Positions 1 through 64,000 are shown, numbered from the stretch's first letter. The stretch is 64,000 nt of DNA from an uncultured Candidatus Entotheonella sp. (GCA_951828535.1 OX639990.1:917300-981299), one strand, 5' to 3'. Made by a program: numbers and translations. The notes: generated by a model from the letters alone, not told the origin.

Positions 1-274
1 AAAAGGGCGGTGTGGAAAATGCCATGGGCCGCATGCGTCGCAGCAACCCTGTAAGACGGACTGGCGCTCTTGCCAGAGAACCGCTTTACGGAGCTGATGC
101 AGGCGTGTAGCAACCCGCCTCGTAAATGCCTCTTACCGGCGTTCAGCCGGGACCTTCTGGAAACACGGGTTGCCTCTGTAATGTAAATCCACGATCCGGC
201 TTCCGCCGGAGTGACGGCGTCTATTTTCAGACACTCACACCGCTTGCAAGGCCCGCGGGGAATGCCGGCCGCGT
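1..274. other. Left-edge non-coding stretch
   Basis: No gene can be supported here. The convergent gene at 275 ends on the minus strand at its right border. Frame 2 reads a CGKCH haem-type motif near position 11 but stops at about 94, so it could be the tail of a cytochrome whose body lies outside the window; this cannot be judged. Positions 186-216 resemble one end of the dispersed inverted repeat described at 14932, 35532 and 56901. Confidence 0.4.
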
Positions 275-1822
275 CTACGACTGCGGCTTGATCCAGGCCG
301 TGCGGTAGTCCTGCGGGGTGATGGCTTTTTCGAGGAGGGCGATGGTGTCGATGACGAGGGAGCGTTGCGGTTCGCTCAACTCGTGGCTGACCTCGTGGAG
401 AATGTTGCGGACGATATTCCAGTTCTCGGTCAGCTTGAAGGACCTGACGTCGGCCTCCAGGGCCTCGACGAGCGTGGTGCATTGACGCCGCAGGCCGGCG
501 GGGTTCTTGCCGTCGCAGGCTTGGGCGAAAATGACGATAGCGGTCAGCCATATCTTGCCGCCCCAACCGGCCCATTGGATGCCGCGGCCGGCGGCTTGCC
601 CGGCCGCCTGCCACTGTTGGGCGGCGAGGCGGGCAAAGGCCAGCGCGAGGTGATTGCTGACGTGGCCGGAGTAGCGTTCAATGGCGCCCTGAGCTTTCTT
701 GACGGCGTCGTCGAAACGCCGCAACTGCACCAGAACGCGGCTTTCGGCGGCCAGGAGATGGGCGTGGAACTTGACGGGGATATTGGACAGCCCATCCTCG
801 TAGGCGTCAAGGGCCTGGTGCAGCGCCTTGTGCGCCTCTTCCGTTGAGGTGGTCTGGCTGGCCCGCCGTTGGTAGAGCGCACCGCGCAGCCGGTAGATGT
901 TGTAATCCTTGCGGTTCTTGCTCTGCACGGTGGCCAGGTCGCGGATCACCAGGTCTTCGTCCTCGGGCAGGCCGCGGCGGAAATACGCCTCGGCGCGGCT
1001 GACGAAGCATCCGACGTCCGCCGGGTTGCGGTTTAACCCTTCGGTGGCGAGTTCAATCGCGTTCTCATAATTGCCGGTACGCGTTTCGAGGTCGAGGAGC
1101 TGGTAACGCACGGCGCTGTTGTAGGGGTTCAGTTCCAGCGCCTCACCCAACGTCTGCTTGGCGGTCTGCGGCTCCAGTTCGCTCTGCACGGCACCCAGCG
1201 CCATGAGGTCTTCCTGGCGCCGCTCGCCCCGTGCCTTGATGACCTGCAGCAGGTGCGCCTCGGCGTCGGCATGGCGTCCCAAGGCCTGTTCGCACTGAGC
1301 CACCAGGGACAACTGGGTGACGTTATCCTCCGTGAGGCCGGCCAACAGGTGGGGTAGGGCTTCGGGGTAACGCTTGGCACCGTGCAGCGCTTCCCCCAGC
1401 GCCCAGCGTCCGGCGCGGTGCTCGGGGTGCTGCGCCACGGCGCTTTGCAGCGCCTTGACGGCATCCTCGGGGCGGCGTTGCCACAGCAGGATCTTGCCGG
1501 GCAGCAGCCATTCGTAATGCGCCAGCGTCTCCTGCAACTCAGCCACCGCCTGGCTGTTTTGCAAGGCTTTCTCGGTAACCCGCACCAGCCGGTTATCCGT
1601 GCCGCTCCATTGCTCTTGGGTCGCTTGCTCCTCGCTCAGCAGCAATTTTTCCAGGTTTTGGGTGCGGTAGAGCAGCACGCCCACCAGTGCTACGAGCAGC
1701 AAGGCCGACAGGGTGAAAGGGGCTACGGAAGGGATGAGGTACGTGAGAGGGTCGCTGCCCAATGCACTGGCAAGCGTGACCAAGGCCGTCAGGAACAACA
1801 GGATAAATTGAAGCCGCCGCAT
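275..1822 (-). CDS. Membrane-anchored tetratricopeptide-repeat protein
   Basis: A protein of about 515 aa with two hydrophobic segments near the N-terminus (about residues 3-25 and 33-53), then a short coiled-coil-like stretch and a long alpha-helical region. Repeated 34-residue-like units (for example around EDAVKALQSAVAQHPEH and ALGEALELNPYN) are typical of TPR proteins that act as protein-protein scaffolds on the membrane. The start at 1822 was chosen because AAGGCGG lies upstream; the GTG at 1864 has no evident ribosome site. It is divergent from the SMP-30 gene at 2069. No catalytic domain is visible and the binding partner is unknown. Confidence 0.75.
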   Translation of the reverse strand: MRRLQFILLFLTALVTLASALGSDPLTYLIPSVAPFTLSALLLVALVGVLLYRTQNLEKLLLSEEQATQEQWSGTDNRLVRVTEKALQNSQAVAELQETLAHYEWLLPGKILLWQRRPEDAVKALQSAVAQHPEHRAGRWALGEALHGAKRYPEALPHLLAGLTEDNVTQLSLVAQCEQALGRHADAEAHLLQVIKARGERRQEDLMALGAVQSELEPQTAKQTLGEALELNPYNSAVRYQLLDLETRTGNYENAIELATEGLNRNPADVGCFVSRAEAYFRRGLPEDEDLVIRDLATVQSKNRKDYNIYRLRGALYQRRASQTTSTEEAHKALHQALDAYEDGLSNIPVKFHAHLLAAESRVLVQLRRFDDAVKKAQGAIERYSGHVSNHLALAFARLAAQQWQAAGQAAGRGIQWAGWGGKIWLTAIVIFAQACDGKNPAGLRRQCTTLVEALEADVRSFKLTENWNIVRNILHEVSHELSEPQRSLVIDTIALLEKAITPQDYRTAWIKPQS

Positions 1823-2068
1823 GATCCGCCTTATTAGGACTTGCGTCCCCAATTGCCTATTCACGAATTGTCAAAAAAAACGTTCGGTTATTCTATCACA
1901 CCGTCGTGCAGGTTCATACCACCCGGGCGGTCCGTCCCTCAGCCGCAAGGTTGCTTTTTCTTTCCCTCGTGAGTGATTTGATATATGGTGACAGCAACGC
2001 GGCCGCCCTATTGCGGAGGGGTCAGGCTGGCAAGTTGTGGCGTTTTACTCAGCAAAAAGGAGCTTTGC

Positions 2069-3139
2069 ATGAGGCACATGGATATTCGACGCATTGGACT
2101 GACTTGGGGCCTTCTCATTGCAGTCGGCCTGGTATTCGGCGCTCCGGCCATGGCTCAGGACGCCATGCCGATGGGTGAGCCCGGCTTCCTGATGGACGGC
2201 GCCGAACTGGAAATGCTGGTGAACGGCAAAGACCACGGCATCGTGTTCACCGAAGGCGCCGCCGTAAGTTGTGACGGCATGGTGTATTTCAGCGACATCA
2301 CCTTCACCGCGGGTTCTAAGACGGCGCGCGGCGGGCTGCTGGCCGGTGTGATCTGGATGTACAACCCGGACACCGGGGATGTGAGCGTGTTTCGCTCTCC
2401 CAGCGGCATGTCCAACGGCATCAAATTCGACGCCAATTGCGACATGATAAATGCGGAAGGCGCCGACTACGGCGGTCGCCGCATTATCCGCACCAACATG
2501 AAGACGGGCGTGGCTGAAGTCATCGCCGGGTTGTTCCGCGGCCAGCCGTTCAACGCCCCGAACGACGTTACCATCGACGAGATGGGCCGCATCTATTTCA
2601 GCGACCCGCGCTACCTCGGCCACGAGCCGGTGATGCAGGCCACCATGGCTGTGTACCGCATCGACACCGACGGCTCGGTGCACCGCGTGGTCACCGACGC
2701 CGGCAAGCCCAACGGCGTGGCGGTATCGCCGGACCAGAAATCGCTGTACGTGGTAAGCAACGACAACGGCGCGCTGGACCTCTTCCGGCTCGATCAGGGC
2801 GAGGGCAGCGTGAAGGGCCGCATGGCGTTGATGGCCTACGATCTGGCGGAAGACGGCAGCGCCACATTCCGCAAGATGTTGGTCGACTACGCGCCCGAGG
2901 ACGGCCCCGACGGCCTGGTGATGGACACCGAGGGCAACCTGTGGGTGGCGGGCCGCGACACCAGCCGGCCGGGCATTTATGCGTACAGCCCCGACGGGGT
3001 CGAGATGGCTTATATCCCGACGCCGGTCCCGACCAACGTCGGATTTGGCCGCGGCGAGAACAGCAACGTGCTCTATATCACCGCTGCCAACAACCTCTAC
3101 CGCATTACCGTCGGCAAGAACGGCTATCACCTGCCGTAA
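2069..3139 (+). CDS. Exported SMP-30/gluconolactonase-like beta-propeller protein
   Basis: 356 aa with a signal peptide of about 28 residues ending in APAMAQ. The mature part has beta-propeller features of the SMP-30/gluconolactonase/LRE family: GxVYFSDITF-type strands, NDVTIDEMGRIYFSDPRY and a PDGLVMD segment, which supply the metal ligands in characterised members. The family hydrolyses lactones or related esters; the substrate here is unknown and the location is probably periplasmic. The start at 2069 is fixed by AAAAAGGAG at 2054-2062 and by the signal peptide; the upstream in-frame extension to 1985 lacks both. A close paralog lies at 39557-40639 with matching C-termini (NVGFGRG, LYxIxVGKxGYxLP). 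An intrinsic terminator follows. Confidence 0.85.
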   Translation: MRHMDIRRIGLTWGLLIAVGLVFGAPAMAQDAMPMGEPGFLMDGAELEMLVNGKDHGIVFTEGAAVSCDGMVYFSDITFTAGSKTARGGLLAGVIWMYNPDTGDVSVFRSPSGMSNGIKFDANCDMINAEGADYGGRRIIRTNMKTGVAEVIAGLFRGQPFNAPNDVTIDEMGRIYFSDPRYLGHEPVMQATMAVYRIDTDGSVHRVVTDAGKPNGVAVSPDQKSLYVVSNDNGALDLFRLDQGEGSVKGRMALMAYDLAEDGSATFRKMLVDYAPEDGPDGLVMDTEGNLWVAGRDTSRPGIYAYSPDGVEMAYIPTPVPTNVGFGRGENSNVLYITAANNLYRITVGKNGYHLP

Positions 3140-3170
3140 GCGACGACGGTCAAGCCGTTACGGCGCTCTG

Positions 3171-3212
3171 CTGCCACGACGCCCGTTCGCCGGGGGTCGT
3201 GGCAGTTTTTTT
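3171..3212 (+). terminator. Intrinsic terminator after the SMP-30 gene
   Basis: A perfect 10-bp stem, CTGCCACGAC (3171-3180) with GTCGTGGCAG (3196-3205), is followed by seven T. It lies 32 bases after the stop at 3139 and separates the gene from riboflavin synthase. Confidence 0.9.
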
Positions 3213-3249
3213 GTATGCCCACCGGGCCGGGCGTTAAGAGGAGGAACGG

Positions 3250-3843
3250 ATGTTCAGCGGTATCGTGGAAGAAACCGGCACGGTTACGCACCTCGAAGTG
3301 CGCCCCGGCGGCGCCACCTGCACGGTGCGGGCTCAGGTCGTGTTGGGCGACGTCAAAATCGGCGATTCGATCGCCATCAACGGCGCGTGCTTGACGGTAG
3401 TGCGGCACGACACCACGAGCTTTACGGTCGAATTGGCCCCTGAAACCTTGCGCAAAACAGCGCTCGGGGAGGTGCGCAACGGCGACGATGTGAACCTCGA
3501 GCGCTCCCTGGCGGCCAACGGCCGCATCGGCGGCCACGTGGTGCAGGGGCACATCGACGGCACCGCGGAGATCGTCGCCATGCAACCGGACGGCGAGGGC
3601 GTGCTGGCGACGTTCCGGGCGCCGGAAAACCTGCTGCCCTACATCGTCTCCAAGGGTTACGTGGCCATCGACGGCATGAGCCTGACGGTCGTCGATACCG
3701 GCCCGGATTGGTTCAGCATATCGTTTATCTCGCACACCCGGGCGGTGACCAACGTGCGTCACTATGCCCCCGGGCGCCGTGTAAATCTCGAGGTCGACGT
3801 GTTGGGGAAATACGTTGAAAAGCTCTTGGCGCACCGCGCCTGA
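3250..3843 (+). CDS. ribE: Riboflavin synthase, alpha subunit
   Basis: 197 aa, the usual length. It begins with the invariant MFSGIVEE and contains two lumazine-binding barrels in tandem (about residues 1-95 and 96-190), with GACLTV in the first and GGHVVQGHIDG plus DGMSLTVV in the second. It makes riboflavin by dismutation of two 6,7-dimethyl-8-ribityllumazine molecules in the cytoplasm. A GAGGAA ribosome site sits just upstream of the ATG. No other rib genes and no FMN riboswitch are visible; the gap after the upstream terminator is only 37 bases. The next gene starts 24 bases downstream and may be co-transcribed. Confidence 0.95.
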   Translation: MFSGIVEETGTVTHLEVRPGGATCTVRAQVVLGDVKIGDSIAINGACLTVVRHDTTSFTVELAPETLRKTALGEVRNGDDVNLERSLAANGRIGGHVVQGHIDGTAEIVAMQPDGEGVLATFRAPENLLPYIVSKGYVAIDGMSLTVVDTGPDWFSISFISHTRAVTNVRHYAPGRRVNLEVDVLGKYVEKLLAHRA

Positions 3844-3867
3844 AGTTAAACCGAGGGGAGGGCGGTC

Positions 3868-5025
3868 GTGAATTGGGCAAAAGGTTTGCCGTGGCTTCCA
3901 TGGGCTATTGTCCTGCTGCTGGTCGGCCCGTTGGCGGCCGAGGAGCCAACGCCCCTGACAGCAGTTCTACCCGCCGGCGAGGTCACCACGATTGCCTGTC
4001 TGTCGCCGTACGGCGCGCGCCAGAACGTGCCGGACTGGCCGCCTGATGGCATCTTTCACTACCGGCTGTACCTGCCGAGCGACTACCATGACCAACCCGC
4101 CCGCCAGTACCCGCTCATGTTCATTGCCTCACCCGCCGGCGAGGCGCGCATGGGCGGCATGGCCGAACGCCTCACACGGGACCGCTGGGTGGTGGCGATG
4201 CTGGCCGAGTCGCGCAATCGGTCCGTGCTGTGGTATCCCAATTTCATGGCGACATACAGCGACGTGCTGAAGCGCGTGCGCGTGCATCCCGAGATGCTGT
4301 TTTGCACCGGCTTTTCCGGCGGCGCGCGGGTGTGCAGCCACTATCCGAGCATTCGCCCCGGCTTCCAGGGCCTCATTCTGCAGGGCGCCGGCTATTCCGG
4401 ACGCGCCTGGGTGCTGACGCGCAGCAACGCCCACGTGACAGTGTACGGCCTCTTCGGCGCTCGCGACCCGAACCGCCGCGAGGCGCGCCGCATCCGCCGC
4501 GGCCTGCCGTTGCATACCCGGAGCCTGGTGGAAATCTGGGACGGCGAACACGCATGGGCGCCGGCCACGACGTTTGAGCGGGCCCTCGATTGGGTCGAGG
4601 ACAAGGCTCTGCTGGAGGCCGAGTACGACGCCGGCCTCGCTGGCGTGTATGGGTGGTATTTCATGAACAAGCTGGTGCGCTTTGAAAAGGCAGCAAGCAG
4701 CATCGAGCGCTACGTTCTGCGCCGCCTGCTGAAAACGCTCCCGGAGCGCTGGCACCTGGAGCTTGACGAGGCCACCCGCGAACGCTTTCGAGCCGTCGAC
4801 ATCGCCCTGCGGGCCTTCTCCGAAGACGACGCACTGCAGCGGGAGGTTGCGGCGTACGACGCCTTCGACAAGGCGCTGCGTGCGGATGAGGCGCAGCGGG
4901 TCGGCGACCTGTCGGAGATCATTCAGCAGTACGGAGAAATTGCCGAACGCTATCCCAACACCCAATTCGGCCAGCGCGCCTTGATACGGCAGCAATCGGT
5001 GCGCTGGGAAACGGGCGCCCCTTAG
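3868..5025 (+). CDS. Exported alpha/beta-hydrolase-like protein
   Basis: 385 aa starting with GTG after GAGGGGAG (3853-3860). The signal peptide is about 24 residues (hydrophobic core AIVLLLVGPLAA). The next about 200 residues look like an alpha/beta-hydrolase of the PHB-depolymerase/esterase type: YRLYLPSDY followed by CTGFSGGARV, whose GFSGG fits the GxSxG nucleophile elbow, and a WDGEHAW segment that may supply the catalytic His. The last about 150 residues are helical and TPR-like (LSEIIQQYGEIAERYPNTQFGQRAL). The substrate is unknown. The stop is followed by two dispersed repeats. Confidence 0.7.
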   Translation: MNWAKGLPWLPWAIVLLLVGPLAAEEPTPLTAVLPAGEVTTIACLSPYGARQNVPDWPPDGIFHYRLYLPSDYHDQPARQYPLMFIASPAGEARMGGMAERLTRDRWVVAMLAESRNRSVLWYPNFMATYSDVLKRVRVHPEMLFCTGFSGGARVCSHYPSIRPGFQGLILQGAGYSGRAWVLTRSNAHVTVYGLFGARDPNRREARRIRRGLPLHTRSLVEIWDGEHAWAPATTFERALDWVEDKALLEAEYDAGLAGVYGWYFMNKLVRFEKAASSIERYVLRRLLKTLPERWHLELDEATRERFRAVDIALRAFSEDDALQREVAAYDAFDKALRADEAQRVGDLSEIIQQYGEIAERYPNTQFGQRALIRQQSVRWETGAP

Positions 5026-5043
5026 CGGCGGGCGAAAATGTAG

Positions 5044-5070
5044 GTCGGATTAGCCGAAGTGTAATCCGAC
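5044..5070. repeat. Palindromic dispersed repeat (GTCGGATTA type)
   Basis: GTCGGATTA and TAATCCGAC form a perfect 9-bp dyad around a 9-base loop. Imperfect copies lie at 14870-14897 and 28295-28324, always between genes. Confidence 0.7.
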
Positions 5071-5082
5071 ATTCCACTGCTG

Positions 5083-5121
5083 CTCCCGCTCCCACGGAGG
5101 GAGAGGGTTGGGGTGAGGGGG
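5083..5121. repeat. G/C-tract dispersed repeat (CCCTCTCC type)
   Basis: A pyrimidine-rich run followed by its purine-rich counterpart (gggagagggttggggtgaggg). Related copies occur at 11083-11126 (inverted) and 37099-37128. It lies in the spacer ahead of the restriction-modification gene. Confidence 0.5.
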
Positions 5122-5172
5122 AAATCGAAGGTAAGACACGACTAAACGACGTACACAGGAAGCCAATCCGAA

Positions 5173-8022
5173 ATGCCCATGACACCCGGCGCCTTCATCG
5201 CCAAGTGGCGTGCCGCCGAGCTCAAGGAGCGCTCCGCCGCCCAGGAGCACTTCATCGACCTGTGCCGACTGCTCGACGAGCCAACCCCCGCCGAGGCCGA
5301 CCCGACCGGCGAGCACTACTGTTTCGAGCGCGGCGCCCGCAAGGACAGCGGCGGCGACGGCTGGGCCGACGTGTGGAAACGGCATCACTTCGCCTGGGAA
5401 TATAAAGGCAAGCACGCCAACCTGGACGCCGCCTTCAACCAGCTTCGGCAATACGCCCTGGCCCTGGAGAACCCGCCGCTGCTCATCGTCTCCGACATGG
5501 CGCGGTTCCGCATCCGCACCAACTGGACCAACAGCGTCAGCGAAACGCACGAGTTCACTCTGGACGACCTCGCCGACGCAGCCGTCCGCGACACGCTCAA
5601 ATGGGCGATGTCCGACCCCGAGCGGCTGAGGCCGGGCGAGAGCCGTCAGGCACTCACCGAGCGTGCTGCGGCAACTTTCGCAGCCCTGGCGCAGTCGCTG
5701 CGAGAACGCGGCCACGAACCGCAGGCGGTAGCGCATTTTGTCAACCGCCTCGTCTTCTGCATGTTCGCTGAGGACGTCGGCCTGCTGCGCGACAATATGT
5801 TTACGCGCATGCTGGAACGGGCGCACTTGCGGCCAGAGCGGTTTAGCAACATGGGTCGCAGCCTGTTTGGAGCCATGGCAACGGGCGGTGAGATCGGTTT
5901 TGAGACGGTCGATTGGTTCAATGGCGGGCTGTTCGACGATGACACCGCCCTGCCATTAAACAAGACGGAGATTGAAACCACCCTCAAGGCATCGGCGCTC
6001 GACTGGTCGGAAATTGACCCCTCCATCCTGGGCACCCTGTTCGAGCGCGGCCTCGACCCAAGCAAGCGCTCGCAGCTTGGCGCCCACTACACCGACCGCG
6101 ACAAGATCATGCGCATCATCGAGCCGGTGGTGATACGCCCGTGGCTGGCTGAGTGGGAGACGGCGAAAGCCCGCATTGCGTCCAGCCTGGAAAGGCAAGC
6201 GGCCTCCCGGTCGGCGTCCGCGCAGAGCAGACACCGCCGGGAGGCCGAGCGCTTGCTGGGCGAATTCCTCAAGCGGCTGCGTGCGTTCACGGTGCTCGAC
6301 CCCGCCTGCGGTTCGGGCAATTTCCTGTATCTGGCCCTGCAGGCGCTCAAGGACCTGGAGCACCGGGTGCAGTTGGAAGCTGAAGGGCTGGGGCTTCCCC
6401 GCGCCTTTCCCGAGACCGGCCCGGCCAACGTCAAGGGAATCGAGATCAATCCGTATGCCGCAGAACTGGCCCGCGTCTCGGTGTGGATCGGTGAAATCCA
6501 GTGGATGCGCCGCAACGGCTTTGCTGGGTCACGCGATCCGATTCTGAAGCCGCTGGACACCATCGAATGCCGCGACGCGGTGCTGTCGCCGGAGGGCGGC
6601 GAACCGGAGTGGCCGGCGGCGGACGTGGTGGTGGGCAACCCGCCGTTTTTGGGCGTACAACGCTTTCGGAGCGTGCTTGGTGATTTCTATACGGAGAGGT
6701 TGCGGGCCGCGTATGAAGGCTGGGTTCCGGGTGGCGCCGACCTGGTCTGCTTCTGGTTCAGCAGGGCAGGCAGGCTGGTGGCAGAGAGGAAAATTGCTCG
6801 CGCCGGCCTCGTCGCCACCAATTCAATTCGAGGCGGCGCCAACAGGGCTGTGCTTGATCGCATCGTCGGTCAGGCAACCATCTTCGATGCCTGGTCCGAT
6901 GAGCCGTGGGTAGTCGATGGCGCGGCGGTGCGGGTCTCACTGGTCTGCGTCGCGCCTGATGACGCGGCGGCGGTTCGTTTTCTGGACGGAAAGGAAACAC
7001 CGCAAATCGGCTCCGACCTCTCGGCAGGGGGCGCTGGTTTCGTTCAGGCCGTTCCGTTGACACGCAATCGCAACGTCTCGTTCAGGGGAACCACCAAAAA
7101 CGGCCCCTTCGATATTCCCGGTGAGCTTGCTCGGAAGTGGCTGCGGCTGCCCGCCAACCCGAACGGACGGCCCAATTCGGATGTGCTGAAACCGTGGCAC
7201 AACGGCATGGACGTGACCCGGCGCCCGGCGGGCAAGTGGATTATCGATTTCGGCTGGGAGATGACGCAGGCGGAGGCTGCGTTGTATGAGGCACCTTTTG
7301 CCTATGCCGCTGAAAACATCCGGCCTGCCCGACGGCAAAACCGCGTTGCCAAGCTCGAGGATTTCTGGTGGCGATATGAACGATCCCGACCGGAGATGTG
7401 GCGCCAACTTGTCCAACTGTCACGCTACATTGCCACGTCTATGGTCGCCAAGCACCGCCTGTTCGTCTGGTGCGATTCCCGCATCTGTCCCGATCAGCAA
7501 CTGATCGTCATCGCCCGCGACGACGACACGACCTTCGGCATCCTGCACAGCCGCTTTCACGAGAAGTGGTCGCTGCGGCTCGGCACGTGGCTCGGGGTGG
7601 GCAACGATCCACGCTACACGCCGACCACCACCTTTGAGACGTTCCCCTTTCCCGAAGGGCTGTCGCCCGACATTCCCGCCTCGGATTATGCGAACGACCC
7701 GCGCGCCATCGCCATTGCCGAGGCTGCACGGCGGCTGGTCGAACTGCGCAACCGCTGGCTCAATCCGCCCGAATGGGTGGAATGGGTCGACGAGCCGGTT
7801 CCCGGTTATCCCAAGCGCCCGCTCCCCCGCGACGAAGCCGCGGCACAGGAACTCAAGAAGCGCACTTTGACCAACCTCTACAACACCCGCCCGCAATGGC
7901 TCGCTGATGCGCACGCGGCTCTCGACGGTGCCGTGGCCGCGGCCTATGGCTGGCCAACCGATATTGCCGACGACGATGCACTCAACGCGATGCTGGCGCT
8001 TAACCTACGCATCTCCGTATAA
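5173..8022 (+). CDS. MmeI-like type IIL restriction-modification enzyme (endonuclease + N6-adenine methyltransferase)
   Basis: 949 aa, full length for single-polypeptide type IIL (MmeI-class) enzymes. The N-terminal PD-(D/E)XK nuclease keeps the family spacing D66-X9-E76-X-K78 (seen in DVWKRHHFAWEYK). A helical linker follows, then a gamma-class N6-adenine methyltransferase with AdoMet motif I DPACGSGNF at D376 and catalytic motif IV NPPF at N489. The C-terminal about 300 residues should be the target-recognition domain. Such enzymes cut DNA at a fixed distance from an asymmetric site and methylate one strand of that site for protection, so no separate methylase is needed and none is seen. 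AGGAAG precedes the ATG. All catalytic residues look intact. The recognition site cannot be read from the sequence. Confidence 0.92.
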   Translation: MPMTPGAFIAKWRAAELKERSAAQEHFIDLCRLLDEPTPAEADPTGEHYCFERGARKDSGGDGWADVWKRHHFAWEYKGKHANLDAAFNQLRQYALALENPPLLIVSDMARFRIRTNWTNSVSETHEFTLDDLADAAVRDTLKWAMSDPERLRPGESRQALTERAAATFAALAQSLRERGHEPQAVAHFVNRLVFCMFAEDVGLLRDNMFTRMLERAHLRPERFSNMGRSLFGAMATGGEIGFETVDWFNGGLFDDDTALPLNKTEIETTLKASALDWSEIDPSILGTLFERGLDPSKRSQLGAHYTDRDKIMRIIEPVVIRPWLAEWETAKARIASSLERQAASRSASAQSRHRREAERLLGEFLKRLRAFTVLDPACGSGNFLYLALQALKDLEHRVQLEAEGLGLPRAFPETGPANVKGIEINPYAAELARVSVWIGEIQWMRRNGFAGSRDPILKPLDTIECRDAVLSPEGGEPEWPAADVVVGNPPFLGVQRFRSVLGDFYTERLRAAYEGWVPGGADLVCFWFSRAGRLVAERKIARAGLVATNSIRGGANRAVLDRIVGQATIFDAWSDEPWVVDGAAVRVSLVCVAPDDAAAVRFLDGKETPQIGSDLSAGGAGFVQAVPLTRNRNVSFRGTTKNGPFDIPGELARKWLRLPANPNGRPNSDVLKPWHNGMDVTRRPAGKWIIDFGWEMTQAEAALYEAPFAYAAENIRPARRQNRVAKLEDFWWRYERSRPEMWRQLVQLSRYIATSMVAKHRLFVWCDSRICPDQQLIVIARDDDTTFGILHSRFHEKWSLRLGTWLGVGNDPRYTPTTTFETFPFPEGLSPDIPASDYANDPRAIAIAEAARRLVELRNRWLNPPEWVEWVDEPVPGYPKRPLPRDEAAAQELKKRTLTNLYNTRPQWLADAHAALDGAVAAAYGWPTDIADDDALNAMLALNLRISV

Positions 8023-8128
8023 TCCAGGCCGACTCCGCTGCTGATCAAAGAGTCGCTTTGACGCCTGACGGCAGCAAATGAGACACAGTTGCGAAGGAGA
8101 AATGCATGAGTGATAAGGAACGTGGGGG

Positions 8129-8290
8129 ATGGGGATTCCCTTCAAAAGATCAGCATCCATCAACCACTCCCTTGAGGTCTTGCCAGAAGATAAGCAGGGC
8201 GGAGAGGATGGTAGCAATCAGTCTGGTGATGCTTCGGACAGTGGCGGCAGTTCGCAAAACAGTGAAAAGGACGCGGGCGACAATTCCTGA
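8129..8290 (+). CDS. Small acidic serine-rich ORF of unknown function
   Basis: 53 aa. It starts at ATG 8129 after AAGGA (8115-8119) and ends TGA 8288-8290. The second half is an acidic, Ser/Gly/Asn-rich low-complexity tail (GEDGSNQSGDASDSGGSS), so it is probably disordered. Its stop is 29 bases before the TTG start of the membrane gene at 8320. A competing ORF in another frame (8106-8315, 69 aa) also has a good AAGGAGA ribosome site but an Arg-rich, frame-shadow-like composition. Only one of the two can be real; I favour this one weakly. Confidence 0.35.
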   Translation: MGIPFKRSASINHSLEVLPEDKQGGEDGSNQSGDASDSGGSSQNSEKDAGDNS

Positions 8291-8319
8291 GAACGGACCA
8301 CATTGGAGGCAATAGCACT

Positions 8320-8787
8320 TTGGACCTGTCCTGGGGAGGGCGCCTCGTCGTTAGCCTAACTACCAAAGATTGGATTTATATTGGTGCGCTTGTCGTCAAC
8401 GTCATCGCGTTAGGGTTCACGGGCTGGTCCGTTCGCAGACAAGCCAAAGCAACGGACCTGAACGGATATTTTCAAATCAGGGACCAATTTTCAACTGCTT
8501 GGCGAAGATTCAAGGATGTGAAGGATGGACCAGAAGAAGATCGTAAATTCGAGCTCACCGAAATCTTTAACCTGCTTGAAGCTGCAAGCCATCTTTATAA
8601 CAAACGTCGCCTCTACGGCGCGACACGAGACATGGTCCAAGACTTTCTCCGCGACATGATCCCATCTGTCCTCAGTAATGAATACGCAAAGGGCGTATAC
8701 CTAAGCGGCATCTCCAGCCCCAAGACATATTCCGAGATCCGGCGGTTTGCTCGCACGAACAAGATTAGAGGTGTGCCTCAGCAGTAA
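8320..8787 (+). CDS. Small single-span membrane protein, unknown function
   Basis: 155 aa with a TTG start after GGAGG (8305-8309). One transmembrane helix (about residues 17-39, IYIGALVVNVIALGFTGW) is followed by basic residues (RRQAK) and a helical cytoplasmic domain of about 115 aa. Base composition is visibly more AT-rich than in the neighbouring genes, which suggests transfer. Proteins of this shape often sit in mobile or defence regions, and the neighbours here are a type IIL enzyme and an Rpn-type nuclease gene. No family is recognised with certainty. Confidence 0.65.
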   Translation: MDLSWGGRLVVSLTTKDWIYIGALVVNVIALGFTGWSVRRQAKATDLNGYFQIRDQFSTAWRRFKDVKDGPEEDRKFELTEIFNLLEAASHLYNKRRLYGATRDMVQDFLRDMIPSVLSNEYAKGVYLSGISSPKTYSEIRRFARTNKIRGVPQQ

Positions 8788-8828
8788 ACGCCTGGGATAC
8801 CCGAGTTCTCGTAACAAAAGGCCAACCA

Positions 8829-9780
8829 ATGGCCGACGAAATCTACCAACCCCACGACAAACTCTTCCGGGCCGTCTTCTCCGATGTCCGCGAGGCCGCC
8901 GACCTGCTGCAGGCCAGCCTGCCCGACACCCTCCGAAACCGCTTCGACTGGACAACGCTGACCCTTGTCGACGGCACCTTCCTCGATGACGACCTTCGCG
9001 AGAGCCAATCCGACTTGCTCTACCGCGTCGAGTATGTCGAGACGGCGCAGCCGGTGTCGCTGTACCTGCTTTTCGAGCACCAGTCGTCGCCGGACCGCTG
9101 GATGCGCTTTCGGCTGCTGAAGTATTGCTGCCGCATCTGGGAGGCGGACCTGCGGGACGATCCGGAACTCTCCGAGTTGCGGCCCATCGTGCCGGTGGTG
9201 TTTTATCAGGGGCCAAGGGGCTGGAGCCATTCCACCGAATTCGCCGATCTGTTTCCCGAAGCCGCGCGGTCCTGGCCGTGGGTCCCGAGATTCGCGCACG
9301 AGCTGTTGGATCAGACAACTCTGGAGCCCGAAGCGGTTGCCGGCGGCGTCAAAGGCCGCATTACCCAGTTGTTGATGATGGTAGCGTTCGACCGCCACGT
9401 GGAAGCGGCGCTGGACTTGACGGCACGCTGGGCTTTATCGTTGCATGCAGGCGGTGGGGTCAGTGAACTTCGTCGCTTCATCCTGTACCTGATTGGCGAC
9501 CAGGGGACGCGAGGCGATCGAGGCGTTTGAAGGGGCGCTGCGGCGCCAAGGACTTGAGCAAGGAGGCGAGATCGTGACGTACGCACAAGAGTTGCTGGCG
9601 GAAGGTCGAGCGGAAGGCCGGGTAGAGGGTCGAGTAGAAGGCCGGGTAGAAGGTCAAGTCGAAGTGGTGCAGGGCCTGCTGAGGGTTGGCGTGACCTGGG
9701 ACGTCATCGAGGCGGCCACCGGCCTGAACGAAGCCCGCTTTCGTGCGCTCAAGGAACAACTGACGGGTTCCGGCTCATAG
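8829..9780 (+). pseudogene. Frameshifted Rpn/YhgA-like PD-(D/E)XK nuclease gene
   Basis: The first part (8829-9530, 233 aa) starts MADEIYQPHDKLFRAVFSD and carries the YLLFEHQSSPDRWMRFRLLKY segment typical of Rpn (recombination-promoting nuclease, PF04754-type) proteins; the ExQ and following residues belong to the nuclease core. It then ends in an out-of-frame tail (GTRGDRGV). The remainder continues one frame over from about 9500 to 9780: REAIEAFEGALRRQ, a run of (R/Q)VEG repeats encoded by 12-base units at 9601-9660, and a C-terminal helix pair (VIEAATGLNEARF). Together they match the normal architecture, so a single indel near 9490-9515 best explains the break. A sequencing error is not excluded. 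Confidence 0.75.
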
Positions 9781-9870
9781 CACATCTTTCCGAACTGCCG
9801 AGCCAAAGGTTGCCAAACATAAAACCGTGCCGCTACCAATCTTTCTTGAAACACCGCAGGGCGGTGAAGG

Positions 9871-10032
9871 ATGGCGATCTTAACGGTTGAAGGCATTGTC
9901 GAGAATGGCCAGATCCGGCCCCGCGACCAGGTGGTGCTACCCGAACACACCAAAGTCTATGTGGTGATTCCCGATGTTGAGGCGGTACCGACGGCCCATG
10001 CCTACGGTCCGCGGCTTGTGCATCCGGAATAA
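9871..10032 (+). CDS. Short AbrB/AF2212-like antitoxin-type protein, probably truncated by a stop
   Basis: 53 aa (MAILTVEGIVENGQIRPRDQ...), the beta-hairpin start seen in small antitoxin-like proteins. The TAA at 10030 seems premature: the same frame continues with AADFTKQVIEVAADAEL and stops at 10086, which looks like the natural C-terminus (HPE-x-AADFxxxVIEV). GTGAAGG precedes the ATG. No intact toxin gene is next to it; the following gene is a fragment. Family assignment is by resemblance only. Confidence 0.45.
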   Translation: MAILTVEGIVENGQIRPRDQVVLPEHTKVYVVIPDVEAVPTAHAYGPRLVHPE

Positions 10033-10072
10033 GCCGCCGACTTCACCAAACAGGTTATTGAGGTGGCAGCGG

Positions 10073-10162
10073 ATGCCGAGCTATGACGCGACGCATTACG
10101 ATCCACCAGCCCCGGTTGCATTGGACGGTCGAAGACAGCAGGGGTCGGAACAGGTGTCGTAG
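10073..10162 (+). pseudogene. Remnant of a small aspartyl-protease-like gene
   Basis: Twenty-nine codons beginning MPSYDATHYDPPAPVA, which resembles the N-terminus of small retropepsin-like proteins found beside AF2212-like antitoxins. The reading then becomes meaningless and stops at 10160-10162. The expected DTGA catalytic motif is missing, so only a decayed 5' end remains. Confidence 0.3.
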
Positions 10163-10228
10163 GACACGAGTGGTCTGCCGGTAACGTCGGACGCGCGAAC
10201 GACTGCCCTCAACTACGGGAGAAACACC

Positions 10229-11071
10229 ATGCGCCTACGAACCGCGCTGCCGTGGATTGCGCTCATGCTAGTGGGTTATTTGACCGCGGTCTGTCACGCT
10301 GGGCCAGCCGGCCAGCCGTCGATGGTCGCTGTTCCGGCGGGGGAATTTCTAATGGGCAGCACGCCTGAAGAGCGGGAGTACGGATATCGGCTGGATGAGA
10401 CCCTGCACGGCAGCACCGTGGCGCGGCGGCAGCGTTGGTTCGAGGTCGAAACCCGACAACGCCTTGACCTAGCCGCTTATCGCATCGACCGCAATCTGGT
10501 GACCAACGTCGATTACGCACGCTTCGTGGCCGACACTGGGCACCGCGTGCCGTTCGTCAGCGAATCGGTGTGGCGGGGTTACCGGCTCGTTCACGGCTAT
10601 CCTGCGGTCGTCAGATTCCTGTGGCGCGACGAGCGCCCGCCAGCGGGCCGCGAGCAGCATCCCGTGGTGTTGGTCAGCCACGCCGACGCCACTGCTTATT
10701 GCATCTGGCGCGGCGCACGGCTGCCGAGCGAGGCAGAGTGGGAAAAGGCGGCCCGCGGCACCGACGGGCGCTACTTTCCGTGGGGCGACACATTCGAAGC
10801 CGCGGGGCTGAATAGCGAGGATGGCGGGCCGTTCGACACGGTAGCGGTAGGCCGCTACCCGAACGGGCAGAGCCCTTACGGCGTGCTCGACATGGCCGGG
10901 CAGGTGTTCGAGTGGACGGCGACGCTGTTCAAGGCGGAGCCGCCGAGGTACGTGGTGAAGGGCGGGTCGTGGGACGATTTCCCCGGCGTCACGCGGTCGG
11001 CGGCACGGCACGGCCGACCGGCAGGGTTGAAGCACATTTTGATTGGCTTTCGTTGCGCCGGGCCACCTTAA
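10229..11071 (+). CDS. Exported formylglycine-generating-enzyme-like (FGE-sulfatase fold) protein
   Basis: 280 aa with a signal peptide of about 24 residues (core IALMLVGYLTAV). The rest is one FGE/SUMF1 domain: VAVPAGEFLMGS at the start, RNLVTNVDYARFV, HPVVLVSHADATAYC, RLPSEAEWEKAARG, YFPWGD and the terminal KGGSWDDF...GFRCA. True formylglycine-generating enzymes use a Cys pair; here only isolated cysteines are seen, so it is more likely a non-sulfatase member (binding or other modification role) in the periplasm. The upstream GGAGAAACACC gives the ribosome site. It converges with the cytochrome gene at 11144. Confidence 0.85.
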   Translation: MRLRTALPWIALMLVGYLTAVCHAGPAGQPSMVAVPAGEFLMGSTPEEREYGYRLDETLHGSTVARRQRWFEVETRQRLDLAAYRIDRNLVTNVDYARFVADTGHRVPFVSESVWRGYRLVHGYPAVVRFLWRDERPPAGREQHPVVLVSHADATAYCIWRGARLPSEAEWEKAARGTDGRYFPWGDTFEAAGLNSEDGGPFDTVAVGRYPNGQSPYGVLDMAGQVFEWTATLFKAEPPRYVVKGGSWDDFPGVTRSAARHGRPAGLKHILIGFRCAGPP

Positions 11072-11082
11072 ATCACTTCGGC

Positions 11083-11126
11083 TTTCCCCCTCACCCCAAC
11101 CCTGTCCCTCCAGAGGAGAGGGGGCA
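11083..11126. repeat. G/C-tract dispersed repeat (CCCTCTCC type)
   Basis: Inverted copy of the element at 5083-5121, lying between two convergent genes. Confidence 0.45.
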
Positions 11127-11143
11127 AGGCCATTCCTTGTCTC

Positions 11144-12394
11144 TCAATTCCCAACCATCGGCACCGGGACGTGGTGCTCGAAGACGGTGAACGACGACGT
11201 TGACGTCTTTTCCAGTGCCGCCTCCAAGTGTGCCTTCCCAAGGCTGCCGCGATCATTGCGCAACACCGCCTCGAAAAACCGTTGGTAGAAATGGTCGGGA
11301 TGCACAACGATTCGCACCCGCAGCGTGGCCGCGGTTTCGGGCAGCGCCATCGTGTAGCCGAAATCCAGCGACGCCTTGGGCGCGATGCGCGTGTCGTACA
11401 TTTCCCGAGACAGGTTGAGGGCAATTTCGCGCCCGATGACGGCTTCCTGAAAGCTGTCGGCGATGACCTCGCCGGCGGCGTCCAGCAGGTCCCCCTGCAC
11501 GAAAATCTTCGGCGTCACGTAGGTCGGCAGGTAGTGCCCGGCGCCGCTGTTCGTCACGGTGATGGTGGCCTGCAGGGTATCGCCCGGACGGTAGGACGAC
11601 GCCAGCGGCGAGACGCTGACCGTCATCGCCTGCCGCACCATGTCCGGGTCCTGGATACCGCGCCACAGATGGCGGCGGTCCGGCATGTGGCAGCCCTGGC
11701 ACTGCACCCCTTCCTCGGCGTACGGGCTGGCCTGCCACTCGACAAAGGTGTTTTCCAGCAGCTTGCCGTTGAGGGCGAAGGCACCCTCGGCAAATTGGTG
11801 GCACGGCTTGCAAAACTCGGAGCGCTGGAACGCCGTCGTGGCTGTGAAACCGCCGTGCGGCTGCACCACCTCGGCGGGCGGCGTTGGAACCTCCGGGCGG
11901 CGCGGCGGTCCGAAGCGCTCGTGCTGCCGCACGTGGCAGCCGGCGCAGATCAGCCCGGCTGCTTGCAACGCCGGGTCGAACGCCTCGTTCGGACGGTATT
12001 CGGAGCCCTCCTTGAGGTGCGGAATCTGCTCGCTGAGCGGCGTGTGGCAGGTGGCGCAGATGGTGTACGTGGCGGGATTTTTTTCCTCCATGTTGAGGAG
12101 TTGCCCGTATATCCCCGGCCCCATACTGCGGCTGTGCAGGCTGGTTTTCCAATCCTCGAACTGCTGGCGATGGCAGAGCGCGCACTCCTTGGGATGCAGC
12201 GACGCCTCAATGGGCGAGAAGGCATCCGGCGGGTCGCCCTGGGGCGGCACGGGCAGGCGCCAGTGGTGTTTCACAAAGGCGTCCACGTCGTCGCTCGACT
12301 GCGCTTCGCCGGCGCGTTGCGGCCCCCACAGCAGTGCCGCGGCCAGCGCGAGCACCGTCATCACCGATCCGGCCTTCCAGCTATATCGTTTCAT
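11144..12394 (-). CDS. Exported pentahaem c-type cytochrome
   Basis: 416 aa. A hydrophobic signal segment (about residues 9-25, VMTVLALAAALLW) is followed by five CxxCH haem sites: CALCH, CATCH, CAGCH, CKPCH and CQGCH, all in the first two thirds. The C-terminal about 130 residues are beta-rich. It resembles multihaem cytochrome c family proteins that move electrons in the periplasm. The start at 12394 was chosen for GGGGAG eight bases upstream; the GTG at 12418 adds eight residues without a better site. The next gene on the same strand (upstream) is an enoyl-CoA hydratase whose stop is 30 bases away, so they may be co-transcribed. Confidence 0.85.
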   Translation of the reverse strand: MKRYSWKAGSVMTVLALAAALLWGPQRAGEAQSSDDVDAFVKHHWRLPVPPQGDPPDAFSPIEASLHPKECALCHRQQFEDWKTSLHSRSMGPGIYGQLLNMEEKNPATYTICATCHTPLSEQIPHLKEGSEYRPNEAFDPALQAAGLICAGCHVRQHERFGPPRRPEVPTPPAEVVQPHGGFTATTAFQRSEFCKPCHQFAEGAFALNGKLLENTFVEWQASPYAEEGVQCQGCHMPDRRHLWRGIQDPDMVRQAMTVSVSPLASSYRPGDTLQATITVTNSGAGHYLPTYVTPKIFVQGDLLDAAGEVIADSFQEAVIGREIALNLSREMYDTRIAPKASLDFGYTMALPETAATLRVRIVVHPDHFYQRFFEAVLRNDRGSLGKAHLEAALEKTSTSSFTVFEHHVPVPMVGN

Positions 12395-12424
12395 CGTGTC
12401 GGCTCCCCAGTCCTCCACTGAAAA

Positions 12425-13213
12425 TTACCGGTGTTGAAAGTTGGGCTCCCGCTTACCGATAAACGCCTCCACGCCCTCACGCGCGTCCTCGGTCTGGAAC
12501 ACCTTGGCGAACAGGTCCGCCTCGATCTGTAGCCCTTCGGACAAGGTGGTGCCCAAGCCGCGATGCACCGCCTGTTGAATGTATCGCAGCGCCACACCCG
12601 GCCGTTCCGTCAGACGCTTGGCCATTTCCTTGGCGGCGGACAGCGCCTCGCCGGCCGGCACCACGTGATTCGCCAGGCCGATGCGGTGCGCCTCCTCGGC
12701 GCCGATCGGGTCGCCCGTGAACATGATCTCCTTGGCGATGCCGGCGCCGACCAGACGCGGCAGCCGCTGCGTGCCGCCGGCCCCGGGCAGCAGGCCCAGC
12801 TTGATTTCCGGCTGCCCCATCTGCGCGTTGGCCGCCACGATGCGCATGTCGCAGGCCATGCTTACCTCCATGCCGCCGCCCAGCGCCAGGCCGTTGACGG
12901 CTGCCAGGGTCGGCTTGCCCAGATTCTCGACGGTGCCCAGGCTGGCGTGCAGACGCTGGGCCAATTTCTCGGCCCGGCCGGGTTTCAGCAGGCCCGGGAA
13001 TTCCTTGATGTCGAAGCCGGCGCAAAAGGCCCGTTCGCCGTCGCCGGTGATAATCGCCACCAGCACCTCCGGGTCGTCGGCCAAACCGGTGAAGCACGAC
13101 GCCAACTCCTCCACCATCTGCGGGTGCAGCACGTTCAGCGGCGGGTTGGTGAGGGAAACGATAGCCAGCGGGCCTTCCTTGTCCAGGCGAATCATTTGCC
13201 AATCGGCAGCCAT
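12425..13213 (-). CDS. Enoyl-CoA hydratase/isomerase family protein
   Basis: 262 aa, the normal crotonase length. It has the CoA/oxyanion segment AFCAGFDIKEF (about residues 61-71), the second oxyanion loop LALGGGMEVSMACD (about 109-122) and the C-terminal helix for trimer contacts. It most likely hydrates 2-enoyl-CoA esters in beta-oxidation; the exact acyl chain is unknown. It lies in a minus-strand run with the HEAT/TPR gene upstream and the cytochrome downstream. Confidence 0.88.
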   Translation of the reverse strand: MAADWQMIRLDKEGPLAIVSLTNPPLNVLHPQMVEELASCFTGLADDPEVLVAIITGDGERAFCAGFDIKEFPGLLKPGRAEKLAQRLHASLGTVENLGKPTLAAVNGLALGGGMEVSMACDMRIVAANAQMGQPEIKLGLLPGAGGTQRLPRLVGAGIAKEIMFTGDPIGAEEAHRIGLANHVVPAGEALSAAKEMAKRLTERPGVALRYIQQAVHRGLGTTLSEGLQIEADLFAKVFQTEDAREGVEAFIGKREPNFQHR

Positions 13214-13238
13214 GTGTGGGTCTCCTGTCCGGGCACTG

Positions 13239-13892
13239 TCAGGTGGTTTGATCCCGCAGGTAGCGGGTGAGGTCCTCGATATTCTGTTGGACCGACGGCA
13301 TGTTGGGGTTGACGGCGATGGCGCGTTTGAACAATTCCAGCGCCTTGACCGGATTGCGCAGCCCCAGATAGACCAGCCCCGAGCCGCTGAGCGCCCCGAA
13401 GTGGATGGGATTGAGTCCCAGCGTCTTGTCGCAGTCCTCCAGGGATTCTTCGTATCGCTCCTGCATGTAATAAACGGTGGCGCGCTTGTTGTAGCCCTCG
13501 GCGAAGTCGGGAGCCATGGCGATGACCTCCGAGAAGATGTTCACGGCCTCGGCCAGGGCGCGCCGGTTCATGGCGTCGATGCCCGCCTGCAAACGGCGGT
13601 CCACCTCGGCGTCGCCGGAGCGGTGCCACACCTGCCACAGTGCCTGCGCCGACGTTTCGCGCACCATGCGATCGGCGTCGTGCATCGCCTTGGCCAGCGG
13701 CCGGGCGGCGCGCTGGTCGCCAATGCGCGCCAGGGTCAGGACGGCCTGCCGACGCTCGGCCGTCTTGCCTTTCTCCAGCATGGCGATGGCCTCGCTGACC
13801 GGCTCGGCGGAGCCATTGCGGGACAGCAGCACCATGAGCGCCAGCCCAGCCGTCATCATCAACAGATTGGTAGGGACGGAAACGAGCGTCAT
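13239..13892 (-). CDS. HEAT- and TPR-repeat protein with N-terminal membrane segment
   Basis: 217 aa. One hydrophobic segment (about residues 8-24) serves as signal or anchor. Residues about 35-90 form a HEAT-like repeat pair (RRQAVLTLARIGDQRAARPLAKAM), and about 100-205 form three TPR units (AEAVNIFSEVIAMAPDFAEGYNKR; ALELFKRAIAVNPN). GAGGAGA lies five bases ahead of the ATG. It is a likely scaffold protein facing the periplasm. Twenty-five bases separate it from the enoyl-CoA hydratase, so the two are likely an operon. Confidence 0.75.
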   Translation of the reverse strand: MTLVSVPTNLLMMTAGLALMVLLSRNGSAEPVSEAIAMLEKGKTAERRQAVLTLARIGDQRAARPLAKAMHDADRMVRETSAQALWQVWHRSGDAEVDRRLQAGIDAMNRRALAEAVNIFSEVIAMAPDFAEGYNKRATVYYMQERYEESLEDCDKTLGLNPIHFGALSGSGLVYLGLRNPVKALELFKRAIAVNPNMPSVQQNIEDLTRYLRDQTT

Positions 13893-13922
13893 CGTCTTCT
13901 CCTCATGTTCCTACGGGTTGAC

Positions 13923-14843
13923 TCAATCGCCGGCCAGCGACAGGCCCGCGGCCAGCCGGCAAGCGGCGCGCACCGTTTGGCAGTGCGCCTCAACGATTGC
14001 CTCGATCTGCGGCGCGTAACCGCCCCCCATGGTGGTAACCAGCGGCACGTCGGCGTTGCGAAAGGTGGACAATACGCGGACATCGCGCCGCAACAGGCCC
14101 TCAAGCGACAGCGACAGCCGCCCGAGCCGGTCGCCCTCGTAGGGATCGACACCTGCCAGGTACCAGACCATCTGCGGGCGAAACTCGCGCTGCACGGTCT
14201 GCAAAGCTGCGTCCAGAGCCTCCAGATACGCAGCATCGCTGGTGCCGTCGGGCAGCGCCACGTCCAGGTCGCTCGGCGGCTTGTCGAACGGGTAATTCTT
14301 CTCGCCGTGCAGGGAACACGTATAAACGCTGGAATCATCCGCAAAGATGGTCGCGGTGCCGTTGCCCTGATGGACGTCGCAATCGACCACCGCGGCGCGT
14401 TGCAGGCCATGATCGCGCTGCAGGACCCGAATGGCCACGGCGATGTCGTTGAACACCGAGAACCCCTCGCCGTGGTCCGCAAAGGCGTGATGCGAACCGC
14501 CCGCCAGATTCGCTGCCAGGCCGTCGCGCCACGCCAGCCGGCTAGCCGTGATCGTCCCGTGCACCGCCAACCGCGCGCGCCGCGCCAAGGCCGCCGACCA
14601 CGGAAAGCCCAACGTTCGCATCTCCTTGGCCGTCATGTCGCCGGCGAGAAACCGTGTGACGTAGTCGTGTGTGTGCACCAACAGAAGGTTTTTTGTCGAC
14701 ACCGGCTGTGGCGCCGTCACCCATTCTGCCGACAGGGTGCCCTCGGCGAGCAGGCGTTCGTACACCAGGCCGTATTTCTGCATCGGAAAGCGATGCCCGG
14801 CGCCGATGTCCACGACGTAACCCGGATGGTAGGTGACGAACAT
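13923..14843 (-). CDS. Histone-deacetylase-superfamily (AcuC-like) metal hydrolase
   Basis: 306 aa. It has the HDAC core: YHPGY at the start, GGSHHAF (metal/catalytic His pair), DCDVHQGNGT (zinc-binding Asp and His), YTCSLHGEKNYPF and WYLAGVDPYEGDRLGRL (zinc-binding Asp). Bacterial members deacylate acetyl-lysine proteins, polyamines or small amides in the cytoplasm; the substrate is not given by context. The start at 14843 begins the conserved MFVTYHP. It is 30 bases from the HEAT/TPR gene on the same strand. Confidence 0.88.
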   Translation of the reverse strand: MFVTYHPGYVVDIGAGHRFPMQKYGLVYERLLAEGTLSAEWVTAPQPVSTKNLLLVHTHDYVTRFLAGDMTAKEMRTLGFPWSAALARRARLAVHGTITASRLAWRDGLAANLAGGSHHAFADHGEGFSVFNDIAVAIRVLQRDHGLQRAAVVDCDVHQGNGTATIFADDSSVYTCSLHGEKNYPFDKPPSDLDVALPDGTSDAAYLEALDAALQTVQREFRPQMVWYLAGVDPYEGDRLGRLSLSLEGLLRRDVRVLSTFRNADVPLVTTMGGGYAPQIEAIVEAHCQTVRAACRLAAGLSLAGD

Positions 14844-14869
14844 ACGGCCCCCACAAGACGTCAAGCTGT

Positions 14870-14897
14870 AGGTCGGATTAGCACGGCGTCATCCGAG
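14870..14897. repeat. Palindromic dispersed repeat (GTCGGATTA type), imperfect
   Basis: gtcggatta...tcatccgag, an imperfect copy of the hairpin at 5044-5070. Confidence 0.55.
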
Positions 14898-14931
14898 CTC
14901 ATGATGGAAACAACCCGCCCAGCCCTCCAAG

Positions 14932-15035
14932 CGTCATTCCAGGCTTGACCCGGAATCCAGTGACCCCGGATCGAGTCCGGGGCAGGTTCTTGGTCCCGGA
15001 AAACCTCTGGACTCCCGGCTTCCGCCGAAGTGACG
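14932..15035. repeat. MITE-like inverted-repeat element
   Basis: It begins cgtcattccaggcttgac and ends cttccgccgaagtgacg; the ends are inverted versions of each other (CGTCAyTCCgG...). About 104 bp and non-coding. Related copies lie at 35532-35640 and 56901-56994, with a partial copy at 186-216. Confidence 0.6.
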
Positions 15036-15056
15036 GAATCGAGATTCGTCTTTCAT

Positions 15057-16232
15057 CTAAAAGGCATCCAGCCCGGTCAGCGCACGGCCCAGAACCAGGG
15101 TGTGAATCTCGTCGGTTCCCTCGTAGGTGTACACCGATTCGAGGTTGAGCAGGTGCCGGATGGGCGCGTGCTCCAGCGAGATACCGCTGGCGCCGTGGAT
15201 CGAGCGCGCCTTGCGGGCGATGGCCAGCGCCTGCCGCACGTTGTTCTTCTTGGCCATGCTGACCTGATAGGGGGTCAGCCGGCCCTCATCCTTGAGGCGG
15301 GCGAAGTGGACGTTCATCAACTGGCCCTTGGCAATCTCCACGGCCATGTCGACCAAGTGCTCCTGGATCAACTGCTTGCTGCCGATCGGCACGCCGAATT
15401 GCACCCGGCTGCGGCTGTAATCCAGGGCTGAATCGAAGCACGCCCGAGCCGCCCCCATGACGCCCCAAGAGACCCCGAAGCGCGCCTGGTTGAGGCAGGC
15501 CAGCGGCGAGCCCAGGCCGCGCGATGCGGGCAGGAGGTTTTCCTTGGGGATGCGGCAGTCCGACAGCACGATTTCGCCGGTATGCGAGGCGCGCATGGAC
15601 ATTTTGCGCAGGATAGAGGGGGTGTCGAAGCCAGGGGTGTCGCGTTCGACCAGAAAGCCGCGCACCGTTTGATGGTCGTCCGCCGCCAGCTTGGCCCACA
15701 CCACCGCCACGTCGCACACCGGCGAGTTGGTGATCCACATCTTGCTGCCGTTGAGCACGTAGGCGTCGCCGTCCGGGCGCGCCGTGGTGCGCATGGCGCC
15801 GGGGTCGGAGCCGGAGTCGGGTTCCGTCAGCCCGAAGCAGCTGATGGCCTCCCCCCGGGCCATACGCGGCAGCCAGTGTTGCCGTTGCGCCTCGGACCCG
15901 AAGCGGTAGATGGCGTACATGGCCAGCGAGCCCTGCACCGATACGAAGCTGCGCAGGCCGCTGTCGCCGTATTCCAACTCCTGCAAGATGAGGCCGTAGG
16001 TGACCGCGTTGACTCCGGCGCAGCCGTAGCCCTTGATACTGGCGCCGAGCAGGCCGAGACCGGCGATTTCCGATACCAGGTGGTCAGGAAAGGTGTGGGC
16101 TTCGAAGTGCTCACCGACAATCGGCAGGTACTTCTCCGCTACAAACTGCCGCACCGTGTCGCGCGTCAGGCGTTCGTCGTCGGTCAGCATCGAGTCGATG
16201 TCGGTAAGCTGGTCCAGGGCGATGGGCTCCAT
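15057..16232 (-). CDS. Acyl-CoA dehydrogenase, glutaryl-CoA-dehydrogenase-like
   Basis: 391 aa, complete. It shows FAD/acyl-CoA dehydrogenase signatures: CFGLTEPDSGSDPGAM, KMWITNSPVCDVAVVWAK, ARFGVSWGVMGAARACFD, RVQFGVPIGSKQLIQ and near the C-terminus YTYEGTDEIHTLVLGRALTG, whose Glu is the catalytic base. Strings such as RSFVSVQGSLAMYAIYRFGS are characteristic of glutaryl-CoA dehydrogenases, so oxidative decarboxylation of glutaryl-CoA is the best guess, although broader acyl-CoA use is possible. The start at 16232 begins MEPIALDQLTD; longer in-frame readings run into the thiolase gene. It forms a cluster with thiolase and DUF35 genes upstream. Confidence 0.88.
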   Translation of the reverse strand: MEPIALDQLTDIDSMLTDDERLTRDTVRQFVAEKYLPIVGEHFEAHTFPDHLVSEIAGLGLLGASIKGYGCAGVNAVTYGLILQELEYGDSGLRSFVSVQGSLAMYAIYRFGSEAQRQHWLPRMARGEAISCFGLTEPDSGSDPGAMRTTARPDGDAYVLNGSKMWITNSPVCDVAVVWAKLAADDHQTVRGFLVERDTPGFDTPSILRKMSMRASHTGEIVLSDCRIPKENLLPASRGLGSPLACLNQARFGVSWGVMGAARACFDSALDYSRSRVQFGVPIGSKQLIQEHLVDMAVEIAKGQLMNVHFARLKDEGRLTPYQVSMAKKNNVRQALAIARKARSIHGASGISLEHAPIRHLLNLESVYTYEGTDEIHTLVLGRALTGLDAF

Positions 16233-16255
16233 GCCGTCTCCTCGGGCGCCGCGGT

Positions 16256-17401
16256 CTACGCCACGTTCGACAGCACCAGGGTGCCGGCGGCGGAGAGCAT
16301 GCCGCCCATGCCGTTCACCAATGACAGGCTGGCATTCGGAACCTGACGGGCGCCGCACTCGCCCCTTAGCTGGCGGGTGGCCTCGAGAATCGGGAAGATG
16401 CCGTACATTCCCGAGTGGGTGTACGATAGGCCGCCGCCGTTGGTGTTGATCGGCAGCGAGCCGCCGGGTGTCGAGCGCCCTTCCTCGAAGAAGGTGACAC
16501 CCTCGCCGGGCTCGCACATGCCGAGGGATTCGAGCATGATCGGCGGACCGGAACTGAAGGCGTCGTAGAGCATCACGTGGTCGAAATCGCCCGGCTCGAC
16601 GCCCGCCATTTCAAAGGCGCGCTTGCCGGAGATGCGCGTCGCCTCGCTCAGCGGCAGACCCTTCATCTGCGTCACCATGACGTGCTCGGTGCCCTCGCCG
16701 GTGCCGCGTACGTATACGGGTTTCTTGGCGCAATCCTTGGCGCGGTCGGCGCGGGTGAGCACCACGGCGCCGCCGGCGTCGGTGACCAGACAGATGTTCA
16801 GCACGTTGAACGGGTAGCAGATCGGCCGCGAGTTCAGCACCTCCTCGACGGTCAGCGGATCGCGGTACATGGCCTTAGGATTCAGCCCGGCCCAGGCGCG
16901 CGTCGATACCGCCACCTGCGCCCACTGCTCCAGGGTGGTGCCGTAGTCGTGCATGTGGCGCGTGGTGATGAGGCCGAAATACGTTGGCGCGCCGCCAAAA
17001 CCAAAGGGGGTCTCGAACTGGCCGCTGAGGCTGGCATCGCGCCCGCGCGTCACGCCAACACCGGACCTGCCGCTCTCGCCGTGCGAGATCACCGCCACGT
17101 CGCACAAGCCGTGGTACAGCGCCAGCATGGCGTGCTCCACCATGATCATGAAGGAACAACCGCCGACGCTGGTGCCGTCCACGTAGCGCGGCGTGATGCC
17201 CAGCGCCTCGCCGAGCAGGGCCGGGGAGTGCTGCCCGGCGGTGAAGATGCCGTCCACGTCGCTCACCTTCAGGCCGGCGTCGCGCACCGCGTTGCTGATC
17301 GCTTCCAGGTGCAGGGCCAGCTGGCTGGTATTGGGCAGCACGCCGATGGCGTCGCTCTCGTCCACACCGACGATACATACGGAATTGCTTAAGCCTTTCA
17401 T
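16256..17401 (-). CDS. SCP-x/lipid-transfer-type thiolase family protein
   Basis: 381 aa. It matches thiolase-fold proteins of the nonspecific lipid-transfer class: GxxNAVRDAGLKVSDVDGIFT, GTSVGGCSFMIMVEHAML (nucleophile region), GGAVVLTRADRAKD, DAFSSGPPIMLESLGMCEPGEG, LPINTNGGGLSYTHSGMYGI and a C-terminal NGMGGMLSAAGTLVL. In actinobacteria, related Ltp2 acts as a retro-aldolase with a DUF35 partner during sterol side-chain breakdown, and here a DUF35 gene lies directly upstream (17436-17852). Thiolase versus aldolase activity cannot be decided from sequence alone. It is co-directional with the acyl-CoA dehydrogenase 23 bases downstream. Confidence 0.85.
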   Translation of the reverse strand: MKGLSNSVCIVGVDESDAIGVLPNTSQLALHLEAISNAVRDAGLKVSDVDGIFTAGQHSPALLGEALGITPRYVDGTSVGGCSFMIMVEHAMLALYHGLCDVAVISHGESGRSGVGVTRGRDASLSGQFETPFGFGGAPTYFGLITTRHMHDYGTTLEQWAQVAVSTRAWAGLNPKAMYRDPLTVEEVLNSRPICYPFNVLNICLVTDAGGAVVLTRADRAKDCAKKPVYVRGTGEGTEHVMVTQMKGLPLSEATRISGKRAFEMAGVEPGDFDHVMLYDAFSSGPPIMLESLGMCEPGEGVTFFEEGRSTPGGSLPINTNGGGLSYTHSGMYGIFPILEATRQLRGECGARQVPNASLSLVNGMGGMLSAAGTLVLSNVA

Positions 17402-17435
17402 ACGGACCTCTCTTGCTGCCGGATTCGACCGGGGG

Positions 17436-17852
17436 TTAGCTGGCTGGCTGAAACAGGGGAAGGGTGACGTCGTCGTTCAGTTTGTGAAATACCACCTCCA
17501 CCGGCATGTCGCAACGGATGATCTGCGGATCGGGCTCGACGTTGATGAGATTCGACAGCATGCGCGGTCCCTCCTCAAGCTGCACCATGGCCAGGACGTA
17601 GGGCAGGGGGGTCTTGACCTCGCGCACGAACGCCCGGTGGAGGATTTCAAATGAATACAGGGTGCCTTTGCCGCTGGCTTCGATCCAGGAGATGTTGCGG
17701 GAGTGGGTGAACGGGGAGACGGCGCGCGGGTAGAAGAAAACCTGGCCGGTGTCATCGCATCTGGGGAGCAGCAGCTTGCCTTCCTTCAGGCCGTCCCAGA
17801 ACGGCTTGGTTTCCGGGGTTATCGGGGCTGGCAAGGGGCGTTCGAGTTCCAT
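17436..17852 (-). CDS. DUF35 OB-fold protein, partner of the adjacent thiolase
   Basis: 138 aa starting MELERPLPAPITPETKPFWDGLKEG. It has the N-terminal helix-hook (PFWDGLKEGKLLLPRC), then the OB-fold (GKGTLYSFEILHRAF, YVLAMVQLEEGPRMLSNL). Family members normally carry a four-Cys zinc ribbon just after the hook; here only one Cys (RCDDTGQ) remains, so the ribbon is degenerate. Such proteins bind acyl-CoA and stabilise SCP-x thiolases. The start at 17852 was chosen for the conserved N-terminus and an upstream GGAAAG. Thirty-four bases separate it from the thiolase start. Confidence 0.8.
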   Translation of the reverse strand: MELERPLPAPITPETKPFWDGLKEGKLLLPRCDDTGQVFFYPRAVSPFTHSRNISWIEASGKGTLYSFEILHRAFVREVKTPLPYVLAMVQLEEGPRMLSNLINVEPDPQIIRCDMPVEVVFHKLNDDVTLPLFQPAS

Positions 17853-18045
17853 CGGCTTCCTTTCCGAGGCGTGGCCAAAGGCCGGTAACGGGTTGTGGTT
17901 GGCTGGGGCGCCACTATACGCTGATTGCCTGGCGGAATCTACGGGGCGACAGCGGGCGGTATTGACTCGCAAGGCCGTTTTGGTCATGCTGACGCACCCG
18001 GTTGCGCGCACGGAAATATGGTGGACCCAACTTAGGAGGATGGCC

Positions 18046-19239
18046 ATGTCCCGGCGTATGGACGTTTACCTGGAACCCCTGGTCGCGGCGGAGCGGTTCA
18101 TGTTCTACCAGACGGTGTGCGACTTCGCGCACCAGGAGATTGCGCCGCATTTGCTGAGCTGGGAACGACAACGCTGCCTGGTGCCCGAAAAGGCCGTACA
18201 GGCGATGGCGGATCTGGGACTGTTCGGCCTCACGGTTGCGGAAGAATACGGCGGCCAGGGAGGCTTGCAGACGGAGTTGGTGCTGATGGGCCTGGCGCTG
18301 GGCTACCACAGCCACAGTGTCGCCATCACGCCGGGCGCCGCTGCCAGCCTGGGCATCAAGCCGCTGCAACTGTGCGGGCGCGAAGATCAGAAGCAAGCCC
18401 ATCTCCCGGACTTGGCAGCGGGCCGCCGCATGTTCGTCTTCGGCCTGTCGGAACCAGGGCGCGGCTCGGACGCCGCCAATCCGCAAGTCACCGCCACGCG
18501 CGTCCCCGGCGGCTGGCGTTTGCACGGCGAAAAGTGTTGGTCCACCAACGCCAGATGGGCCAGCCACGTCGTCGTCCACGCCATGACCCGGCCGCAGAAC
18601 CCGCCCGGACACCGCTCCACCTGCTTCATCGTGCCGATGGACGATTCCAACGTCTCGTACCACGAAATGGGCGGCAAGGAAGTGTGGCTGCAATCCTCCA
18701 CCGGCGCCATCGCCCTGGACGGCGTCGAGGTGCCGGAATCGGCCATGCTGGGTGAGGAGGACGAGGGCTTCCAGGTGATGGTGACGACGCTGAACGGCGG
18801 TCGCCTGTTCATTGCTTCATTGGCACTGGCCTCGTTGGCGTTCGCGCTGGACGCCTGCCGCGCCTACGCACAGGAGCGCCGGCAGTTTGCCGACCTACCT
18901 ATCGGACGCTTTCAGCGCGTGCAGGACGTGCTGCTCGACATGGACATCGCCCTGGAGCAGGGCCTCACTTGGCTCATGCACTGCGTGGCCCAGTACGAGG
19001 CCGGCGATATGAGCCGCGAGTCGGCGGCCAAGGTCAAGATCGAGTGCTCGCGGCGCGCCTCGGAGCTGCTGCCGTTGGCCATGGAAATCTGCGGCGGTGT
19101 CGCCTGCCTCGACGAATTCGGGCTCACCCGCCATCAGCGCGACCTGTTCGTGTGCCGCGTCGGCGAGGGCAGCAATTTCGCCCTGAAGACTCTGGCGGTG
19201 CGGCCGCTGATGCCCAATATCCAGGAATTGTTGCACTAG
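18046..19239 (+). CDS. Acyl-CoA dehydrogenase family protein
   Basis: 397 aa. It carries the family motifs: GLFGLTVAEEYGGQGG, FVFGLSEPGRGSDAANPQV, GEKCWSTNARWASHVVVHA, GFQVMVTTLNGGRLFIASLALASLAFALDACRAYAQ, RRQFADLPIGRFQRVQDVL and at the C-terminus RVGEGSNFALKTLAVR, where the Glu sits where the catalytic base is found in many members. The start at 18046 has GGAGG six bases upstream (18035-18039). It is divergent from the DUF35/thiolase cluster and 11 bases before serC. Substrate unknown. Confidence 0.86.
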   Translation: MSRRMDVYLEPLVAAERFMFYQTVCDFAHQEIAPHLLSWERQRCLVPEKAVQAMADLGLFGLTVAEEYGGQGGLQTELVLMGLALGYHSHSVAITPGAAASLGIKPLQLCGREDQKQAHLPDLAAGRRMFVFGLSEPGRGSDAANPQVTATRVPGGWRLHGEKCWSTNARWASHVVVHAMTRPQNPPGHRSTCFIVPMDDSNVSYHEMGGKEVWLQSSTGAIALDGVEVPESAMLGEEDEGFQVMVTTLNGGRLFIASLALASLAFALDACRAYAQERRQFADLPIGRFQRVQDVLLDMDIALEQGLTWLMHCVAQYEAGDMSRESAAKVKIECSRRASELLPLAMEICGGVACLDEFGLTRHQRDLFVCRVGEGSNFALKTLAVRPLMPNIQELLH

Positions 19240-19250
19240 GCGAGGGAGTC

Positions 19251-20339
19251 ATGACGACGCGTGTCTATAATTTCAATGCCGGGCCTGCGACGCTGCCGCT
19301 ACCCGTCCTGCAGCAGGTGCAGGCGGACCTGCTCGATTTCGGCGGCACCGGCATGTCCATCCTGGAAACCAGCCACCGGGGTCCGGTGTACGACGAGATT
19401 CACCAACAGGCCATCGCCGACCTGCGGGAGCTGTTTGGCGGCAGCGACGATCATGCCATCCTGTTCATGGGCGGCGGTGCGCAGACGCAGTTCGCGCTGG
19501 TGCCGATGAATCTGCTGCCCCAGGGAAGGCACGCCGCCTACCTGGAGACCGGCGTCTGGGGTGAGGCGGCCCGCGAGGAAGCCGGCAAGATGGGCGACGC
19601 CCGCACCCTATGGTCCAGCGCCGCCAGCGGCCACGACCGCGTGCCCGGACCTGACGATTACCAAGTGCTCCCGGACGCCGCCTACCTGCACTACACCAGC
19701 AACAACTCGATCATGGGCACCCAATATGCCGCCGTTCCCGAAGCGGGCGAGGTGCCGCTAGTCTGCGACATGTCGTCGGACATCCTGAGCTATCCCATTG
19801 ATCTGAAGCGGTTCGGCCTCATCTACGGCGGCGCCCAGAAGAACATGGGGGCGGCCGGCGTCACCCTGGTGGTCATCCGGCGCGACCTGTTGGAACGTTG
19901 CCGCTCCGACCTGCCGACGATGCTGAGCTACGCCGGCATGGCCGCCACGAACTCGCTGCAGAACACGCCGCCGGTGTTCGCCATCTACATTGTCGGCTTG
20001 GTCGCCCGGCGCATGCTGGAGCAGGGCGGCATGGGGGCGGTGGCGGCCTACAACGACAAGAAGGCTGGGTTGCTGTACGGCGCCATCGACAATTCCGGCG
20101 GCTTTTACCGCGGTCACGCGCAGCCGGGCAGCCGCTCGCGCATGAACGTTACCTTCCACCTGCCGAACGAGGACTTGACGGCGCTGTTCGTCAGTGAGGC
20201 TGCTGAGGAGGGACTGCAGGGTCTGAAAGGGCATCAGGCCCTCGGCGGTATTCGCGTTTCCCTATACAACGCCGTGACCGTCGAGGCCGGGCGCGCCCTG
20301 GCGGACTTCATGGCGGCGTTTCACAAGCGGCATGGCTGA
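19251..20339 (+). CDS. serC: Phosphoserine aminotransferase
   Basis: 362 aa, usual length. It starts with the conserved VYNFNAGPATLPLPVL and has SHRGPVYDEIH, FMGGGAQTQFALVPMNLL, DMSSDILSYPID and the PLP lysine in YGGAQKNMG (K197). The C-terminus has SRMNVTFHLPNEDL and GHQALGGIRVSLYNAV. It converts 3-phosphohydroxypyruvate to phosphoserine with glutamate, in serine and pyridoxal phosphate synthesis. GAGGGAG precedes the ATG. It lies in a plus-strand run from the acyl-CoA dehydrogenase to the deoxyhypusine-synthase-like gene. Confidence 0.95.
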   Translation: MTTRVYNFNAGPATLPLPVLQQVQADLLDFGGTGMSILETSHRGPVYDEIHQQAIADLRELFGGSDDHAILFMGGGAQTQFALVPMNLLPQGRHAAYLETGVWGEAAREEAGKMGDARTLWSSAASGHDRVPGPDDYQVLPDAAYLHYTSNNSIMGTQYAAVPEAGEVPLVCDMSSDILSYPIDLKRFGLIYGGAQKNMGAAGVTLVVIRRDLLERCRSDLPTMLSYAGMAATNSLQNTPPVFAIYIVGLVARRMLEQGGMGAVAAYNDKKAGLLYGAIDNSGGFYRGHAQPGSRSRMNVTFHLPNEDLTALFVSEAAEEGLQGLKGHQALGGIRVSLYNAVTVEAGRALADFMAAFHKRHG

Positions 20340-20360
20340 GCGGTACCGGGAAGGGAGGAC

Positions 20361-21302
20361 GTGAAAGCGCGGTACATGTCGTTCAAACCGTTCGTGCTTT
20401 GGCGGAACGTCGGGCGTCCCATCGACTGGCCAGAGCAGTTCGGCTCGCAGGCCCCTCTGGAAGTGGAAATCGGTTTTGGGAACGGTGAATTTCTGGTGCG
20501 CCGGGCGCAGCAGCAACCGGGTCGGAACTTCGTCGGTGTCGAGATCGAGTGGGCGCCGGTGCAGCGCGCCCTGCGGCGCATTGCAAAATCGCGGCTCACC
20601 AACGTTCGCTTCTTACTTGTTGACGCCCATCCGGCGCTACAGCGTCTCTTTGAGCCCCTTACCTTGCGGCGTGTCTACAGCCTGTTCCCGTGCCCGTGGC
20701 CGAAGGAGCGCCACGCCAAGCATCGCCTGTTTTCGCACGCCTTCCTCACGCTCCTCAACAGCCGCCTGCAGCCGGGCGGGGAGGTGCTCGTCGTTACCGA
20801 CCAGGAGCCCTATCTGCGCTGGGTGTTGGAACAAATTCCCGGCAGCGGCTTCGAGGGGGATTGGCGGGTCATCGCGCCGCATTTTCGCACCAAGTACGAA
20901 CGCAAGTGGGTGGCCGGCGGGCAACGGGAGTTTTATGAACTGCGACTGCAAAAAATCGCGCATCACGCCGTGCCGCTGACCAAGGAGATTGACGTGCAGG
21001 CTCGCCGCGTGGCCCGATTCGATCCTCAAAGCTTGGAACTACCTCGGGCCGGCAAGCTTTGTGCCGGCCACCCGCCGATTACCGTCCGCTGCCGGGACTT
21101 TCTATACGACCCAGAGCGCCGCAGGGCCATGGTCGCGGTGCTCGTCGCCGAGGCCGACCTGACACAGGATTTCTGGATCGAGATTGCCTGCCGCGGCGAT
21201 CATTGGACCATCCGTCCCGCCCGCGGCTGCGGCGTCGTGCCCACCGCCGGCGTGCAGCGCGCTGTCGATCTGATCTGGGAAGCGGCCTCCGGCCAGGCAT
21301 GA
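20361..21302 (+). CDS. TrmB-like tRNA (guanine-N7) methyltransferase with C-terminal extension
   Basis: 313 aa. Residues about 20-210 match TrmB: EVEIGFGNGEFL (AdoMet motif I), VGVEIEWAPVQRAL, the SLFPCPWPKERHAKHR signature (normally PDPWPKxRHxKRR) and GGEVLVVTDQEPYL. The family adds m7G46 to tRNA. About 100 further residues follow (from about 215), beta-rich, with RRRAMVAVLVAEADL and CRGDHWTIRPARG; this tail is not part of ordinary TrmB and I do not recognise it. The GTG at 20361 sits close behind GGGAGGA; the ATG at 20376 is an alternative. Its stop overlaps the next gene's region (ATGA at 21299-21302). Confidence 0.8.
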   Translation: MKARYMSFKPFVLWRNVGRPIDWPEQFGSQAPLEVEIGFGNGEFLVRRAQQQPGRNFVGVEIEWAPVQRALRRIAKSRLTNVRFLLVDAHPALQRLFEPLTLRRVYSLFPCPWPKERHAKHRLFSHAFLTLLNSRLQPGGEVLVVTDQEPYLRWVLEQIPGSGFEGDWRVIAPHFRTKYERKWVAGGQREFYELRLQKIAHHAVPLTKEIDVQARRVARFDPQSLELPRAGKLCAGHPPITVRCRDFLYDPERRRAMVAVLVAEADLTQDFWIEIACRGDHWTIRPARGCGVVPTAGVQRAVDLIWEAASGQA

Positions 21303-21313
21303 AGGAGACCCCC

Positions 21314-22384
21314 ATGCAGCCCGATCCCTCATCCGGCCCCCGTACCGATCTGCGGGACGGTTTTTCGGACCAACTGCGCCCGACCGTAGCCCTCGACTTG
21401 GCGAATGTTGAGAGCTTCTCAGACCTCGTGGCAGCCATGAGCCAGACGGCCTTTGGCGGGCGCAATCTCGGCGAGGCCGCCGACGTGCTGTACGACATGG
21501 TCGCCGATCCGGACTGCTTCGTGGTGGGCACCTTCTCGGGCGCCATGACCATCGCCAAAATGGGTCTGGTGCTCTCCGACATGATCGAGCACCGCATGCT
21601 CGACGCCGTGGTGTCCACCGGCGCCCTGATGGCGCACGGCTTTGTCGAAGCCTCCGGCCGCACGCATTTCAAGTACGATCCCGCCATGGACGACCGCGAG
21701 TTGTATTACCGCGGCTATAACCGCGTCTACGACACGCTCGAGTTGGAACAGAACCTTGACGACATTTTTCACATTCTGGTGCGCGTGCTGGAAACCGTCG
21801 ATCCGGCCCACACCCTGAGCAGCCGTGAGATCAACCGTCTGATCGGGGCTTATCTGCTGGAACAGGGGGCGGGACGCGGCATTTTGCAAAGCGCCTGCAA
21901 GCACCAGGTGCCGGTCTACGTGCCGGCCTTCACCGATTCCGAGCTGGGGTTGGATTTCGCGTTTTACAACCGCCAGCAGCGTATTGCCGGCAAGCCGGCG
22001 TTCAGCTTCGACCCGTTTCTGGACCTGGATGACTACGCCGACCGCCTGCGTCCCCGTGAGACGCTGGGCATTTTCACCATCGGCGGCGGCGTGCCTCGCA
22101 ACTGGGCGCAGCAAGTCGGCCCGTATCTGGACTACATCCAGAAACGTATTGGTCACGGCGGCGCCTTCCGGCGTTTTACGTACGGCGTACGCATCTGCCC
22201 CGAGCCGGTGCACTGGGGCGGCTTGTCCGGCTGCACCTATGCCGAGGGCATTTCGTGGGGCAAATTCGTGCCGCCCAACGAGGGCGGACGCTTCGCCGAA
22301 GTGCCGTGCGACGCCACCATCGCTTGGCCGCTGCTCGTCAAGAGCGTGCAGGAGCGCCTGGCGGCGGGGTGCTGGAAAGAATAA
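21314..22384 (+). CDS. Deoxyhypusine-synthase-like enzyme
   Basis: 356 aa. It has the DHS-fold signatures TFSGAMTIAKMGLVLSDMI, VVSTGALMAHG, YVPAFTDSELG, IFTIGGGVPRNWAQQV and EGISWGKF, whose lysine (K317) aligns with the lysine that forms the enzyme-aminobutyl intermediate in deoxyhypusine synthase. Bacterial members of this superfamily use spermidine/putrescine and NAD to make homospermidine-type products or modify unknown targets, because bacteria lack eIF5A. The start at 21314 has AAGGAG at 21302-21307; an ATG at 21299 overlaps the trmB stop. It is the last gene of the serC run. Confidence 0.85.
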   Translation: MQPDPSSGPRTDLRDGFSDQLRPTVALDLANVESFSDLVAAMSQTAFGGRNLGEAADVLYDMVADPDCFVVGTFSGAMTIAKMGLVLSDMIEHRMLDAVVSTGALMAHGFVEASGRTHFKYDPAMDDRELYYRGYNRVYDTLELEQNLDDIFHILVRVLETVDPAHTLSSREINRLIGAYLLEQGAGRGILQSACKHQVPVYVPAFTDSELGLDFAFYNRQQRIAGKPAFSFDPFLDLDDYADRLRPRETLGIFTIGGGVPRNWAQQVGPYLDYIQKRIGHGGAFRRFTYGVRICPEPVHWGGLSGCTYAEGISWGKFVPPNEGGRFAEVPCDATIAWPLLVKSVQERLAAGCWKE

Positions 22385-22532
22385 TTTCTTGATATTGGGT
22401 CTTGAATAATTCGCGGGATGGTGAGACCCTTGCGACAGGCTCTCGATTCTGATGAACTCCCAATCTCCAGGAATGACGGGGAGGGTAGTTTAGGGTCAGT
22501 CTTTTGGGTTTTAAGTGAGGGAGGAGATCCGA

Positions 22533-23423
22533 GTGAAACCCCTTAACAAATCTGATGTAACGGGTATATTATCCGTATTGGCCATAATCATCGCTTGTGT
22601 GACGCTTTATGTCGAATTTTTCCGACCTTTAACAGTGGATCTTGCTGTCTCACGTTATGCCTTTATTTCGAACACAAGGGGAGGCATTCCGGACATTCAG
22701 CTTTTTCTTTCACTCCGGGCAAACGGACCGTCGACAAAGACCATAAGCATTGATACTCCAGAAGTCACTCTAAAGAGATTGCCAACGAATGACAGCATTA
22801 AAGACAGCTTTAAATTAGTAAGTGGTCCCAGCGGCGACGAATTCCCCGTTGTTCTGGGAGGCGGAGATGTGGTTACTCACAGTTTGCTTTTTCAAGTTGA
22901 TGACAATGTACCGGAACGGATTAAGCGATACGATGAGTGGTGCGATAATCTCCTCAAAGCCTTCCAAGGTCAGGCCGCTGAGGTGGAGGGAATTCGCAGG
23001 GTGTTGAAAAGAGATTATCTTCCGTCCAGTGTTAGTCAGGTGAGGGCTTCCCAGGAGGACAATTCTTCCGATGAAGAATCCCACGGTATCGGGAGTGGGC
23101 ACGGTATCGGGAGTGGGCACGGTATCGGGAGTGGGCACGGTATCGGGAGTGGGATGGAACAATTTCAGGAACTCCGAGGGGAGCGGGAGTTAGATGAGAA
23201 AATCCAAACTCTACTTGAATTAGCCTCTGTGGAAACTCTCAGGAGTATTTTGTTCTTCGTTTCTGGCAATTACGAAATGCAAATTGAGGTATTGGATCGT
23301 ACTGGTAAGACCCTTGTGGCTCACAAGCGCAATTTCTCAATCGACGAAATTTCCTCCAAGACACTTCGATATAGGTTCAATGTAAATATGCGAATTAGAA
23401 CGCAGGAAACTGACAGTACTTAA
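22533..23423 (+). CDS. AT-rich hypothetical membrane protein with a tandem-repeat insert
   Basis: 296 aa with a GTG start after GGAGGAG (22522-22528). One N-terminal transmembrane helix (about residues 9-30, ILSVLAIIIACVTLYVEFF) precedes a beta-rich extracytoplasmic domain (LAVSRYAFISNTRGG, PDIQLFLSLRANGPS). A hydrophilic linker carries four GIGSGH-type hexapeptides encoded by perfect 18-bp repeats. The C-terminal part has VETLRSILFFVSGNYEMQIEVL, again beta-rich. Base composition is clearly lower in GC than the flanks, so it was probably acquired. No family recognised. Confidence 0.65.
   Translation: MKPLNKSDVTGILSVLAIIIACVTLYVEFFRPLTVDLAVSRYAFISNTRGGIPDIQLFLSLRANGPSTKTISIDTPEVTLKRLPTNDSIKDSFKLVSGPSGDEFPVVLGGGDVVTHSLLFQVDDNVPERIKRYDEWCDNLLKAFQGQAAEVEGIRRVLKRDYLPSSVSQVRASQEDNSSDEESHGIGSGHGIGSGHGIGSGHGIGSGMEQFQELRGERELDEKIQTLLELASVETLRSILFFVSGNYEMQIEVLDRTGKTLVAHKRNFSIDEISSKTLRYRFNVNMRIRTQETDST
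23082..23153 (+). repeat. Perfect 18-bp tandem repeat, four copies, inside the coding region
   Basis: Unit cacggtatcgggagtggg, four identical copies in frame, each encoding HGIGSG. Identity of all copies suggests recent expansion by slippage. Confidence 0.95.
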
Positions 23424-23755
23424 TCCGTGGGTCCCGAGAAGTAGGGAGCGGCTGCTGGCTCTTGCTGTTACTCTAGGGCCTTCTTTGATGAGCTTCTTCA
23501 ACGCCCTATCCCCAGTGTTAGATCCGCACACATCGCCTTGAGTTCAATTGGCTCGCTTCCCGTCCCTCTGAGTCGTGTCAGTTCTATGGAACTCATGCTT
23601 CTGCTTCGACTCCTAAATTGCGAAGGCTTGTATCGTTTGCGTGCTCATTGCGGGTCTATCTCTACTCCTCGCCTGATGTCGTCGGTTTCAAATCTATGGG
23701 TCCTACGTCTCCGCGAAGCTTTTTTTCTGTCGCAATCCTGTCTTTCATAACGCTA
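23424..23755. other. AT-rich spacer without a recognisable gene
   Basis: Between the repeat-bearing ORF and the IS5-family element. The short ORF at 23538-23750 has no ribosome site and no family features. Nothing else is recognised. Confidence 0.5.
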
Positions 23756-24599
23756 GGCTCAGGACCTATAAAAGGTTTATGATCGGGCATGACTGATTCA
23801 AGACCCTAAGACCATCAGGAGATTCGTCATGCCCGAGCACTATTTCTGGCTATCCGAGGCGCAGTTTGCCCGCCTTCAGCCCCTGCTGCCCAACAAGGTG
23901 CGCGGCGTCCCACGCGTCGATGACCGAAAGGTCATCAGCGGCATCATCCATGTCATCCGATATGGGTTGATGTGGCGCGACGCGCCCGCCTGCTACGGGC
24001 CACACAAGACCCTCTACAACCGTTTTGTGCGCTGGAGCAAGGGCGGTGTGTTCGACCGTATCTTCCAAGCCCTGGCCGCCGAAAGCACGGCCACCGGGAC
24101 CGTCATGATCGATAGCACGCATCTCAAGGCGCATCGCACCGCCGCCAGCCTGCTCAAAAAGGGGTGCTTTCGCGCTGCATCGGACGTAGCCGAGGTGGAC
24201 TCAACTCGAAACTCCACGCCGTCTGCGACGGCGATGGCAAGCCCTTGATCCTGCTGTTGACGGCGGGTCAAGTCAGCGACTACCTTGGCGCTGATGCGGT
24301 GTTGCCTGTACTCCCGAATGCCGAGGTTTTGATTGCCGACAAGGGCTATGACAGTGACGGGTTGCGCAAGGCTTTTGCCGAGCGCGGCATCAAGCCTTGC
24401 ATTCCAGGCCGCGCCAACCGTAAAGAGCCGATTGTCTACGACACGAAGCTTTACAAGAGCCGTAATCTCATTGAGCGCCTGTTTGGCAGGCTGAAGGATT
24501 GGCGCCGCATCGCCACGCGATACGACCGCTGTGCGCACACCTTTTACAGCGCCATCTGTATTGCTGCCACGGTTATCTTCTGGTTATGAGTCCTGAGCC
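23756..24599 (+). mobile_element. IS5-family insertion sequence (IS427/IS1031-like)
   Basis: 844 bp. The terminal inverted repeats are GGCTCAGGACCTATAA on the left (23756-23771) and the complement of GGCTCAGGACTCATAA on the right (ending 24599). It is flanked by TA on both sides inside what was a CTAG target (left cTA, right TAg), as expected for this IS5 subgroup. One transposase is encoded by two overlapping frames. It is inserted just upstream of the glycosyltransferase coding region. Confidence 0.92.
23829..24589 (+). CDS. IS5-family transposase, two frames joined by a -1 frameshift
   Basis: Frame one (23829-24248) begins MPEHYFWLSEAQFARLQPLLP and carries the N-terminal DUF4096-like domain and the first catalytic Asp (MIDSTHLK). 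Frame two (through 24589) continues GVLSRCIGRSRGGLNSKLHA and carries LIADKGYDS (second Asp) and the NLIERLFGRLKDWRRIATRYD block with the catalytic Glu. The frames overlap at an A5G4 run (24156-24164, ctc aaa aag ggg), a likely slippery site for -1 frameshifting as known in related IS427-group elements. All DDE residues are present, so the element may be active. Confidence 0.88.
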
Positions 24600-25656
24600 T
24601 AGACTAATTGTGACTTATGCTTCCCGCTGGACAGTTTGGGTGGCAGCCGCATCCCATCCTCGTGTGTCCATACTGCTGCCGGCTTGGAACGCCGCGAAAA
24701 CGCTCCCCGCCTGCCTGCGCAGCCTGCAACGCCAGAGCGAAGGCCGTTGGCACTGTGTGGTCGTCGATGACGGCTCGGACGACGACACCCTGACGTGCGT
24801 CCGCCACGTTGCCGCTGAGGACCCGCGCTTTGAGATCGTCAGCACACCCCATCGCGGCATCGTTGCCGCCCTGAACACCGGGCTGCAGCGGTGCCGCGCG
24901 CCCCTGATCGCCCGCATGGACGCCGACGACCTGATGCACCGACACCGCTTGGCGGCTCAGACCCAGGCGCTGCGGGCCGATCCCCGACTTGCTGCCGTCG
25001 GTTGCCACGTTCGCCTGTTTCCACGCAGCCATCTACGCCCCGGCCGGCGTTCTTACGAGCGCTGGTTGAACAGCCTGGAGTCGGCAGACCGGGTACGGCA
25101 GGACGCCTTCGTCGAGTGCCCGGTGGCGCACCCGACGCTGATGATGCGCCGCGCCCTGTTAATGGACCTCGGCTACCGTGACTGCGGCTGGCCGGAGGAT
25201 TACGATCTGCTGCTGCGCGCCCTGACGCGCGGCTGGCGGGTGGGCATGGTACCGCAGCGGCTGTTAAGTTGGCGCGACGCCCCGCAGCGTCTTTCCCGCA
25301 CCCATCCGGCCTACGATCTGGCCCGCTTCACGGCCTGCAAGGCCGCCTTTCTTGCTGATTACTTTCTGGCGGATGCGGATACCTACGTGTTGTGGGGATA
25401 CGGTAGTACCGGCAAGGCGCTGCGGCGGGCCCTGTTGCAGCATGGCAAGACGCCCTCGCACATCGTCGAGTTGCATCCTGGGCGACTGGGCAAGCGGATT
25501 CACGGCGCTCCGGTCATCCCACCGCCAGCGCTGTCGAGCCTGCCGCGGCGACCGCTGATCGCCTCGGTGGCCGGTGAGCAGGCGAGGGGCGAGATTCGCG
25601 ATGTCCTTGGGCGTATGGGCTTTGTCGACGGACGGGATTTCTTCTGCGCGGCCTGA
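24586..25656 (+). CDS. Family 2 glycosyltransferase, 5' end formed by an IS
   Basis: About 356 aa in the longest reading from the ATG at 24586. Residues from about 25 match GT2: PRVSILLPAWNAAKTLPACLRSL, VVDDGSDDDT, ARMDADDLMHRHRLA (the DxD metal site) and GWPEDYDLLLRAL. The last about 110 aa form a Rossmann-like tail (YVLWGYGSTGKALRRALLQHG) seen in some sugar-transfer enzymes. The ATG at 24586 lies inside the right inverted repeat of the IS5-family element and has no ribosome site; GTG at 24610 is another choice. The original start was probably displaced by the insertion, so expression is uncertain. Confidence 0.78.
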   Translation: MSPEPRLIVTYASRWTVWVAAASHPRVSILLPAWNAAKTLPACLRSLQRQSEGRWHCVVVDDGSDDDTLTCVRHVAAEDPRFEIVSTPHRGIVAALNTGLQRCRAPLIARMDADDLMHRHRLAAQTQALRADPRLAAVGCHVRLFPRSHLRPGRRSYERWLNSLESADRVRQDAFVECPVAHPTLMMRRALLMDLGYRDCGWPEDYDLLLRALTRGWRVGMVPQRLLSWRDAPQRLSRTHPAYDLARFTACKAAFLADYFLADADTYVLWGYGSTGKALRRALLQHGKTPSHIVELHPGRLGKRIHGAPVIPPPALSSLPRRPLIASVAGEQARGEIRDVLGRMGFVDGRDFFCAA

Positions 25657-25781
25657 CCTCGTCCTTGAGCGCTGAGCGGCACGTCACCGATTCCCGCTAC
25701 AGAAGCCCAGGGCAGCGTGATACGATAGGCTCCAATGGCTCCCGCAAGATATTCTGGCCTCGTCTCTCACCTGGATCCAGC

Positions 25782-26642
25782 ATGAACATCCTGATAGCAG
25801 GTTGCGGCTACGTCGGCACCGCTCTGGGCGTGCGTCTGGCGGCCGACGGGCATTCCGTGTGGGGCTTGCGGCGGCGTCCGGCCGGATTGCCGGACACCGT
25901 GCAGCCGCTGGCCGCCGACCTGGCGGATGCCGAGACGCTGCGCAGCCTGCCGCCGGGTCTGGGCGTCGTGTATTACACCGCCGGAGCGGCGGACAGTTCG
26001 GAGGCCGCCTACCGAACGGCATACCTCGACGGCCCGCGCCATTTGTTGGAGGCGCTGCAGCAACAAGGCCAGCGTCCGCGCCGGGTGGTGTTCACCTCCA
26101 GCACCGGAGTTTACGCGCAGTACCGCGGCGAGTGGGTGGACGAAGACGCCCCGGCGGAGCCGCTGCATGCCGGGGGGCGGCATTTGATGGCCGGCGAGCG
26201 CCTCTTTTTGGAAAGCGAATTTGCCGCCACCGTGTTGCGTCTGGCCGGCATCTACGGGCCGGGGCGCACGCGTCTGATCGAAAACCTGCGGCAGGGCAAC
26301 GCTACATATCAGGACAGCCCGCCGGTCTACCTCAATCTCATTCACCGTGACGACTGCGTCGGCGCGCTGCGTCATCTGGCGGCCCTGGCCCGCCCGGCGT
26401 CGCTGTACATCGGGGTCGATTACCGGCCCGTCGAGCGCGGCACGCTGCTGCGCTGGCTCTCCGGCGTGCTGGACACGCCGCCGCCGCGCCTGGTGGCGGC
26501 CTCAACGAACCGCCGTAGCAACAAGCGCTGCCGCAACGCCCGTCTGGTGGCCTCCGGCTACCCGTTCCAATACCCCACGTTCCAACACGGCTATGGCGCG
26601 ATCATCGACGCGCTCACAAAGGAGAAAAAGCCCTATGTCTAA
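25782..26642 (+). CDS. NAD-dependent epimerase/dehydratase family protein (YeeZ-like SDR)
   Basis: 286 aa. It starts MNILIAGCGYVGTALGVRL, an atypical Rossmann loop seen in YeeZ-type extended SDRs, then VYYTAGAADSSEAAYRTAY, VVFTSSTGVYAQYRGEWVDE (catalytic Ser/Tyr area) and TVLRLAGIYGPGRTRLIENL. The usual YxxxK is not obvious. Function in the cell is unknown. Its last codons overlap the ThDP enzyme start (26635) by 8 bases, so the two are probably translated together. Confidence 0.82.
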   Translation: MNILIAGCGYVGTALGVRLAADGHSVWGLRRRPAGLPDTVQPLAADLADAETLRSLPPGLGVVYYTAGAADSSEAAYRTAYLDGPRHLLEALQQQGQRPRRVVFTSSTGVYAQYRGEWVDEDAPAEPLHAGGRHLMAGERLFLESEFAATVLRLAGIYGPGRTRLIENLRQGNATYQDSPPVYLNLIHRDDCVGALRHLAALARPASLYIGVDYRPVERGTLLRWLSGVLDTPPPRLVAASTNRRSNKRCRNARLVASGYPFQYPTFQHGYGAIIDALTKEKKPYV

Positions 26643-28239
26643 GATGACCGGTGGTCAAGCCCTGGCAAAATCGCTGCATCGCGAAGGTGTGCGGGTCATT
26701 TTCGGCCTGCCCGGCGTGCAGCTCTACCACTTGCTCGACGGCTTGTACGACGAGGCGGACATCCGCTTCATTCCGGTGCGCCACGAGCAGGCCACCACCT
26801 ACATGGCCGATGGCTACGCGCGCGCCAGCGGCGGCATCGGCACGGCGCTGGTGGTGCCCGGCCCCGGCCTGCAGAACGCCTCGGCGGGCATCGGCACGGC
26901 GTACTCGGCGTCGTCGCCCATCCTGGTGGTGTCGGGGCAGATTCAGCGCGACTTCATCGGCGTGGACCGGGGCATGCTGCACGAGGTCAATGACCAACTG
27001 GACACTGTTCGTCCGGTAACCAAGTGGACGCGGCGGATTCTGAAGGCGCAGGAAGTGCCGGAGGCGGTGCACGAGGCATTCTACCAGTTGAAGACGGGCC
27101 GCCCGCGGCCGGTGGAAATTGAGATTCCCCCGGAAACGCTGGCCGAAACTGCCGAGGTCAAGTTGCTCGATCCGGCCGAGCCCGAGCGTGAAGCGGCCAG
27201 CAGCGACCGCGTTAAAGCGGGCGCCGAAACGCTGAAGGGGGCCAACAAGCCCCTGATTCTGGCGGGCGGCGGGGCGATTTCATCGCAGGCCGGCACGGCG
27301 CTGCAACGGCTGGCGGAGTACTTGCAGGCGCCGGTCCTGACGACCAGCGAGGGCAAGGGGGCGCTGTCCGATCGCCACGATCTGATGCTCGGCGCCCTGC
27401 GGCTGCGTCACGACCCGATTACCAGTGACTACATGAAGCAGACGGACGTGGTGCTGGCGGTAGGCACGCGGCTGGCCAGTCCCGAAATCCTCAGCGGTCA
27501 GACAGTCGTGCAGATCGACGTTGATCCGTCAGAGATCGGTCGCAACTATGAGAAGACAGTCGGCCTGGTCGGGGATGCGAAGAAAACCCTGCAAGCCCTG
27601 TACGACGCGGTCAGCGGCCTCATGCCGGCGCAGTCGGGCCGCGAGCAGGAGATCGCCGCCGTCAAGCAGGCCCGCCGCGCCAGCGAGCACGCCCAGCTGC
27701 AGCCGCTCGCCGGGTTCGTCGGCGCCATCCGCAATGCCGTGCCGGAGGATGGCATTATCATCTGCGGTATGACGCAGGTGGGGTATTACAGCCGCGCCTA
27801 TTTCCCGGTTTACCACGCTGGCACGTTCTTGACGTCCTCGTATTTCGGCAATCTGGGCTACGCCTATCCCACCGCCCTTGGCGCCAAAGTCGCCTGTCCC
27901 GATAAGGCGGTGGTCGCCATTTCCGGCGACGGCGGCTTTATGTACAACGTCCAGGAACTCGCCACCGCGGTGCAGCAGAAGATCAACGCCGTCGTCATCG
28001 TCTTCAACGACAGCGCCTTCGGCAACGTCCTGCGCGACCAGCGCGACCGCTTCCAGGGGCGTGTCTACGGCTCCGAATTGCACAACCCGGATTTCATGAC
28101 GCTCGCCAAGGCATTCGGCGTGCGGGGCGCTCGCGCCCACACCGCGGAAGAGCTCGAGGCGCAACTCCGCGAGGCGCTGGCCGTGGAGGCGCCAACGCTG
28201 ATCGAGGTGCCGTGCGGGCCGATGCCGTATCCGTATTGA
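26635..28239 (+). CDS. Thiamine-diphosphate enzyme, acetolactate-synthase large-subunit-like
   Basis: 534 aa with the three-domain ThDP decarboxylase layout. The PYR domain has RVIFGLPGVQLYHLLDGL and RHEQATTYMADGYARASG, whose Glu activates ThDP; the middle domain is KPLILAGGGAISSQAGTAL; the PP domain has the metal motif GDGGFMYNVQELATAVQQKINAVVIVFND. No regulatory small-subunit gene is adjacent, which argues for a catabolic 2-oxo-acid decarboxylase, carboligase or benzoylformate-decarboxylase-like role rather than branched-chain synthesis. GGAGAAAAAGCCCT precedes the ATG. Confidence 0.88.
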   Translation: MSKMTGGQALAKSLHREGVRVIFGLPGVQLYHLLDGLYDEADIRFIPVRHEQATTYMADGYARASGGIGTALVVPGPGLQNASAGIGTAYSASSPILVVSGQIQRDFIGVDRGMLHEVNDQLDTVRPVTKWTRRILKAQEVPEAVHEAFYQLKTGRPRPVEIEIPPETLAETAEVKLLDPAEPEREAASSDRVKAGAETLKGANKPLILAGGGAISSQAGTALQRLAEYLQAPVLTTSEGKGALSDRHDLMLGALRLRHDPITSDYMKQTDVVLAVGTRLASPEILSGQTVVQIDVDPSEIGRNYEKTVGLVGDAKKTLQALYDAVSGLMPAQSGREQEIAAVKQARRASEHAQLQPLAGFVGAIRNAVPEDGIIICGMTQVGYYSRAYFPVYHAGTFLTSSYFGNLGYAYPTALGAKVACPDKAVVAISGDGGFMYNVQELATAVQQKINAVVIVFNDSAFGNVLRDQRDRFQGRVYGSELHNPDFMTLAKAFGVRGARAHTAEELEAQLREALAVEAPTLIEVPCGPMPYPY

Positions 28240-28294
28240 TCTTCTGCGTTAGGGTGGGGAATGTCCGCTCCGCTTCCTGTGAACGCGTATGAAG

Positions 28295-28324
28295 TAGGTC
28301 GGATTGGCACAGCGTAAGCCGATA
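28295..28324. repeat. Palindromic dispersed repeat (GTCGGATTA type), imperfect
   Basis: taggtcggattggcacagcgtaagccgata, a third copy of the hairpin at 5044-5070. Confidence 0.5.
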
Positions 28325-28506
28325 ATGGAGAAAGGACAAAGGGAGAATTGGGCCAAAAACTTTGACTTTCTAACAGCACTGGTCTTCTTGAGGCAGCCAC
28401 ACGGGCCCGCCAACTCTAGGGTTGTGTTAGCCAACACAGCCGAGAATGGAGATGCTCCGTGCGACGGCTTCAGAGTGTAGTTGCGATGTTGCCCCGGACC
28501 AAGAAA

Positions 28507-29115
28507 CTACCGCGACCATTCATCGTGACCCAGCCGGCTGTGTAGCCTCCCCATATCCGTATCGTCGGAAGCCGTAATCTTCACCGCCAAACGGGACATC
28601 GGCCCGCCGCAGCGCTCCATCTGCACTTGATGATCCGGGTAAAGCCTTTCCAGGACCGGTCCCAAGTGCGCCTGCAGGTCGTCGAAAGCCGCTGGGGCAG
28701 GGGATACCAAGCGGTCGTTTACCCGTAACTGGAGCTCATCGGTACGGAACCTCAGACGGCCTTGCAGAGACGGTTCCGCTTCCAGAAGTTGACACGCCGT
28801 CAGAGCACATTGCACGACAGATTGCAGACGCTCCGTCACGCTTTGGATCCCGTTTCGGGTAGGGTGGGTTTCGCGCCGACGGCTGTATAGGAGGCCCATG
28901 CGGCCATCGGCCATATCCATCGCGTAATGCGCGTCGTGGGCGATCAGCATCACGCCCGGTCCGTTGTGAACGTGCCGATAATCCACGACGTCAATGAGCA
29001 ATTCGTCGAGGCGCTGGTGTTGAATCCAGTCGTGGAAGACGGGGATGAATTCTTCCACCGCCACCCTGGCGTCATCCCGGAGGAACAGTTTGAGGTCAAT
29101 CTTCACGCTTTCCAT
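28507..29115 (-). CDS. Conserved-looking hypothetical protein downstream of sulfite reductase
   Basis: 202 aa starting MESVKIDLKLFLRDDARVAVEEF. No signal peptide or membrane helix; mixed alpha/beta with GPGVMLIAHDAHYAMDMADGRMGLLYSRR in the middle and an amphipathic C-terminal half. It begins 20 bases after the reductase stop on the same strand, so it is very likely co-transcribed and may assist the reductase (maturation or electron supply). I do not recognise a family. Confidence 0.7.
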   Translation of the reverse strand: MESVKIDLKLFLRDDARVAVEEFIPVFHDWIQHQRLDELLIDVVDYRHVHNGPGVMLIAHDAHYAMDMADGRMGLLYSRRRETHPTRNGIQSVTERLQSVVQCALTACQLLEAEPSLQGRLRFRTDELQLRVNDRLVSPAPAAFDDLQAHLGPVLERLYPDHQVQMERCGGPMSRLAVKITASDDTDMGRLHSRLGHDEWSR

Positions 29116-29135
29116 GCCCTTGCTTTTCTCCTGGA

Positions 29136-31388
29136 TTACACCGGTTGCCGCTGACCGAGGCGGTTGTGGCAGGAATAGGCCGCCTCGATGAAAAGCTGGG
29201 CCTCCTCAATACGCCGGTGAACCGCAGCCGGGCTAGTGTCAGCCCGACCACCGTTGGCGGCGTGGAACAGGTAGTTGGCAAACTTGGCCCCGGCGTACGG
29301 GTCGTGGAACAACTCGGTATCGTAAAAGCGCCGCCGGAATTCCTCGACGATCTGGTCCGCATCGTTGATGACGTCGATGTTGTAGACCTGAATGAGGGCC
29401 TTGGCCGCCTCCAGCATGGCCTGGAAAGCCGTCTGCGATGCCTTGGCAAAGTCCCGGTTATCCAGGTCGACCTGTGCCTCGAAGACCTGCCGCTCGCTGC
29501 TGGCCAGCCCAAATTCGGTCAACGACACAACCTCACCGGCGCACTCGCCAACGCCCATGTCGCCGAGGCTGTATTCGCGCGGATCGCCCCAATCCGAGTA
29601 GTAGGAGCTGTCCTGGGCATACGCCGGCACCTTCGTCAGGTCCTGCAAAAGCGTTCGGATTTTGGCCTTACCGGTGCGCTTGATAAAAGCCTGAAAACTT
29701 TCCTCCGGCTCCCGCTCCGCCACGTAGAAGTCCGTAATGCGATCCACCGCCTCCGGTACGCGCTTTGACGGCACCGCCACGGTGGCCAAGCCATAGGCGG
29801 CGGCGTTCTCGGTCCACTGACCGCCAAGCACCACCTGAAAGTGCGGCACCGCGTGGTTATCCGACTTGCGGCTGACGCCGTAGAAACCAATGTCGGCCAC
29901 GTGATGCTGACCGCAGGAGTTGAAGCATCCGCTGATCTTGATCTTCAGATCCTTCACGGACGGGTCGAGCTGCCCGTTGCACGCCGACGCCCGCTGGCGC
30001 AGTTCTGCCGCCAAACCGCGCGACGACGAAATGCCGAGCTTGCAGGTGTCCGTGCCCGGGCAGGCAGTGATGTCGCGCAGGGTGGAAGCCCCGGATTCCG
30101 CCAAGCCGACCGCCGCCAGGTCGGTATAGAGGCCGGGAAGATCGGCCTGACTGATCCAGCGCAGTAGAAGGTTCTGTTCAACCGTGGTGCGGGCCCGGCC
30201 GCCGTTGTAGCGCCGTGTGATGTCGGCCAGGGTGCGCATCTGCTCGGAAGTGAGGTCGCCCATGGGCAGACAGACAGTCGCCACCGCGTAGCCGGGTTGG
30301 CTCTGGAACATGACGTTGCTCGCCATCCAATCCGCAAACCCGTCGGGATGCGGTCCCTCCGGCAGGGCGCCGGCCGGGCGTGCGGGGGTCTCGTCCGTGG
30401 CGCCGAGGTTGTCCAGATAGAGCGTCCAGCGCTCGTCCGGCGGCAGAATCGCTCGTTCTTCCAGCACCAGCCGCCGAAATTCCTCGATCCCCAGCTTAGC
30501 TACAAGGAATTTCAGGCGCGCCCGCGCGCGATTCTTCTTTTCCCCCAGCCGCGCGAAGACCCGGCAGACCGCCTGCGCCAATGGCAGAATCTCTTCCTCT
30601 GCAACAAAATCGTCCAGTACCTGCGCCTGATGCGGCACGGCCCCCAAGCCGCCGCCAACGTAGAAGGTGAACCCGCGGCTAGACTGGCCGTTTTCCACCC
30701 TCGTTTTGGCAATCAGGCCGAGATCGTGCATGTTGGCCAAGCCGCAGCCGTGGTCAGCGCAGCCCGAAAAGGCAATCTTGAACTTGCGGCCAAAATCCTG
30801 GGCGTCCTTGTGATTCAGCAGGAAATACGTCAAAGCGTGAGCATAAGGCGTGACGTCGAAGCTCTCGTCGCTGCAAACGCCGGCCAGGGGGCAGGCGGTG
30901 ACGTTGCGCACCACGTTGCCGCAAGCTTCCTGTGTGGTGATGCCCGCCGCGGCCAGGCGCCGCATGAGATCGGGGGTATCGTCGATGTGCACAAAGTGGA
31001 GTTGAAAATCCTGCCGGGTGGTGACGTGACAGATGGCGTCAGAGTACTCCTCGGCCAAGTCGGCCAGCGTCTCCATTTGCTCGGCGTTGAGGCCGCCAAA
31101 GGGAATCTTGATGCGCTGCATGCCGGGCGCGTCCCACACCGTTTGCGGCCCCTTGGTGAGATCCTCGCAGGGATAACTCAACGGCCGCGTTTCCACGCCG
31201 TCGTGGCGCTGTCCATTGTCATAGCGCTGTCCGTAGACCCCACGCCGCAGACGCGTTTCGGCAAAAATTTTGTCGTCAATCTTATCTTGACGCTTCAACG
31301 TCAATTGCGTCTCGAAAATGGTGATTTCCTCTTCCAAGGCCGCCGGCAGGCAACCGTTCAGGCGTTCCTTCCAGGTGGTAGCGCTCAT
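29136..31388 (-). CDS. Nitrite/sulfite reductase, sirohaem/4Fe-4S hemoprotein
   Basis: 750 aa. It has two pseudo-symmetric ferredoxin-like plus sirohaem modules: ATRQDFQLHFVHI and TACPLAGVCSDE in the first half, then LLRWISQADLP, the cluster-binding ACPGTDTCKLGISSSRG and KISGCFNSCGQHHVADIGF (Cys-X5-Cys and Cys-X3-Cys) in the second. The last about 170 residues (from about TKVPAYAQDSSYYSDWG) are an additional helical domain found in longer members. It reduces sulfite to sulfide or nitrite to ammonia with ferredoxin or a partner reductase in the cytoplasm. A strong terminator and possible structured RNA lie in its leader. Confidence 0.9.
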   Translation of the reverse strand: MSATTWKERLNGCLPAALEEEITIFETQLTLKRQDKIDDKIFAETRLRRGVYGQRYDNGQRHDGVETRPLSYPCEDLTKGPQTVWDAPGMQRIKIPFGGLNAEQMETLADLAEEYSDAICHVTTRQDFQLHFVHIDDTPDLMRRLAAAGITTQEACGNVVRNVTACPLAGVCSDESFDVTPYAHALTYFLLNHKDAQDFGRKFKIAFSGCADHGCGLANMHDLGLIAKTRVENGQSSRGFTFYVGGGLGAVPHQAQVLDDFVAEEEILPLAQAVCRVFARLGEKKNRARARLKFLVAKLGIEEFRRLVLEERAILPPDERWTLYLDNLGATDETPARPAGALPEGPHPDGFADWMASNVMFQSQPGYAVATVCLPMGDLTSEQMRTLADITRRYNGGRARTTVEQNLLLRWISQADLPGLYTDLAAVGLAESGASTLRDITACPGTDTCKLGISSSRGLAAELRQRASACNGQLDPSVKDLKIKISGCFNSCGQHHVADIGFYGVSRKSDNHAVPHFQVVLGGQWTENAAAYGLATVAVPSKRVPEAVDRITDFYVAEREPEESFQAFIKRTGKAKIRTLLQDLTKVPAYAQDSSYYSDWGDPREYSLGDMGVGECAGEVVSLTEFGLASSERQVFEAQVDLDNRDFAKASQTAFQAMLEAAKALIQVYNIDVINDADQIVEEFRRRFYDTELFHDPYAGAKFANYLFHAANGGRADTSPAAVHRRIEEAQLFIEAAYSCHNRLGQRQPV

Positions 31389-31454
31389 TGGCTATTTTCC
31401 TTACCGTGTCGATGTCGCGGGGTGCTATGCGCCGGCTTTGCGGCGCCGTGAAGA

Positions 31455-31494
31455 AACAAAAAAGCCCACTCACCTGCAAACAGGGAGTGGGCTT
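31455..31494 (-). terminator. Strong intrinsic terminator in the leader of the sulfite reductase gene
   Basis: On the minus strand AAGCCCACTC CCTG TTTG CAGG t GAGTGGGCTT forms a 14-bp stem with one bulge, followed by TTTTTG. It ends about 70 bases upstream of the reductase start. It is either an attenuator or the end of an upstream small transcript. Confidence 0.85.
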
Positions 31495-31525
31495 GACATG
31501 TCGCCTGAAAAATCGGTTTCTAATG

Positions 31526-31636
31526 GACGTTGCTTATCCGAATCTCCCCCGTCTGAAGGTATTTTGGCCTTCGTAGCAACAGCACGCACCACCGGTGCAG
31601 TGGGTGCAGTGGGGAGAAATACCTTGGATAACCGTC
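31526..31636 (-). ncRNA. Candidate structured leader RNA (three-way junction) upstream of sulfite reductase
   Basis: Minus-strand pairing seen by eye: a closing helix of GACG/CGTC plus TTATCC/GGATAA and CTCCCC/GGGGAG with an internal loop (31611-31636 with 31526-31550), a hairpin CAC-GCAC/GTGC-GTG (31583-31602), and a hairpin GAAGG/CCTTC with an 8-base loop (31555-31572). The terminator at 31462-31494 follows 31 bases later. This layout is aptamer-plus-expression-platform-like, but the conserved cores of the riboswitch classes I know (SAM, TPP, cobalamin) are not seen. Confidence 0.35.
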
Positions 31637-31794
31637 GAGCCGAAGTTCATCAGCGCTTTACTTGGTGAAGGGTGTTAAATGCGATTAACTTGGAGACTGT
31701 TAACACACAACTTGGCCGAAGGTCAAGGTCAAAACGGATGCCTTTAACGGGGGTGCCGAGAGACGCAATTCCAGGGCCGACGAAGGCCCCAAAG

Positions 31795-32058
31795 CTACCA
31801 GCGCCGCGGACGGCGTTCCTCCCGCGGCTTGGCAAGATTCACGACCAAGCGTCTGCCACCGACTTCGGTTTGATTAAGAGCAGCAATGGCCTCATCCGCA
31901 CCGTTCGACATCTCGACGAATCCAAATCCCCGCAGTCGCCCGGTTTCCCGGTCCGTGATCAAACTGACGTTGTCCACGGCTCCATAAGCACTGAACATGT
32001 TGCGTATTTCTTCCTCGGTCGTACTGAACGGCAAATTACCAACGTAAATGTTCGTCAT
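31795..32058 (-). CDS. RRM-type RNA-binding protein
   Basis: 87 aa: a single RNA-recognition motif with RNP2 IYVGNLPF and RNP1 RGFGFVEM, plus a short basic tail (REERRPRRW) instead of the Gly-rich tail of cyanobacterial Rbp proteins. It binds single-stranded RNA, often as a cold- or stress-related chaperone. AGGAGG is present just upstream of the ATG. About 300 bases separate its stop from the leader terminator of the downstream reductase gene. Confidence 0.93.
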   Translation of the reverse strand: MTNIYVGNLPFSTTEEEIRNMFSAYGAVDNVSLITDRETGRLRGFGFVEMSNGADEAIAALNQTEVGGRRLVVNLAKPREERRPRRW

Positions 32059-32151
32059 ACTGGCCCTCCTCCTGTTTGAGAATGTGTATCATAACACAAT
32101 GCCGTGCAAATCATGCATTTGTTCAATCAAGAGGAGCAAAATGATGCGCGG

Positions 32152-33327
32152 CTATGAAACAGCGTGCCGTTGCGCGTACGATTGGCGGGCGTGGTCGATG
32201 GCCCGCGCGCGCCCCGCCATGAGCACCTCGCGCCGGTCATAAGCCCAGGTATTTGAGGCCGCGGTGCCGACCGCGCTTCCCTGGAACTGCGGCATCACGT
32301 AACGCGCCAGCAGCTCGTAGCTGTGCAGCATCGCCTCGCGCGGCGCCCAATCGACCGTTTGCACCAGAAACCCGCCAAAGCCGTCGCTTTGCTCCGCCAA
32401 GCGCTTAATGCCGGCCACGCAGTCGTCCGGCGTGCCCACGATCCAGGCACCGCGTTCGACCATGCCGTCGATCACCTTATCCAAGGGGCCGTCGATCATC
32501 TGCGCGCGCCCCATGGTCCTCTCGAAATACTCCCGCTGGTAGTGCCCGGCACCGAGACGCGCCTGATGCAGCGCCTCCTTGCGGGTTTCGGCCAGATGCA
32601 CGGGCAGCACCAGCCGCCAGTCCGCGCGGTCCACCTCCTGGCCGTGCTCGGCAGCCGACTGCTCGGCGATTGTCCAGAGCCCCTTCAGGTCGGCGCCGCC
32701 GGCAGAGGGGTCGCGCGGCGTCGTGATGGTCAATACCGCGGCGCCGTACTTGCCGGCCAACGCCACCCCGGCTGGCGACTGTACGGAGGCGACGGCAAGC
32801 GGCATGTATGGCCTTTGATAGGGACGAATCTGCAGAAGCGCCTCGTTGAGTTCAAACCACTCGCTCTTGTAAGTCAGGGGTTCCGTCTCGGCAAACAGCC
32901 GCAGAATAATGCCCATCGCCTCATCCATGCGCGCCCGCTGCGTGGTGGCGTCGATGCCCATCATGTAGGCGTCGCCGGGCAGCGCCCCCGGCCCCACGCC
33001 CAGCATGACGCGGCCATGCGTCATGTGATCGAGCTGCACCATGCGATTGGCCACCATGAACGGGTGGTGGTAGGGCAGGCTGATGACGCCGGTGCCGAGC
33101 TTGATGTGGCGCGTGCGGTCCGCGGCCACGGCGATGAACATCTCCGGAGAGGAGATGATTTCCCACCCCGCGCTGTGGTGCTCGCCGACCCACGCTTCGT
33201 CAAAACCCAGGTAGTCGAGCCACTGGATCAACTCGAGATCGCGGTCCATGGCAAGGGTCGGGTTTTCCCCCACGCGGTGAAAGGGACCGAGAAAGATGCC
33301 AAACTTCATGCGCTCCGGCAGCCACAT
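32152..33327 (-). CDS. LLM-class (luciferase-like) flavin-dependent oxidoreductase
   Basis: 391 aa of the bacterial luciferase-like monooxygenase fold: KFGIFLGPFHRVGENPT, DEAWVGEHHSAGWEIISSPEMFIA, IKLGTGVISLPYHHPFMVANRMVQLDHMTHGRVMLGVGPGAL and a C-terminal VGTPDDCVAGIKRLAE. Members use FMN or F420; since the window holds an F420 biosynthesis operon, F420 use is possible but not shown. The substrate is likely a hydrophobic organic compound. AAAGGAGG precedes the ATG at 33327 by seven bases, which decides the start. Confidence 0.88.
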   Translation of the reverse strand: MWLPERMKFGIFLGPFHRVGENPTLAMDRDLELIQWLDYLGFDEAWVGEHHSAGWEIISSPEMFIAVAADRTRHIKLGTGVISLPYHHPFMVANRMVQLDHMTHGRVMLGVGPGALPGDAYMMGIDATTQRARMDEAMGIILRLFAETEPLTYKSEWFELNEALLQIRPYQRPYMPLAVASVQSPAGVALAGKYGAAVLTITTPRDPSAGGADLKGLWTIAEQSAAEHGQEVDRADWRLVLPVHLAETRKEALHQARLGAGHYQREYFERTMGRAQMIDGPLDKVIDGMVERGAWIVGTPDDCVAGIKRLAEQSDGFGGFLVQTVDWAPREAMLHSYELLARYVMPQFQGSAVGTAASNTWAYDRREVLMAGRARAIDHARQSYAQRHAVS

Positions 33328-33582
33328 ATTGCGCCTCCTTTATGGTTTACGAGTGCCCTTGATCGTTCATTATATATAGTTGCACGTCATCATAAAGCAA
33401 CGCCCGCAAGGAGCGCGACACCAGGCCAGACGGCTGTCTTCGCTTTTCGGCAGCAATTCGGGTAGAATCCCGGCTCGTTTGTTCAACGGACAATGGGTTG
33501 GGCGGGCAGCCATTGGTGGCCATGCCTCACGCGGCGTCCGGCAGAAACTCAGCACCTCATGGATAACTGACGGAGGGGAACG

Positions 33583-35409
33583 ATGAACGTCGTTTGGAAA
33601 GTATCGCATCGGGGCGTCCTGGCCGTGTTGCTCGGGATGACCGTATTGGCCATGACGGCCATGGCGGGCAACGTGACGCACGACCGCCTGGTCAACAGCG
33701 AGAACGAGCCCGGCAACTGGATCAACCACCACGGCAACTATGAGGCGCACCGGTTCTCCGGCCTCACGCAGATCAACAAGTCTAACGTCGCCGATCTGAA
33801 GGTTGCCTTCACCTGGGCCTTGGGCGACATCCAGGGCGGCGGCACCGCGCCCGTCGTCTTCCCGTTCTCCGGCCTGGAAGGCACGCCACTGGCGGAAGAC
33901 GGCTTCCTATACATCACCAGCGGCTGGGGCGTGGTCACCAAGCTGGACGTGCGCGGCGGCAGGCCCGTGCTGATGTGGAGGTACGATCCCGAGGCCGACA
34001 AAGATTGGGCCCCCAGCGTAACCTGCTGCGGCATCAACAATCGCGGCGTTGCCTTGCACGGCGAGAAGGTTGTGGGCATCGTGATCGACGGCCGCGTTTT
34101 CGCCTTGAACAAGAACGACGGCAGCCTGCTGTGGGAAACCCAGGTGGCCGACCCCGGTATTGCCGAGGTCATGACTGGCGCCCCGCTCGTCGTGAAGGAC
34201 ATGGTGCTGACCGGTATGGCCGGCGCCGAGTTTGGCGTTCGCGGCTGGATCGCGGCGCTGGACGTGAACAGCGGCAAGGAAATCTGGCGCACCCACACCA
34301 TTCCAGGACCGGGCGAGCCGGGTCACGAAACCTGGAAGGACGACTACGGCGCCTGGAAGACCGGCGGCGGCTCCACCTGGGTGACGGGCTCCTACGATCC
34401 CGAACTCAACATCATCGTTTGGGGCACGGCCAATCCCGGTCCGGACTGGGATAACGCATATCGTCCGGGCGACAACCTGTGGACCGACAGCACGATCGGC
34501 CTGGATGCCGATACCGGCAAGTTCCTGTGGGGATTCCAGCATACGCCGAACGATCCCTACGATTACGACTCCATCGCGGAGAACACCTTCGTCGATACCA
34601 ACATCAACGGCCAGTACGTGCGCGCCACGCTGCATGCCAACCGCAACGGCTTCGCCTACGCGCTGGATCGCAGCAGCGGCAAGTACATCTGGGGCACCCA
34701 GTTCGTGAAGAAGCTGAACTGGACGAAGGGCCTGGACGAAAACGGCCGGCCCGCCTCGTACGATCCCAACACGGACATCCAGACCTACGAGCCCGGCACC
34801 GCGGCGGGACGTGGCAGCGTCACGGAAGAGGGCGAGCGCGGCGCGGTCGAAGGCATTTCCTGCCCGGCCCACACCGGCGGCAAGAACTGGCCCCCGACGG
34901 CTTACAGCCCGCACACCGGTCTGTATTACATCCCGGTGATCGAGAGCTGCAACAAGGCGTTTGCCCAGGTCGCCCCGAAGAATTGGGACCCGGCCAGCCG
35001 CGAGTGGTTTCTCGGTGGCGCCCCGTATTTCACCTTTGAAGACCCGGCTTCCGGTCGTATCACCGGCAGCGTAACGGCCATCGACGTGTCCACGGGCGCC
35101 GTGCGCGGCAAGTGGGAAACCAAGTTTCCCTTGCTGGGCGGTATCATGGCCACGGCAGGCGGCCTCGTCTTCACCGGCTTGGCAGACGGTGGCGTGGTGG
35201 CGCTGGACGCCGACACGCTGCAGGAGCTGTGGCGGTTTGAGACCGGCTCGGGCATCAACGCCCCGCCGATGTCGTACATGGCTGGTGGCAAGCAGTACAT
35301 CGCCATCCTGGTGGGTCTGGGCGGCGCCTGGCCGCAGTGGTTCACGGACTCCACGCCGGAGTTGAAGAAGGCCGTTCCCAGCAACGTCCTATACGTCTTC
35401 TCTCTGTAA
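33583..35409 (+). CDS. PQQ-dependent alcohol dehydrogenase with lanthanide-type active site
   Basis: 608 aa with a signal peptide of about 28 residues. It is an eight-bladed quinoprotein with the family residues GAEFGVRG (E216), GTANPGP (N284), PYDYD (D327 catalytic, D329 two residues on) and HANRNGFAYALDR (R354), and the vicinal cysteines C148-C149. The Asp at +2 marks lanthanide-dependent enzymes (XoxF, PedH, ExaF); calcium enzymes have Ala or Ser there. It oxidises alcohols in the periplasm and passes electrons to cytochrome c. No haem domain is fused; a cytochrome c gene follows at 35658. GGAGGGGAACG precedes the ATG. Confidence 0.9.
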   Translation: MNVVWKVSHRGVLAVLLGMTVLAMTAMAGNVTHDRLVNSENEPGNWINHHGNYEAHRFSGLTQINKSNVADLKVAFTWALGDIQGGGTAPVVFPFSGLEGTPLAEDGFLYITSGWGVVTKLDVRGGRPVLMWRYDPEADKDWAPSVTCCGINNRGVALHGEKVVGIVIDGRVFALNKNDGSLLWETQVADPGIAEVMTGAPLVVKDMVLTGMAGAEFGVRGWIAALDVNSGKEIWRTHTIPGPGEPGHETWKDDYGAWKTGGGSTWVTGSYDPELNIIVWGTANPGPDWDNAYRPGDNLWTDSTIGLDADTGKFLWGFQHTPNDPYDYDSIAENTFVDTNINGQYVRATLHANRNGFAYALDRSSGKYIWGTQFVKKLNWTKGLDENGRPASYDPNTDIQTYEPGTAAGRGSVTEEGERGAVEGISCPAHTGGKNWPPTAYSPHTGLYYIPVIESCNKAFAQVAPKNWDPASREWFLGGAPYFTFEDPASGRITGSVTAIDVSTGAVRGKWETKFPLLGGIMATAGGLVFTGLADGGVVALDADTLQELWRFETGSGINAPPMSYMAGGKQYIAILVGLGGAWPQWFTDSTPELKKAVPSNVLYVFSL

Positions 35410-35421
35410 GCTCTGAACCGG

Positions 35422-35460
35422 ACGGGTGGACCCAGCTTTTCGGTCCACCCGTCTCATTTT
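35422..35460 (+). terminator. Intrinsic terminator after the PQQ dehydrogenase
   Basis: An 11-bp perfect stem (ACGGGTGGACC / GGTCCACCCGT) with a 9-base loop, then ctcatttt. It lies 13 bases after the stop, so the cytochrome gene downstream probably has its own promoter. Confidence 0.85.
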
Positions 35461-35531
35461 GTGCGCATACTTCTGACAGACAATCGGACACAAAAGCCCA
35501 CATCCAGGAATACTGAGAATGGCTGCCCAAG

Positions 35532-35640
35532 CCGTCACTCCGGCGGAAGCCGGAGTCCAGGGGTTTTTGGGCTCAAAGAGCTTGCCCTGCCCTAGATTCG
35601 AGTTGAGGTCGCTGGATTCCGGGTCAAGCCCGGAATGACG
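35532..35640. repeat. MITE-like inverted-repeat element
   Basis: About 109 bp, starting cgtcactccggcggaagc and ending gggtcaagcccggaatgacg; the ends are inverted relatives (CGTCAyTCCGG). Same family as 14932-15035 and 56901-56994. Non-coding; it lies immediately upstream of the cytochrome c gene. Confidence 0.7.
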
Positions 35641-35657
35641 CTTTGAAGGAAACGAAT

Positions 35658-36044
35658 ATGCGGATAGGTGGGAAATTGGGAATGGGCATGAGGGTAAGAA
35701 TCGTGCTTGGGATATTCAGCTTATTACTTGCCGTCTGCGTCATGTTGCCCGGCGTGGCCATGTCCCAGACCTCAACTGCCGACGCAGCTGCTGAATTGAG
35801 AAAAGGCAAGAGACTGTACAAAAGGTGCGTGCCGTGCCACAAACAGGACGGCAGCGGCGGTCCCAGCTACGGCGGCTACGCGGCGAATTTACGGGATACG
35901 CAGCTCAATCACGAAGAAATCGTGGCCGTCATTACCGATGGCCGGCGGAAAAAAGGCATGCCGACGTTCAAGCCGATCCTGAGCAAGGGAGAGATTGAAA
36001 CCGTGGCCAAGTTCATCCAGACGCAATTCAAAGCCGAACCGTAG
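35658..36044 (+). CDS. Exported monohaem cytochrome c
   Basis: 128 aa. A signal segment (about residues 12-34, VRIVLGIFSLLLAVCVMLPGVAM) precedes a class I cytochrome c domain: GKRLYKRCVPCHKQDGSGG with haem site CVPCH, and GMPTFKPILSKGEIETVAKFIQTQF with the Met ligand in the KKGMP loop. Following a PQQ dehydrogenase, it is the natural candidate for its electron acceptor, although a terminator and a repeat separate the two. GAAGGAAAC lies upstream of the ATG. Confidence 0.9.
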   Translation: MRIGGKLGMGMRVRIVLGIFSLLLAVCVMLPGVAMSQTSTADAAAELRKGKRLYKRCVPCHKQDGSGGPSYGGYAANLRDTQLNHEEIVAVITDGRRKKGMPTFKPILSKGEIETVAKFIQTQFKAEP

Positions 36045-36069
36045 ATTTGCCTGCCGGCGGCTCCCTTCC

Positions 36070-36519
36070 TCATTTGGCCGCCAACTGTTTAGCCCTTTCG
36101 ATCTGCTCCGGCTCCATCTTCGCTTCCAGTCGCTCCAGCCACGGCACCAGGTACAGATTCTCTTCGCTGCTGTCGATGGCTTCACGCAGCCAGACGTGCG
36201 CCTGCACGTAATCACGATGTGCGCCCCCACCCAACTGCAGATACACCATTTTCAGCAACATGTTGCCGGTGTGCCGCCTCACCTTGATCACCTTTTGCCC
36301 CCACTCAAGCGCCTCCGTAAAATCCCCGGCAACCCGGGCAGCCTCATAGGCGCGCCGCCCCATCATATACATGGCCATGGGATCGTCTTTTGCCGCCAGG
36401 CAGGGGACCTTGTCCTCTTCCGCGGCGCAATCGGGGTCCGTAGCGGTGGCGCAAACAACGGCACCGCTGCACAAAGTTACAGCGGCAAACAAGGCGAGAA
36501 TAAGGCGTAGGGGCTTCAT
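36070..36519 (-). CDS. Small exported Sel1/TPR-like protein
   Basis: 149 aa with a signal peptide of about 23 residues (LILALFAAVTLCSGAVVCA; the Cys may be a lipobox, not certain). The mature part is helical with Sel1-like spacing (AMYMMGRRAYEAARVAGDFTEALEWGQKVI; YVQAHVWLREAIDSS). Probably a periplasmic protein-interaction module. Unknown partner. It converges with the cytochrome c gene. Confidence 0.65.
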   Translation of the reverse strand: MKPLRLILALFAAVTLCSGAVVCATATDPDCAAEEDKVPCLAAKDDPMAMYMMGRRAYEAARVAGDFTEALEWGQKVIKVRRHTGNMLLKMVYLQLGGGAHRDYVQAHVWLREAIDSSEENLYLVPWLERLEAKMEPEQIERAKQLAAK

Positions 36520-36589
36520 AAACAGGCATTCCTATATGGGCTGAGTATGGGAACGGTGCCATTGGCAGGGTGTCGGAGGCCGTACCCCA

Positions 36590-37081
36590 TCAGGAGACTT
36601 CGTTCAAGCGGCCGGTCTCGACGTCGTAGACGAAACCGCGAACTTGGTCCTTCACCGGAATAAAGGGACAGGCCTGGATGCGGCGCACGGACTGCCGCAC
36701 GTCGTCCTCGAGATGCGAGAACGCCTCCAGGGCGAACGGCGGACGCAGACCGGTGTCGGCCTCAATCCCGGCTTTCACGTCGTCGTCCTTAAAGGTCAGC
36801 ATGCCACAGTCGGTGTGGTGAATAAGGATGATTTCCCGGGTGCCAAGCAGGCGCTGCGAGATCAGGAGGGAGCGCAGCACGTCATCAGTCACGACGCCGC
36901 CGGCGTTACGGATTACGTGGGCATCGCCCTCTTCGAGACCGAGGAGACGGCCCGTTTCGAGTCGGGCGTCCATGCAGGCGACAATGGCGGTCTGCTTACC
37001 GGGCGGCAAAGGGGTTTGCTGTTTTTGAAACTGCTCCGCATAGCGGGCGTTGTTGGCCAGAAACGTATCGGTGAATGACAT
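36590..37081 (-). CDS. Beta-class carbonic anhydrase
   Basis: 163 aa, typical of the short beta/Rv1284-like class. The zinc site is CMDARLE (Cys-x-Asp-x-Arg) and HHTDCGM (His-x2-Cys), with HVIRNAGGVVTDDVLRSL between them. It interconverts CO2 and bicarbonate in the cytoplasm. The start at 37081 has GGGAG five bases upstream and begins MSFTDTFLANN; the longer reading to 37162 has no support. Confidence 0.92.
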   Translation of the reverse strand: MSFTDTFLANNARYAEQFQKQQTPLPPGKQTAIVACMDARLETGRLLGLEEGDAHVIRNAGGVVTDDVLRSLLISQRLLGTREIILIHHTDCGMLTFKDDDVKAGIEADTGLRPPFALEAFSHLEDDVRQSVRRIQACPFIPVKDQVRGFVYDVETGRLNEVS

Positions 37082-37098
37082 GTAGACTCCCGAAGCTG

Positions 37099-37128
37099 CT
37101 CCCTCTCTCCTCGGCGGGAGAGGGTTGA
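37099..37128. repeat. G/C-tract dispersed repeat (CCCTCTCC type), short copy
   Basis: ctccctctctcctcggcgggagagggttg, related to 5083-5121; directly upstream of the carbonic anhydrase gene. Confidence 0.4.
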
Positions 37129-37314
37129 GTTGAAAGGGATTTCTTAATGAGACACGATCCAAAAACGGGGGTCATTGTAGTGGCGCCAAGGGGTTGGTGC
37201 AAGGCTGGGAAAGCGGGGAGAGCTGACGTGTCGGGACTTGGGGAACGGGAAGGACCGGATGCGTGACTCCCGTGCAGGGTGTGAGACCCTGCACGGGAAG
37301 TCTCCTGCCGTCAG

Positions 37315-37719
37315 CTAGGCAACCTTGATCTCGATCTGACGGGCTACCGCGGCCTTGGCTTTGGGAATACGGAGTTGCAGGACGCCGTTCTTGAGCTCGG
37401 CGTCGACCTGATCCGCATCAAGCGCGTTATGGAGCCTGAATTGGCGAAATACCGAGGCCAACTGAAACTCCTGATACCGTGCTTTACCGGGAAGGTTCTG
37501 GGGCGCATGCCCCCTGACGGTGAGAACGTTGTTGGTTACGCTCACCTGGAGGTTATCCTGCGGCACGCCCGGCAGGTCCGCCACGAGGACGAAGCCGTCC
37601 GCGGTTTCGTGAATGTCCACCGGCGGCGACATATACTGCTCGGCATGGCCGTTCGTCGGTGCCGCAGTCGTTGCCTGGGTCGTTTCCGCAACTGAGACAT
37701 TGGACTCGTTCATGTTCAA
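37315..37719 (-). CDS. Small heat-shock protein (Hsp20/alpha-crystallin), second of a pair
   Basis: 134 aa. The alpha-crystallin domain spans about residues 30-125: PPVDIHETADGFVLVADLPGVPQDNLQVSV, RGHAPQ and near the end LKNGVLQLRIPKAK, the GVLxxxxPK hallmark. Unlike the first Hsp20 it has a Thr/Ala-rich N-terminus. It is an ATP-independent holdase that keeps unfolded proteins soluble. AAGGAGG lies nine bases upstream of the ATG. It is 49 bases downstream of the other Hsp20 gene and probably shares its sigma-54 promoter. Confidence 0.93.
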   Translation of the reverse strand: MNMNESNVSVAETTQATTAAPTNGHAEQYMSPPVDIHETADGFVLVADLPGVPQDNLQVSVTNNVLTVRGHAPQNLPGKARYQEFQLASVFRQFRLHNALDADQVDAELKNGVLQLRIPKAKAAVARQIEIKVA

Positions 37720-37768
37720 TATCCTCCTTGGTTGAATTCTCTGCTGAGCCGTTGATCTGCCGCGGCCA

Positions 37769-38215
37769 CTACGCCGTCCGGATGCTGATCGGCTTGGGCG
37801 TATCCTGGCCCAATTTGGGCAGCGTCACCCTGAGCATGCCATCGGCGTACTCGGCGCCTACCTTGTCCGTGTCCACCTCCATCGGCAGGGTGAACCGGCG
37901 CTCGAAGCGACCCTCCGAACGCTCCTTACGGTGAAACACCTTCGGCTCGGCGTCCGTATGCAGGGGCCGTTTCTCACCTGCCAGCGTCAGGGTACGCCGG
38001 ACCACGGACAACTCGAGGGTCTCTGGATCGACGCCGGGGACCATGGCCTCGACGTACAAAGCATCCGGGCCCTCGTGCAAACGAATCGACGGATAACTGC
38101 CGAACGCCTGATCCACCAGGCCTGCCACCGGCGGCGTGAATCGGAGGCCGGTAAAGGCTTTGTCCATCTCATGCCACAGGGTTTCGATGTCGTTCCACAC
38201 AGGAGCTTTTATCAT
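37769..38215 (-). CDS. Small heat-shock protein (Hsp20/alpha-crystallin), first of a pair
   Basis: 148 aa. The N-terminal arm has WNDIETLWHEMDKAF, then the alpha-crystallin domain: PSIRLHEGPDALYVEAMVPGVDPETLELSV, KERSEGRFERRFTLPMEVD and YADGMLRVTLPKLG. It forms large oligomers that bind denaturing proteins. AAGGAA precedes the ATG. A sigma-54-type promoter lies 76-95 bases upstream of the start, so the pair is likely driven by an enhancer-binding activator rather than sigma-32 or CIRCE; no HrcA/CIRCE inverted repeat was seen. Confidence 0.93.
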   Translation of the reverse strand: MIKAPVWNDIETLWHEMDKAFTGLRFTPPVAGLVDQAFGSYPSIRLHEGPDALYVEAMVPGVDPETLELSVVRRTLTLAGEKRPLHTDAEPKVFHRKERSEGRFERRFTLPMEVDTDKVGAEYADGMLRVTLPKLGQDTPKPISIRTA

Positions 38216-38290
38216 CGTCGTATTCCTTATCCAGAAAGGGATGGTTAGCGTCGGGTCGCCTTATGGCGCCCCAATCACGCCCACCATGGG

Positions 38291-38310
38291 AAAGCAATCT
38301 TTGTGCCAAA
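38291..38310 (-). promoter_or_regulatory. Sigma-54 (RpoN) promoter of the Hsp20 pair
   Basis: Minus strand TTTGGCACAAAGATTGCTTT fits the -24/-12 consensus TGGCAC-N5-TTGCW with exactly 10 bases between GG and GC. It points to the Hsp20 gene; predicted transcription starts about 65 bases before its ATG. Match judged by eye. Confidence 0.75.
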
Positions 38311-38383
38311 GTCGAAACGCCCTGATTTTTCGGCAACCCACGAGGCGCCGCGGAGGTTTCCTCCGGACGCCGGACGGCAGGGT

Positions 38384-38405
38384 TGCAACGCCGTGTGACG
38401 TTGCA
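38384..38405. promoter_or_regulatory. Inverted repeat, possible activator site
   Basis: TGCAACG-N8-CGTTGCA, about 75-95 bases upstream of the sigma-54 element. This is a reasonable position for an enhancer-binding protein. It could instead belong to the divergent SDR gene, whose start is 203 bases away. Confidence 0.3.
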
Positions 38406-38607
38406 GCCGACGCGACTGGCGTCGCAGGCGTAAGTCCGACCACCGAGCCTGGAGCGTGCTCGAGCCCGTTTGTGACCGTGAACCGCGCACTGCCCAGTTG
38501 GTTGGGGCCCCTGAGTGATATGATGCAACGGATTTATGTTGGCCGAATAATTCGGGTTTTTCTATCCTAACCGGTGCCTACCAGGACATCAGAGGAGTAT
38601 CGATCCT

Positions 38608-39423
38608 ATGGATTTAAGAGATAAGGTGGCCGTCGTGACCGGCGGCGCCCGCGGCATCGGCCTTGGCATGGCCCACGCTTTGGCCCGTCAGGGCGTGCAC
38701 GTCGCCGTGGCCGATTTGTACACCCCAAGCCAGGGTACGGCGGGATACGCGTTCGCCGCCGAGCGCGACGTGATGCAGGCCGTGGAGGGTCTGAAGGCAC
38801 ACGGCGGCCGCGCCATCGGCGTGCCCGCGGACGTGACCGACATGTCTCAGGTGGAAGCCATGGTGGCTACCGTCACCCAGCAGCTCGGCCCCATCGACAT
38901 TCTTTGCAACAACGCCGGCGTCATCGACACCGGGCTCGTCGTCGAAACCACCGAAGCGCAGTGGGACGCCATCATGAACGTCAATGTCAAGGGCGTCTTC
39001 CTGGGTTGCAAGGCGGTGCTTCCCGGCATGATCGAGCGGCGCCAGGGCCGCATCATCAACACCGCCTCCATCGCCGGCAAACGCGGCAACGCCCGCCTGT
39101 CGGCCTACTGCGCCTCCAAGTTCGCCGTCGTCGGCTTCACGCAATCCCTGGCGCACGAGGCGGCACCGCACAAAATCACGGTCAATGCGGTCTGCCCCGG
39201 CATTCTGGGCACCGCCATGTGGCTCGACATTCTGTTGCCGCAGCGCGTCGAGCAGGTGGGTGAGGACCGCGACGACGCCTTCCGGAAGTACGCCGAAACC
39301 CTCATGCCGCTGGGTCGTCCGCAGACCCCCGACGACATCGGTCAGGCAGTCGTTTACCTGGCCCAGACCGACAACGTGACCGGCATTGCGCTCAACGTCG
39401 CCGGTGGCTTGGTTATGCACTAA
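38608..39423 (+). CDS. Short-chain dehydrogenase/reductase
   Basis: 271 aa classical SDR. The NAD(P) loop GGARGIGLG is at about residues 12-20, LCNNAG at about 97, a Ser in NTASIAGKRG and YCASK (catalytic Tyr and Lys) at about 167-171. The substrate loop is long (WLDILLPQRVEQVGEDRDDAF). It oxidises or reduces a hydroxyl/keto group; substrate unknown. AGGAGTATCGATCCT precedes the ATG. It is followed by the second SMP-30-like gene. Confidence 0.88.
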   Translation: MDLRDKVAVVTGGARGIGLGMAHALARQGVHVAVADLYTPSQGTAGYAFAAERDVMQAVEGLKAHGGRAIGVPADVTDMSQVEAMVATVTQQLGPIDILCNNAGVIDTGLVVETTEAQWDAIMNVNVKGVFLGCKAVLPGMIERRQGRIINTASIAGKRGNARLSAYCASKFAVVGFTQSLAHEAAPHKITVNAVCPGILGTAMWLDILLPQRVEQVGEDRDDAFRKYAETLMPLGRPQTPDDIGQAVVYLAQTDNVTGIALNVAGGLVMH

Positions 39424-39556
39424 CCTGAAAACGATAATTGATTCTCACGCGGGCAGAACTTATACTCGCCTCCATTCTGGAAGCGCGACCAGTCGCACGG
39501 CGGCTTGCACCGTGCTACAGCCTTCCAAATCTCGAATACAGGAGAAGGAGAGAACG

Positions 39557-40639
39557 ATGAAGACCTTACGGCTTGTCAGATGGGGTGCCGCGCTGCTGGG
39601 TGCGCTGCTCGTGATTTCCCCTGTCGCGTTCGCTGACGATCCGGGCTTCCCGGCGCCGTCCGGTGACGCCTCACTCGTGTCGCCCGATGCGCGCCTAGAC
39701 CGCATATTCGACGGCGCCTGCATGCTCACCGAGGGCGTGGCCGCCGGGCATGACGGCATGATCTATTTCAGCGATATCACCTTCACGGCCTTCTGCAAGG
39801 ACTCCTCGGGCCAGTACCTGCAGGCCGGCAACATCTGGAAGTTCGATCCCAGCACCGGCGAAAGCTCGATCTTCCGCAGCCCGTCCGGCATGTCGAACGG
39901 CATCAAGTTCGACCGCGACGGCAATATGATCGCCGCCCTGGGCGCCGATTACGGCGGCCGCATGCTCGTCAAGACGGACATGTCGACCGGCCAGACTTTC
40001 ATCTTGACGGGCCGCTACGATAAACGGCCCTACAACGCCCTCAACGACATCACGATTGATGAGCAAGGGCGCATCTATTTCACCGACCCTCGGTACCTGG
40101 GGCACGAGCCCATCTTCCAGGACGGTTATGCCGCCTACCGGCTGGACCCGGACGGCAGCGTGGCGCGCGTGGCGGCCAATTGCGCCAAGTGCAACGGCAT
40201 CCTCATTTCCCCGGACCAGAAGACGATGTACATCGTCAGCAATGACAACGGCTGGTTCGAGTTCCAGAACCTCATGGAGGGCGAAAGCCCTGTGGTAGGC
40301 CCGCACCTGTTGCAGGCTTATGACGTGGACGACGGAGGCAACCTGAGCAACCGCCGGGTGCTGATCGACTACGGCAAGCTCGACCCGCCGTGCAGCGGCC
40401 CCGACGGTATGGTGGCCGACGTGGACGGCAACGTCTGGCTCGCGTCGCGTTGCGAGTGGCGACCGGGTGTTCAGGTTCTCGACCCGCAAGGCAACGAGTT
40501 GGCTTACATTTCGACGGGCGAAGAATTGCCCACCAACGTCGGCTTTGGCCGCGGTGACGACGCCAACCTGCTGTACGTGACCTCGGGTAAGAGCCTGTAT
40601 AGCATCCGCGTTGGCAAAGAAGGTTATCAACTGCCGTAA
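39557..40639 (+). CDS. Exported SMP-30/gluconolactonase-like beta-propeller protein (paralog)
   Basis: 360 aa with a signal peptide of about 26 residues (WGAALLGALLVISPVAFA). It is a close relative of the gene at 2069: same order of MIYFSDITFTAF, IFRSPSGMSNGIKFDRDGN, ALNDITIDEQGRIYFTDPRYLGHEP and GPDGMVADVDGNVWLASR. Likely a periplasmic lactonase/esterase. GAAGGAG precedes the ATG; the longer reading from 39386 overlaps the SDR gene and lacks the signal peptide at its start. Two SDR genes flank it, so an oxidation-lactone-hydrolysis path is conceivable (inference). Confidence 0.87.
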   Translation: MKTLRLVRWGAALLGALLVISPVAFADDPGFPAPSGDASLVSPDARLDRIFDGACMLTEGVAAGHDGMIYFSDITFTAFCKDSSGQYLQAGNIWKFDPSTGESSIFRSPSGMSNGIKFDRDGNMIAALGADYGGRMLVKTDMSTGQTFILTGRYDKRPYNALNDITIDEQGRIYFTDPRYLGHEPIFQDGYAAYRLDPDGSVARVAANCAKCNGILISPDQKTMYIVSNDNGWFEFQNLMEGESPVVGPHLLQAYDVDDGGNLSNRRVLIDYGKLDPPCSGPDGMVADVDGNVWLASRCEWRPGVQVLDPQGNELAYISTGEELPTNVGFGRGDDANLLYVTSGKSLYSIRVGKEGYQLP

Positions 40640-40860
40640 ACCTGCCTGTATAAGCGGCAGCATCGCCGGGGGCTCGCACGGGCCTCCGGCTTCCCGCGTT
40701 TATTGCTTCCCACCCGTTGTCCCCAAGCCCCTGGCGCTACGATTGGCTCCCATCCAGCGTGATATACTTCGCCGATTCAGATGGGTCGGACGGACCGCAG
40801 ACGCAATCCGACAGCGGAAGCCTGTATGGCGCGGTGGCATGACAAGAAGGAACAGACGTT

Positions 40861-41643
40861 ATGGATCTCGGCTTGGAAGGGAAGGTGGCGATCATTACTG
40901 GCGGCAGCGAAGGCATCGGCAGGGCATCGGCCGTTCGGCTGTGCGAGGAAGGCGCCCACGTGGCCATCTGTGCGCGGCGCCCAGAGGTGCTGCAGGAAGC
41001 CGCCGGCATGATCAAGGCACAAACCGGCATCGACGTGCTGGCGGTGCCGACAGACGTTTGCAGCGATGAACAGGTAGACCGTCTCATCAACCAAACCGTC
41101 GAACGTTATGGCGGCATCGACATCCTGGTGAACAATGCCGGCGGCTCGCGCGCCAAGGGCTTCCTCGATGCTGACGACGACCTGTGGCGCGAGGACCTGG
41201 AAATCAAACTGTTCGGCACCATCCGCTGTTCCAAGGCCGCCATTCCGTTCATGCGCCAGCGGGGCGGCGGACGCATCATCAACATGACAACGGTCGGCGG
41301 CAAGGCCCCTGGCCAGAAGGCCCTGCCCACCTCCGTCAGCCGCGCGGCCGGAATCAACCTCACCAAATCCATGGCCACCGAGTACGCCCCCGAAAACATC
41401 CTGGTCAACACCATATGCCTGGGCATTCTGAAAAGCGCCCAATGGGAGCGCCGTCATCAGCTTGAAGCGCCGGAGAAGTCGTTAGAGGCGTATTACGAGC
41501 AAGTCGGCAAACGCACCCCGGTTGGGCGCATCGGAGACGCGGAGGAAGTGGCCGACCTGGTGGCGTTCCTGGCCTCGGCCCGCGCCGCGTTCATCACCGG
41601 CACCGCGGTCAACATCGATGGGGGAGCTGGCGCGGTGGTTTAG
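40861..41643 (+). CDS. SDR-family protein lacking the catalytic Tyr/Lys
   Basis: 260 aa with a normal SDR Rossmann part (GGSEGIGRASAVRL; NNAGGSRAKGF; MRQRGGGRIINMTTVGGKAPG) and C-terminus (FLASARAAFITGTAVNIDGGAG). At the place where YxxxK is expected it reads TSVSRAAGI, so the catalytic Tyr and Lys appear to be Thr and Arg. It may be inactive, regulatory, or use an altered mechanism as in some divergent SDRs. GAAGGAACAGACGTT precedes the ATG. Confidence 0.82.
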   Translation: MDLGLEGKVAIITGGSEGIGRASAVRLCEEGAHVAICARRPEVLQEAAGMIKAQTGIDVLAVPTDVCSDEQVDRLINQTVERYGGIDILVNNAGGSRAKGFLDADDDLWREDLEIKLFGTIRCSKAAIPFMRQRGGGRIINMTTVGGKAPGQKALPTSVSRAAGINLTKSMATEYAPENILVNTICLGILKSAQWERRHQLEAPEKSLEAYYEQVGKRTPVGRIGDAEEVADLVAFLASARAAFITGTAVNIDGGAGAVV

Positions 41644-41666
41644 CCGACCCGGCGCCGCATGCAGGC

Positions 41667-42953
41667 ATGACTGAGGAGGAATCCCCGTACAAACGGCACC
41701 GGCGGACGGTTATCTACGGTGCCGTGATTGCCGCCGGCTGGCTTACCCTCACAGGCCTCTTCGGGGTACCGCTGTCGCCGCCTGCGCCAAGCGATGAAGA
41801 TACGCCGGCCAGCGTGGCGTCCACCCGCCGACAGGTGGTTGTCTTCGTGGTCGACACGCAGGACGCTTTCGACGCGCACGGGGCGCAGGTACGCAGCGTC
41901 ATCCAGCGGCAGTGCCCCCTGTGCACGGCCCAGCCAATCAATCTTCACGGCGACCTCAGCTCTCGCAACATCGTGCAGGCGCTGCTGCACGTCGACGATC
42001 TCAGCCGACAGTACGATGCCGCAACGACCCTCCTGGTCAACGTCAGCCTGGGCAGCTATGGCTATGACGAGATCTTGCACACGCAGGTGCGACGGATGCG
42101 CGACGCCGGTCTGATCTTCGTCGCCGCGGCGGGCAACGACGATCGGGACGAACCCTTTTACCCGGCAGCACTGCCGGAGGTCGTCGGCGTCTGTTCGAGC
42201 ACGCGGCACAGCCGAGAAAAAGCGGCCTATTCCAACTACGGCCCCTGGATCAGCCTGTGCGCGCCGGGCTGGCAGTTCGTCACAAGCCCGTTGCAGATGG
42301 GCATGGCCAGCGGCACCTCGTTTGCCAGTCCGTTGGTGGCCGGGGTGCTCGGACAACTCCTCCTGGACACACCCTGCGCAACGCCCCGGACCGGCCTGAA
42401 GGCGCTCACCCGTACGGCAGATCCGGTCACCGGCTCAGGCCGGAGCCTCGGCGCAGGCATCCTCAATTCCGACGCGGCCGAACATTACATGACAACGCTG
42501 CACGCCTGCGACGCGGTTGATGAACCCGGCCAGCGGCTCATTGCCGGACTGCGGCGTTTTGGCACTGGTCTTGCCACCTATGCGGGTCTCATCCTTTATT
42601 TCTTCGTGTCGGTCTTCGCCGTTCCATTTCTGCTGGCCTACACCATCGAACGCGGTCAGCGCCGTATTGCACGGCGTCAGCACGAGGCCGTGCAGATGGC
42701 CTATGAGGGCTCGCGTGAGCATCGCCGGGAACGGCTGCTGGCGCTGCGGCAGCGTTTTGAGCAAAAGGGCAGGGTACGGCGGCGCGACCACCCGGAGTTG
42801 ATGGCCCTGCTCCAGGCGCTGTATCAGTACGGGGAGCCGTGTTGGTGGTGCGACCGTCCGGCAACGGAGCCGGCGCTGGAAGGGCATTTCCTGGAAGCGA
42901 TGCCCCTGTGCCAGCGATGCGGTCTGGATTTGCTCAGTCGTGACGACGGGTAA
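41667..42953 (+). CDS. Membrane-anchored compact subtilisin-like protease with C-terminal zinc-ribbon-like tail
   Basis: 428 aa. A transmembrane helix at about residues 15-35 is followed by an S8 catalytic domain with Asp in VVFVVDTQ (D63), His in DAHGAQV (H71), the oxyanion Asn in AAAGND (N157) and Ser in SGTSFASPLVAG (S218). Asp and His are only 8 residues apart; in subtilisins about 30 residues separate them. A second hydrophobic span (TYAGLILYFFVSVFAVPFLLAYTI) leads to a charged coiled-coil-like region and a CxxC...CxxC tail (CWWC, LCQRC) that could bind zinc. The start ATG 41667 has a weak ribosome site. A SprT-like metalloprotease gene follows after 31 bases. Confidence 0.8.
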   Translation: MTEEESPYKRHRRTVIYGAVIAAGWLTLTGLFGVPLSPPAPSDEDTPASVASTRRQVVVFVVDTQDAFDAHGAQVRSVIQRQCPLCTAQPINLHGDLSSRNIVQALLHVDDLSRQYDAATTLLVNVSLGSYGYDEILHTQVRRMRDAGLIFVAAAGNDDRDEPFYPAALPEVVGVCSSTRHSREKAAYSNYGPWISLCAPGWQFVTSPLQMGMASGTSFASPLVAGVLGQLLLDTPCATPRTGLKALTRTADPVTGSGRSLGAGILNSDAAEHYMTTLHACDAVDEPGQRLIAGLRRFGTGLATYAGLILYFFVSVFAVPFLLAYTIERGQRRIARRQHEAVQMAYEGSREHRRERLLALRQRFEQKGRVRRRDHPELMALLQALYQYGEPCWWCDRPATEPALEGHFLEAMPLCQRCGLDLLSRDDG

Positions 42954-42984
42954 GACGTTAATCCGGTTACACGGGGAAGGACAA

Positions 42985-43665
42985 ATGGGCGGGGACGACG
43001 AACGGCGCTTATGGCTCAGCCAGCGGCTTTCCGCCCCTGTGTCATTGGTGTGGACCGACAACCGTTCCGTGATGGTCTCGGTCAAGGGCAACGCCGTCGC
43101 CGGCTATCACCTGCGAGTACAGCAACTGTTTCGCCAAGCGCCTGAAGCCGTGTGGCGGGCTTTGGTCGCCCATGTCCGAGGCACGAACGCAGGAGGGTCC
43201 GCCATCCTCCGGCAATACGTGCGACGGCACCAACATCTGCTGAAACCCCAGAGCCGGCGCCGCACCCGTGCCCGAAGAATTCAATCTCAAGGTCGGCATT
43301 TCGATCTTGAGGCCATTTACCAGGCCTTGAACCACGACTATTTTGGCAACCAGGTGCAGGCACGCATTACCTGGGGTCGCCAACCGCCGAGGCGCCCGCG
43401 CCGCTCGATACGCTTCGGGGCTTACAATTCCGGGGAGCGGCTGATCCGTATCAACCCCCTGTTGGACCAGGCATTCGTGCCGCGATACGTGGTCGAGAAC
43501 GTCGTGTTCCACGAAATGCTGCACCAGATCAACCCGCCGCAACGCATCAACGGCCGCTGGTCGATTCACACCCCGGCGTTTCGCCGCGAAGAACGCCGGT
43601 TCCCACACTTTGAGCAAGCCGAGGCTTGGCAGCGACGGCACGTGGCACGCCTGCTTCGAGGCTGA
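42985..43665 (+). CDS. SprT-like metallopeptidase
   Basis: 226 aa. The C-terminal half is SprT-like: LEAIYQALNHDYFGNQVQARITWG, VENVVFHEMLHQINPP with the zinc motif HExxH, and a third ligand probably the His in SIHTPAFRREERRF. The N-terminal about 100 residues (SAPVSLVWTDNRSVMVSV...) are of unknown fold. The start at 42985 was chosen for GGAAGGAC five bases upstream. It is probably in an operon with the compact subtilase, so both may act on the same target. Confidence 0.8.
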   Translation: MGGDDERRLWLSQRLSAPVSLVWTDNRSVMVSVKGNAVAGYHLRVQQLFRQAPEAVWRALVAHVRGTNAGGSAILRQYVRRHQHLLKPQSRRRTRARRIQSQGRHFDLEAIYQALNHDYFGNQVQARITWGRQPPRRPRRSIRFGAYNSGERLIRINPLLDQAFVPRYVVENVVFHEMLHQINPPQRINGRWSIHTPAFRREERRFPHFEQAEAWQRRHVARLLRG

Positions 43666-43697
43666 GAGGGCTGCCCGTCAACGGAGCAACCGGCGGG

Positions 43698-44828
<1,131 letters not shown>

Positions 44829-45096
44829 GATGCACCTCTGTTTCTTGAATACCCCGGAGGATTCGAATCTCTGAACTCTTTCGATCAGAGTTGCCGATGA
44901 GCCATGTGCCACAACGCTCTACCGTAACCCGGTATAAACGGCACTTCTTCCCGACCGGGGTTGACCGGATTACGCGGATACCAGACAGTTGGCAAGAAGG
45001 ATTCGTCACGCCGCAATCAGGACCGCCGCCACCACCGACCTTCCGACGTTAACCCTTGGCCTGTTAATTTGGTGATTTATATCTTACTATTGAGAA

Positions 45097-45390
45097 ATGA
45101 TCGAAATCCAAGAGTACGTTGACGAAGAAGGCAACAGCCTCTTTGCCAAGTGGTTTACCGCGCTCGATTCAACCGCAGCGGCTAAGGTGACGACGGCACT
45201 CACGCGGATGGAGCAAGGCAACTTTTCCAACGTGCAGGGTGTCGGCGCCGGTGTCTTCGAGTACCGGATCAATTTCGGCCCCGGCTATCGGGTCTACTTC
45301 GGCAGGGAGGGAAACACTTTGGTCATCCTGCTCGGAGGCGGTACCAAGGTACGTCAGCAGAGGAATATCGAAGCCGCCAGGAGCCTTTAG
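45097..45390 (+). CDS. RelE/HigB-type toxin
   Basis: 97 aa. The RelE-fold pattern IQEYVDEEGNSLFAKWFTALD, GVFEYRINFGPGYRVYFGREGNTLVILLGGGTK fits the Gp49-like/HigB group of ribosome-dependent mRNA interferases. The toxin gene comes first, as in HigBA modules. The upstream 5' region is AT-rich. An antitoxin gene follows after 38 bases. Confidence 0.85.
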   Translation: MIEIQEYVDEEGNSLFAKWFTALDSTAAAKVTTALTRMEQGNFSNVQGVGAGVFEYRINFGPGYRVYFGREGNTLVILLGGGTKVRQQRNIEAARSL

Positions 45391-45428
45391 GCGGGGTACA
45401 GGCGCCGTAAGCGACGGCTGGGAGAATC

Positions 45429-45749
45429 ATGACGTTGACACGAAATTTCAAGGAGACGGTAAGGGCGCGCGCCCAGCAGGACGCGGCCTTTCGCGAAGAG
45501 CTGCTCAGGGAAAGCGTCGAATGCCTGCTTGCCGGCGACCTGGACGTCGGCAAGGCGTTACTGCGCAACTCCATCAATGCCACTATGGGCTTCAAGGAAC
45601 TCGGAGAGCGCACGGCCAAGTCGTCCAAAAGCCTCATGCACATGCTCGGGCCTAAGGGCAATCCCCAAGCGCGGAACTTGTTCAAGATTATCGGTCACCT
45701 GCGGGAGCGTGAAGGTCTACATCTCAGAGTGCATACCGTTCGGCAGTAG
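45429..45749 (+). CDS. HTH-type antitoxin of the RelE/HigB-like toxin
   Basis: 106 aa. N-terminal helices are followed by a HTH (about residues 45-90): VGKALLRNSINATMGFKELGERTAKSSKSLMHMLGPKGNPQ, close to the addiction-module antidote family. It neutralises the toxin and probably represses the operon. GGGAGAATC precedes the ATG. Confidence 0.82.
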   Translation: MTLTRNFKETVRARAQQDAAFREELLRESVECLLAGDLDVGKALLRNSINATMGFKELGERTAKSSKSLMHMLGPKGNPQARNLFKIIGHLREREGLHLRVHTVRQ

Positions 45750-45821
45750 GGAGGCAATTTCTGCGGACAAAACGCGAGGCATGAGCGACAGGCAGCGACA
45801 AAATGCGGTTCATGGTTTCAG

Positions 45822-45895
45822 TACCCCCTAGAGGATTTGAACCTCTGACCCTCGGATTAGAAGTCCGATGCTCTATCCAACTGAGCTAAGGGGGC
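45822..45895 (-). tRNA. tRNA-Arg (anticodon TCT)
   Basis: 74 nt on the minus strand. Acceptor GCCCCCT/AGGGGGT (first pair G-U), D-arm GCTC-AGTTGGATA-GAGC, anticodon arm TCGGA-CTTCTAA-TCCGA with anticodon TCT, T-arm AGAGG-TTCAAAT-CCTCT, discriminator A. CCA is not encoded. Confidence 0.96.
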
Positions 45896-45957
45896 AATAC
45901 AAGGCAGCCCTGAAATCCAGTATGACAAGGGCAGGGATTCTAGCATATCGCCCGGCG

Positions 45958-46605
45958 CTAAAGCCCGGTGACGTGTATGCCGCTGCCCTTGACTTTGTTG
46001 CGTATGTTGAGGCCGATCAGCAGGGCGGTGAGGCTTTCCACGACGCGGGCGTTGTATGCCAAGCCGGCATCAACCGGGTGCAGCCCCATCTGTTTCACCA
46101 GGCCGATCACCGTTTGACGCGCCTCCCGGTCGTTGCCGCACACCAACACGTCGCACTCGATCCCGTGATCAAGATGACGCAACTCGTGCGCCGCGACGTT
46201 TTGAAACGCGGCCACAACCCTCACGTCATCGCCCAAAAGGGCCTGCGCCTCCTCGGTCGCCGAACCGGCCGGAGGCATCAGCATCTTGCGGGGATTCTCG
46301 GGGTCCAGAGGTACGCAGACGTCAATGAACACCTTGTCTTTCAGGTGCGCCTTGACCGACTCGATCGTGCTCTTGTGAGCCGAAAAGGGCACGGTGAGGG
46401 CCACGACCTCGGCGGCGGCGGCGGCTTCCGGGTTCGCCATACCCTGGATCAGGGCTTCGCCCAGTTCCTCGTTCAACTCGTCGGCCACCTGCGCCGCCTT
46501 GCTCTGCTGCCGCGAGCCGATGATGACCTGAATACCGGCCTTGGCCCAGCGCAACGCCATTCCCGGGCCTTGCTCGCCCGTACCCCCCAAAATGCTGACG
46601 ATCAC
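45958..46605 (-). CDS. npdG: NADPH-dependent F420 reductase
   Basis: 215 aa. It begins IVSILGGTGEQGPGMALRWAKAG, the F420:NADP oxidoreductase Rossmann motif, and continues VIIGSRQ, VVALTVPFSAHKSTIESV, RVVAAFQNVAAHEL, CDVLVCGND and the C-terminal VESLTALLIGLNIRNKVKGSGIHVTGL. It transfers hydride between NADPH and coenzyme F420 in the cytoplasm. The GTG at 46605 has AAGGAG six bases upstream; the GTG at 46611 is too close to it. Last gene of the cofD-cofC-cofE-npdG run. Confidence 0.93.
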   Translation of the reverse strand: MIVSILGGTGEQGPGMALRWAKAGIQVIIGSRQQSKAAQVADELNEELGEALIQGMANPEAAAAAEVVALTVPFSAHKSTIESVKAHLKDKVFIDVCVPLDPENPRKMLMPPAGSATEEAQALLGDDVRVVAAFQNVAAHELRHLDHGIECDVLVCGNDREARQTVIGLVKQMGLHPVDAGLAYNARVVESLTALLIGLNIRNKVKGSGIHVTGL

Positions 46606-46621
46606 GTGCACTCCTTTTCTC

Positions 46622-47380
46622 TCAACGGAACAAATCCCGCTCCGGATCGCGGATCAGTTGGCTCAGGTCGCCGTCGCCGCGCGGGTAGTCATAGCCCCGA
46701 ATGACAGCAACCGGCACGTTGTCCAGCTTGTTCATGACCAGCTCGGCAGCGGCCGCCAATTCGTCCGCCACCGACAGGGCCGTCACTTTCAGCTCGTAGC
46801 CCTGCGCGTCGTACTGCCCCGTGTAGTCCACGTTGGCCTGCATCCCAGCAAGGCCGATGGCGACGTTGACCAGACCTTCGCGCCAAGGCCGTCCGAAGGT
46901 GTCCGAGATGATCACGGCGACCTCCACGCCCATTTGCTCCCGCAAGTGGTCACGAATGGCGCGCGCCGAGGCATCCGGGTCCGGCGGCAGCACGGCGACC
47001 ACGTCGTCGCCCTCCATGTTGGACCGGTCAACACCGGCGTTGGCGCAAATGAAGCCGTGATGCGTCTCGGCAATGATCACCCCGCGGTCCATCTTGACGA
47101 TGCGCCGCGACGCCTGCAGCACCACCTCGACCTGCCGGGCGTCCTTGTCCCATTGCCGGGCAAACTGCTCGGCCAGCGGCGAGGGCGTCACATCGGCCAG
47201 CGACACCAGACAGTCCTCGGCCTTGGAGACAATTTTCTGGGTCACCACCACAATGTCGCCATCTTGCACTGCCAGCGATGCGTTCTCGGCTGCCTGCTGA
47301 ATGAGGCCGGCCAGATCATCGCCCGGAACAATGATGGGGATGCCCGGAACACTCAGAATCCGTACTTCTGAAACAGTCAT
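46622..47380 (-). CDS. cofE: Coenzyme F420-0:L-glutamate ligase
   Basis: 252 aa: GIPIIVPGDDLAGLIQQAAENASLAVQDGDIVVVTQKIVSKAED, then VIAETHHGFICANAGVDRSN, AVIISDTFGRPWREGLVNVAIG and GMQANVDYTGQYDAQGYEL, all characteristic of CofE. It adds glutamates to F420-0 with GTP. Length matches the single-domain CofE and not the FbiB fusion of actinobacteria. It overlaps the end of cofC by four bases (ATGA), showing translational coupling. Confidence 0.95.
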   Translation of the reverse strand: MTVSEVRILSVPGIPIIVPGDDLAGLIQQAAENASLAVQDGDIVVVTQKIVSKAEDCLVSLADVTPSPLAEQFARQWDKDARQVEVVLQASRRIVKMDRGVIIAETHHGFICANAGVDRSNMEGDDVVAVLPPDPDASARAIRDHLREQMGVEVAVIISDTFGRPWREGLVNVAIGLAGMQANVDYTGQYDAQGYELKVTALSVADELAAAAELVMNKLDNVPVAVIRGYDYPRGDGDLSQLIRDPERDLFR

Positions 47381-48063
47381 GATGATGGGTCACTCACAAC
47401 AGGGCAGGGCGCAACTGTACAGCGTTCGAGAACGCCGAGGTCCGTCAACGCCTGCAAGCTATGGCTGGGAACATGTTGGGCGACAAACACCGCCAGGTCC
47501 TCCGGCGTGTCGATATCGAGAGCCACCCGCGGCATCCGGCGCACGTCAACCGCCAAGCCGCGTTCCGCACACAATCGCAGATGGCGTCGGAAGCTATCGT
47601 CGCCGAAGGCCACCGGCAGACAGTCGGGCGGCGTCAGCACCAGGGCATTCGTCCCCGTATCCTCGCGATTGGGCACCAGGACCACCGGCGCCGCCGATTG
47701 TGCTGCGGACGCCAACGCCTCGACGTCCGCGGCGGTCAGCAGCGGAATATCGCCCGGCATCGTCAGCATGGAAGGGATGCCCCGCCGCAGGCACTCCCGG
47801 CCGCCTCTGGCCACGGCCGCGCTCTGCCCGCGGGCTTCGGCTTCCCACAATACTTCCGCCCGCAGCGACTCGGCCAGCTCGGCCACCTCACAGTCGCAGG
47901 TCACCACGCCGATACCCGCCAACCCCTCAGCCTGCACGCACGCCGTCAGCGTATCGGTCAGGGTGGCCCGTGCCAACGCCGAACGTTCGTGGGGCTGCAG
48001 CAGCCCCGCCAAACGCTGCTTGGCGCCGTGAAAGTCTTTGGCGGGAATGACGACGTAGATCAT
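47377..48063 (-). CDS. cofC: 2-phospho-L-lactate (or phosphoenolpyruvate) guanylyltransferase
   Basis: 228 aa. It starts IYVVIPAKDFHGAKQRLAGLLQPHERSALARATLTDTL and includes MLTMPGDIPLLTAADVEAL and VDVRRMPRVALDIDTPEDLAVF, typical of CofC/FbiD nucleotidyltransferases. It activates 2-phospholactate or phosphoenolpyruvate with GTP for CofD. It overlaps the cofD stop by four bases and cofE by four. Confidence 0.93.
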   Translation of the reverse strand: MIYVVIPAKDFHGAKQRLAGLLQPHERSALARATLTDTLTACVQAEGLAGIGVVTCDCEVAELAESLRAEVLWEAEARGQSAAVARGGRECLRRGIPSMLTMPGDIPLLTAADVEALASAAQSAAPVVLVPNREDTGTNALVLTPPDCLPVAFGDDSFRRHLRLCAERGLAVDVRRMPRVALDIDTPEDLAVFVAQHVPSHSLQALTDLGVLERCTVAPCPVVSDPSS

Positions 48064-48995
48064 TTGGATAACGCCCTTGCGAGGGTCAGCGCCGTGCGCG
48101 ACAAGGCGAGTTTGTCTTCGAGGCTGCGCATGACTGTGTTCGTCACCTCAACCCGCAACCCCATGCCGGCCAGGCGCGGCTGCAGGCTGGCGTCCTGCGT
48201 GTCGATCACCATCCCGTGCAACAGATCCCCATAGTACTGGGCTACCCCGCACGCCGAAACCTCCAGGCCCAGACCGCGCAGCATCAGGTCCGCCGGACCT
48301 TTCAGCGTCTTCCCGGCAACGATCGGGCTGACCGCCACCACCGGCGCCGGACTGTCTGCGATGGCTTGACGCATGCCGGGCACGGCCAGAATCGTACCGA
48401 TGCTGATAATGGGATTACTCGGGCAGATGAGAATGGTCTCCGCCTGTGCCAGCGCCGCACACACACCGGAAGCCGGTCGGGCCTGCTCCACGCCTTGGAA
48501 GATGACCTCCAGAACCTCCTCCCGACCACCCCGTTGCACCAGATACTCCTGGAAATGAAACACCCCCGCAGGGGTCCGAATCAGCGTGGGAACGGCTTGA
48601 TCGCACATCGGCAGGATGCGCGACCGGATGTTGAGGGCCTGGCACAAGGACTGGGTGATGTCGGTCAGACTTTCGCCGGCCCGCAGGCGCTCGGTGCGCA
48701 GGATATGGGTCGCCAGGTCGCGGTCACCGAGGTTGAACCACCCCGCCTCGCCGTAACGCTTCAGCATCGCCAGGGCTTCGAAGGTGTCGCCGCGAATTCC
48801 CCAGCCGCGCTCCTCATCAACCAACCCGGCCAGCGTGTATGCGACGATATCGATGTCCGGGCTGATGTGGAGGCTAAAACGTTCCAGATCATCGCCGGTG
48901 TTACTGATAATGGTGAGCGTTGCGGGGTCCACGAGGTCAACCAGGCCGCGCAAAAATTTGGCGGCCCCAACGCCGCCTGCCAACGCAACAATCAT
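48060..48995 (-). CDS. cofD: 2-phospho-L-lactate transferase (F420 biosynthesis)
   Basis: 311 aa. It begins MIVALAGGVGAAKFLRGL, followed by TIISNTGDDLERFSLHISPDIDIVAYTLAG, GWFNLGDRDLATHILRTERL, FHFQEYLVQ and ILICPSNPIISIGTILAVPGM, all CofD/FbiA landmarks. It joins the activated phospholactate to the deazaflavin Fo. First gene of the operon; the start at 48995 matches the conserved N-terminus. The Fo synthase genes (cofG/cofH) are not in this window. Confidence 0.95.
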   Translation of the reverse strand: MIVALAGGVGAAKFLRGLVDLVDPATLTIISNTGDDLERFSLHISPDIDIVAYTLAGLVDEERGWGIRGDTFEALAMLKRYGEAGWFNLGDRDLATHILRTERLRAGESLTDITQSLCQALNIRSRILPMCDQAVPTLIRTPAGVFHFQEYLVQRGGREEVLEVIFQGVEQARPASGVCAALAQAETILICPSNPIISIGTILAVPGMRQAIADSPAPVVAVSPIVAGKTLKGPADLMLRGLGLEVSACGVAQYYGDLLHGMVIDTQDASLQPRLAGMGLRVEVTNTVMRSLEDKLALSRTALTLARALSK

Positions 48996-49182
48996 CCTCG
49001 CCCCTGTCGATCCTATTCGCCGCAACCGGCTCCTCCAGCCCCTCAATGGGCGGCTATTCTAAATGCTGCCATACCCCCTCGCAAGTTATGCTGACGCGGC
49101 GCGGGGTAGGGGGTACAATAACCTGTATGGGCGTCGGAAGACATGGGCGCCATTACCATGCACGAGGTAAGGAGGTACACAA

Positions 49183-49725
49183 ATGGATATCCATATCGAC
49201 ACGCAGCACTTCGATATCTATGACGAATTGCGGGCCACGATTACGTCCTCGCTGGAGAAACTCAACGCTCGCCACAACGACATCATCCACGCGCGCGTGA
49301 CCTTAGTGAAGAGCACGCACCACCAGCACGGCAGCGACGAAGCCCGCTTCATGCTCTCCATGGCGCGCCGCAAGCTCATCCAGGCATCCAAAATCGGCAA
49401 AGACGTCGACGATGCAATCCACAACGCCTTGCAGGCTCTGACGCGCGAGTTGTCCGATTTTCGCAGCAAACGCCGCGGGCTGGACAAGCAGCGTCTGAAA
49501 GCCGCTAAATCAGGACCTCGACTTTCCGGGCAAGTCGTCCACGTCGCTCCTGAGCAGGGCTACGGCTACGTCGATATCGGCGCCGATGAAGAAATCCACT
49601 TCCTGCGCCACGTGGTCGTGGGCGACGCCTTCGAAATGATCAACGAAGGCGCCGCCGTGGAAGTGGACGTGGTAGAAAGCGACTCCGGTTACGAGGCTAC
49701 CCGAGTGGCGTTGCTGCAAAGCTAA
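49183..49725 (+). CDS. RaiA/HPF-type ribosome hibernation factor fused to a cold-shock-like domain
   Basis: 180 aa. Residues about 1-100 match RaiA/HPF ([38 protein letters not shown], ...[25 protein letters not shown]). Residues about 115-178 look like a cold-shock/OB fold: [53 protein letters not shown]. Long HPF proteins usually end in a dimerisation domain instead. Probably binds the 30S subunit under stress. GGAGGTACACAA precedes the ATG. Confidence 0.85.
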
Positions 49726-49775
49726 ACAGGGCTCCGAACGGACACGACCAGGCGCTTTCCTTCAGGAGGTTCACA

Positions 49776-50534
49776 ATGGGAAGACTCGATGGGAAGGTAG
49801 CAATCATCAGCGGCGGCGCTCGCGGCATGGGCGCCGCCGAGGCACGGCTGTTCGCCAAGGAAGGCGCCAAGGTCGCCATTGGCGACCTCCTGGACGACGA
49901 CGGCCGCCGGGTGGAGGCAGAGATTAACGAAACCGGCGGCGGCTGCGTCTTTATTCATCTGGACGTGACCAGCGAGGCCAATTGGCAAGAGGCCATCGCC
50001 GTCACCACATCCCGCTTCGGCAGGCTGGACATCCTGGTCAACAACGCCGGCATCGGAGGCGTGAGCAGCCTGGTAGAAGAAACCTCCCTGGCGGACTGGG
50101 ACAGGGTAATGGCCGTCAACAGCACGGGCGTATTTCTGGGCACAAAGGCCGCCATACCGGAGATGCGCAAGGCGGGCGGCGGCTCCGTCATCAACATCTC
50201 CTCCCAACTGGGGCTGGTGGGCACAGACAACAGCACGCCCCAATATCAGGCATCCAAGGGCGCCGTGCGTATCTTCACCAAGTTGGCCGCTGTCCAATAC
50301 GCCAGACAGGGCATACGCTTCAACTCCGTTCATCCCGGCCCCATCGTCACCCCCATGACCGAGGGGCGGCGGTCCGACCCCGAAGCCTACAACCTCATGC
50401 TGTCGCGGATACCTCTCGGCAGGTTCGGCCAGCCCGACGACGTCGCTTACGCCGTCCTCTACCTGGCCTCCGATGAGTCCCGCTACGTCACCGGCACTGA
50501 GGTCGTCGTGGACGGCGGTTGGGTGGCACAGTAG
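49776..50534 (+). CDS. Short-chain dehydrogenase/reductase
   Basis: 252 aa classical SDR: cofactor loop [20 protein letters not shown], active-site Ser in NISSQLG and [14 protein letters not shown] (Tyr, Lys), plus the C-terminal [16 protein letters not shown]. Similar to cyclopentanol/3-oxoacyl reductase types; substrate unknown. AGGAGG lies nine bases upstream of the ATG. Confidence 0.9.
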
Positions 50535-51503
50535 AAGGTGTTAGCGGGATTACCCAAAGCAGGTGCCACCGCACTTGGTCAAGGCGAGCGCGTTACAAGG
50601 CAACAGGGGTCGTTCTTAAGATGCCGCTGATTTTTGAGCATCCAACGCGCTCGTATTAAAGCGAATTCGAGATTTGTCCTGAATCTTGGTCCGCGATTTT
50701 CGATAATTCTCACCTTACTGCTCGGCAACTTCTGCCTTCGTCACATCCCCTGGCAATCAGCCACTTGAAACAGCGCCCCGTCGGAGTCCTCTAACAAGCC
50801 TCTGTCCCTAAATCAAAAAGTCGATAGCCCTGAAATAAGGTGTGTCAATGTTACGTATATTAAAGGGAATTTTGCATGATCTTCTTGAACTTGACTCATA
50901 ATTCCCGCCAACATTTTATTCTCACCACCCACCTGCAAGCCGCGCTGCCCTATAGCTTCATAACCCAGACGCCGAAGCGACACTTCAGAGCCGAGCCACT
51001 CACACTGCGAGGCAACTTCACACCATCAAAACCTCATCGTGCCGCCGGAGGTTTGAAGCGGCAGCGCACTCCGACTCCACACCGCGACGGTGGAGAAGGT
51101 CATCCATATTGATGGAGAGCAGGGTGTTCATGGGGGAACAAGGATCTTGCGCGGGTTGAGGGTTCAATCGCAAATTAAGTCTCATATCGGCATTTCAAGA
51201 AGCCAACCTCGGGGATTCAGGAGAGCTACCATGCACTTATCTGTTGCACAACCGACCTGTTATAAGCTAGGGTCACACTCGTTTCATGCCCCCTGTTGGT
51301 CCGTTTTCACGGGGTCCGAATGAAACTGCCGACATGAAATCCGTCATTGCTTCAGAGGTATCGGCAATTGGGGCAATCGAGCTTTTCGGTGTTGATGGAT
51401 GCCCTTGAGTCGTTCTTGGAAGGACGGCAGCCTGACCTCTTCTTGCTACGATAGCCCCCCACTGTTCTGATCCTCTAAATGCTTACGAGCGAATAAGTGA
51501 CCA
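50535..51503. other. About 970-bp AT-richer region without a recognisable gene
   Basis: Only short ORFs without ribosome sites or family features are seen (for example 50876-51112 and 51090-51323). No inverted repeats, tRNA or CRISPR structure was noticed. It marks the left border of the accessory island 51.5-57 kb. Confidence 0.5.
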
Positions 51504-52598
51504 ATGCGTAAACCCACGTCCAAGACAAGGCGCTGGAATCGTATTCACGCTCGTCTCTCAAATAAACGACGACTCAGGCTTAAAAGAACAGGAAGAATTC
51601 GATCAAAACAGAGGAACCGGAGAGCCTCGACGCTTGGCATTGCCAGAAAAGGAACTGTCACCATTTCGTGCCCGTCAGACTTCTCATTGGAGTCCAATTT
51701 TGATGGTGTTGTGCATGTCCTTGAACAAATCCGGGAACAAAGCACAAAACAAAGGAATGAGCGAACGTATATCGACTTCAGAGAGATCAGAAGCATTTCA
51801 CCATCGGCCGCGCTCGTGCTCGTTGCAGAGTTGGATCGATGGAACCATGAACCCCTGATGCGGAATCGAAACGCCAAGCTCCGTGCGGTTGATGTGGACG
51901 AATGGGATTCTGCTGTTCGACGCCTACTTGCAGATATGGGCTTTTTCAATTTGCTTCAAGTATCAGATCCGCAGACAAATCTGGCTTCTGACGATCCATC
52001 CTCCCGCGCGTGTTTCGTGAAATTCCGCACGGGCAATAAGGTTGACGGAAAAGCCATCGAGGAACTACGAAGAACTGATTTGGCCCCTTTCGTCGGAGTG
52101 CCCAACAAACACCAACTCTATGCGGCTGTTACGGAGGCGATGACAAATGTGGTGCATCACGCCTATCCCCGCAGCCTGCCGCCAAGACCCAACTGGTGGC
52201 TATCGGCCTCACACGATGCAAAAGACGGCGAGATTGTCATCATGATCTACGATCAGGGTGCGGGCATCCCTGAAACTCTGCCACGAAACTTTGCTGAACA
52301 ACTGCGGCGCTTGGTACCCGAAAACCTCAGTAAAGACCACGCCCGGATGATTCAAGCGGCACACGAGATACGCAGGTCAGACACGAGACAGGACCATCGA
52401 GGTCAGGGGCTTGGAAGAGATATCCGACAATACGTAGAAACCCTAAGTTGCAGTAGTCGTTATCGCGTATTAAGTCTTCAGGGTGAATACATCCTTGAGA
52501 AACCCGCAACCGGCCCAAGCACGGATTTCCTCAAAAATCACAGCCGCTCTTTGTACGGCACACTGATCGAATGGAAGCTAACGAGCGAGGTGCATTGA
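51504..52598 (+). CDS. STAS-like plus GHKL-ATPase (HATPase) protein, first gene of a three-gene operon
   Basis: 364 aa. A very basic N-terminus (about residues 1-45, Arg/Lys-rich) is followed by a STAS-like part (ERTYIDFREIRSISPSAALVLVAELDRW) and a GHKL ATPase domain: N-box YAAVTEAMTNVVHHAYP, G1 box IYDQGAGIP and G2 GQGLGRDI. The arrangement recalls anti-sigma kinases such as SpoIIAB, but fused to STAS. The stop TGA at 52596 overlaps the ATG of the DUF4325 gene (TGATG), so the two are translated together. Base composition is less GC-rich than core genes, consistent with transfer. Function unknown. Confidence 0.8.
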   Translation: MRKPTSKTRRWNRIHARLSNKRRLRLKRTGRIRSKQRNRRASTLGIARKGTVTISCPSDFSLESNFDGVVHVLEQIREQSTKQRNERTYIDFREIRSISPSAALVLVAELDRWNHEPLMRNRNAKLRAVDVDEWDSAVRRLLADMGFFNLLQVSDPQTNLASDDPSSRACFVKFRTGNKVDGKAIEELRRTDLAPFVGVPNKHQLYAAVTEAMTNVVHHAYPRSLPPRPNWWLSASHDAKDGEIVIMIYDQGAGIPETLPRNFAEQLRRLVPENLSKDHARMIQAAHEIRRSDTRQDHRGQGLGRDIRQYVETLSCSSRYRVLSLQGEYILEKPATGPSTDFLKNHSRSLYGTLIEWKLTSEVH

Positions 52599-52931
52599 TG
52601 AACAAGATTACGATCTCAATCGCCAACAATTTTTCCGCCTATCCTGCCGGCCGTTATCCTGCCGACGGGAAATATAACGGAACCACTTTCCGCAAGGAAG
52701 TGCTGATCCCGGCCTTGACGGACGAGGCGCGGGTAGAGGTTACGTTTGACGATGTGGCCGGTTTCGGGTCGTCGTTCCTGGACGAAGCATTCGGTGGGCT
52801 CATCCGCGACGAAGGAATGACCAAGGAATTTCTGGATTCCCGCCTGTTCTTGACAACAACCCCTCTCTGCCAACATGACTGAGACATCGGGACCCCTTTG
52901 AATTACTGTAGGGCGGTGGAGGTGTAACCCG

Positions 52932-53414
52932 ATGAACTCAGAGAGAGTCCCGATAACATTGAATGAGATTCCCTATTCGTCCCTGGGGGTCGAGGAGCGT
53001 AGCGACGAGGCCCCCAGGGACGGCCGCGCCGGAGCGACGCCTGACCCGGAGGTCGTGGCCAAGCCGAAACGGCGCCAGTTCACCGCGGAGTATCGGCTGC
53101 GGACCCTTGAGGAGGCCGATCGCTGCACACAGCCCGGCGAAGTGGGTCGCCTGCTTCGCCGCGAGGGGCTCTACAGCTCTCATCTGGCGACTTGGCGAAA
53201 GGCGCGACGAAAGGGCTCCTTGCGGGAGTTGGCCTCGAAGAAGCGCGGCGCGAAACCGGCCGAACGCAACCCGCTGGATGCGAAAGTGCAAATGCTCGAA
53301 GCGAAAGTGGCACGCCTGGAACACGAGTTGCACACCGCGCACACGATCCTGGACGTGCAGGGAAAAGTTGCCGGGCTGCTGGGATTGAACCTCGAACACG
53401 AAACGCGCTCCTGA
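52932..53414 (+). CDS. IS3-family transposase OrfA
   Basis: 160 aa. A helix-turn-helix of the IS3 OrfA type (RRQFTAEYRLRTLEEADRC, GLYSSHLATWRKARRKG) and a C-terminal leucine-zipper-like helix (VQMLEAKVARLEHELHTAH). Its stop TGA shares bases with the ATG of OrfB (53412-53416, TGATG), so OrfB is translated by re-initiation rather than by frameshifting. Confidence 0.9.
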   Translation: MNSERVPITLNEIPYSSLGVEERSDEAPRDGRAGATPDPEVVAKPKRRQFTAEYRLRTLEEADRCTQPGEVGRLLRREGLYSSHLATWRKARRKGSLRELASKKRGAKPAERNPLDAKVQMLEAKVARLEHELHTAHTILDVQGKVAGLLGLNLEHETRS

Positions 53415-54415
53415 TGGCGGCCCAATCGCTGGCAGAGCAGGTCGGCATCGTGCCGGCGTGCCGGGCGCTGGGCGTGTCGCGGGCGACTTTCTACCGTCGT
53501 CAGAGGTCAACTCCCGGGCACCAGCAGCCCCGTTCAACGCCCGCCCGGGCACTGTGTGACGCCGAGCGCGAGCAGGTCCTCGATATGCTCGCCTGTCCAC
53601 GCTTCGTTGATCGTGCGCCGGCGGAGGTGGTGGCAACACTGCTCGACGAAGGCTACTACCTGTGCTCGGAGCGCACCATGTATCGGATCCTGGCCACCAA
53701 CCAGCCGGTCCGCGAGAGACGCGATCAGCGTGTGCACCCCCAGTACGCCAAACCCGAACTGGTGGCCACGGCCCCGAACCAGACCTGGTCCTGGGATATA
53801 ACCAGACTGCTGGGGCCGACCAAGTGGACGTACTTCTACCTCTACGTGATGCTCGACATCTTCAGCCGCTACGCGGTCGGCTGGATGGTCGCCGACCGGG
53901 AGAACTCGGCGCTGGCTGCCAGTCTCATCGAAGAGACCTGCCACAAACAAGGTGTCCGGCCCCAGGTCCTCACCTTGCACTCCGACCGCGGGGCGCCGAT
54001 GACGAGCAAGTGCACCGCGCAACTGCTCGCCGACCTCGGGGTCACGCGCTCGCTGAGCCGCCCCCAGGTCTCCGATGACAACCCGTTTTCCGAGGCGCAG
54101 TTCAAGACCCTGAAGTACCACCCAGGCTTCCCCGGGCGGTTCCACAACATCACCGCCGCCATCGCCTTCTGTCGAACGTTCTTCCCTTGGTACAACACCG
54201 AGCATCGACATGGCGGCATTGCCATGCTCACCCCGGACGATGTCCATCACCATCGAACCGAGAGCGTGCTGCGCAGGCGCGGGCGGACCCTTCAAACCGC
54301 CTGGGCCCGTCATCCCGAGCGCTTCGTTCGAGGCATCCCAAAGCCAGACCCCCTACCCGAATCGGTCTGGATCAATCCACCCGTGACATCCACAACAGGA
54401 GAAACTACTCAGTAA
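53414..54415 (+). CDS. IS3-family transposase OrfB (DDE integrase)
   Basis: 333 aa. HTH_21-like N-terminus (VPACRALGVSRATFYRRQ), then the rve integrase core: Asp in SWDITRLLGPTKWTYFYLYV, Asp in LHSDRGAPMTSK and Glu in PFSEAQFKTLKYHPGFP. The C-terminus has YNTEHRHGGI and the tail typical of this IS3 lineage. DDE residues are intact. Confidence 0.92.
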   Translation: MAAQSLAEQVGIVPACRALGVSRATFYRRQRSTPGHQQPRSTPARALCDAEREQVLDMLACPRFVDRAPAEVVATLLDEGYYLCSERTMYRILATNQPVRERRDQRVHPQYAKPELVATAPNQTWSWDITRLLGPTKWTYFYLYVMLDIFSRYAVGWMVADRENSALAASLIEETCHKQGVRPQVLTLHSDRGAPMTSKCTAQLLADLGVTRSLSRPQVSDDNPFSEAQFKTLKYHPGFPGRFHNITAAIAFCRTFFPWYNTEHRHGGIAMLTPDDVHHHRTESVLRRRGRTLQTAWARHPERFVRGIPKPDPLPESVWINPPVTSTTGETTQ

Positions 54416-54711
54416 ATCGCAGTCGTCAGTGTCTCAAAGTCGTTGACAGGTTCCGCAACCGAACCCGAACTTGAGGACTTCGTGAAACTGGCTCGCCGCT
54501 ACATTGATGAGGCATCGAGTAACAAATGATTCCCGTTCCCATCGTCGCGTCGGTCATCGGAGCAATCGTTGGCGGTCTAGTGGGGTGGATCGGGAATTAC
54601 CAGTTCCAATACCGGATGTATCGACGTCTCCGTAGCGTCGATGAACTGAGAGACAGACTCTACGCTTTATTGGGAGCCGTCTTGACCCTGCCCCCTGATT
54701 CCCGCCACCGG

Positions 54712-55590
54712 TCAGTAGAGTCTGTTCATGGTTGCTGCTTCTTTCGACATTGCGATCCGAGCCTTCTCGCCAGTGCCCTGATACAGTTCAGCCAAGGCAG
54801 GTCGAGGCACGCGCCTGAGATCGGCGTAGATGCTTGGCGACAGGCCGCCTAACGAGCTGTGCGGCCGAAGAGTGTTGTAGTCCCGCCTCCAGTCTTCAAT
54901 CAGATGGCGCGCCTCAGACAACGTGCTGAACAGATGCTCGTTCAGGCATTCGTCCCGAAACCGGCCGTTGAAGCTCTCCACAAAAGCATTCTGGGTCGGC
55001 TTGCCGGGCGCAATGTAATGCCAGTCGATCCGGGTGTCCTTCGACCACTTGAGAACAGCGTGACTGGTCAACTCGGTACCGTTGTCCGAGACAATCAGGA
55101 CAGGCCTGCCACGCACCGAGACAAGTCGGTCCAACTCTCGTACCACTCGAACGCCTGATAGCGAGAAGTCCGCCACGATGGCCAGCGCTTCGCGCGAGAA
55201 GTCATCGACGATGCACAAGGCTCGGAACTTTCGCCCTTCGGCAAGGCTGTCAGAGACGAAATCCAGGCTCCAGCGTTCATTGGGGCGACTCGGTACGATT
55301 GTGGGCCTGCGCGTCCCCAAAGCCCGCTTGCGGCCCCGCCGGCGCCGCACCGCCAGATCCTCTTCACGGTAAAGGCGAAAGAGCTTCTTGTGATTAACCA
55401 CGAAGCCCTCGCGTTGTAACAGGATGCGCAGGCGCCGGTAGCCGAAGCGGCGGCGTTCGCCGGCCATCGCCTTGAGCCGCTCCCTCAGGACTGCGTCCGT
55501 ACCCGTCTTCTTGTAATACTGGAACGTGGAGCGATCCAGCCCAACCAGTTGACACGCCCGCCGCTCGCTCAAGCCGTGTACAGTCATCAC
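54712..55590 (-). CDS. IS3-family (IS407 group) transposase OrfB
   Basis: 292 aa from the in-frame ATG, but normally made as an OrfAB fusion. It carries the HTH_21 ([20 protein letters not shown]) and the rve core: [41 protein letters not shown] and [24 protein letters not shown], giving the complete D, D, E set. The C-terminus has [15 protein letters not shown]. Confidence 0.93.
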
Positions 55591-55622
55591 CTGCCGAACG
55601 GCTACCCGCTTGGCGTCGGGCG

Positions 55623-55886
55623 TCAGAAGTTTTTTGTCGTGAGATCCCTCAGAGCGGCATTGTCGAGCATGGCATCGGCCAGAAGGCGCTTGAGCCTGGC
55701 GTTTTCCGCCTCCAGGGCGCGCAGCCTCCTCGCATCGGAGACGCTCATGCCCCCGTACTTGGCCTTGTACTTGTAGAAGGTGGCGTCGCTGATGCCGTAT
55801 TTGCGGCAGACCTCGGAAGTCTTCAGCCCCGCCTCCTGCTCCCGGATCATACCGATGATCTGCTGGTCCGTTAATCTGCGCTTCAT
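55623..55886 (-). CDS. IS3-family (IS407 group) transposase OrfA
   Basis: 87 aa starting [20 protein letters not shown], with [25 protein letters not shown] (HTH) and the leucine-zipper [24 protein letters not shown] canonical slippery heptamer A-AAA-AAC lies at its end (complement of about 55628-55635), where -1 frameshifting leads into OrfB (CTT CTG ACG). Confidence 0.93.
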
Positions 55887-56329
55887 AGAGCCCATCCTCC
55901 CTACAATGGACTCTACATCCCCGTGGCCCGGATTCAAGGGGCTAGGTCAGTCTCCAGGTATTGGATCGCGGGTGGGGCAACAGAACACGAGCGCAGGAGT
56001 CTGGAAGCAGAACTCATAGCCGCCCAGCTTGTTGTTATATCGGAGTTCGTCGTTCTCGGACGAGTGAATAAGAGAATGAAACGTGCGCGGCACGACATGG
56101 CCGACTTACGATTGGACTTATTGGATGCTGCCACCGGCGGGGATTTTCAACAAGCTGACTGGAAGCCAGACCCGCAACGGGTCGTACGGATGGCCCGCAT
56201 TGTGACGCGCATAGTCCGCATACTGGCTTAACGAGTGCCGCGACCGCATTGGCCGGGCCGTGCTGGAGAAGTTCAACGAGAGGGCAGTGTTGGCCCAGCG
56301 GTCGTAGCGGGTTGAACGGTTGGTTGATT

Positions 56330-56480
56330 TTTGCCTAGCCTTGAGTTGATCAAGCATCCGATCGGAGACCTTCATGTCATCACCGGAATGGATGCTCTCA
56401 CCGCATTCGTCGTAATACCAGCTGGGTATCTCGAACGTTACCGACTGATCCTTGTAGGAGATCGTCATCGGCGCGACACC
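56330..56480 (-). pseudogene. Fragment of an MqsA/YgiT-type zinc-finger antitoxin
   Basis: The minus strand encodes MTISYKDQSVTFEIPSWYYDECGESIHSGDDMKVSDRMLDQLKARQK when read in pieces, which is the N-terminal zinc-domain tail and linker of MqsA-like antitoxins. The preceding CxxC half and the HTH domain are missing and the first Cys of the second pair is Tyr (WYYDEC). No MqsR toxin is adjacent. It is a relic. Confidence 0.6.
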
Positions 56481-56559
56481 GCGCTTCAGCGGTGTACCGG
56501 TTTCCGGGCGAATCGGATCCGTCCTTCTTTCCCCTGAAGGGCAGGATCAGAAGCCCGGT

Positions 56560-56808
56560 CACAGCATCGGCGGCATGCTTGTAACGCGCCTTGGCTTCGA
56601 CCACGGCGATGGGTAAATCGGGCCGGTAGCGCAACAGATAGTCGGCACGTTTCTGCCGGCGCCGCCGGGCCGTGCCGCCGCCGAAGAAGACGCGCCCGTC
56701 GGTAAAGGTGCGCTGCGCGTTGATGGCGTGCGGGGGGTATCCCCAGCCGGCGGCGTGGAGTTTGGGGACGACGAACCTGCGGCAGGTATCGGCTTCGTTC
56801 AGTGGCAC
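56560..56808 (-). pseudogene. N-terminal fragment of a type I restriction subunit (HsdR-like)
   Basis: The frame starting at 56808 reads MPLNEADTCRRFVVPKLHAAGW, then QRTFTDGRVFFGGG and KRADYLLRYRPDLPIAVVEAKARYKHAADAV, the N-terminal nuclease domain of HsdR-type proteins with the VxEAK core. After about 85 residues similarity ends (TGLLILPFRG...), so about nine tenths of the gene are gone. No hsdM or hsdS nearby. Confidence 0.6.
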
Positions 56809-56900
56809 GCGACCTCCTCAGACAAAACCTTTTCCATTCGCTTCTCCGGTGCCGATTTTCCCACATTCCTACGAAAACAGTCCCGTCCAAAGCCCCAAAG

Positions 56901-56994
56901 CGTCATCCCGCGCTTGACCCGGAATCCACTGATCCCGACAGTTAGGGCTTCTGGCCAGCGGAAAACCTGGACTCCGGCCTCTGCCGGAGCGACG
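56901..56994. repeat. MITE-like inverted-repeat element
   Basis: Begins cgtcatcccgcgcttgaccc and ends gcctctgccggagcgacg. About 94 bp; same family as 14932-15035 and 35532-35640. It lies between the restriction-gene remnant and the enoyl-CoA hydratase, at the right border of the accessory island. Confidence 0.65.
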
Positions 56995-57036
56995 GGCCTA
57001 TTTCCACGACTCTTATGTGCATGGAGATTCTTGACA

Positions 57037-57954
57037 TCACCCCAACAACTCCCGCCGCACCTCGTCGAGACGGGCGCGTTGCTCGGCATCAACGGCAGGA
57101 AACGGCTCGCCTTTTTGGCGCAGGCCGCCGGTGAATTGGGGTGGGCGTTTTTCGAGGAAGGCTTGGCGGCCTTCGTCGCCGTCGGTGGTGAGCTGGGTCA
57201 GCAGGGTGTTCATCAGGGTTTGGACGCGCCACGCCTCGGTAACGGGCATCTCACGGAACCGAATGGCGAATTCCTTCATCATGCGCACGGCCACGGGCGG
57301 CAGCGCTGCGATATGCCGGGCGATTTCCTCCGCGCGCTGCATCAGGCGGTCGTGGGCGACCACCTCGTTGATCAGGTTGATACGCAGGGCTTCGTGGGCC
57401 TCGAACGGCTCATCGGTCAACAGAATGCGCATGGCGTCGGCGTAGGCAATTTGGCGGGTGAGGTAGGTAGCCCCAGGACCGTTGCCGACCCAGCCCTGGC
57501 TCAGCAGCGCAAATTTGAACCGGGCGTGCTCGGCGCAGGCGAGGCGGATGTCGGTTGAGGTCAGCATCAGGTAAAAACCGGCGCCGGCCGCCCAGCCGTT
57601 GATGGCGCCGATGACGGGTTTCCAGATCTGCGGGTAATGATCGCCCAGACGGCCGTCGGCGCCGATTCTGGCGCCGTTTACCGTTCCCGAGGGCGGCCAG
57701 AAAATGTTCTCGGCGCGCACCCGGTCGCGCTCCTCCGGCGTGATGTCGGGCCGCGTTGCCAGGTTGTGCCCGGCGCAGAAGTGCCGGTCGCCAGCGCCGG
57801 TGAGGATGACCGCACGCACGTCGTCGTCGTCCCAAACCTCCTGCCAAACTGCGGCGATGTCGGCCGAGGTCTGCCGGTCGAGGATGTTGCCCTTGTCGGG
57901 ATTGTTAATGGTGATCGTTGCGATATGGGCTTTTTTTTCGTACTTGACGGTCAT
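57037..57954 (-). CDS. Enoyl-CoA hydratase/isomerase family protein (long form)
   Basis: 305 aa. It has IATITINNPDKGNILDRQT, the oxyanion segment HFCAGHNLATR and INGWAAGAGFYLMLTSTDIRLACEHARF-like region (actual AGAGFYLMLTSTDIRLA). About 40 aa longer than usual, mainly an insert after HNLATR (EERDRVRAENIFWPPSG...). It may act on an unusual or branched acyl-CoA. Its start is 19 bases from the stop of the large CaiB/BaiF gene upstream on the same strand, so the two form an operon. Confidence 0.85.
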   Translation of the reverse strand: MTVKYEKKAHIATITINNPDKGNILDRQTSADIAAVWQEVWDDDDVRAVILTGAGDRHFCAGHNLATRPDITPEERDRVRAENIFWPPSGTVNGARIGADGRLGDHYPQIWKPVIGAINGWAAGAGFYLMLTSTDIRLACAEHARFKFALLSQGWVGNGPGATYLTRQIAYADAMRILLTDEPFEAHEALRINLINEVVAHDRLMQRAEEIARHIAALPPVAVRMMKEFAIRFREMPVTEAWRVQTLMNTLLTQLTTDGDEGRQAFLEKRPPQFTGGLRQKGEPFPAVDAEQRARLDEVRRELLG

Positions 57955-57972
57955 GTTGGGTGCCACTCCGTT

Positions 57973-60378
57973 TCAATAGATGACTTGTTCTTCCACCAGT
58001 TGGGCGATCTCCGCCTCGGACAGGCCCAAAAGATCTCGATAAATGGTGTCGTTGTCCTGCCCCAAGACCGGTGCCGGGGCCAAGTAAGGCGCCGGGCCGC
58101 CTTCGAAGCGCCAGCCGATGCCCGGCAAGTCGCGCCAAGTGCCGTCGTGGGTGTGCAGGCGGGTAAAGTAGCCGCCCTGGCGCAGATGCGGGTCGTGGAA
58201 AAGGCGTGACGGCTCCAGGAACGGCCCCGCCGGCACGCCAGCCTGCTGCAGGCGGTGCATGGCCCCGTAGTCGTCGTGCCCCTTCGTCCACGCCGTGATG
58301 GCCGCGTCGATGTCGTCCTGATGCGTCCTGCGTTGCGCGGCGGTGGCAAAACCCGGCGCCGCGGCCAAATCGGTGCGCCCGATGACCCCGCACAGTGCCC
58401 GCCATTCCGCGTCCTGCGTCACGGCGATGGCAATCCAGCGGTCCGGCCCCTTGCAGCGATACACGTTGTGGGGCACGTACCGGTCATCAGCGTTGGCCAT
58501 GGGCCGCCGCTCGCGGGCGTTCATCTGGAAATCCAGCAGCGCCTCGGGCAGGCAGGCCGTCAAGGCTTCCGCCATCGAATAGTCCACATACTGCCCCTCG
58601 CCGGTCATGGCGCGGTGATGGAGCGCCGCGGCAGTCACCATGGCCAGTTCCAGCCCTACCCACGGGTCGGCCCACAGCCCGCCTTTGATGGGTTCGCCAT
58701 CCGGGTAGCCGGAGATGGAATTCCAGCCCGTATAGTATTGCAGGAGGCTGCCGTAGGCCACGTAGTCCTTGTCCGGCCCGCTGTGCCCGGTGCCCGACGA
58801 CGACACCATGATGAGGTCGGGCTTGATCACCCGCAGCACCTCGTAGCCCAGCCCCAGGCGCTCGATGACGCCGGCGGCGAAGTTCTCGATGACCACGTCG
58901 CTCAGCCCAATCAGTTGCTTGGCGAGGTTCAAGCCGGCGGGCGTGGCGATGTTCAGGGCGCAGGAGCGTTTCGACTGGTTGTATGCTTGAAACGGGGCGC
59001 CGCGGACCGACGGGTCGGGGCGTCTGGCACTGCCGACCTTGATGACCTCGGCACCCATCATGGCCAGGAAGCGCGCCGCAGTCGGGCCGGCAATGATCCA
59101 GCTCAGGTCGACCACTCGGACGCCGTGCAGCGGCAGCCGGTTCGACGTTTTCGCCGCGCGGCCTTCGCTTGCGACGGGCGGCGGGGTAGGGGATTGATCA
59201 AGAAATCGTTCGTTATGTTCGCCCAACCGCGGGGCCGGGCGGGCGGTCAACGGCAAAGTGAGGTTTGAAAACCGGTACGGCACGCCGGGATACGTCAGGC
59301 GCCCGGCAACCGGATGCTCCACGTCATTGAAAAATCCTCGGGATTTTAGATGGGCGTCATTGAACAAGTCTCGCACCGTGTTGACCGGGAAGCAGGGGAT
59401 GCGGCGTTCCTGCCCCCAGCGGGCAACGTCGTGCTTGGCGTGGGTCCGGGTCCACTGTCCCACAAGTTCCCATAACTGCAGGAAATGCCGCTCGCGGCCC
59501 TCGCGGGTTTGGAAACGCGACTCCTCGGCCCACGCCGGATGCCCCATCAACTCGACCCAACGCGCCCATTGCGCGTCCTCGCGCGGCGAGATGGCGACGT
59601 ATCCGTCGCGGCACGGCAGCACCCCGCCCACCGAAACGACCGGGGCTGTGGCCTCGGAATCCTTGTTATTCGGCACGATGCGCGGCGGTGGTGGTTTGTC
59701 GAAGGCGCAGTTGGCCAAGGCGCTGATCAGTTGCGTGACCATGGCTTCAAACGCCGAAACCTCGACGCGGCAGCCCACGCCAGTCAGCCGCCGGCGGTAC
59801 AAGGCCATCAACGCCGCCGTGGCCGCGGCCAACCCAGCTACAAACTCGGCCTGATGCCCGCCGGCGCGAATCGGCGGTTGCGCGTCGCCGTCCGCCACCG
59901 GCCCCAGCATGCCGGGGGCCTGGCCGCTCATGTGGAACAGAACCAGATCAGATGCCCTGAAATATTCGTAGGGACCCCAAGAGCCGAAAGGGGAGATAGA
60001 GGTGAGGATCAGGCCGGGGTTGTCCTGCCGCAGCGTCTCGCCGTCCAGCTCCGACCCGGCGAGCCTGCCATCCGGCAGATTCTCGATGACGACGGTAGCG
60101 GTGCGCGCCAAGTCCCTGAGCCGCTGCCGGTCCTTCGGCAGCGTCAGGTCCAGGGTGATGCCGTGCTTGTTCAGGTTCAGCGCCAGGAACAAACCACTCT
60201 TCTCAGCATGCGGCAGGTCGCCCGGAAACGGCCCCGCATGCCGCGCCGCATCGCCTACGGGCGGCTCCACTTTGATGACCTCGGCGCCCATGAGGGCCAG
60301 TATCTTGCCGCAATAGGACGCGCTGACCTGCTCACCCAATTGCAGCACCCTGACACCGGGCAGCAACCCCTGTGACAT
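57973..60378 (-). CDS. Double-length CaiB/BaiF CoA-transferase
   Basis: 801 aa containing two CaiB/BaiF (class III CoA-transferase) units. Unit one has LPGVRVLQLGEQVSASYCGKILALMGAEVIKVEPP and LKSRGFFNDVEHPVAGRLTYPGVPYRFS; unit two, from about residue 410, has GVRVVDLSWIIAGPTAARFLAMMGAEVIKV, LIMVSSSGTGHSGPDKDYVAYGSLL and GLWADPWVGLELAMVTAAALHHR. Single-unit enzymes of about 400 aa form interlocked dimers; here the two are fused. It probably moves CoA between acids, for example activating a substrate for the hydratase downstream. GGAGGAG five bases upstream fixes the start. Confidence 0.88.
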   Translation of the reverse strand: MSQGLLPGVRVLQLGEQVSASYCGKILALMGAEVIKVEPPVGDAARHAGPFPGDLPHAEKSGLFLALNLNKHGITLDLTLPKDRQRLRDLARTATVVIENLPDGRLAGSELDGETLRQDNPGLILTSISPFGSWGPYEYFRASDLVLFHMSGQAPGMLGPVADGDAQPPIRAGGHQAEFVAGLAAATAALMALYRRRLTGVGCRVEVSAFEAMVTQLISALANCAFDKPPPPRIVPNNKDSEATAPVVSVGGVLPCRDGYVAISPREDAQWARWVELMGHPAWAEESRFQTREGRERHFLQLWELVGQWTRTHAKHDVARWGQERRIPCFPVNTVRDLFNDAHLKSRGFFNDVEHPVAGRLTYPGVPYRFSNLTLPLTARPAPRLGEHNERFLDQSPTPPPVASEGRAAKTSNRLPLHGVRVVDLSWIIAGPTAARFLAMMGAEVIKVGSARRPDPSVRGAPFQAYNQSKRSCALNIATPAGLNLAKQLIGLSDVVIENFAAGVIERLGLGYEVLRVIKPDLIMVSSSGTGHSGPDKDYVAYGSLLQYYTGWNSISGYPDGEPIKGGLWADPWVGLELAMVTAAALHHRAMTGEGQYVDYSMAEALTACLPEALLDFQMNARERRPMANADDRYVPHNVYRCKGPDRWIAIAVTQDAEWRALCGVIGRTDLAAAPGFATAAQRRTHQDDIDAAITAWTKGHDDYGAMHRLQQAGVPAGPFLEPSRLFHDPHLRQGGYFTRLHTHDGTWRDLPGIGWRFEGGPAPYLAPAPVLGQDNDTIYRDLLGLSEAEIAQLVEEQVIY

Positions 60379-60560
60379 CTCACTCCTCCACAGCCATGCG
60401 CCTGTCATTAGGCGGCTCATTCTAAAGGAAGGTCCAGACGATTGGCTACAGCGCGAAGACGTTCCGCCTTGACACCCGAATTCCTAAGCGTCGAAAATGA
60501 GCCTCTTTGGGGCCGAACCAATTCTCAATACGCAAGAACGATGCGGGAGACAGCACACAC

Positions 60561-62912
60561 ATGGCGAGCGCGTTGGATGGCATCACGGTGTTGGAGCTGA
60601 GCCACAGTCCGGCAGGGGCCATGGCCGGCATGTTTCTTAGCGACCACGGCGCCCGGGTCATCCGGCTGCTCGACAGCGAGGCGCCAGCCACGCGGCGCGG
60701 CGGCTACCTGGTTTGGGACCGCGGCAAGGCATGCCGCCGGTTGGACTTCTCTCAAGTCACCTCGGGACAGCCGCAGGCCACGGCCTATGAACACCTGATC
60801 CGCAGTGCCGACGTTGTGCTCGAAGACTTCCCGCCTTCATCCGACCAGCAAGCTCTGGTGCGGCCTGATTGGCTCGCCGGCCTCAATCCTCGACTGGTTC
60901 ACTGCTCCATCACCGCATACGGCAAGCACGGCCCGCTCAAAGACGAACCGGCAATCGACGAACTCGTGATGGCGCGCATGGGCATCCTGGAAACCATGCC
61001 CGGTTACCGCCCGGGGCCCGTGCACGTGGTGCACCCGCTGCCCAGCGTCGGGGCGGCGCTCTTCGCCGTCATCGGCATCGCGGCGGCCTTGCTGGCCAGA
61101 GAGAAGACGGGTAGGGGACGGACCGTGGAAACGTCCCTGATGGCGGGATCCCTGCTGTATCAGCCGAAAGTGGTGGCGCAGAACCTGGAACCGCGGCCTT
61201 TTCAGACCCACCCGGCCGGCAGCGGGCCGTTCTACAGCGTTTACGCCTGCGGCGACGGCAACTGGGTGCAACTGGGCTGCGTGCACCTTGGCTTCATCCG
61301 CGCCGCGGCGAGAGTCATGGGTATTGCCGACGTGCTCGACGACCCGCGCTACGGCGGCGGGCAAATCCCGGTGTCCCCGGAGGCGGACCTCGACCTGCGG
61401 GCACGCATTGCCGAAGCGCTCGTGACGCAGCCATACGCCCACTGGGCCAACTGCTTCGAGGACGCTGACGTGCCCTACGCCTTGGCGCGGACCACCGAAG
61501 AGGGCTTGAACGATCGACAGGTGCAGGCTAACGGCATGGTCGAGACACTCACGGACCCCGAGGTCGGCTCGCTGGCGCAAATGGGCGTGCCCGTTCAACT
61601 TTCGCGAACGCCCGGACGCATTCAAGGGCCGCGCACGCTACCCGACGCGTCGTCATCCGACCTGCCCGAAGATGCCGCAACCCCAGCGGCTGTATCGTCC
61701 GACCCGTTGCCCGAAACGGAATTCGACCTGCCGCTGAAAGACATCAGGGTGTTGGAGATCACCAATCTGATCGCCGGCCCCATCGCCGGGCGCCTGCTTG
61801 CCGACCTAGGCGCCGACGTCATCAAAGTGGAACCCCACGCTGGCGACATTTCGCGCCCCCTTGGCCGTACGTACTTCTTTAACGTCAACGTCAACAAACG
61901 CTCCCTCTGCCTCAACACGCGCGAGCCGGACGGCAAGATCGTGGCGCAGAAAGTAGCGGCGACTGCGGACGTCATGCTGGCCAACCTGCGCCCCGGCGCC
62001 ACGGCGCGTATGGGCCTGGGACCGGACACATTGCGGGAATTGAACCCGCGCCTGATCGAAACGCACGTGACCGGATTCGGCGCCACGGGTCCCTATGCCC
62101 ATCGGCCCGGCATCGATCCGCTGTCGCAAGCCCTCATGGGCCTGTCGCGCGCCCAGGGCGGCGCGGAAAACCCGCCCGTTTTCCCGGCCCAACTGGCACC
62201 CACCGATTACACCGCCGGCGCGATGGGGGCGTATGGAACCGTTCTAGCCCTGTTCGTCCGCCAGCGCACCGGCCGAGTGCAACGCGTCGATACCAACCTG
62301 CTCAACGGCGGCATCATGCTCACGTCCGAGTGGTTCACGCGCTACGAGGGCAAACCCGCGCGCCCGCTGGCTGACAAGGGCCAGTACGGCCTGACGGCGT
62401 TTCATCGCCTGTATGAGGTAAAGGATGGCTGGCTGTACGTTGCCGCGGATGCACCCGCCGCCCGGCAAGCTTTGTGCGAAGCCTTGGGTTGCGAGGCGAG
62501 CACGGAGCAACCAAGCGGTTTGACAGGGGGAGGGGAGGGGCATCCCAGCGTGGCCCCGCCGGCCGACGCCCTGGCCCAGTGTTTCGCTGACCTGTGCCTG
62601 ACGGAGGCCGTGAAGCGGCTAGAATCCGCAAACATCCCTTGCTCGCCCGTTGTCGGCGGCGGCAGCGAAGTTTTTCTCGACGACCCGCATGCCACCGACA
62701 ACCGCATGGTTTTGGCATACGACCATCCCGTTGTTGGCCACATGATGGTTGCGGGGCATTACGTGCAATTCGGCAACACCCCCGTCGTGCCCGGCAAACC
62801 CACCCCCCTGCTGGGCCAGCACACGCGGGACATGCTTCGGGAAGTTGGCTATACTGAGGACGCCATTGCCGACCTCTACGGCAAGGCAGTGGTCAAAACG
62901 GAAGACGTGTAG
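60561..62912 (+). CDS. Double-length CaiB/BaiF CoA-transferase, divergent neighbour
   Basis: 783 aa with the same two-unit architecture. Unit one: LDGITVLELSHSPAGAMAGMFLSDHGARVIRLLD, RLDFSQ and VHCSITAYGKHGPLKDEPAIDELVMARMG. Unit two, from about residue 395: IRVLEITNLIAGPIAGRLLADLGADVIKVEP, NVNVNKRSLCLNTREPDGK, IETHVTGFGATGPYAHRPGIDPLSQALMGLSRAQGG. Its start lies 182 bases from the divergent homolog, so the two probably arose from the same fused ancestor and may share control. GGGAGA precedes the ATG. Confidence 0.87.
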   Translation: MASALDGITVLELSHSPAGAMAGMFLSDHGARVIRLLDSEAPATRRGGYLVWDRGKACRRLDFSQVTSGQPQATAYEHLIRSADVVLEDFPPSSDQQALVRPDWLAGLNPRLVHCSITAYGKHGPLKDEPAIDELVMARMGILETMPGYRPGPVHVVHPLPSVGAALFAVIGIAAALLAREKTGRGRTVETSLMAGSLLYQPKVVAQNLEPRPFQTHPAGSGPFYSVYACGDGNWVQLGCVHLGFIRAAARVMGIADVLDDPRYGGGQIPVSPEADLDLRARIAEALVTQPYAHWANCFEDADVPYALARTTEEGLNDRQVQANGMVETLTDPEVGSLAQMGVPVQLSRTPGRIQGPRTLPDASSSDLPEDAATPAAVSSDPLPETEFDLPLKDIRVLEITNLIAGPIAGRLLADLGADVIKVEPHAGDISRPLGRTYFFNVNVNKRSLCLNTREPDGKIVAQKVAATADVMLANLRPGATARMGLGPDTLRELNPRLIETHVTGFGATGPYAHRPGIDPLSQALMGLSRAQGGAENPPVFPAQLAPTDYTAGAMGAYGTVLALFVRQRTGRVQRVDTNLLNGGIMLTSEWFTRYEGKPARPLADKGQYGLTAFHRLYEVKDGWLYVAADAPAARQALCEALGCEASTEQPSGLTGGGEGHPSVAPPADALAQCFADLCLTEAVKRLESANIPCSPVVGGGSEVFLDDPHATDNRMVLAYDHPVVGHMMVAGHYVQFGNTPVVPGKPTPLLGQHTRDMLREVGYTEDAIADLYGKAVVKTEDV

Positions 62913-62942
62913 CCGCCAACCCATTCTCGAAGAAGAAACCCG

Positions 62943-64000
62943 ATGCCACCCATTCACTACCGGCCAGGGGCTTTTCCGCCTCAAGATTGCCTGGATTGGG
63001 CACAGTTGATCCCGCTCATCGGCCCTGCATCCGCTTCTGTGGCACGCTATGATGGATTGCTTGCCGCTTTTCCGGATCCCGACAATCTACTGACCCTTCT
63101 ATCGCTCCGGGAAGCTGTTATCTCCTCACGCATGGATGGCGGACGAGCGACTCTGGGTGAGGTGCTCGAATTCGAAGCCGGGCAGAAAGTCGATTCGCCG
63201 GCATTGCGGCGCGACGTTGAACAGACGCTGAATTATCACTTGGCACTACACCGGGCGGAACAAATGCTGGCGGAGTTGCCACTCTGCTTGGGTGTCATCC
63301 GGGCGGCGCACCGAACGCTGCTGCGTGGCACCCAACGAACCGAACCAGCGCCCGGCGAGCTGCGACGTGGTCCTGGCCGAGTCGGACGTCCCGGCACCTC
63401 GGCCGAGAGGGACGCCTACGTCCCCATCGACGCATTCGAGTTGCCGGATGGTGTTGCCAGATGGGAGCGCTACATTCACCAAGCGGTGCCGGATCGTCTG
63501 ATTCAGCTTGCCATTTTGCACGCGGAATTCGAGGCCTTGCATCCGTTTGCAGAAGGCAACGGACGCCTTGGGCGCATGCTTGTGCCCCTGTTTCTGTGGC
63601 ATGAGGGGATGATTCGGCGGCCGGTCTTCTATATCAGCGCCTACCTCGAGGAACGACGCGACCTGTATTACGACGGATTGTTGGCGATTTTCCGCGACGG
63701 CGACTGGACAACCTGGTGCCGCTATTTTCTCGAAGCATTACGAATGCAGGCGGAAGACAACTTGGCAAAGGCACAGGAGATCTTTGATCTCTATGATCGG
63801 ACCACCCGCCACTTCTCCGTTATCACCCGTTCTCCAAATACCGTTGATGCCCTGACATGGTTATTCGGCCACCCGGTCGTGCGCAGCTCGGACTTCACCA
63901 CCGCAGCGGGGGTACCCAAGCGGACTGCGCACCGGTTACTCGGCACGCTGATGGAGGAAGGGATTCTGCAGGAGATCCGAGCCGCCAATGGACGCCGGCC
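62943..64000 (+). CDS. Fic-family protein (partial, runs off the window)
   Basis: 352 residues visible. The N-terminal helical domain contains the inhibitory-helix region SLREAVISSRMDGGRATLGE; most class II Fic proteins have S-x-x-IEG there, here MDG with Asp instead of the inhibitory Glu. The Fic core motif is HPFAEGNGRLGRM, complete for AMPylation chemistry. A winged-helix follows at the C-terminus (FTTAAGVPKRTAHRLLGTLMEEGILQEI). It transfers AMP or a related group from NTPs to a target Ser/Thr/Tyr; the target is unknown. Its start lies 30 bases after the CaiB/BaiF stop. The 3' end is missing. Confidence 0.9.
   Translation, partial: MPPIHYRPGAFPPQDCLDWAQLIPLIGPASASVARYDGLLAAFPDPDNLLTLLSLREAVISSRMDGGRATLGEVLEFEAGQKVDSPALRRDVEQTLNYHLALHRAEQMLAELPLCLGVIRAAHRTLLRGTQRTEPAPGELRRGPGRVGRPGTSAERDAYVPIDAFELPDGVARWERYIHQAVPDRLIQLAILHAEFEALHPFAEGNGRLGRMLVPLFLWHEGMIRRPVFYISAYLEERRDLYYDGLLAIFRDGDWTTWCRYFLEALRMQAEDNLAKAQEIFDLYDRTTRHFSVITRSPNTVDALTWLFGHPVVRSSDFTTAAGVPKRTAHRLLGTLMEEGILQEIRAANGRR

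Follow-up and report, generated by a model that had tools for sequence, protein, structure and literature searches.

CapK/CapS and the toxin-antitoxin operon vapKSC were described by Chambers et al. (EMBO J 2026, June; PMC13373217). The vapKSC operon encodes a STAS-GHKL kinase and a PIN toxin, together with a STAS antitoxin in which one Ser/Thr is critical; it is triggered by DNA damage and provided ~2-log protection against one phage, Bas42 (PMC13373217). An aromatic residue that binds ssDNA is conserved in the CapK/VapK kinases (F54 in VapK) (PMC13373217).

The window analysed here, a 64,000-nucleotide stretch of DNA from an uncultured Candidatus Entotheonella sp., contains a triad of genes that resembles these systems. 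As in VapKSC, the first gene encodes a STAS-GHKL kinase-like protein without an HTH and the second a small STAS protein with a conserved Ser/Thr and a C-terminal helix. In contrast to VapKSC, the third gene encodes a single-TM helical protein and not a VapC-like PIN nuclease. The succession of a STAS-GHKL kinase and a STAS protein is also shared with CapK and CapS, which sit next to immune genes. However, CapK has an HTH and CapS a wHTH, whereas the triad kinase has a lone basic helix and the triad STAS protein no wHTH; the triad is also self-contained, whereas CapK and CapS lie upstream of a separate immune operon. The triad looks like a VapKSC-type switch in which the PIN toxin has been replaced by a membrane protein. 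Since the PIN toxin is a defining part of VapKSC, the triad should not be given that name. The features of the locus are:

51504-52598, plus strand: gene 1, STAS-GHKL kinase-like protein, 364 aa, intact
52598-52860, plus strand: gene 2, 5' part, DUF4325 STAS-like protein, with the Ser58-Ser59 motif at 52769-52774
52861-54455, plus strand: IS A, 1595 bp, HTH_Tnp_1-like ORF and rve transposase, within gene 2
54460-54529, plus strand: gene 2, 3' part, C-terminal helix segment, EPELEDFVKLARRYIDEASSNK, aligning with the C-termini of intact homologues
54526-54682, plus strand: gene 3, 5' part, N-terminal transmembrane helix and basic juxtamembrane segment
54683-55949, minus strand: IS B, IS3-type, two transposase ORFs, within gene 3
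55954-56231, plus strand: gene 3, 3' part, cytoplasmic helical domain with the conserved TGGxFQ motif
56121-56468, minus strand: ORF with an MqsA-family remnant (TIGR03830; the match is to the first 48 residues)
56401-56808, minus strand: N-terminal remnant of HsdR (type I restriction R subunit), with the full gene at the same site in the sister genome

The original prediction, made from the sequence alone, was of three overlapping genes hit twice by insertion sequences (IS), and this layout was confirmed. Genes 1 and 2 overlap in TGATG at 52596-52600, with the start of gene 2 at 52598, and genes 2 and 3 overlap in ATGA, with the start of gene 3 at 54526. The limits of both IS were set from other copies within the same 3.62-Mb genome, which holds 10 further near-full copies of IS A (~100% identical) and ~9 further full copies of IS B (99-100%) plus divergent ones. 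IS A is flanked by the duplication CAAC (52857-52860 and 54456-54459) and IS B by GTCT (54679-54682 and 55950-55953). When the flanks are joined without the IS, gene 2 forms an open frame of 110 aa and gene 3 one of 144 aa. Since genes 2 and 3 are both broken, the module in the window is non-functional.

The three predicted proteins

The structural model of gene 1 (pLDDT 86, pTM 0.81) consists of a basic N-terminal helix, a STAS-like region (~52-151) and a GHKL domain (~168-362). The GHKL domain had been proposed from the outset and was found by Pfam alone at E 4e-5, which is under the cut-off; structural comparison established it. In VIA-align comparisons, SpoIIAB, RsbW and UsfX outranked all other GHKL proteins (Z 13.2 to 9.9), with Z 13.2 for SpoIIAB and 10.6 for RsbW. 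The N-box (E211/N215), G1 box (D250xG252) and G2 box (G300xG302) are invariant in 42 sequences. Gene 1 also matches phrog_3364 (E 5e-44). The longer members of the family carry a median net charge of +13 over their first 60 residues, an additional basic N-terminal kinase helix that sets them apart from VapKSC; this tail is missing from the short members, including those of E. coli.

SpoIIAB, RsbW and UsfX are kinases that phosphorylate STAS proteins. Gene 1 and its STAS-like partner gene 2 thus raise the reading of classical sigma-factor partner switching of the SpoIIAB/RsbW type, with the membrane protein as signal input. The triad shares the GHKL Ser kinase fold and the STAS partner with SpoIIAB/SpoIIAA and RsbW/RsbV. 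Unlike in those systems, gene 1 has its own STAS domain, a membrane protein comes third and no sigma factor lies nearby. No sigma-factor gene was found beside the triads examined in annotated loci, and the sister family described below has PIN toxins in place of the membrane protein. We therefore rejected sigma-factor switching as the main reading and regard it as scarcely plausible. Partner switching had been invoked when the locus was first described; that guess came near, as gene 1 is most like SpoIIAB/RsbW and the first two genes have homologues in the kinase and STAS genes of VapKSC-type operons, but regulation of a sigma factor is not supported.

The read-through protein of gene 2 matched Pfam DUF4325 (PF14213) at E 3.7e-13 and 49.4 bits, against a curated cut-off of 23. 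Members of this family have ~110 aa and consist of the STAS domain plus a short helix, without a winged helix. This bears on the reading that the DUF4325 protein represses its own operon, as in CapKS-like transcriptional control. CapK/CapS are the closest studied relatives of the triad besides VapKSC, but a DUF4325 protein of this size without a winged helix and a gene 1 with a lone basic helix and no HTH make such control very improbable. A GSSF motif, Ser58-Ser59 in the window copy, is nearly invariant in the gene 2 family; the first Ser is present in 70 of 77 members and the second in nearly all members checked (79 of 80, the one row labelled Thr being a mis-parse of L004). The top PDB match of the DUF4325 profile was the solved VapS structure (9z7o), a weak match at E 0.25, in which VapS Ser48 (numbering inferred from the chain) aligns with the first Ser of GSSF. 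In VapS proteins the phosphosite column is this first Ser/Thr and is followed by A, P or S, whereas in the membrane-type family it is the second Ser that is invariant, a shift of one residue. The predicted phosphosite of gene 2 is therefore ambiguous by one residue, Ser58 or Ser59.

In the gene 3 model, made from the L002 copy (pLDDT 91), a single long helix, which starts with the TM segment, leads into a helical bundle. The family shares a GW/basic juxtamembrane segment, a YW motif and TGGxF(E/Q) as conserved features. Foldseek searches of PDB and BFVD returned generic helical bundles only, none reaching E 0.001. Across gene 3 members, no family of Pfam or PADLOC recurred convincingly; matches to SLATT, ATP-synt_I, LapA, Saf_2TM, LeoBC and others were weak, scattered and at chance level, and were rejected. 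The PIN family was not detected in 30 members beyond one chance-level match (E 0.03). The int-C1 protein of phage HP1 (P51700), which appeared in the Foldseek list, was also set aside, as the first 6 kb of HP1 contained no match to the gene 1, 2 or 3 profiles. Single gene 3 queries of viral contigs gave no more than near copies, and those of plasmids and phages gave nothing. Gene 3 was therefore judged by position and by an HMM that combined the read-through protein of the window with seven homologues (L002-L004, L006, L008-L010).

Recurrence of the gene order

The same three genes recur in the same order in hundreds of genomes, mostly overlapping or abutting (Nitrospira and alphaproteobacterial MAGs, plasmids, phages, E. 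coli). When genome contigs were scanned with gene 1, three relatives emerged, with 47-53% identity over the best segment, in a Nitrospira MAG and in two MAGs named Rhodospirillaceae and Aestuariivita. In all three, a DUF4325 gene and a single-TM protein gene lie directly downstream with overlaps. More distant relatives, with 20-30% identity and the order kept, are present on Acinetobacter, Vibrio and Novosphingobium plasmids, in Marinobacter phage AS1 and in a Helicobacter prophage. Downstream of the L004 triad are genes for a TIR-like protein and two trypsin-like ones (by ORF reading).

A DUF4325 alignment, used alone to scan viral contigs, recovered 164 relatives, and 80 of them were retained. 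DUF4325 is immediately preceded by gene 1 in 77 of the 80, and two of the remaining three are truncated where the contig begins. The third ORF is N-terminally hydrophobic in 78 of 80, compared to 403 of 1076 background ORFs of like size, a background that includes the third genes themselves. Among the ORFs of the viral loci, the gene 3 profile matched 65 of these 80 third genes and nothing else. Of 5426 complete E. coli genomes, 136 matched the triad query, at one place each, and a query with gene 3 by itself matched 135; WP_032083256/WP_032083255/WP_032083254 is an example of an intact E. coli copy. The scan pattern, E[AV]FGGL[IV]R, favours the subfamily of the triad, so the viral and E. coli numbers describe this subfamily and not all DUF4325 proteins. 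Collectively, these results support the view that the three genes form one system: as originally predicted, the adjacency clearly recurs elsewhere, and gene 3 belongs to the unit.

Some members are already on record. In Francisella phage KIRK, Fhv_0046-0048 lie beside a CI repressor and are listed as hypothetical proteins (PMC7924643). Their order is that of the triad, namely a Marinobacter phage AS1-like hypothetical protein, a DUF4325 protein and a TM protein (PMC7924643). These proteins, like phrog_3364 and phrog_5816, have been recorded only as proteins of unknown function and are not recognised as one system. We found no description of the membrane-type triad in the openly searchable literature, the reach of which ends short of preprints and most subscription journals. 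Hundreds of triples of the form 'hypothetical / STAS-like / hypothetical', including those of the 136 E. coli genomes, become one testable system.

In E. coli prophages the triad lies between the integrase and the prophage end. In viral contigs, where the neighbour was chosen roughly as the longest ORF within 2 kb, an S24/CI-like repressor is upstream in at least 10 of 52, and downstream lies an integrase in ~10 of 46 and a SRAP protein in 5 of 46. The triad may accordingly be read as a prophage or plasmid module for regulation or exclusion, in which DNA damage would be detected by the kinase-STAS pair, and the membrane protein would exclude superinfection or act as an anchor, without killing the host. 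Exclusion proteins are often small with a single TM helix, and SRAP genes are tied to DNA damage; exclusion genes, like defence genes, typically lie between repressor and integrase. However, the module is also found on plasmids and in non-prophage islands (L003, between hpnC-like and hpnD-like genes), and the homologous operon has a toxin as its third gene. We consider a role in exclusion or regulation the main rival, but rather unlikely, and favour a membrane effector controlled by the kinase-STAS pair.

Kinship with VapKSC and a proposed mechanism

Kinship with VapKSC was tested by a DUF4325 search of 386 genomes across the domain, chosen regardless of system, so that the comparison draws on this sample and not on the published sequences. 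DUF4325 was present in 40 of the 386 genomes. Six operons have a PIN-like motif in the third gene (L095, L096, L103, L105, L110, L118), with Pfam PIN in L096, L103 and L105 only and slightly under the cut-off in L096; one third gene besides that of the window is of the membrane type (L119). Since these PIN-type operons were found by a DUF4325 search, VapS-like proteins and gene 2 belong to one Pfam family. No viral relatives were retrieved with a VapS-type query. Among 398 Pseudomonadota genomes, there were eight membrane-type triads (one being the L004 seed) compared to three of the PIN type, and one further homologous triad, L145, without a clear TM helix.

By hhalign, the gene 1 family aligned with the kinases of PIN-type operons at a probability of 99.6 (E 4.4e-24, 256 columns), and the DUF4325 proteins of membrane-type and PIN-type operons aligned at 96.3 (E 1.9e-9). 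These profile alignments show genes 1 and 2 to be homologues of the kinase and STAS genes in VapKSC-type operons. In a kinase tree of 58 rows, membrane-type and PIN-type members fell on separate sides of a branch (support 52 and 89, quick method), and none of 500 shuffles gave an effector-type split as low. The window grouped with L002-L004 with a support of 100. It seems that one kinase-STAS switch has been combined with two or more effectors of unrelated kinds, among them a PIN RNase and a membrane protein.

Our best reading of the triad is a toxin-antitoxin or abortive-infection module switched by phosphorylation, with a membrane protein as the effector. This reading draws on the homology to VapK and VapS, the conserved kinase residues and serine, the gene order, the single-TM protein in the place of PIN and the carriage by prophages, plasmids and islands. 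By analogy with VapKSC, we infer the phosphorylation, the trigger, the binding of gene 2 to gene 3 products, the toxicity of gene 3 and the anti-phage effect. The DUF4325 protein would act like an antitoxin, binding the cytoplasmic helical domain of the gene 3 protein and holding it inactive. The trigger sensed by the gene 1 kinase would probably be ssDNA that arises through DNA damage or phage replication, and the kinase would then phosphorylate the GSSF serine of the DUF4325 protein (Ser58 or Ser59 in the window). The DUF4325 protein would then let go of the membrane protein, which, once freed, may harm or depolarise the inner membrane and so stop the infected cell. Membrane action is the least certain of these steps, because gene 3 is without a known effector fold; gene 3 could be an anchor or sensor and not a killer.

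We think it reasonably likely that the window holds an IS-inactivated copy of a widespread kinase/STAS/membrane-protein module in which the kinase would phosphorylate a DUF4325 antitoxin and so release the membrane effector. The chances are about even for the wider claim that the triads constitute an unrecognised phage- and plasmid-borne abortive-infection family, at least as frequent as VapKSC in the Pseudomonadota sampled and present in E. coli prophages, in which a DNA-damage-activated Ser kinase frees a new single-span effector from a DUF4325 antitoxin. If so, the outputs known for kinase switches that sense DNA damage would grow by a membrane effector, and DUF4325, so far without an assigned function in Pfam, would gain a likely role as a phosphorylated antitoxin.

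The island and its sister-species counterpart

The triad had been placed in an island with remnants of MqsA and HsdR-like genes, and both remnants are real. The window keeps only pieces of the two genes: the MqsA remnant matches TIGR03830 partially (E 1.4e-5), with no Pfam match, and the HsdR remnant, of the EcoAI type, covers residues 1-79 of 768 (E 2.9e-21). Gene 1 was not found in three near relatives. In a same-genus genome (G001), the same flanking genes, at 89-91% identity, surround a different 9.4-kb insert. Within this insert are an intact type I restriction system (HsdS, HsdM and HsdR, as read from the ORFs), an AlbA_2-like gene and remnants of MqsA and of the triad. What is left of the triad is the C-terminal end of DUF4325 plus residues 1-52 of gene 3, still joined by the ATGA overlap, with 75% protein identity to the window (E 2.6e-27). 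Since the G001 site holds an intact type I R-M system together with a triad remnant, the triad belonged to a restriction/defence island, and it is broken in both species. The defence setting suggested earlier is thus supported by this site, by homology to an anti-phage system (PMC13373217) and by prophage and plasmid carriage.

The double insertion had been taken as a sign that the triad was costly or selected against. This argument is weak, as IS pairs are common in the genome: it has at least 46 copies of rve-type IS, with <3 kb between neighbours in 14 of 45 cases. When insertions were placed at random, 12% of trials had some pair within 223 nt, so we did not accept the double insertion as proof of selection; the breakage in the sister species fits neutral decay equally well. 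The non-IS DNA of the locus has a G+C content of ~50-54%, compared to 63-67% across most of the flanks, and is therefore probably foreign.

Island site in two species

The SDR/enoyl-CoA hydratase interval (L161 1-10501; G001:C1:779000-789500 in the same-genus sister genome) is an island site, and its versions differ between two species of the same genus, both of which carry type I R-M parts. At window 51065-51135, a stretch of 71 nt matches L161 890-2863 at 83%. This match suggests that the window retains the leftover of an AlbA_2/Schlafen-like gene that is whole in the sister genome.

Interruptions of triad genes

Comparison of window 54674-54683 with the sister genome revealed that the gene 3 similarity at L161 3453-3608 stops 8 nt short of the insertion point of IS B, the IS3-type element that splits gene 3 in the window. 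This near-coincidence may reflect an ancestral IS-mediated deletion, or else chance. On an Acinetobacter plasmid (L009 2104-4477), triad gene 1 is interrupted by ISAba14, an IS3-family element.

Neighbours of the triad and other DUF4325 arrangements

Downstream of the triad, genes for SRAP (SOS response-associated peptidase) were found at 5 of 46 viral loci, among them the one on contig L012. In the MAG locus L004 (2575-5787), the genes downstream of the triad encode one protein with two TM segments, another that is TIR-like and a pair that are trypsin-like; together they resemble an additional defence cluster.

In five loci (L101, L123, L126, L141 and L143), GHKL and DUF4325 genes are paired and a third gene was not recognisable within the sequence stretch examined; these pairs possibly have other outputs. 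Another large class of DUF4325 proteins, of ~340 aa (L097, L112, L129 and L130), appears to be a fusion in which the DUF4325 domain forms the C-terminus, preceded by a middle region and, at the N-terminus, an HTH-like part.
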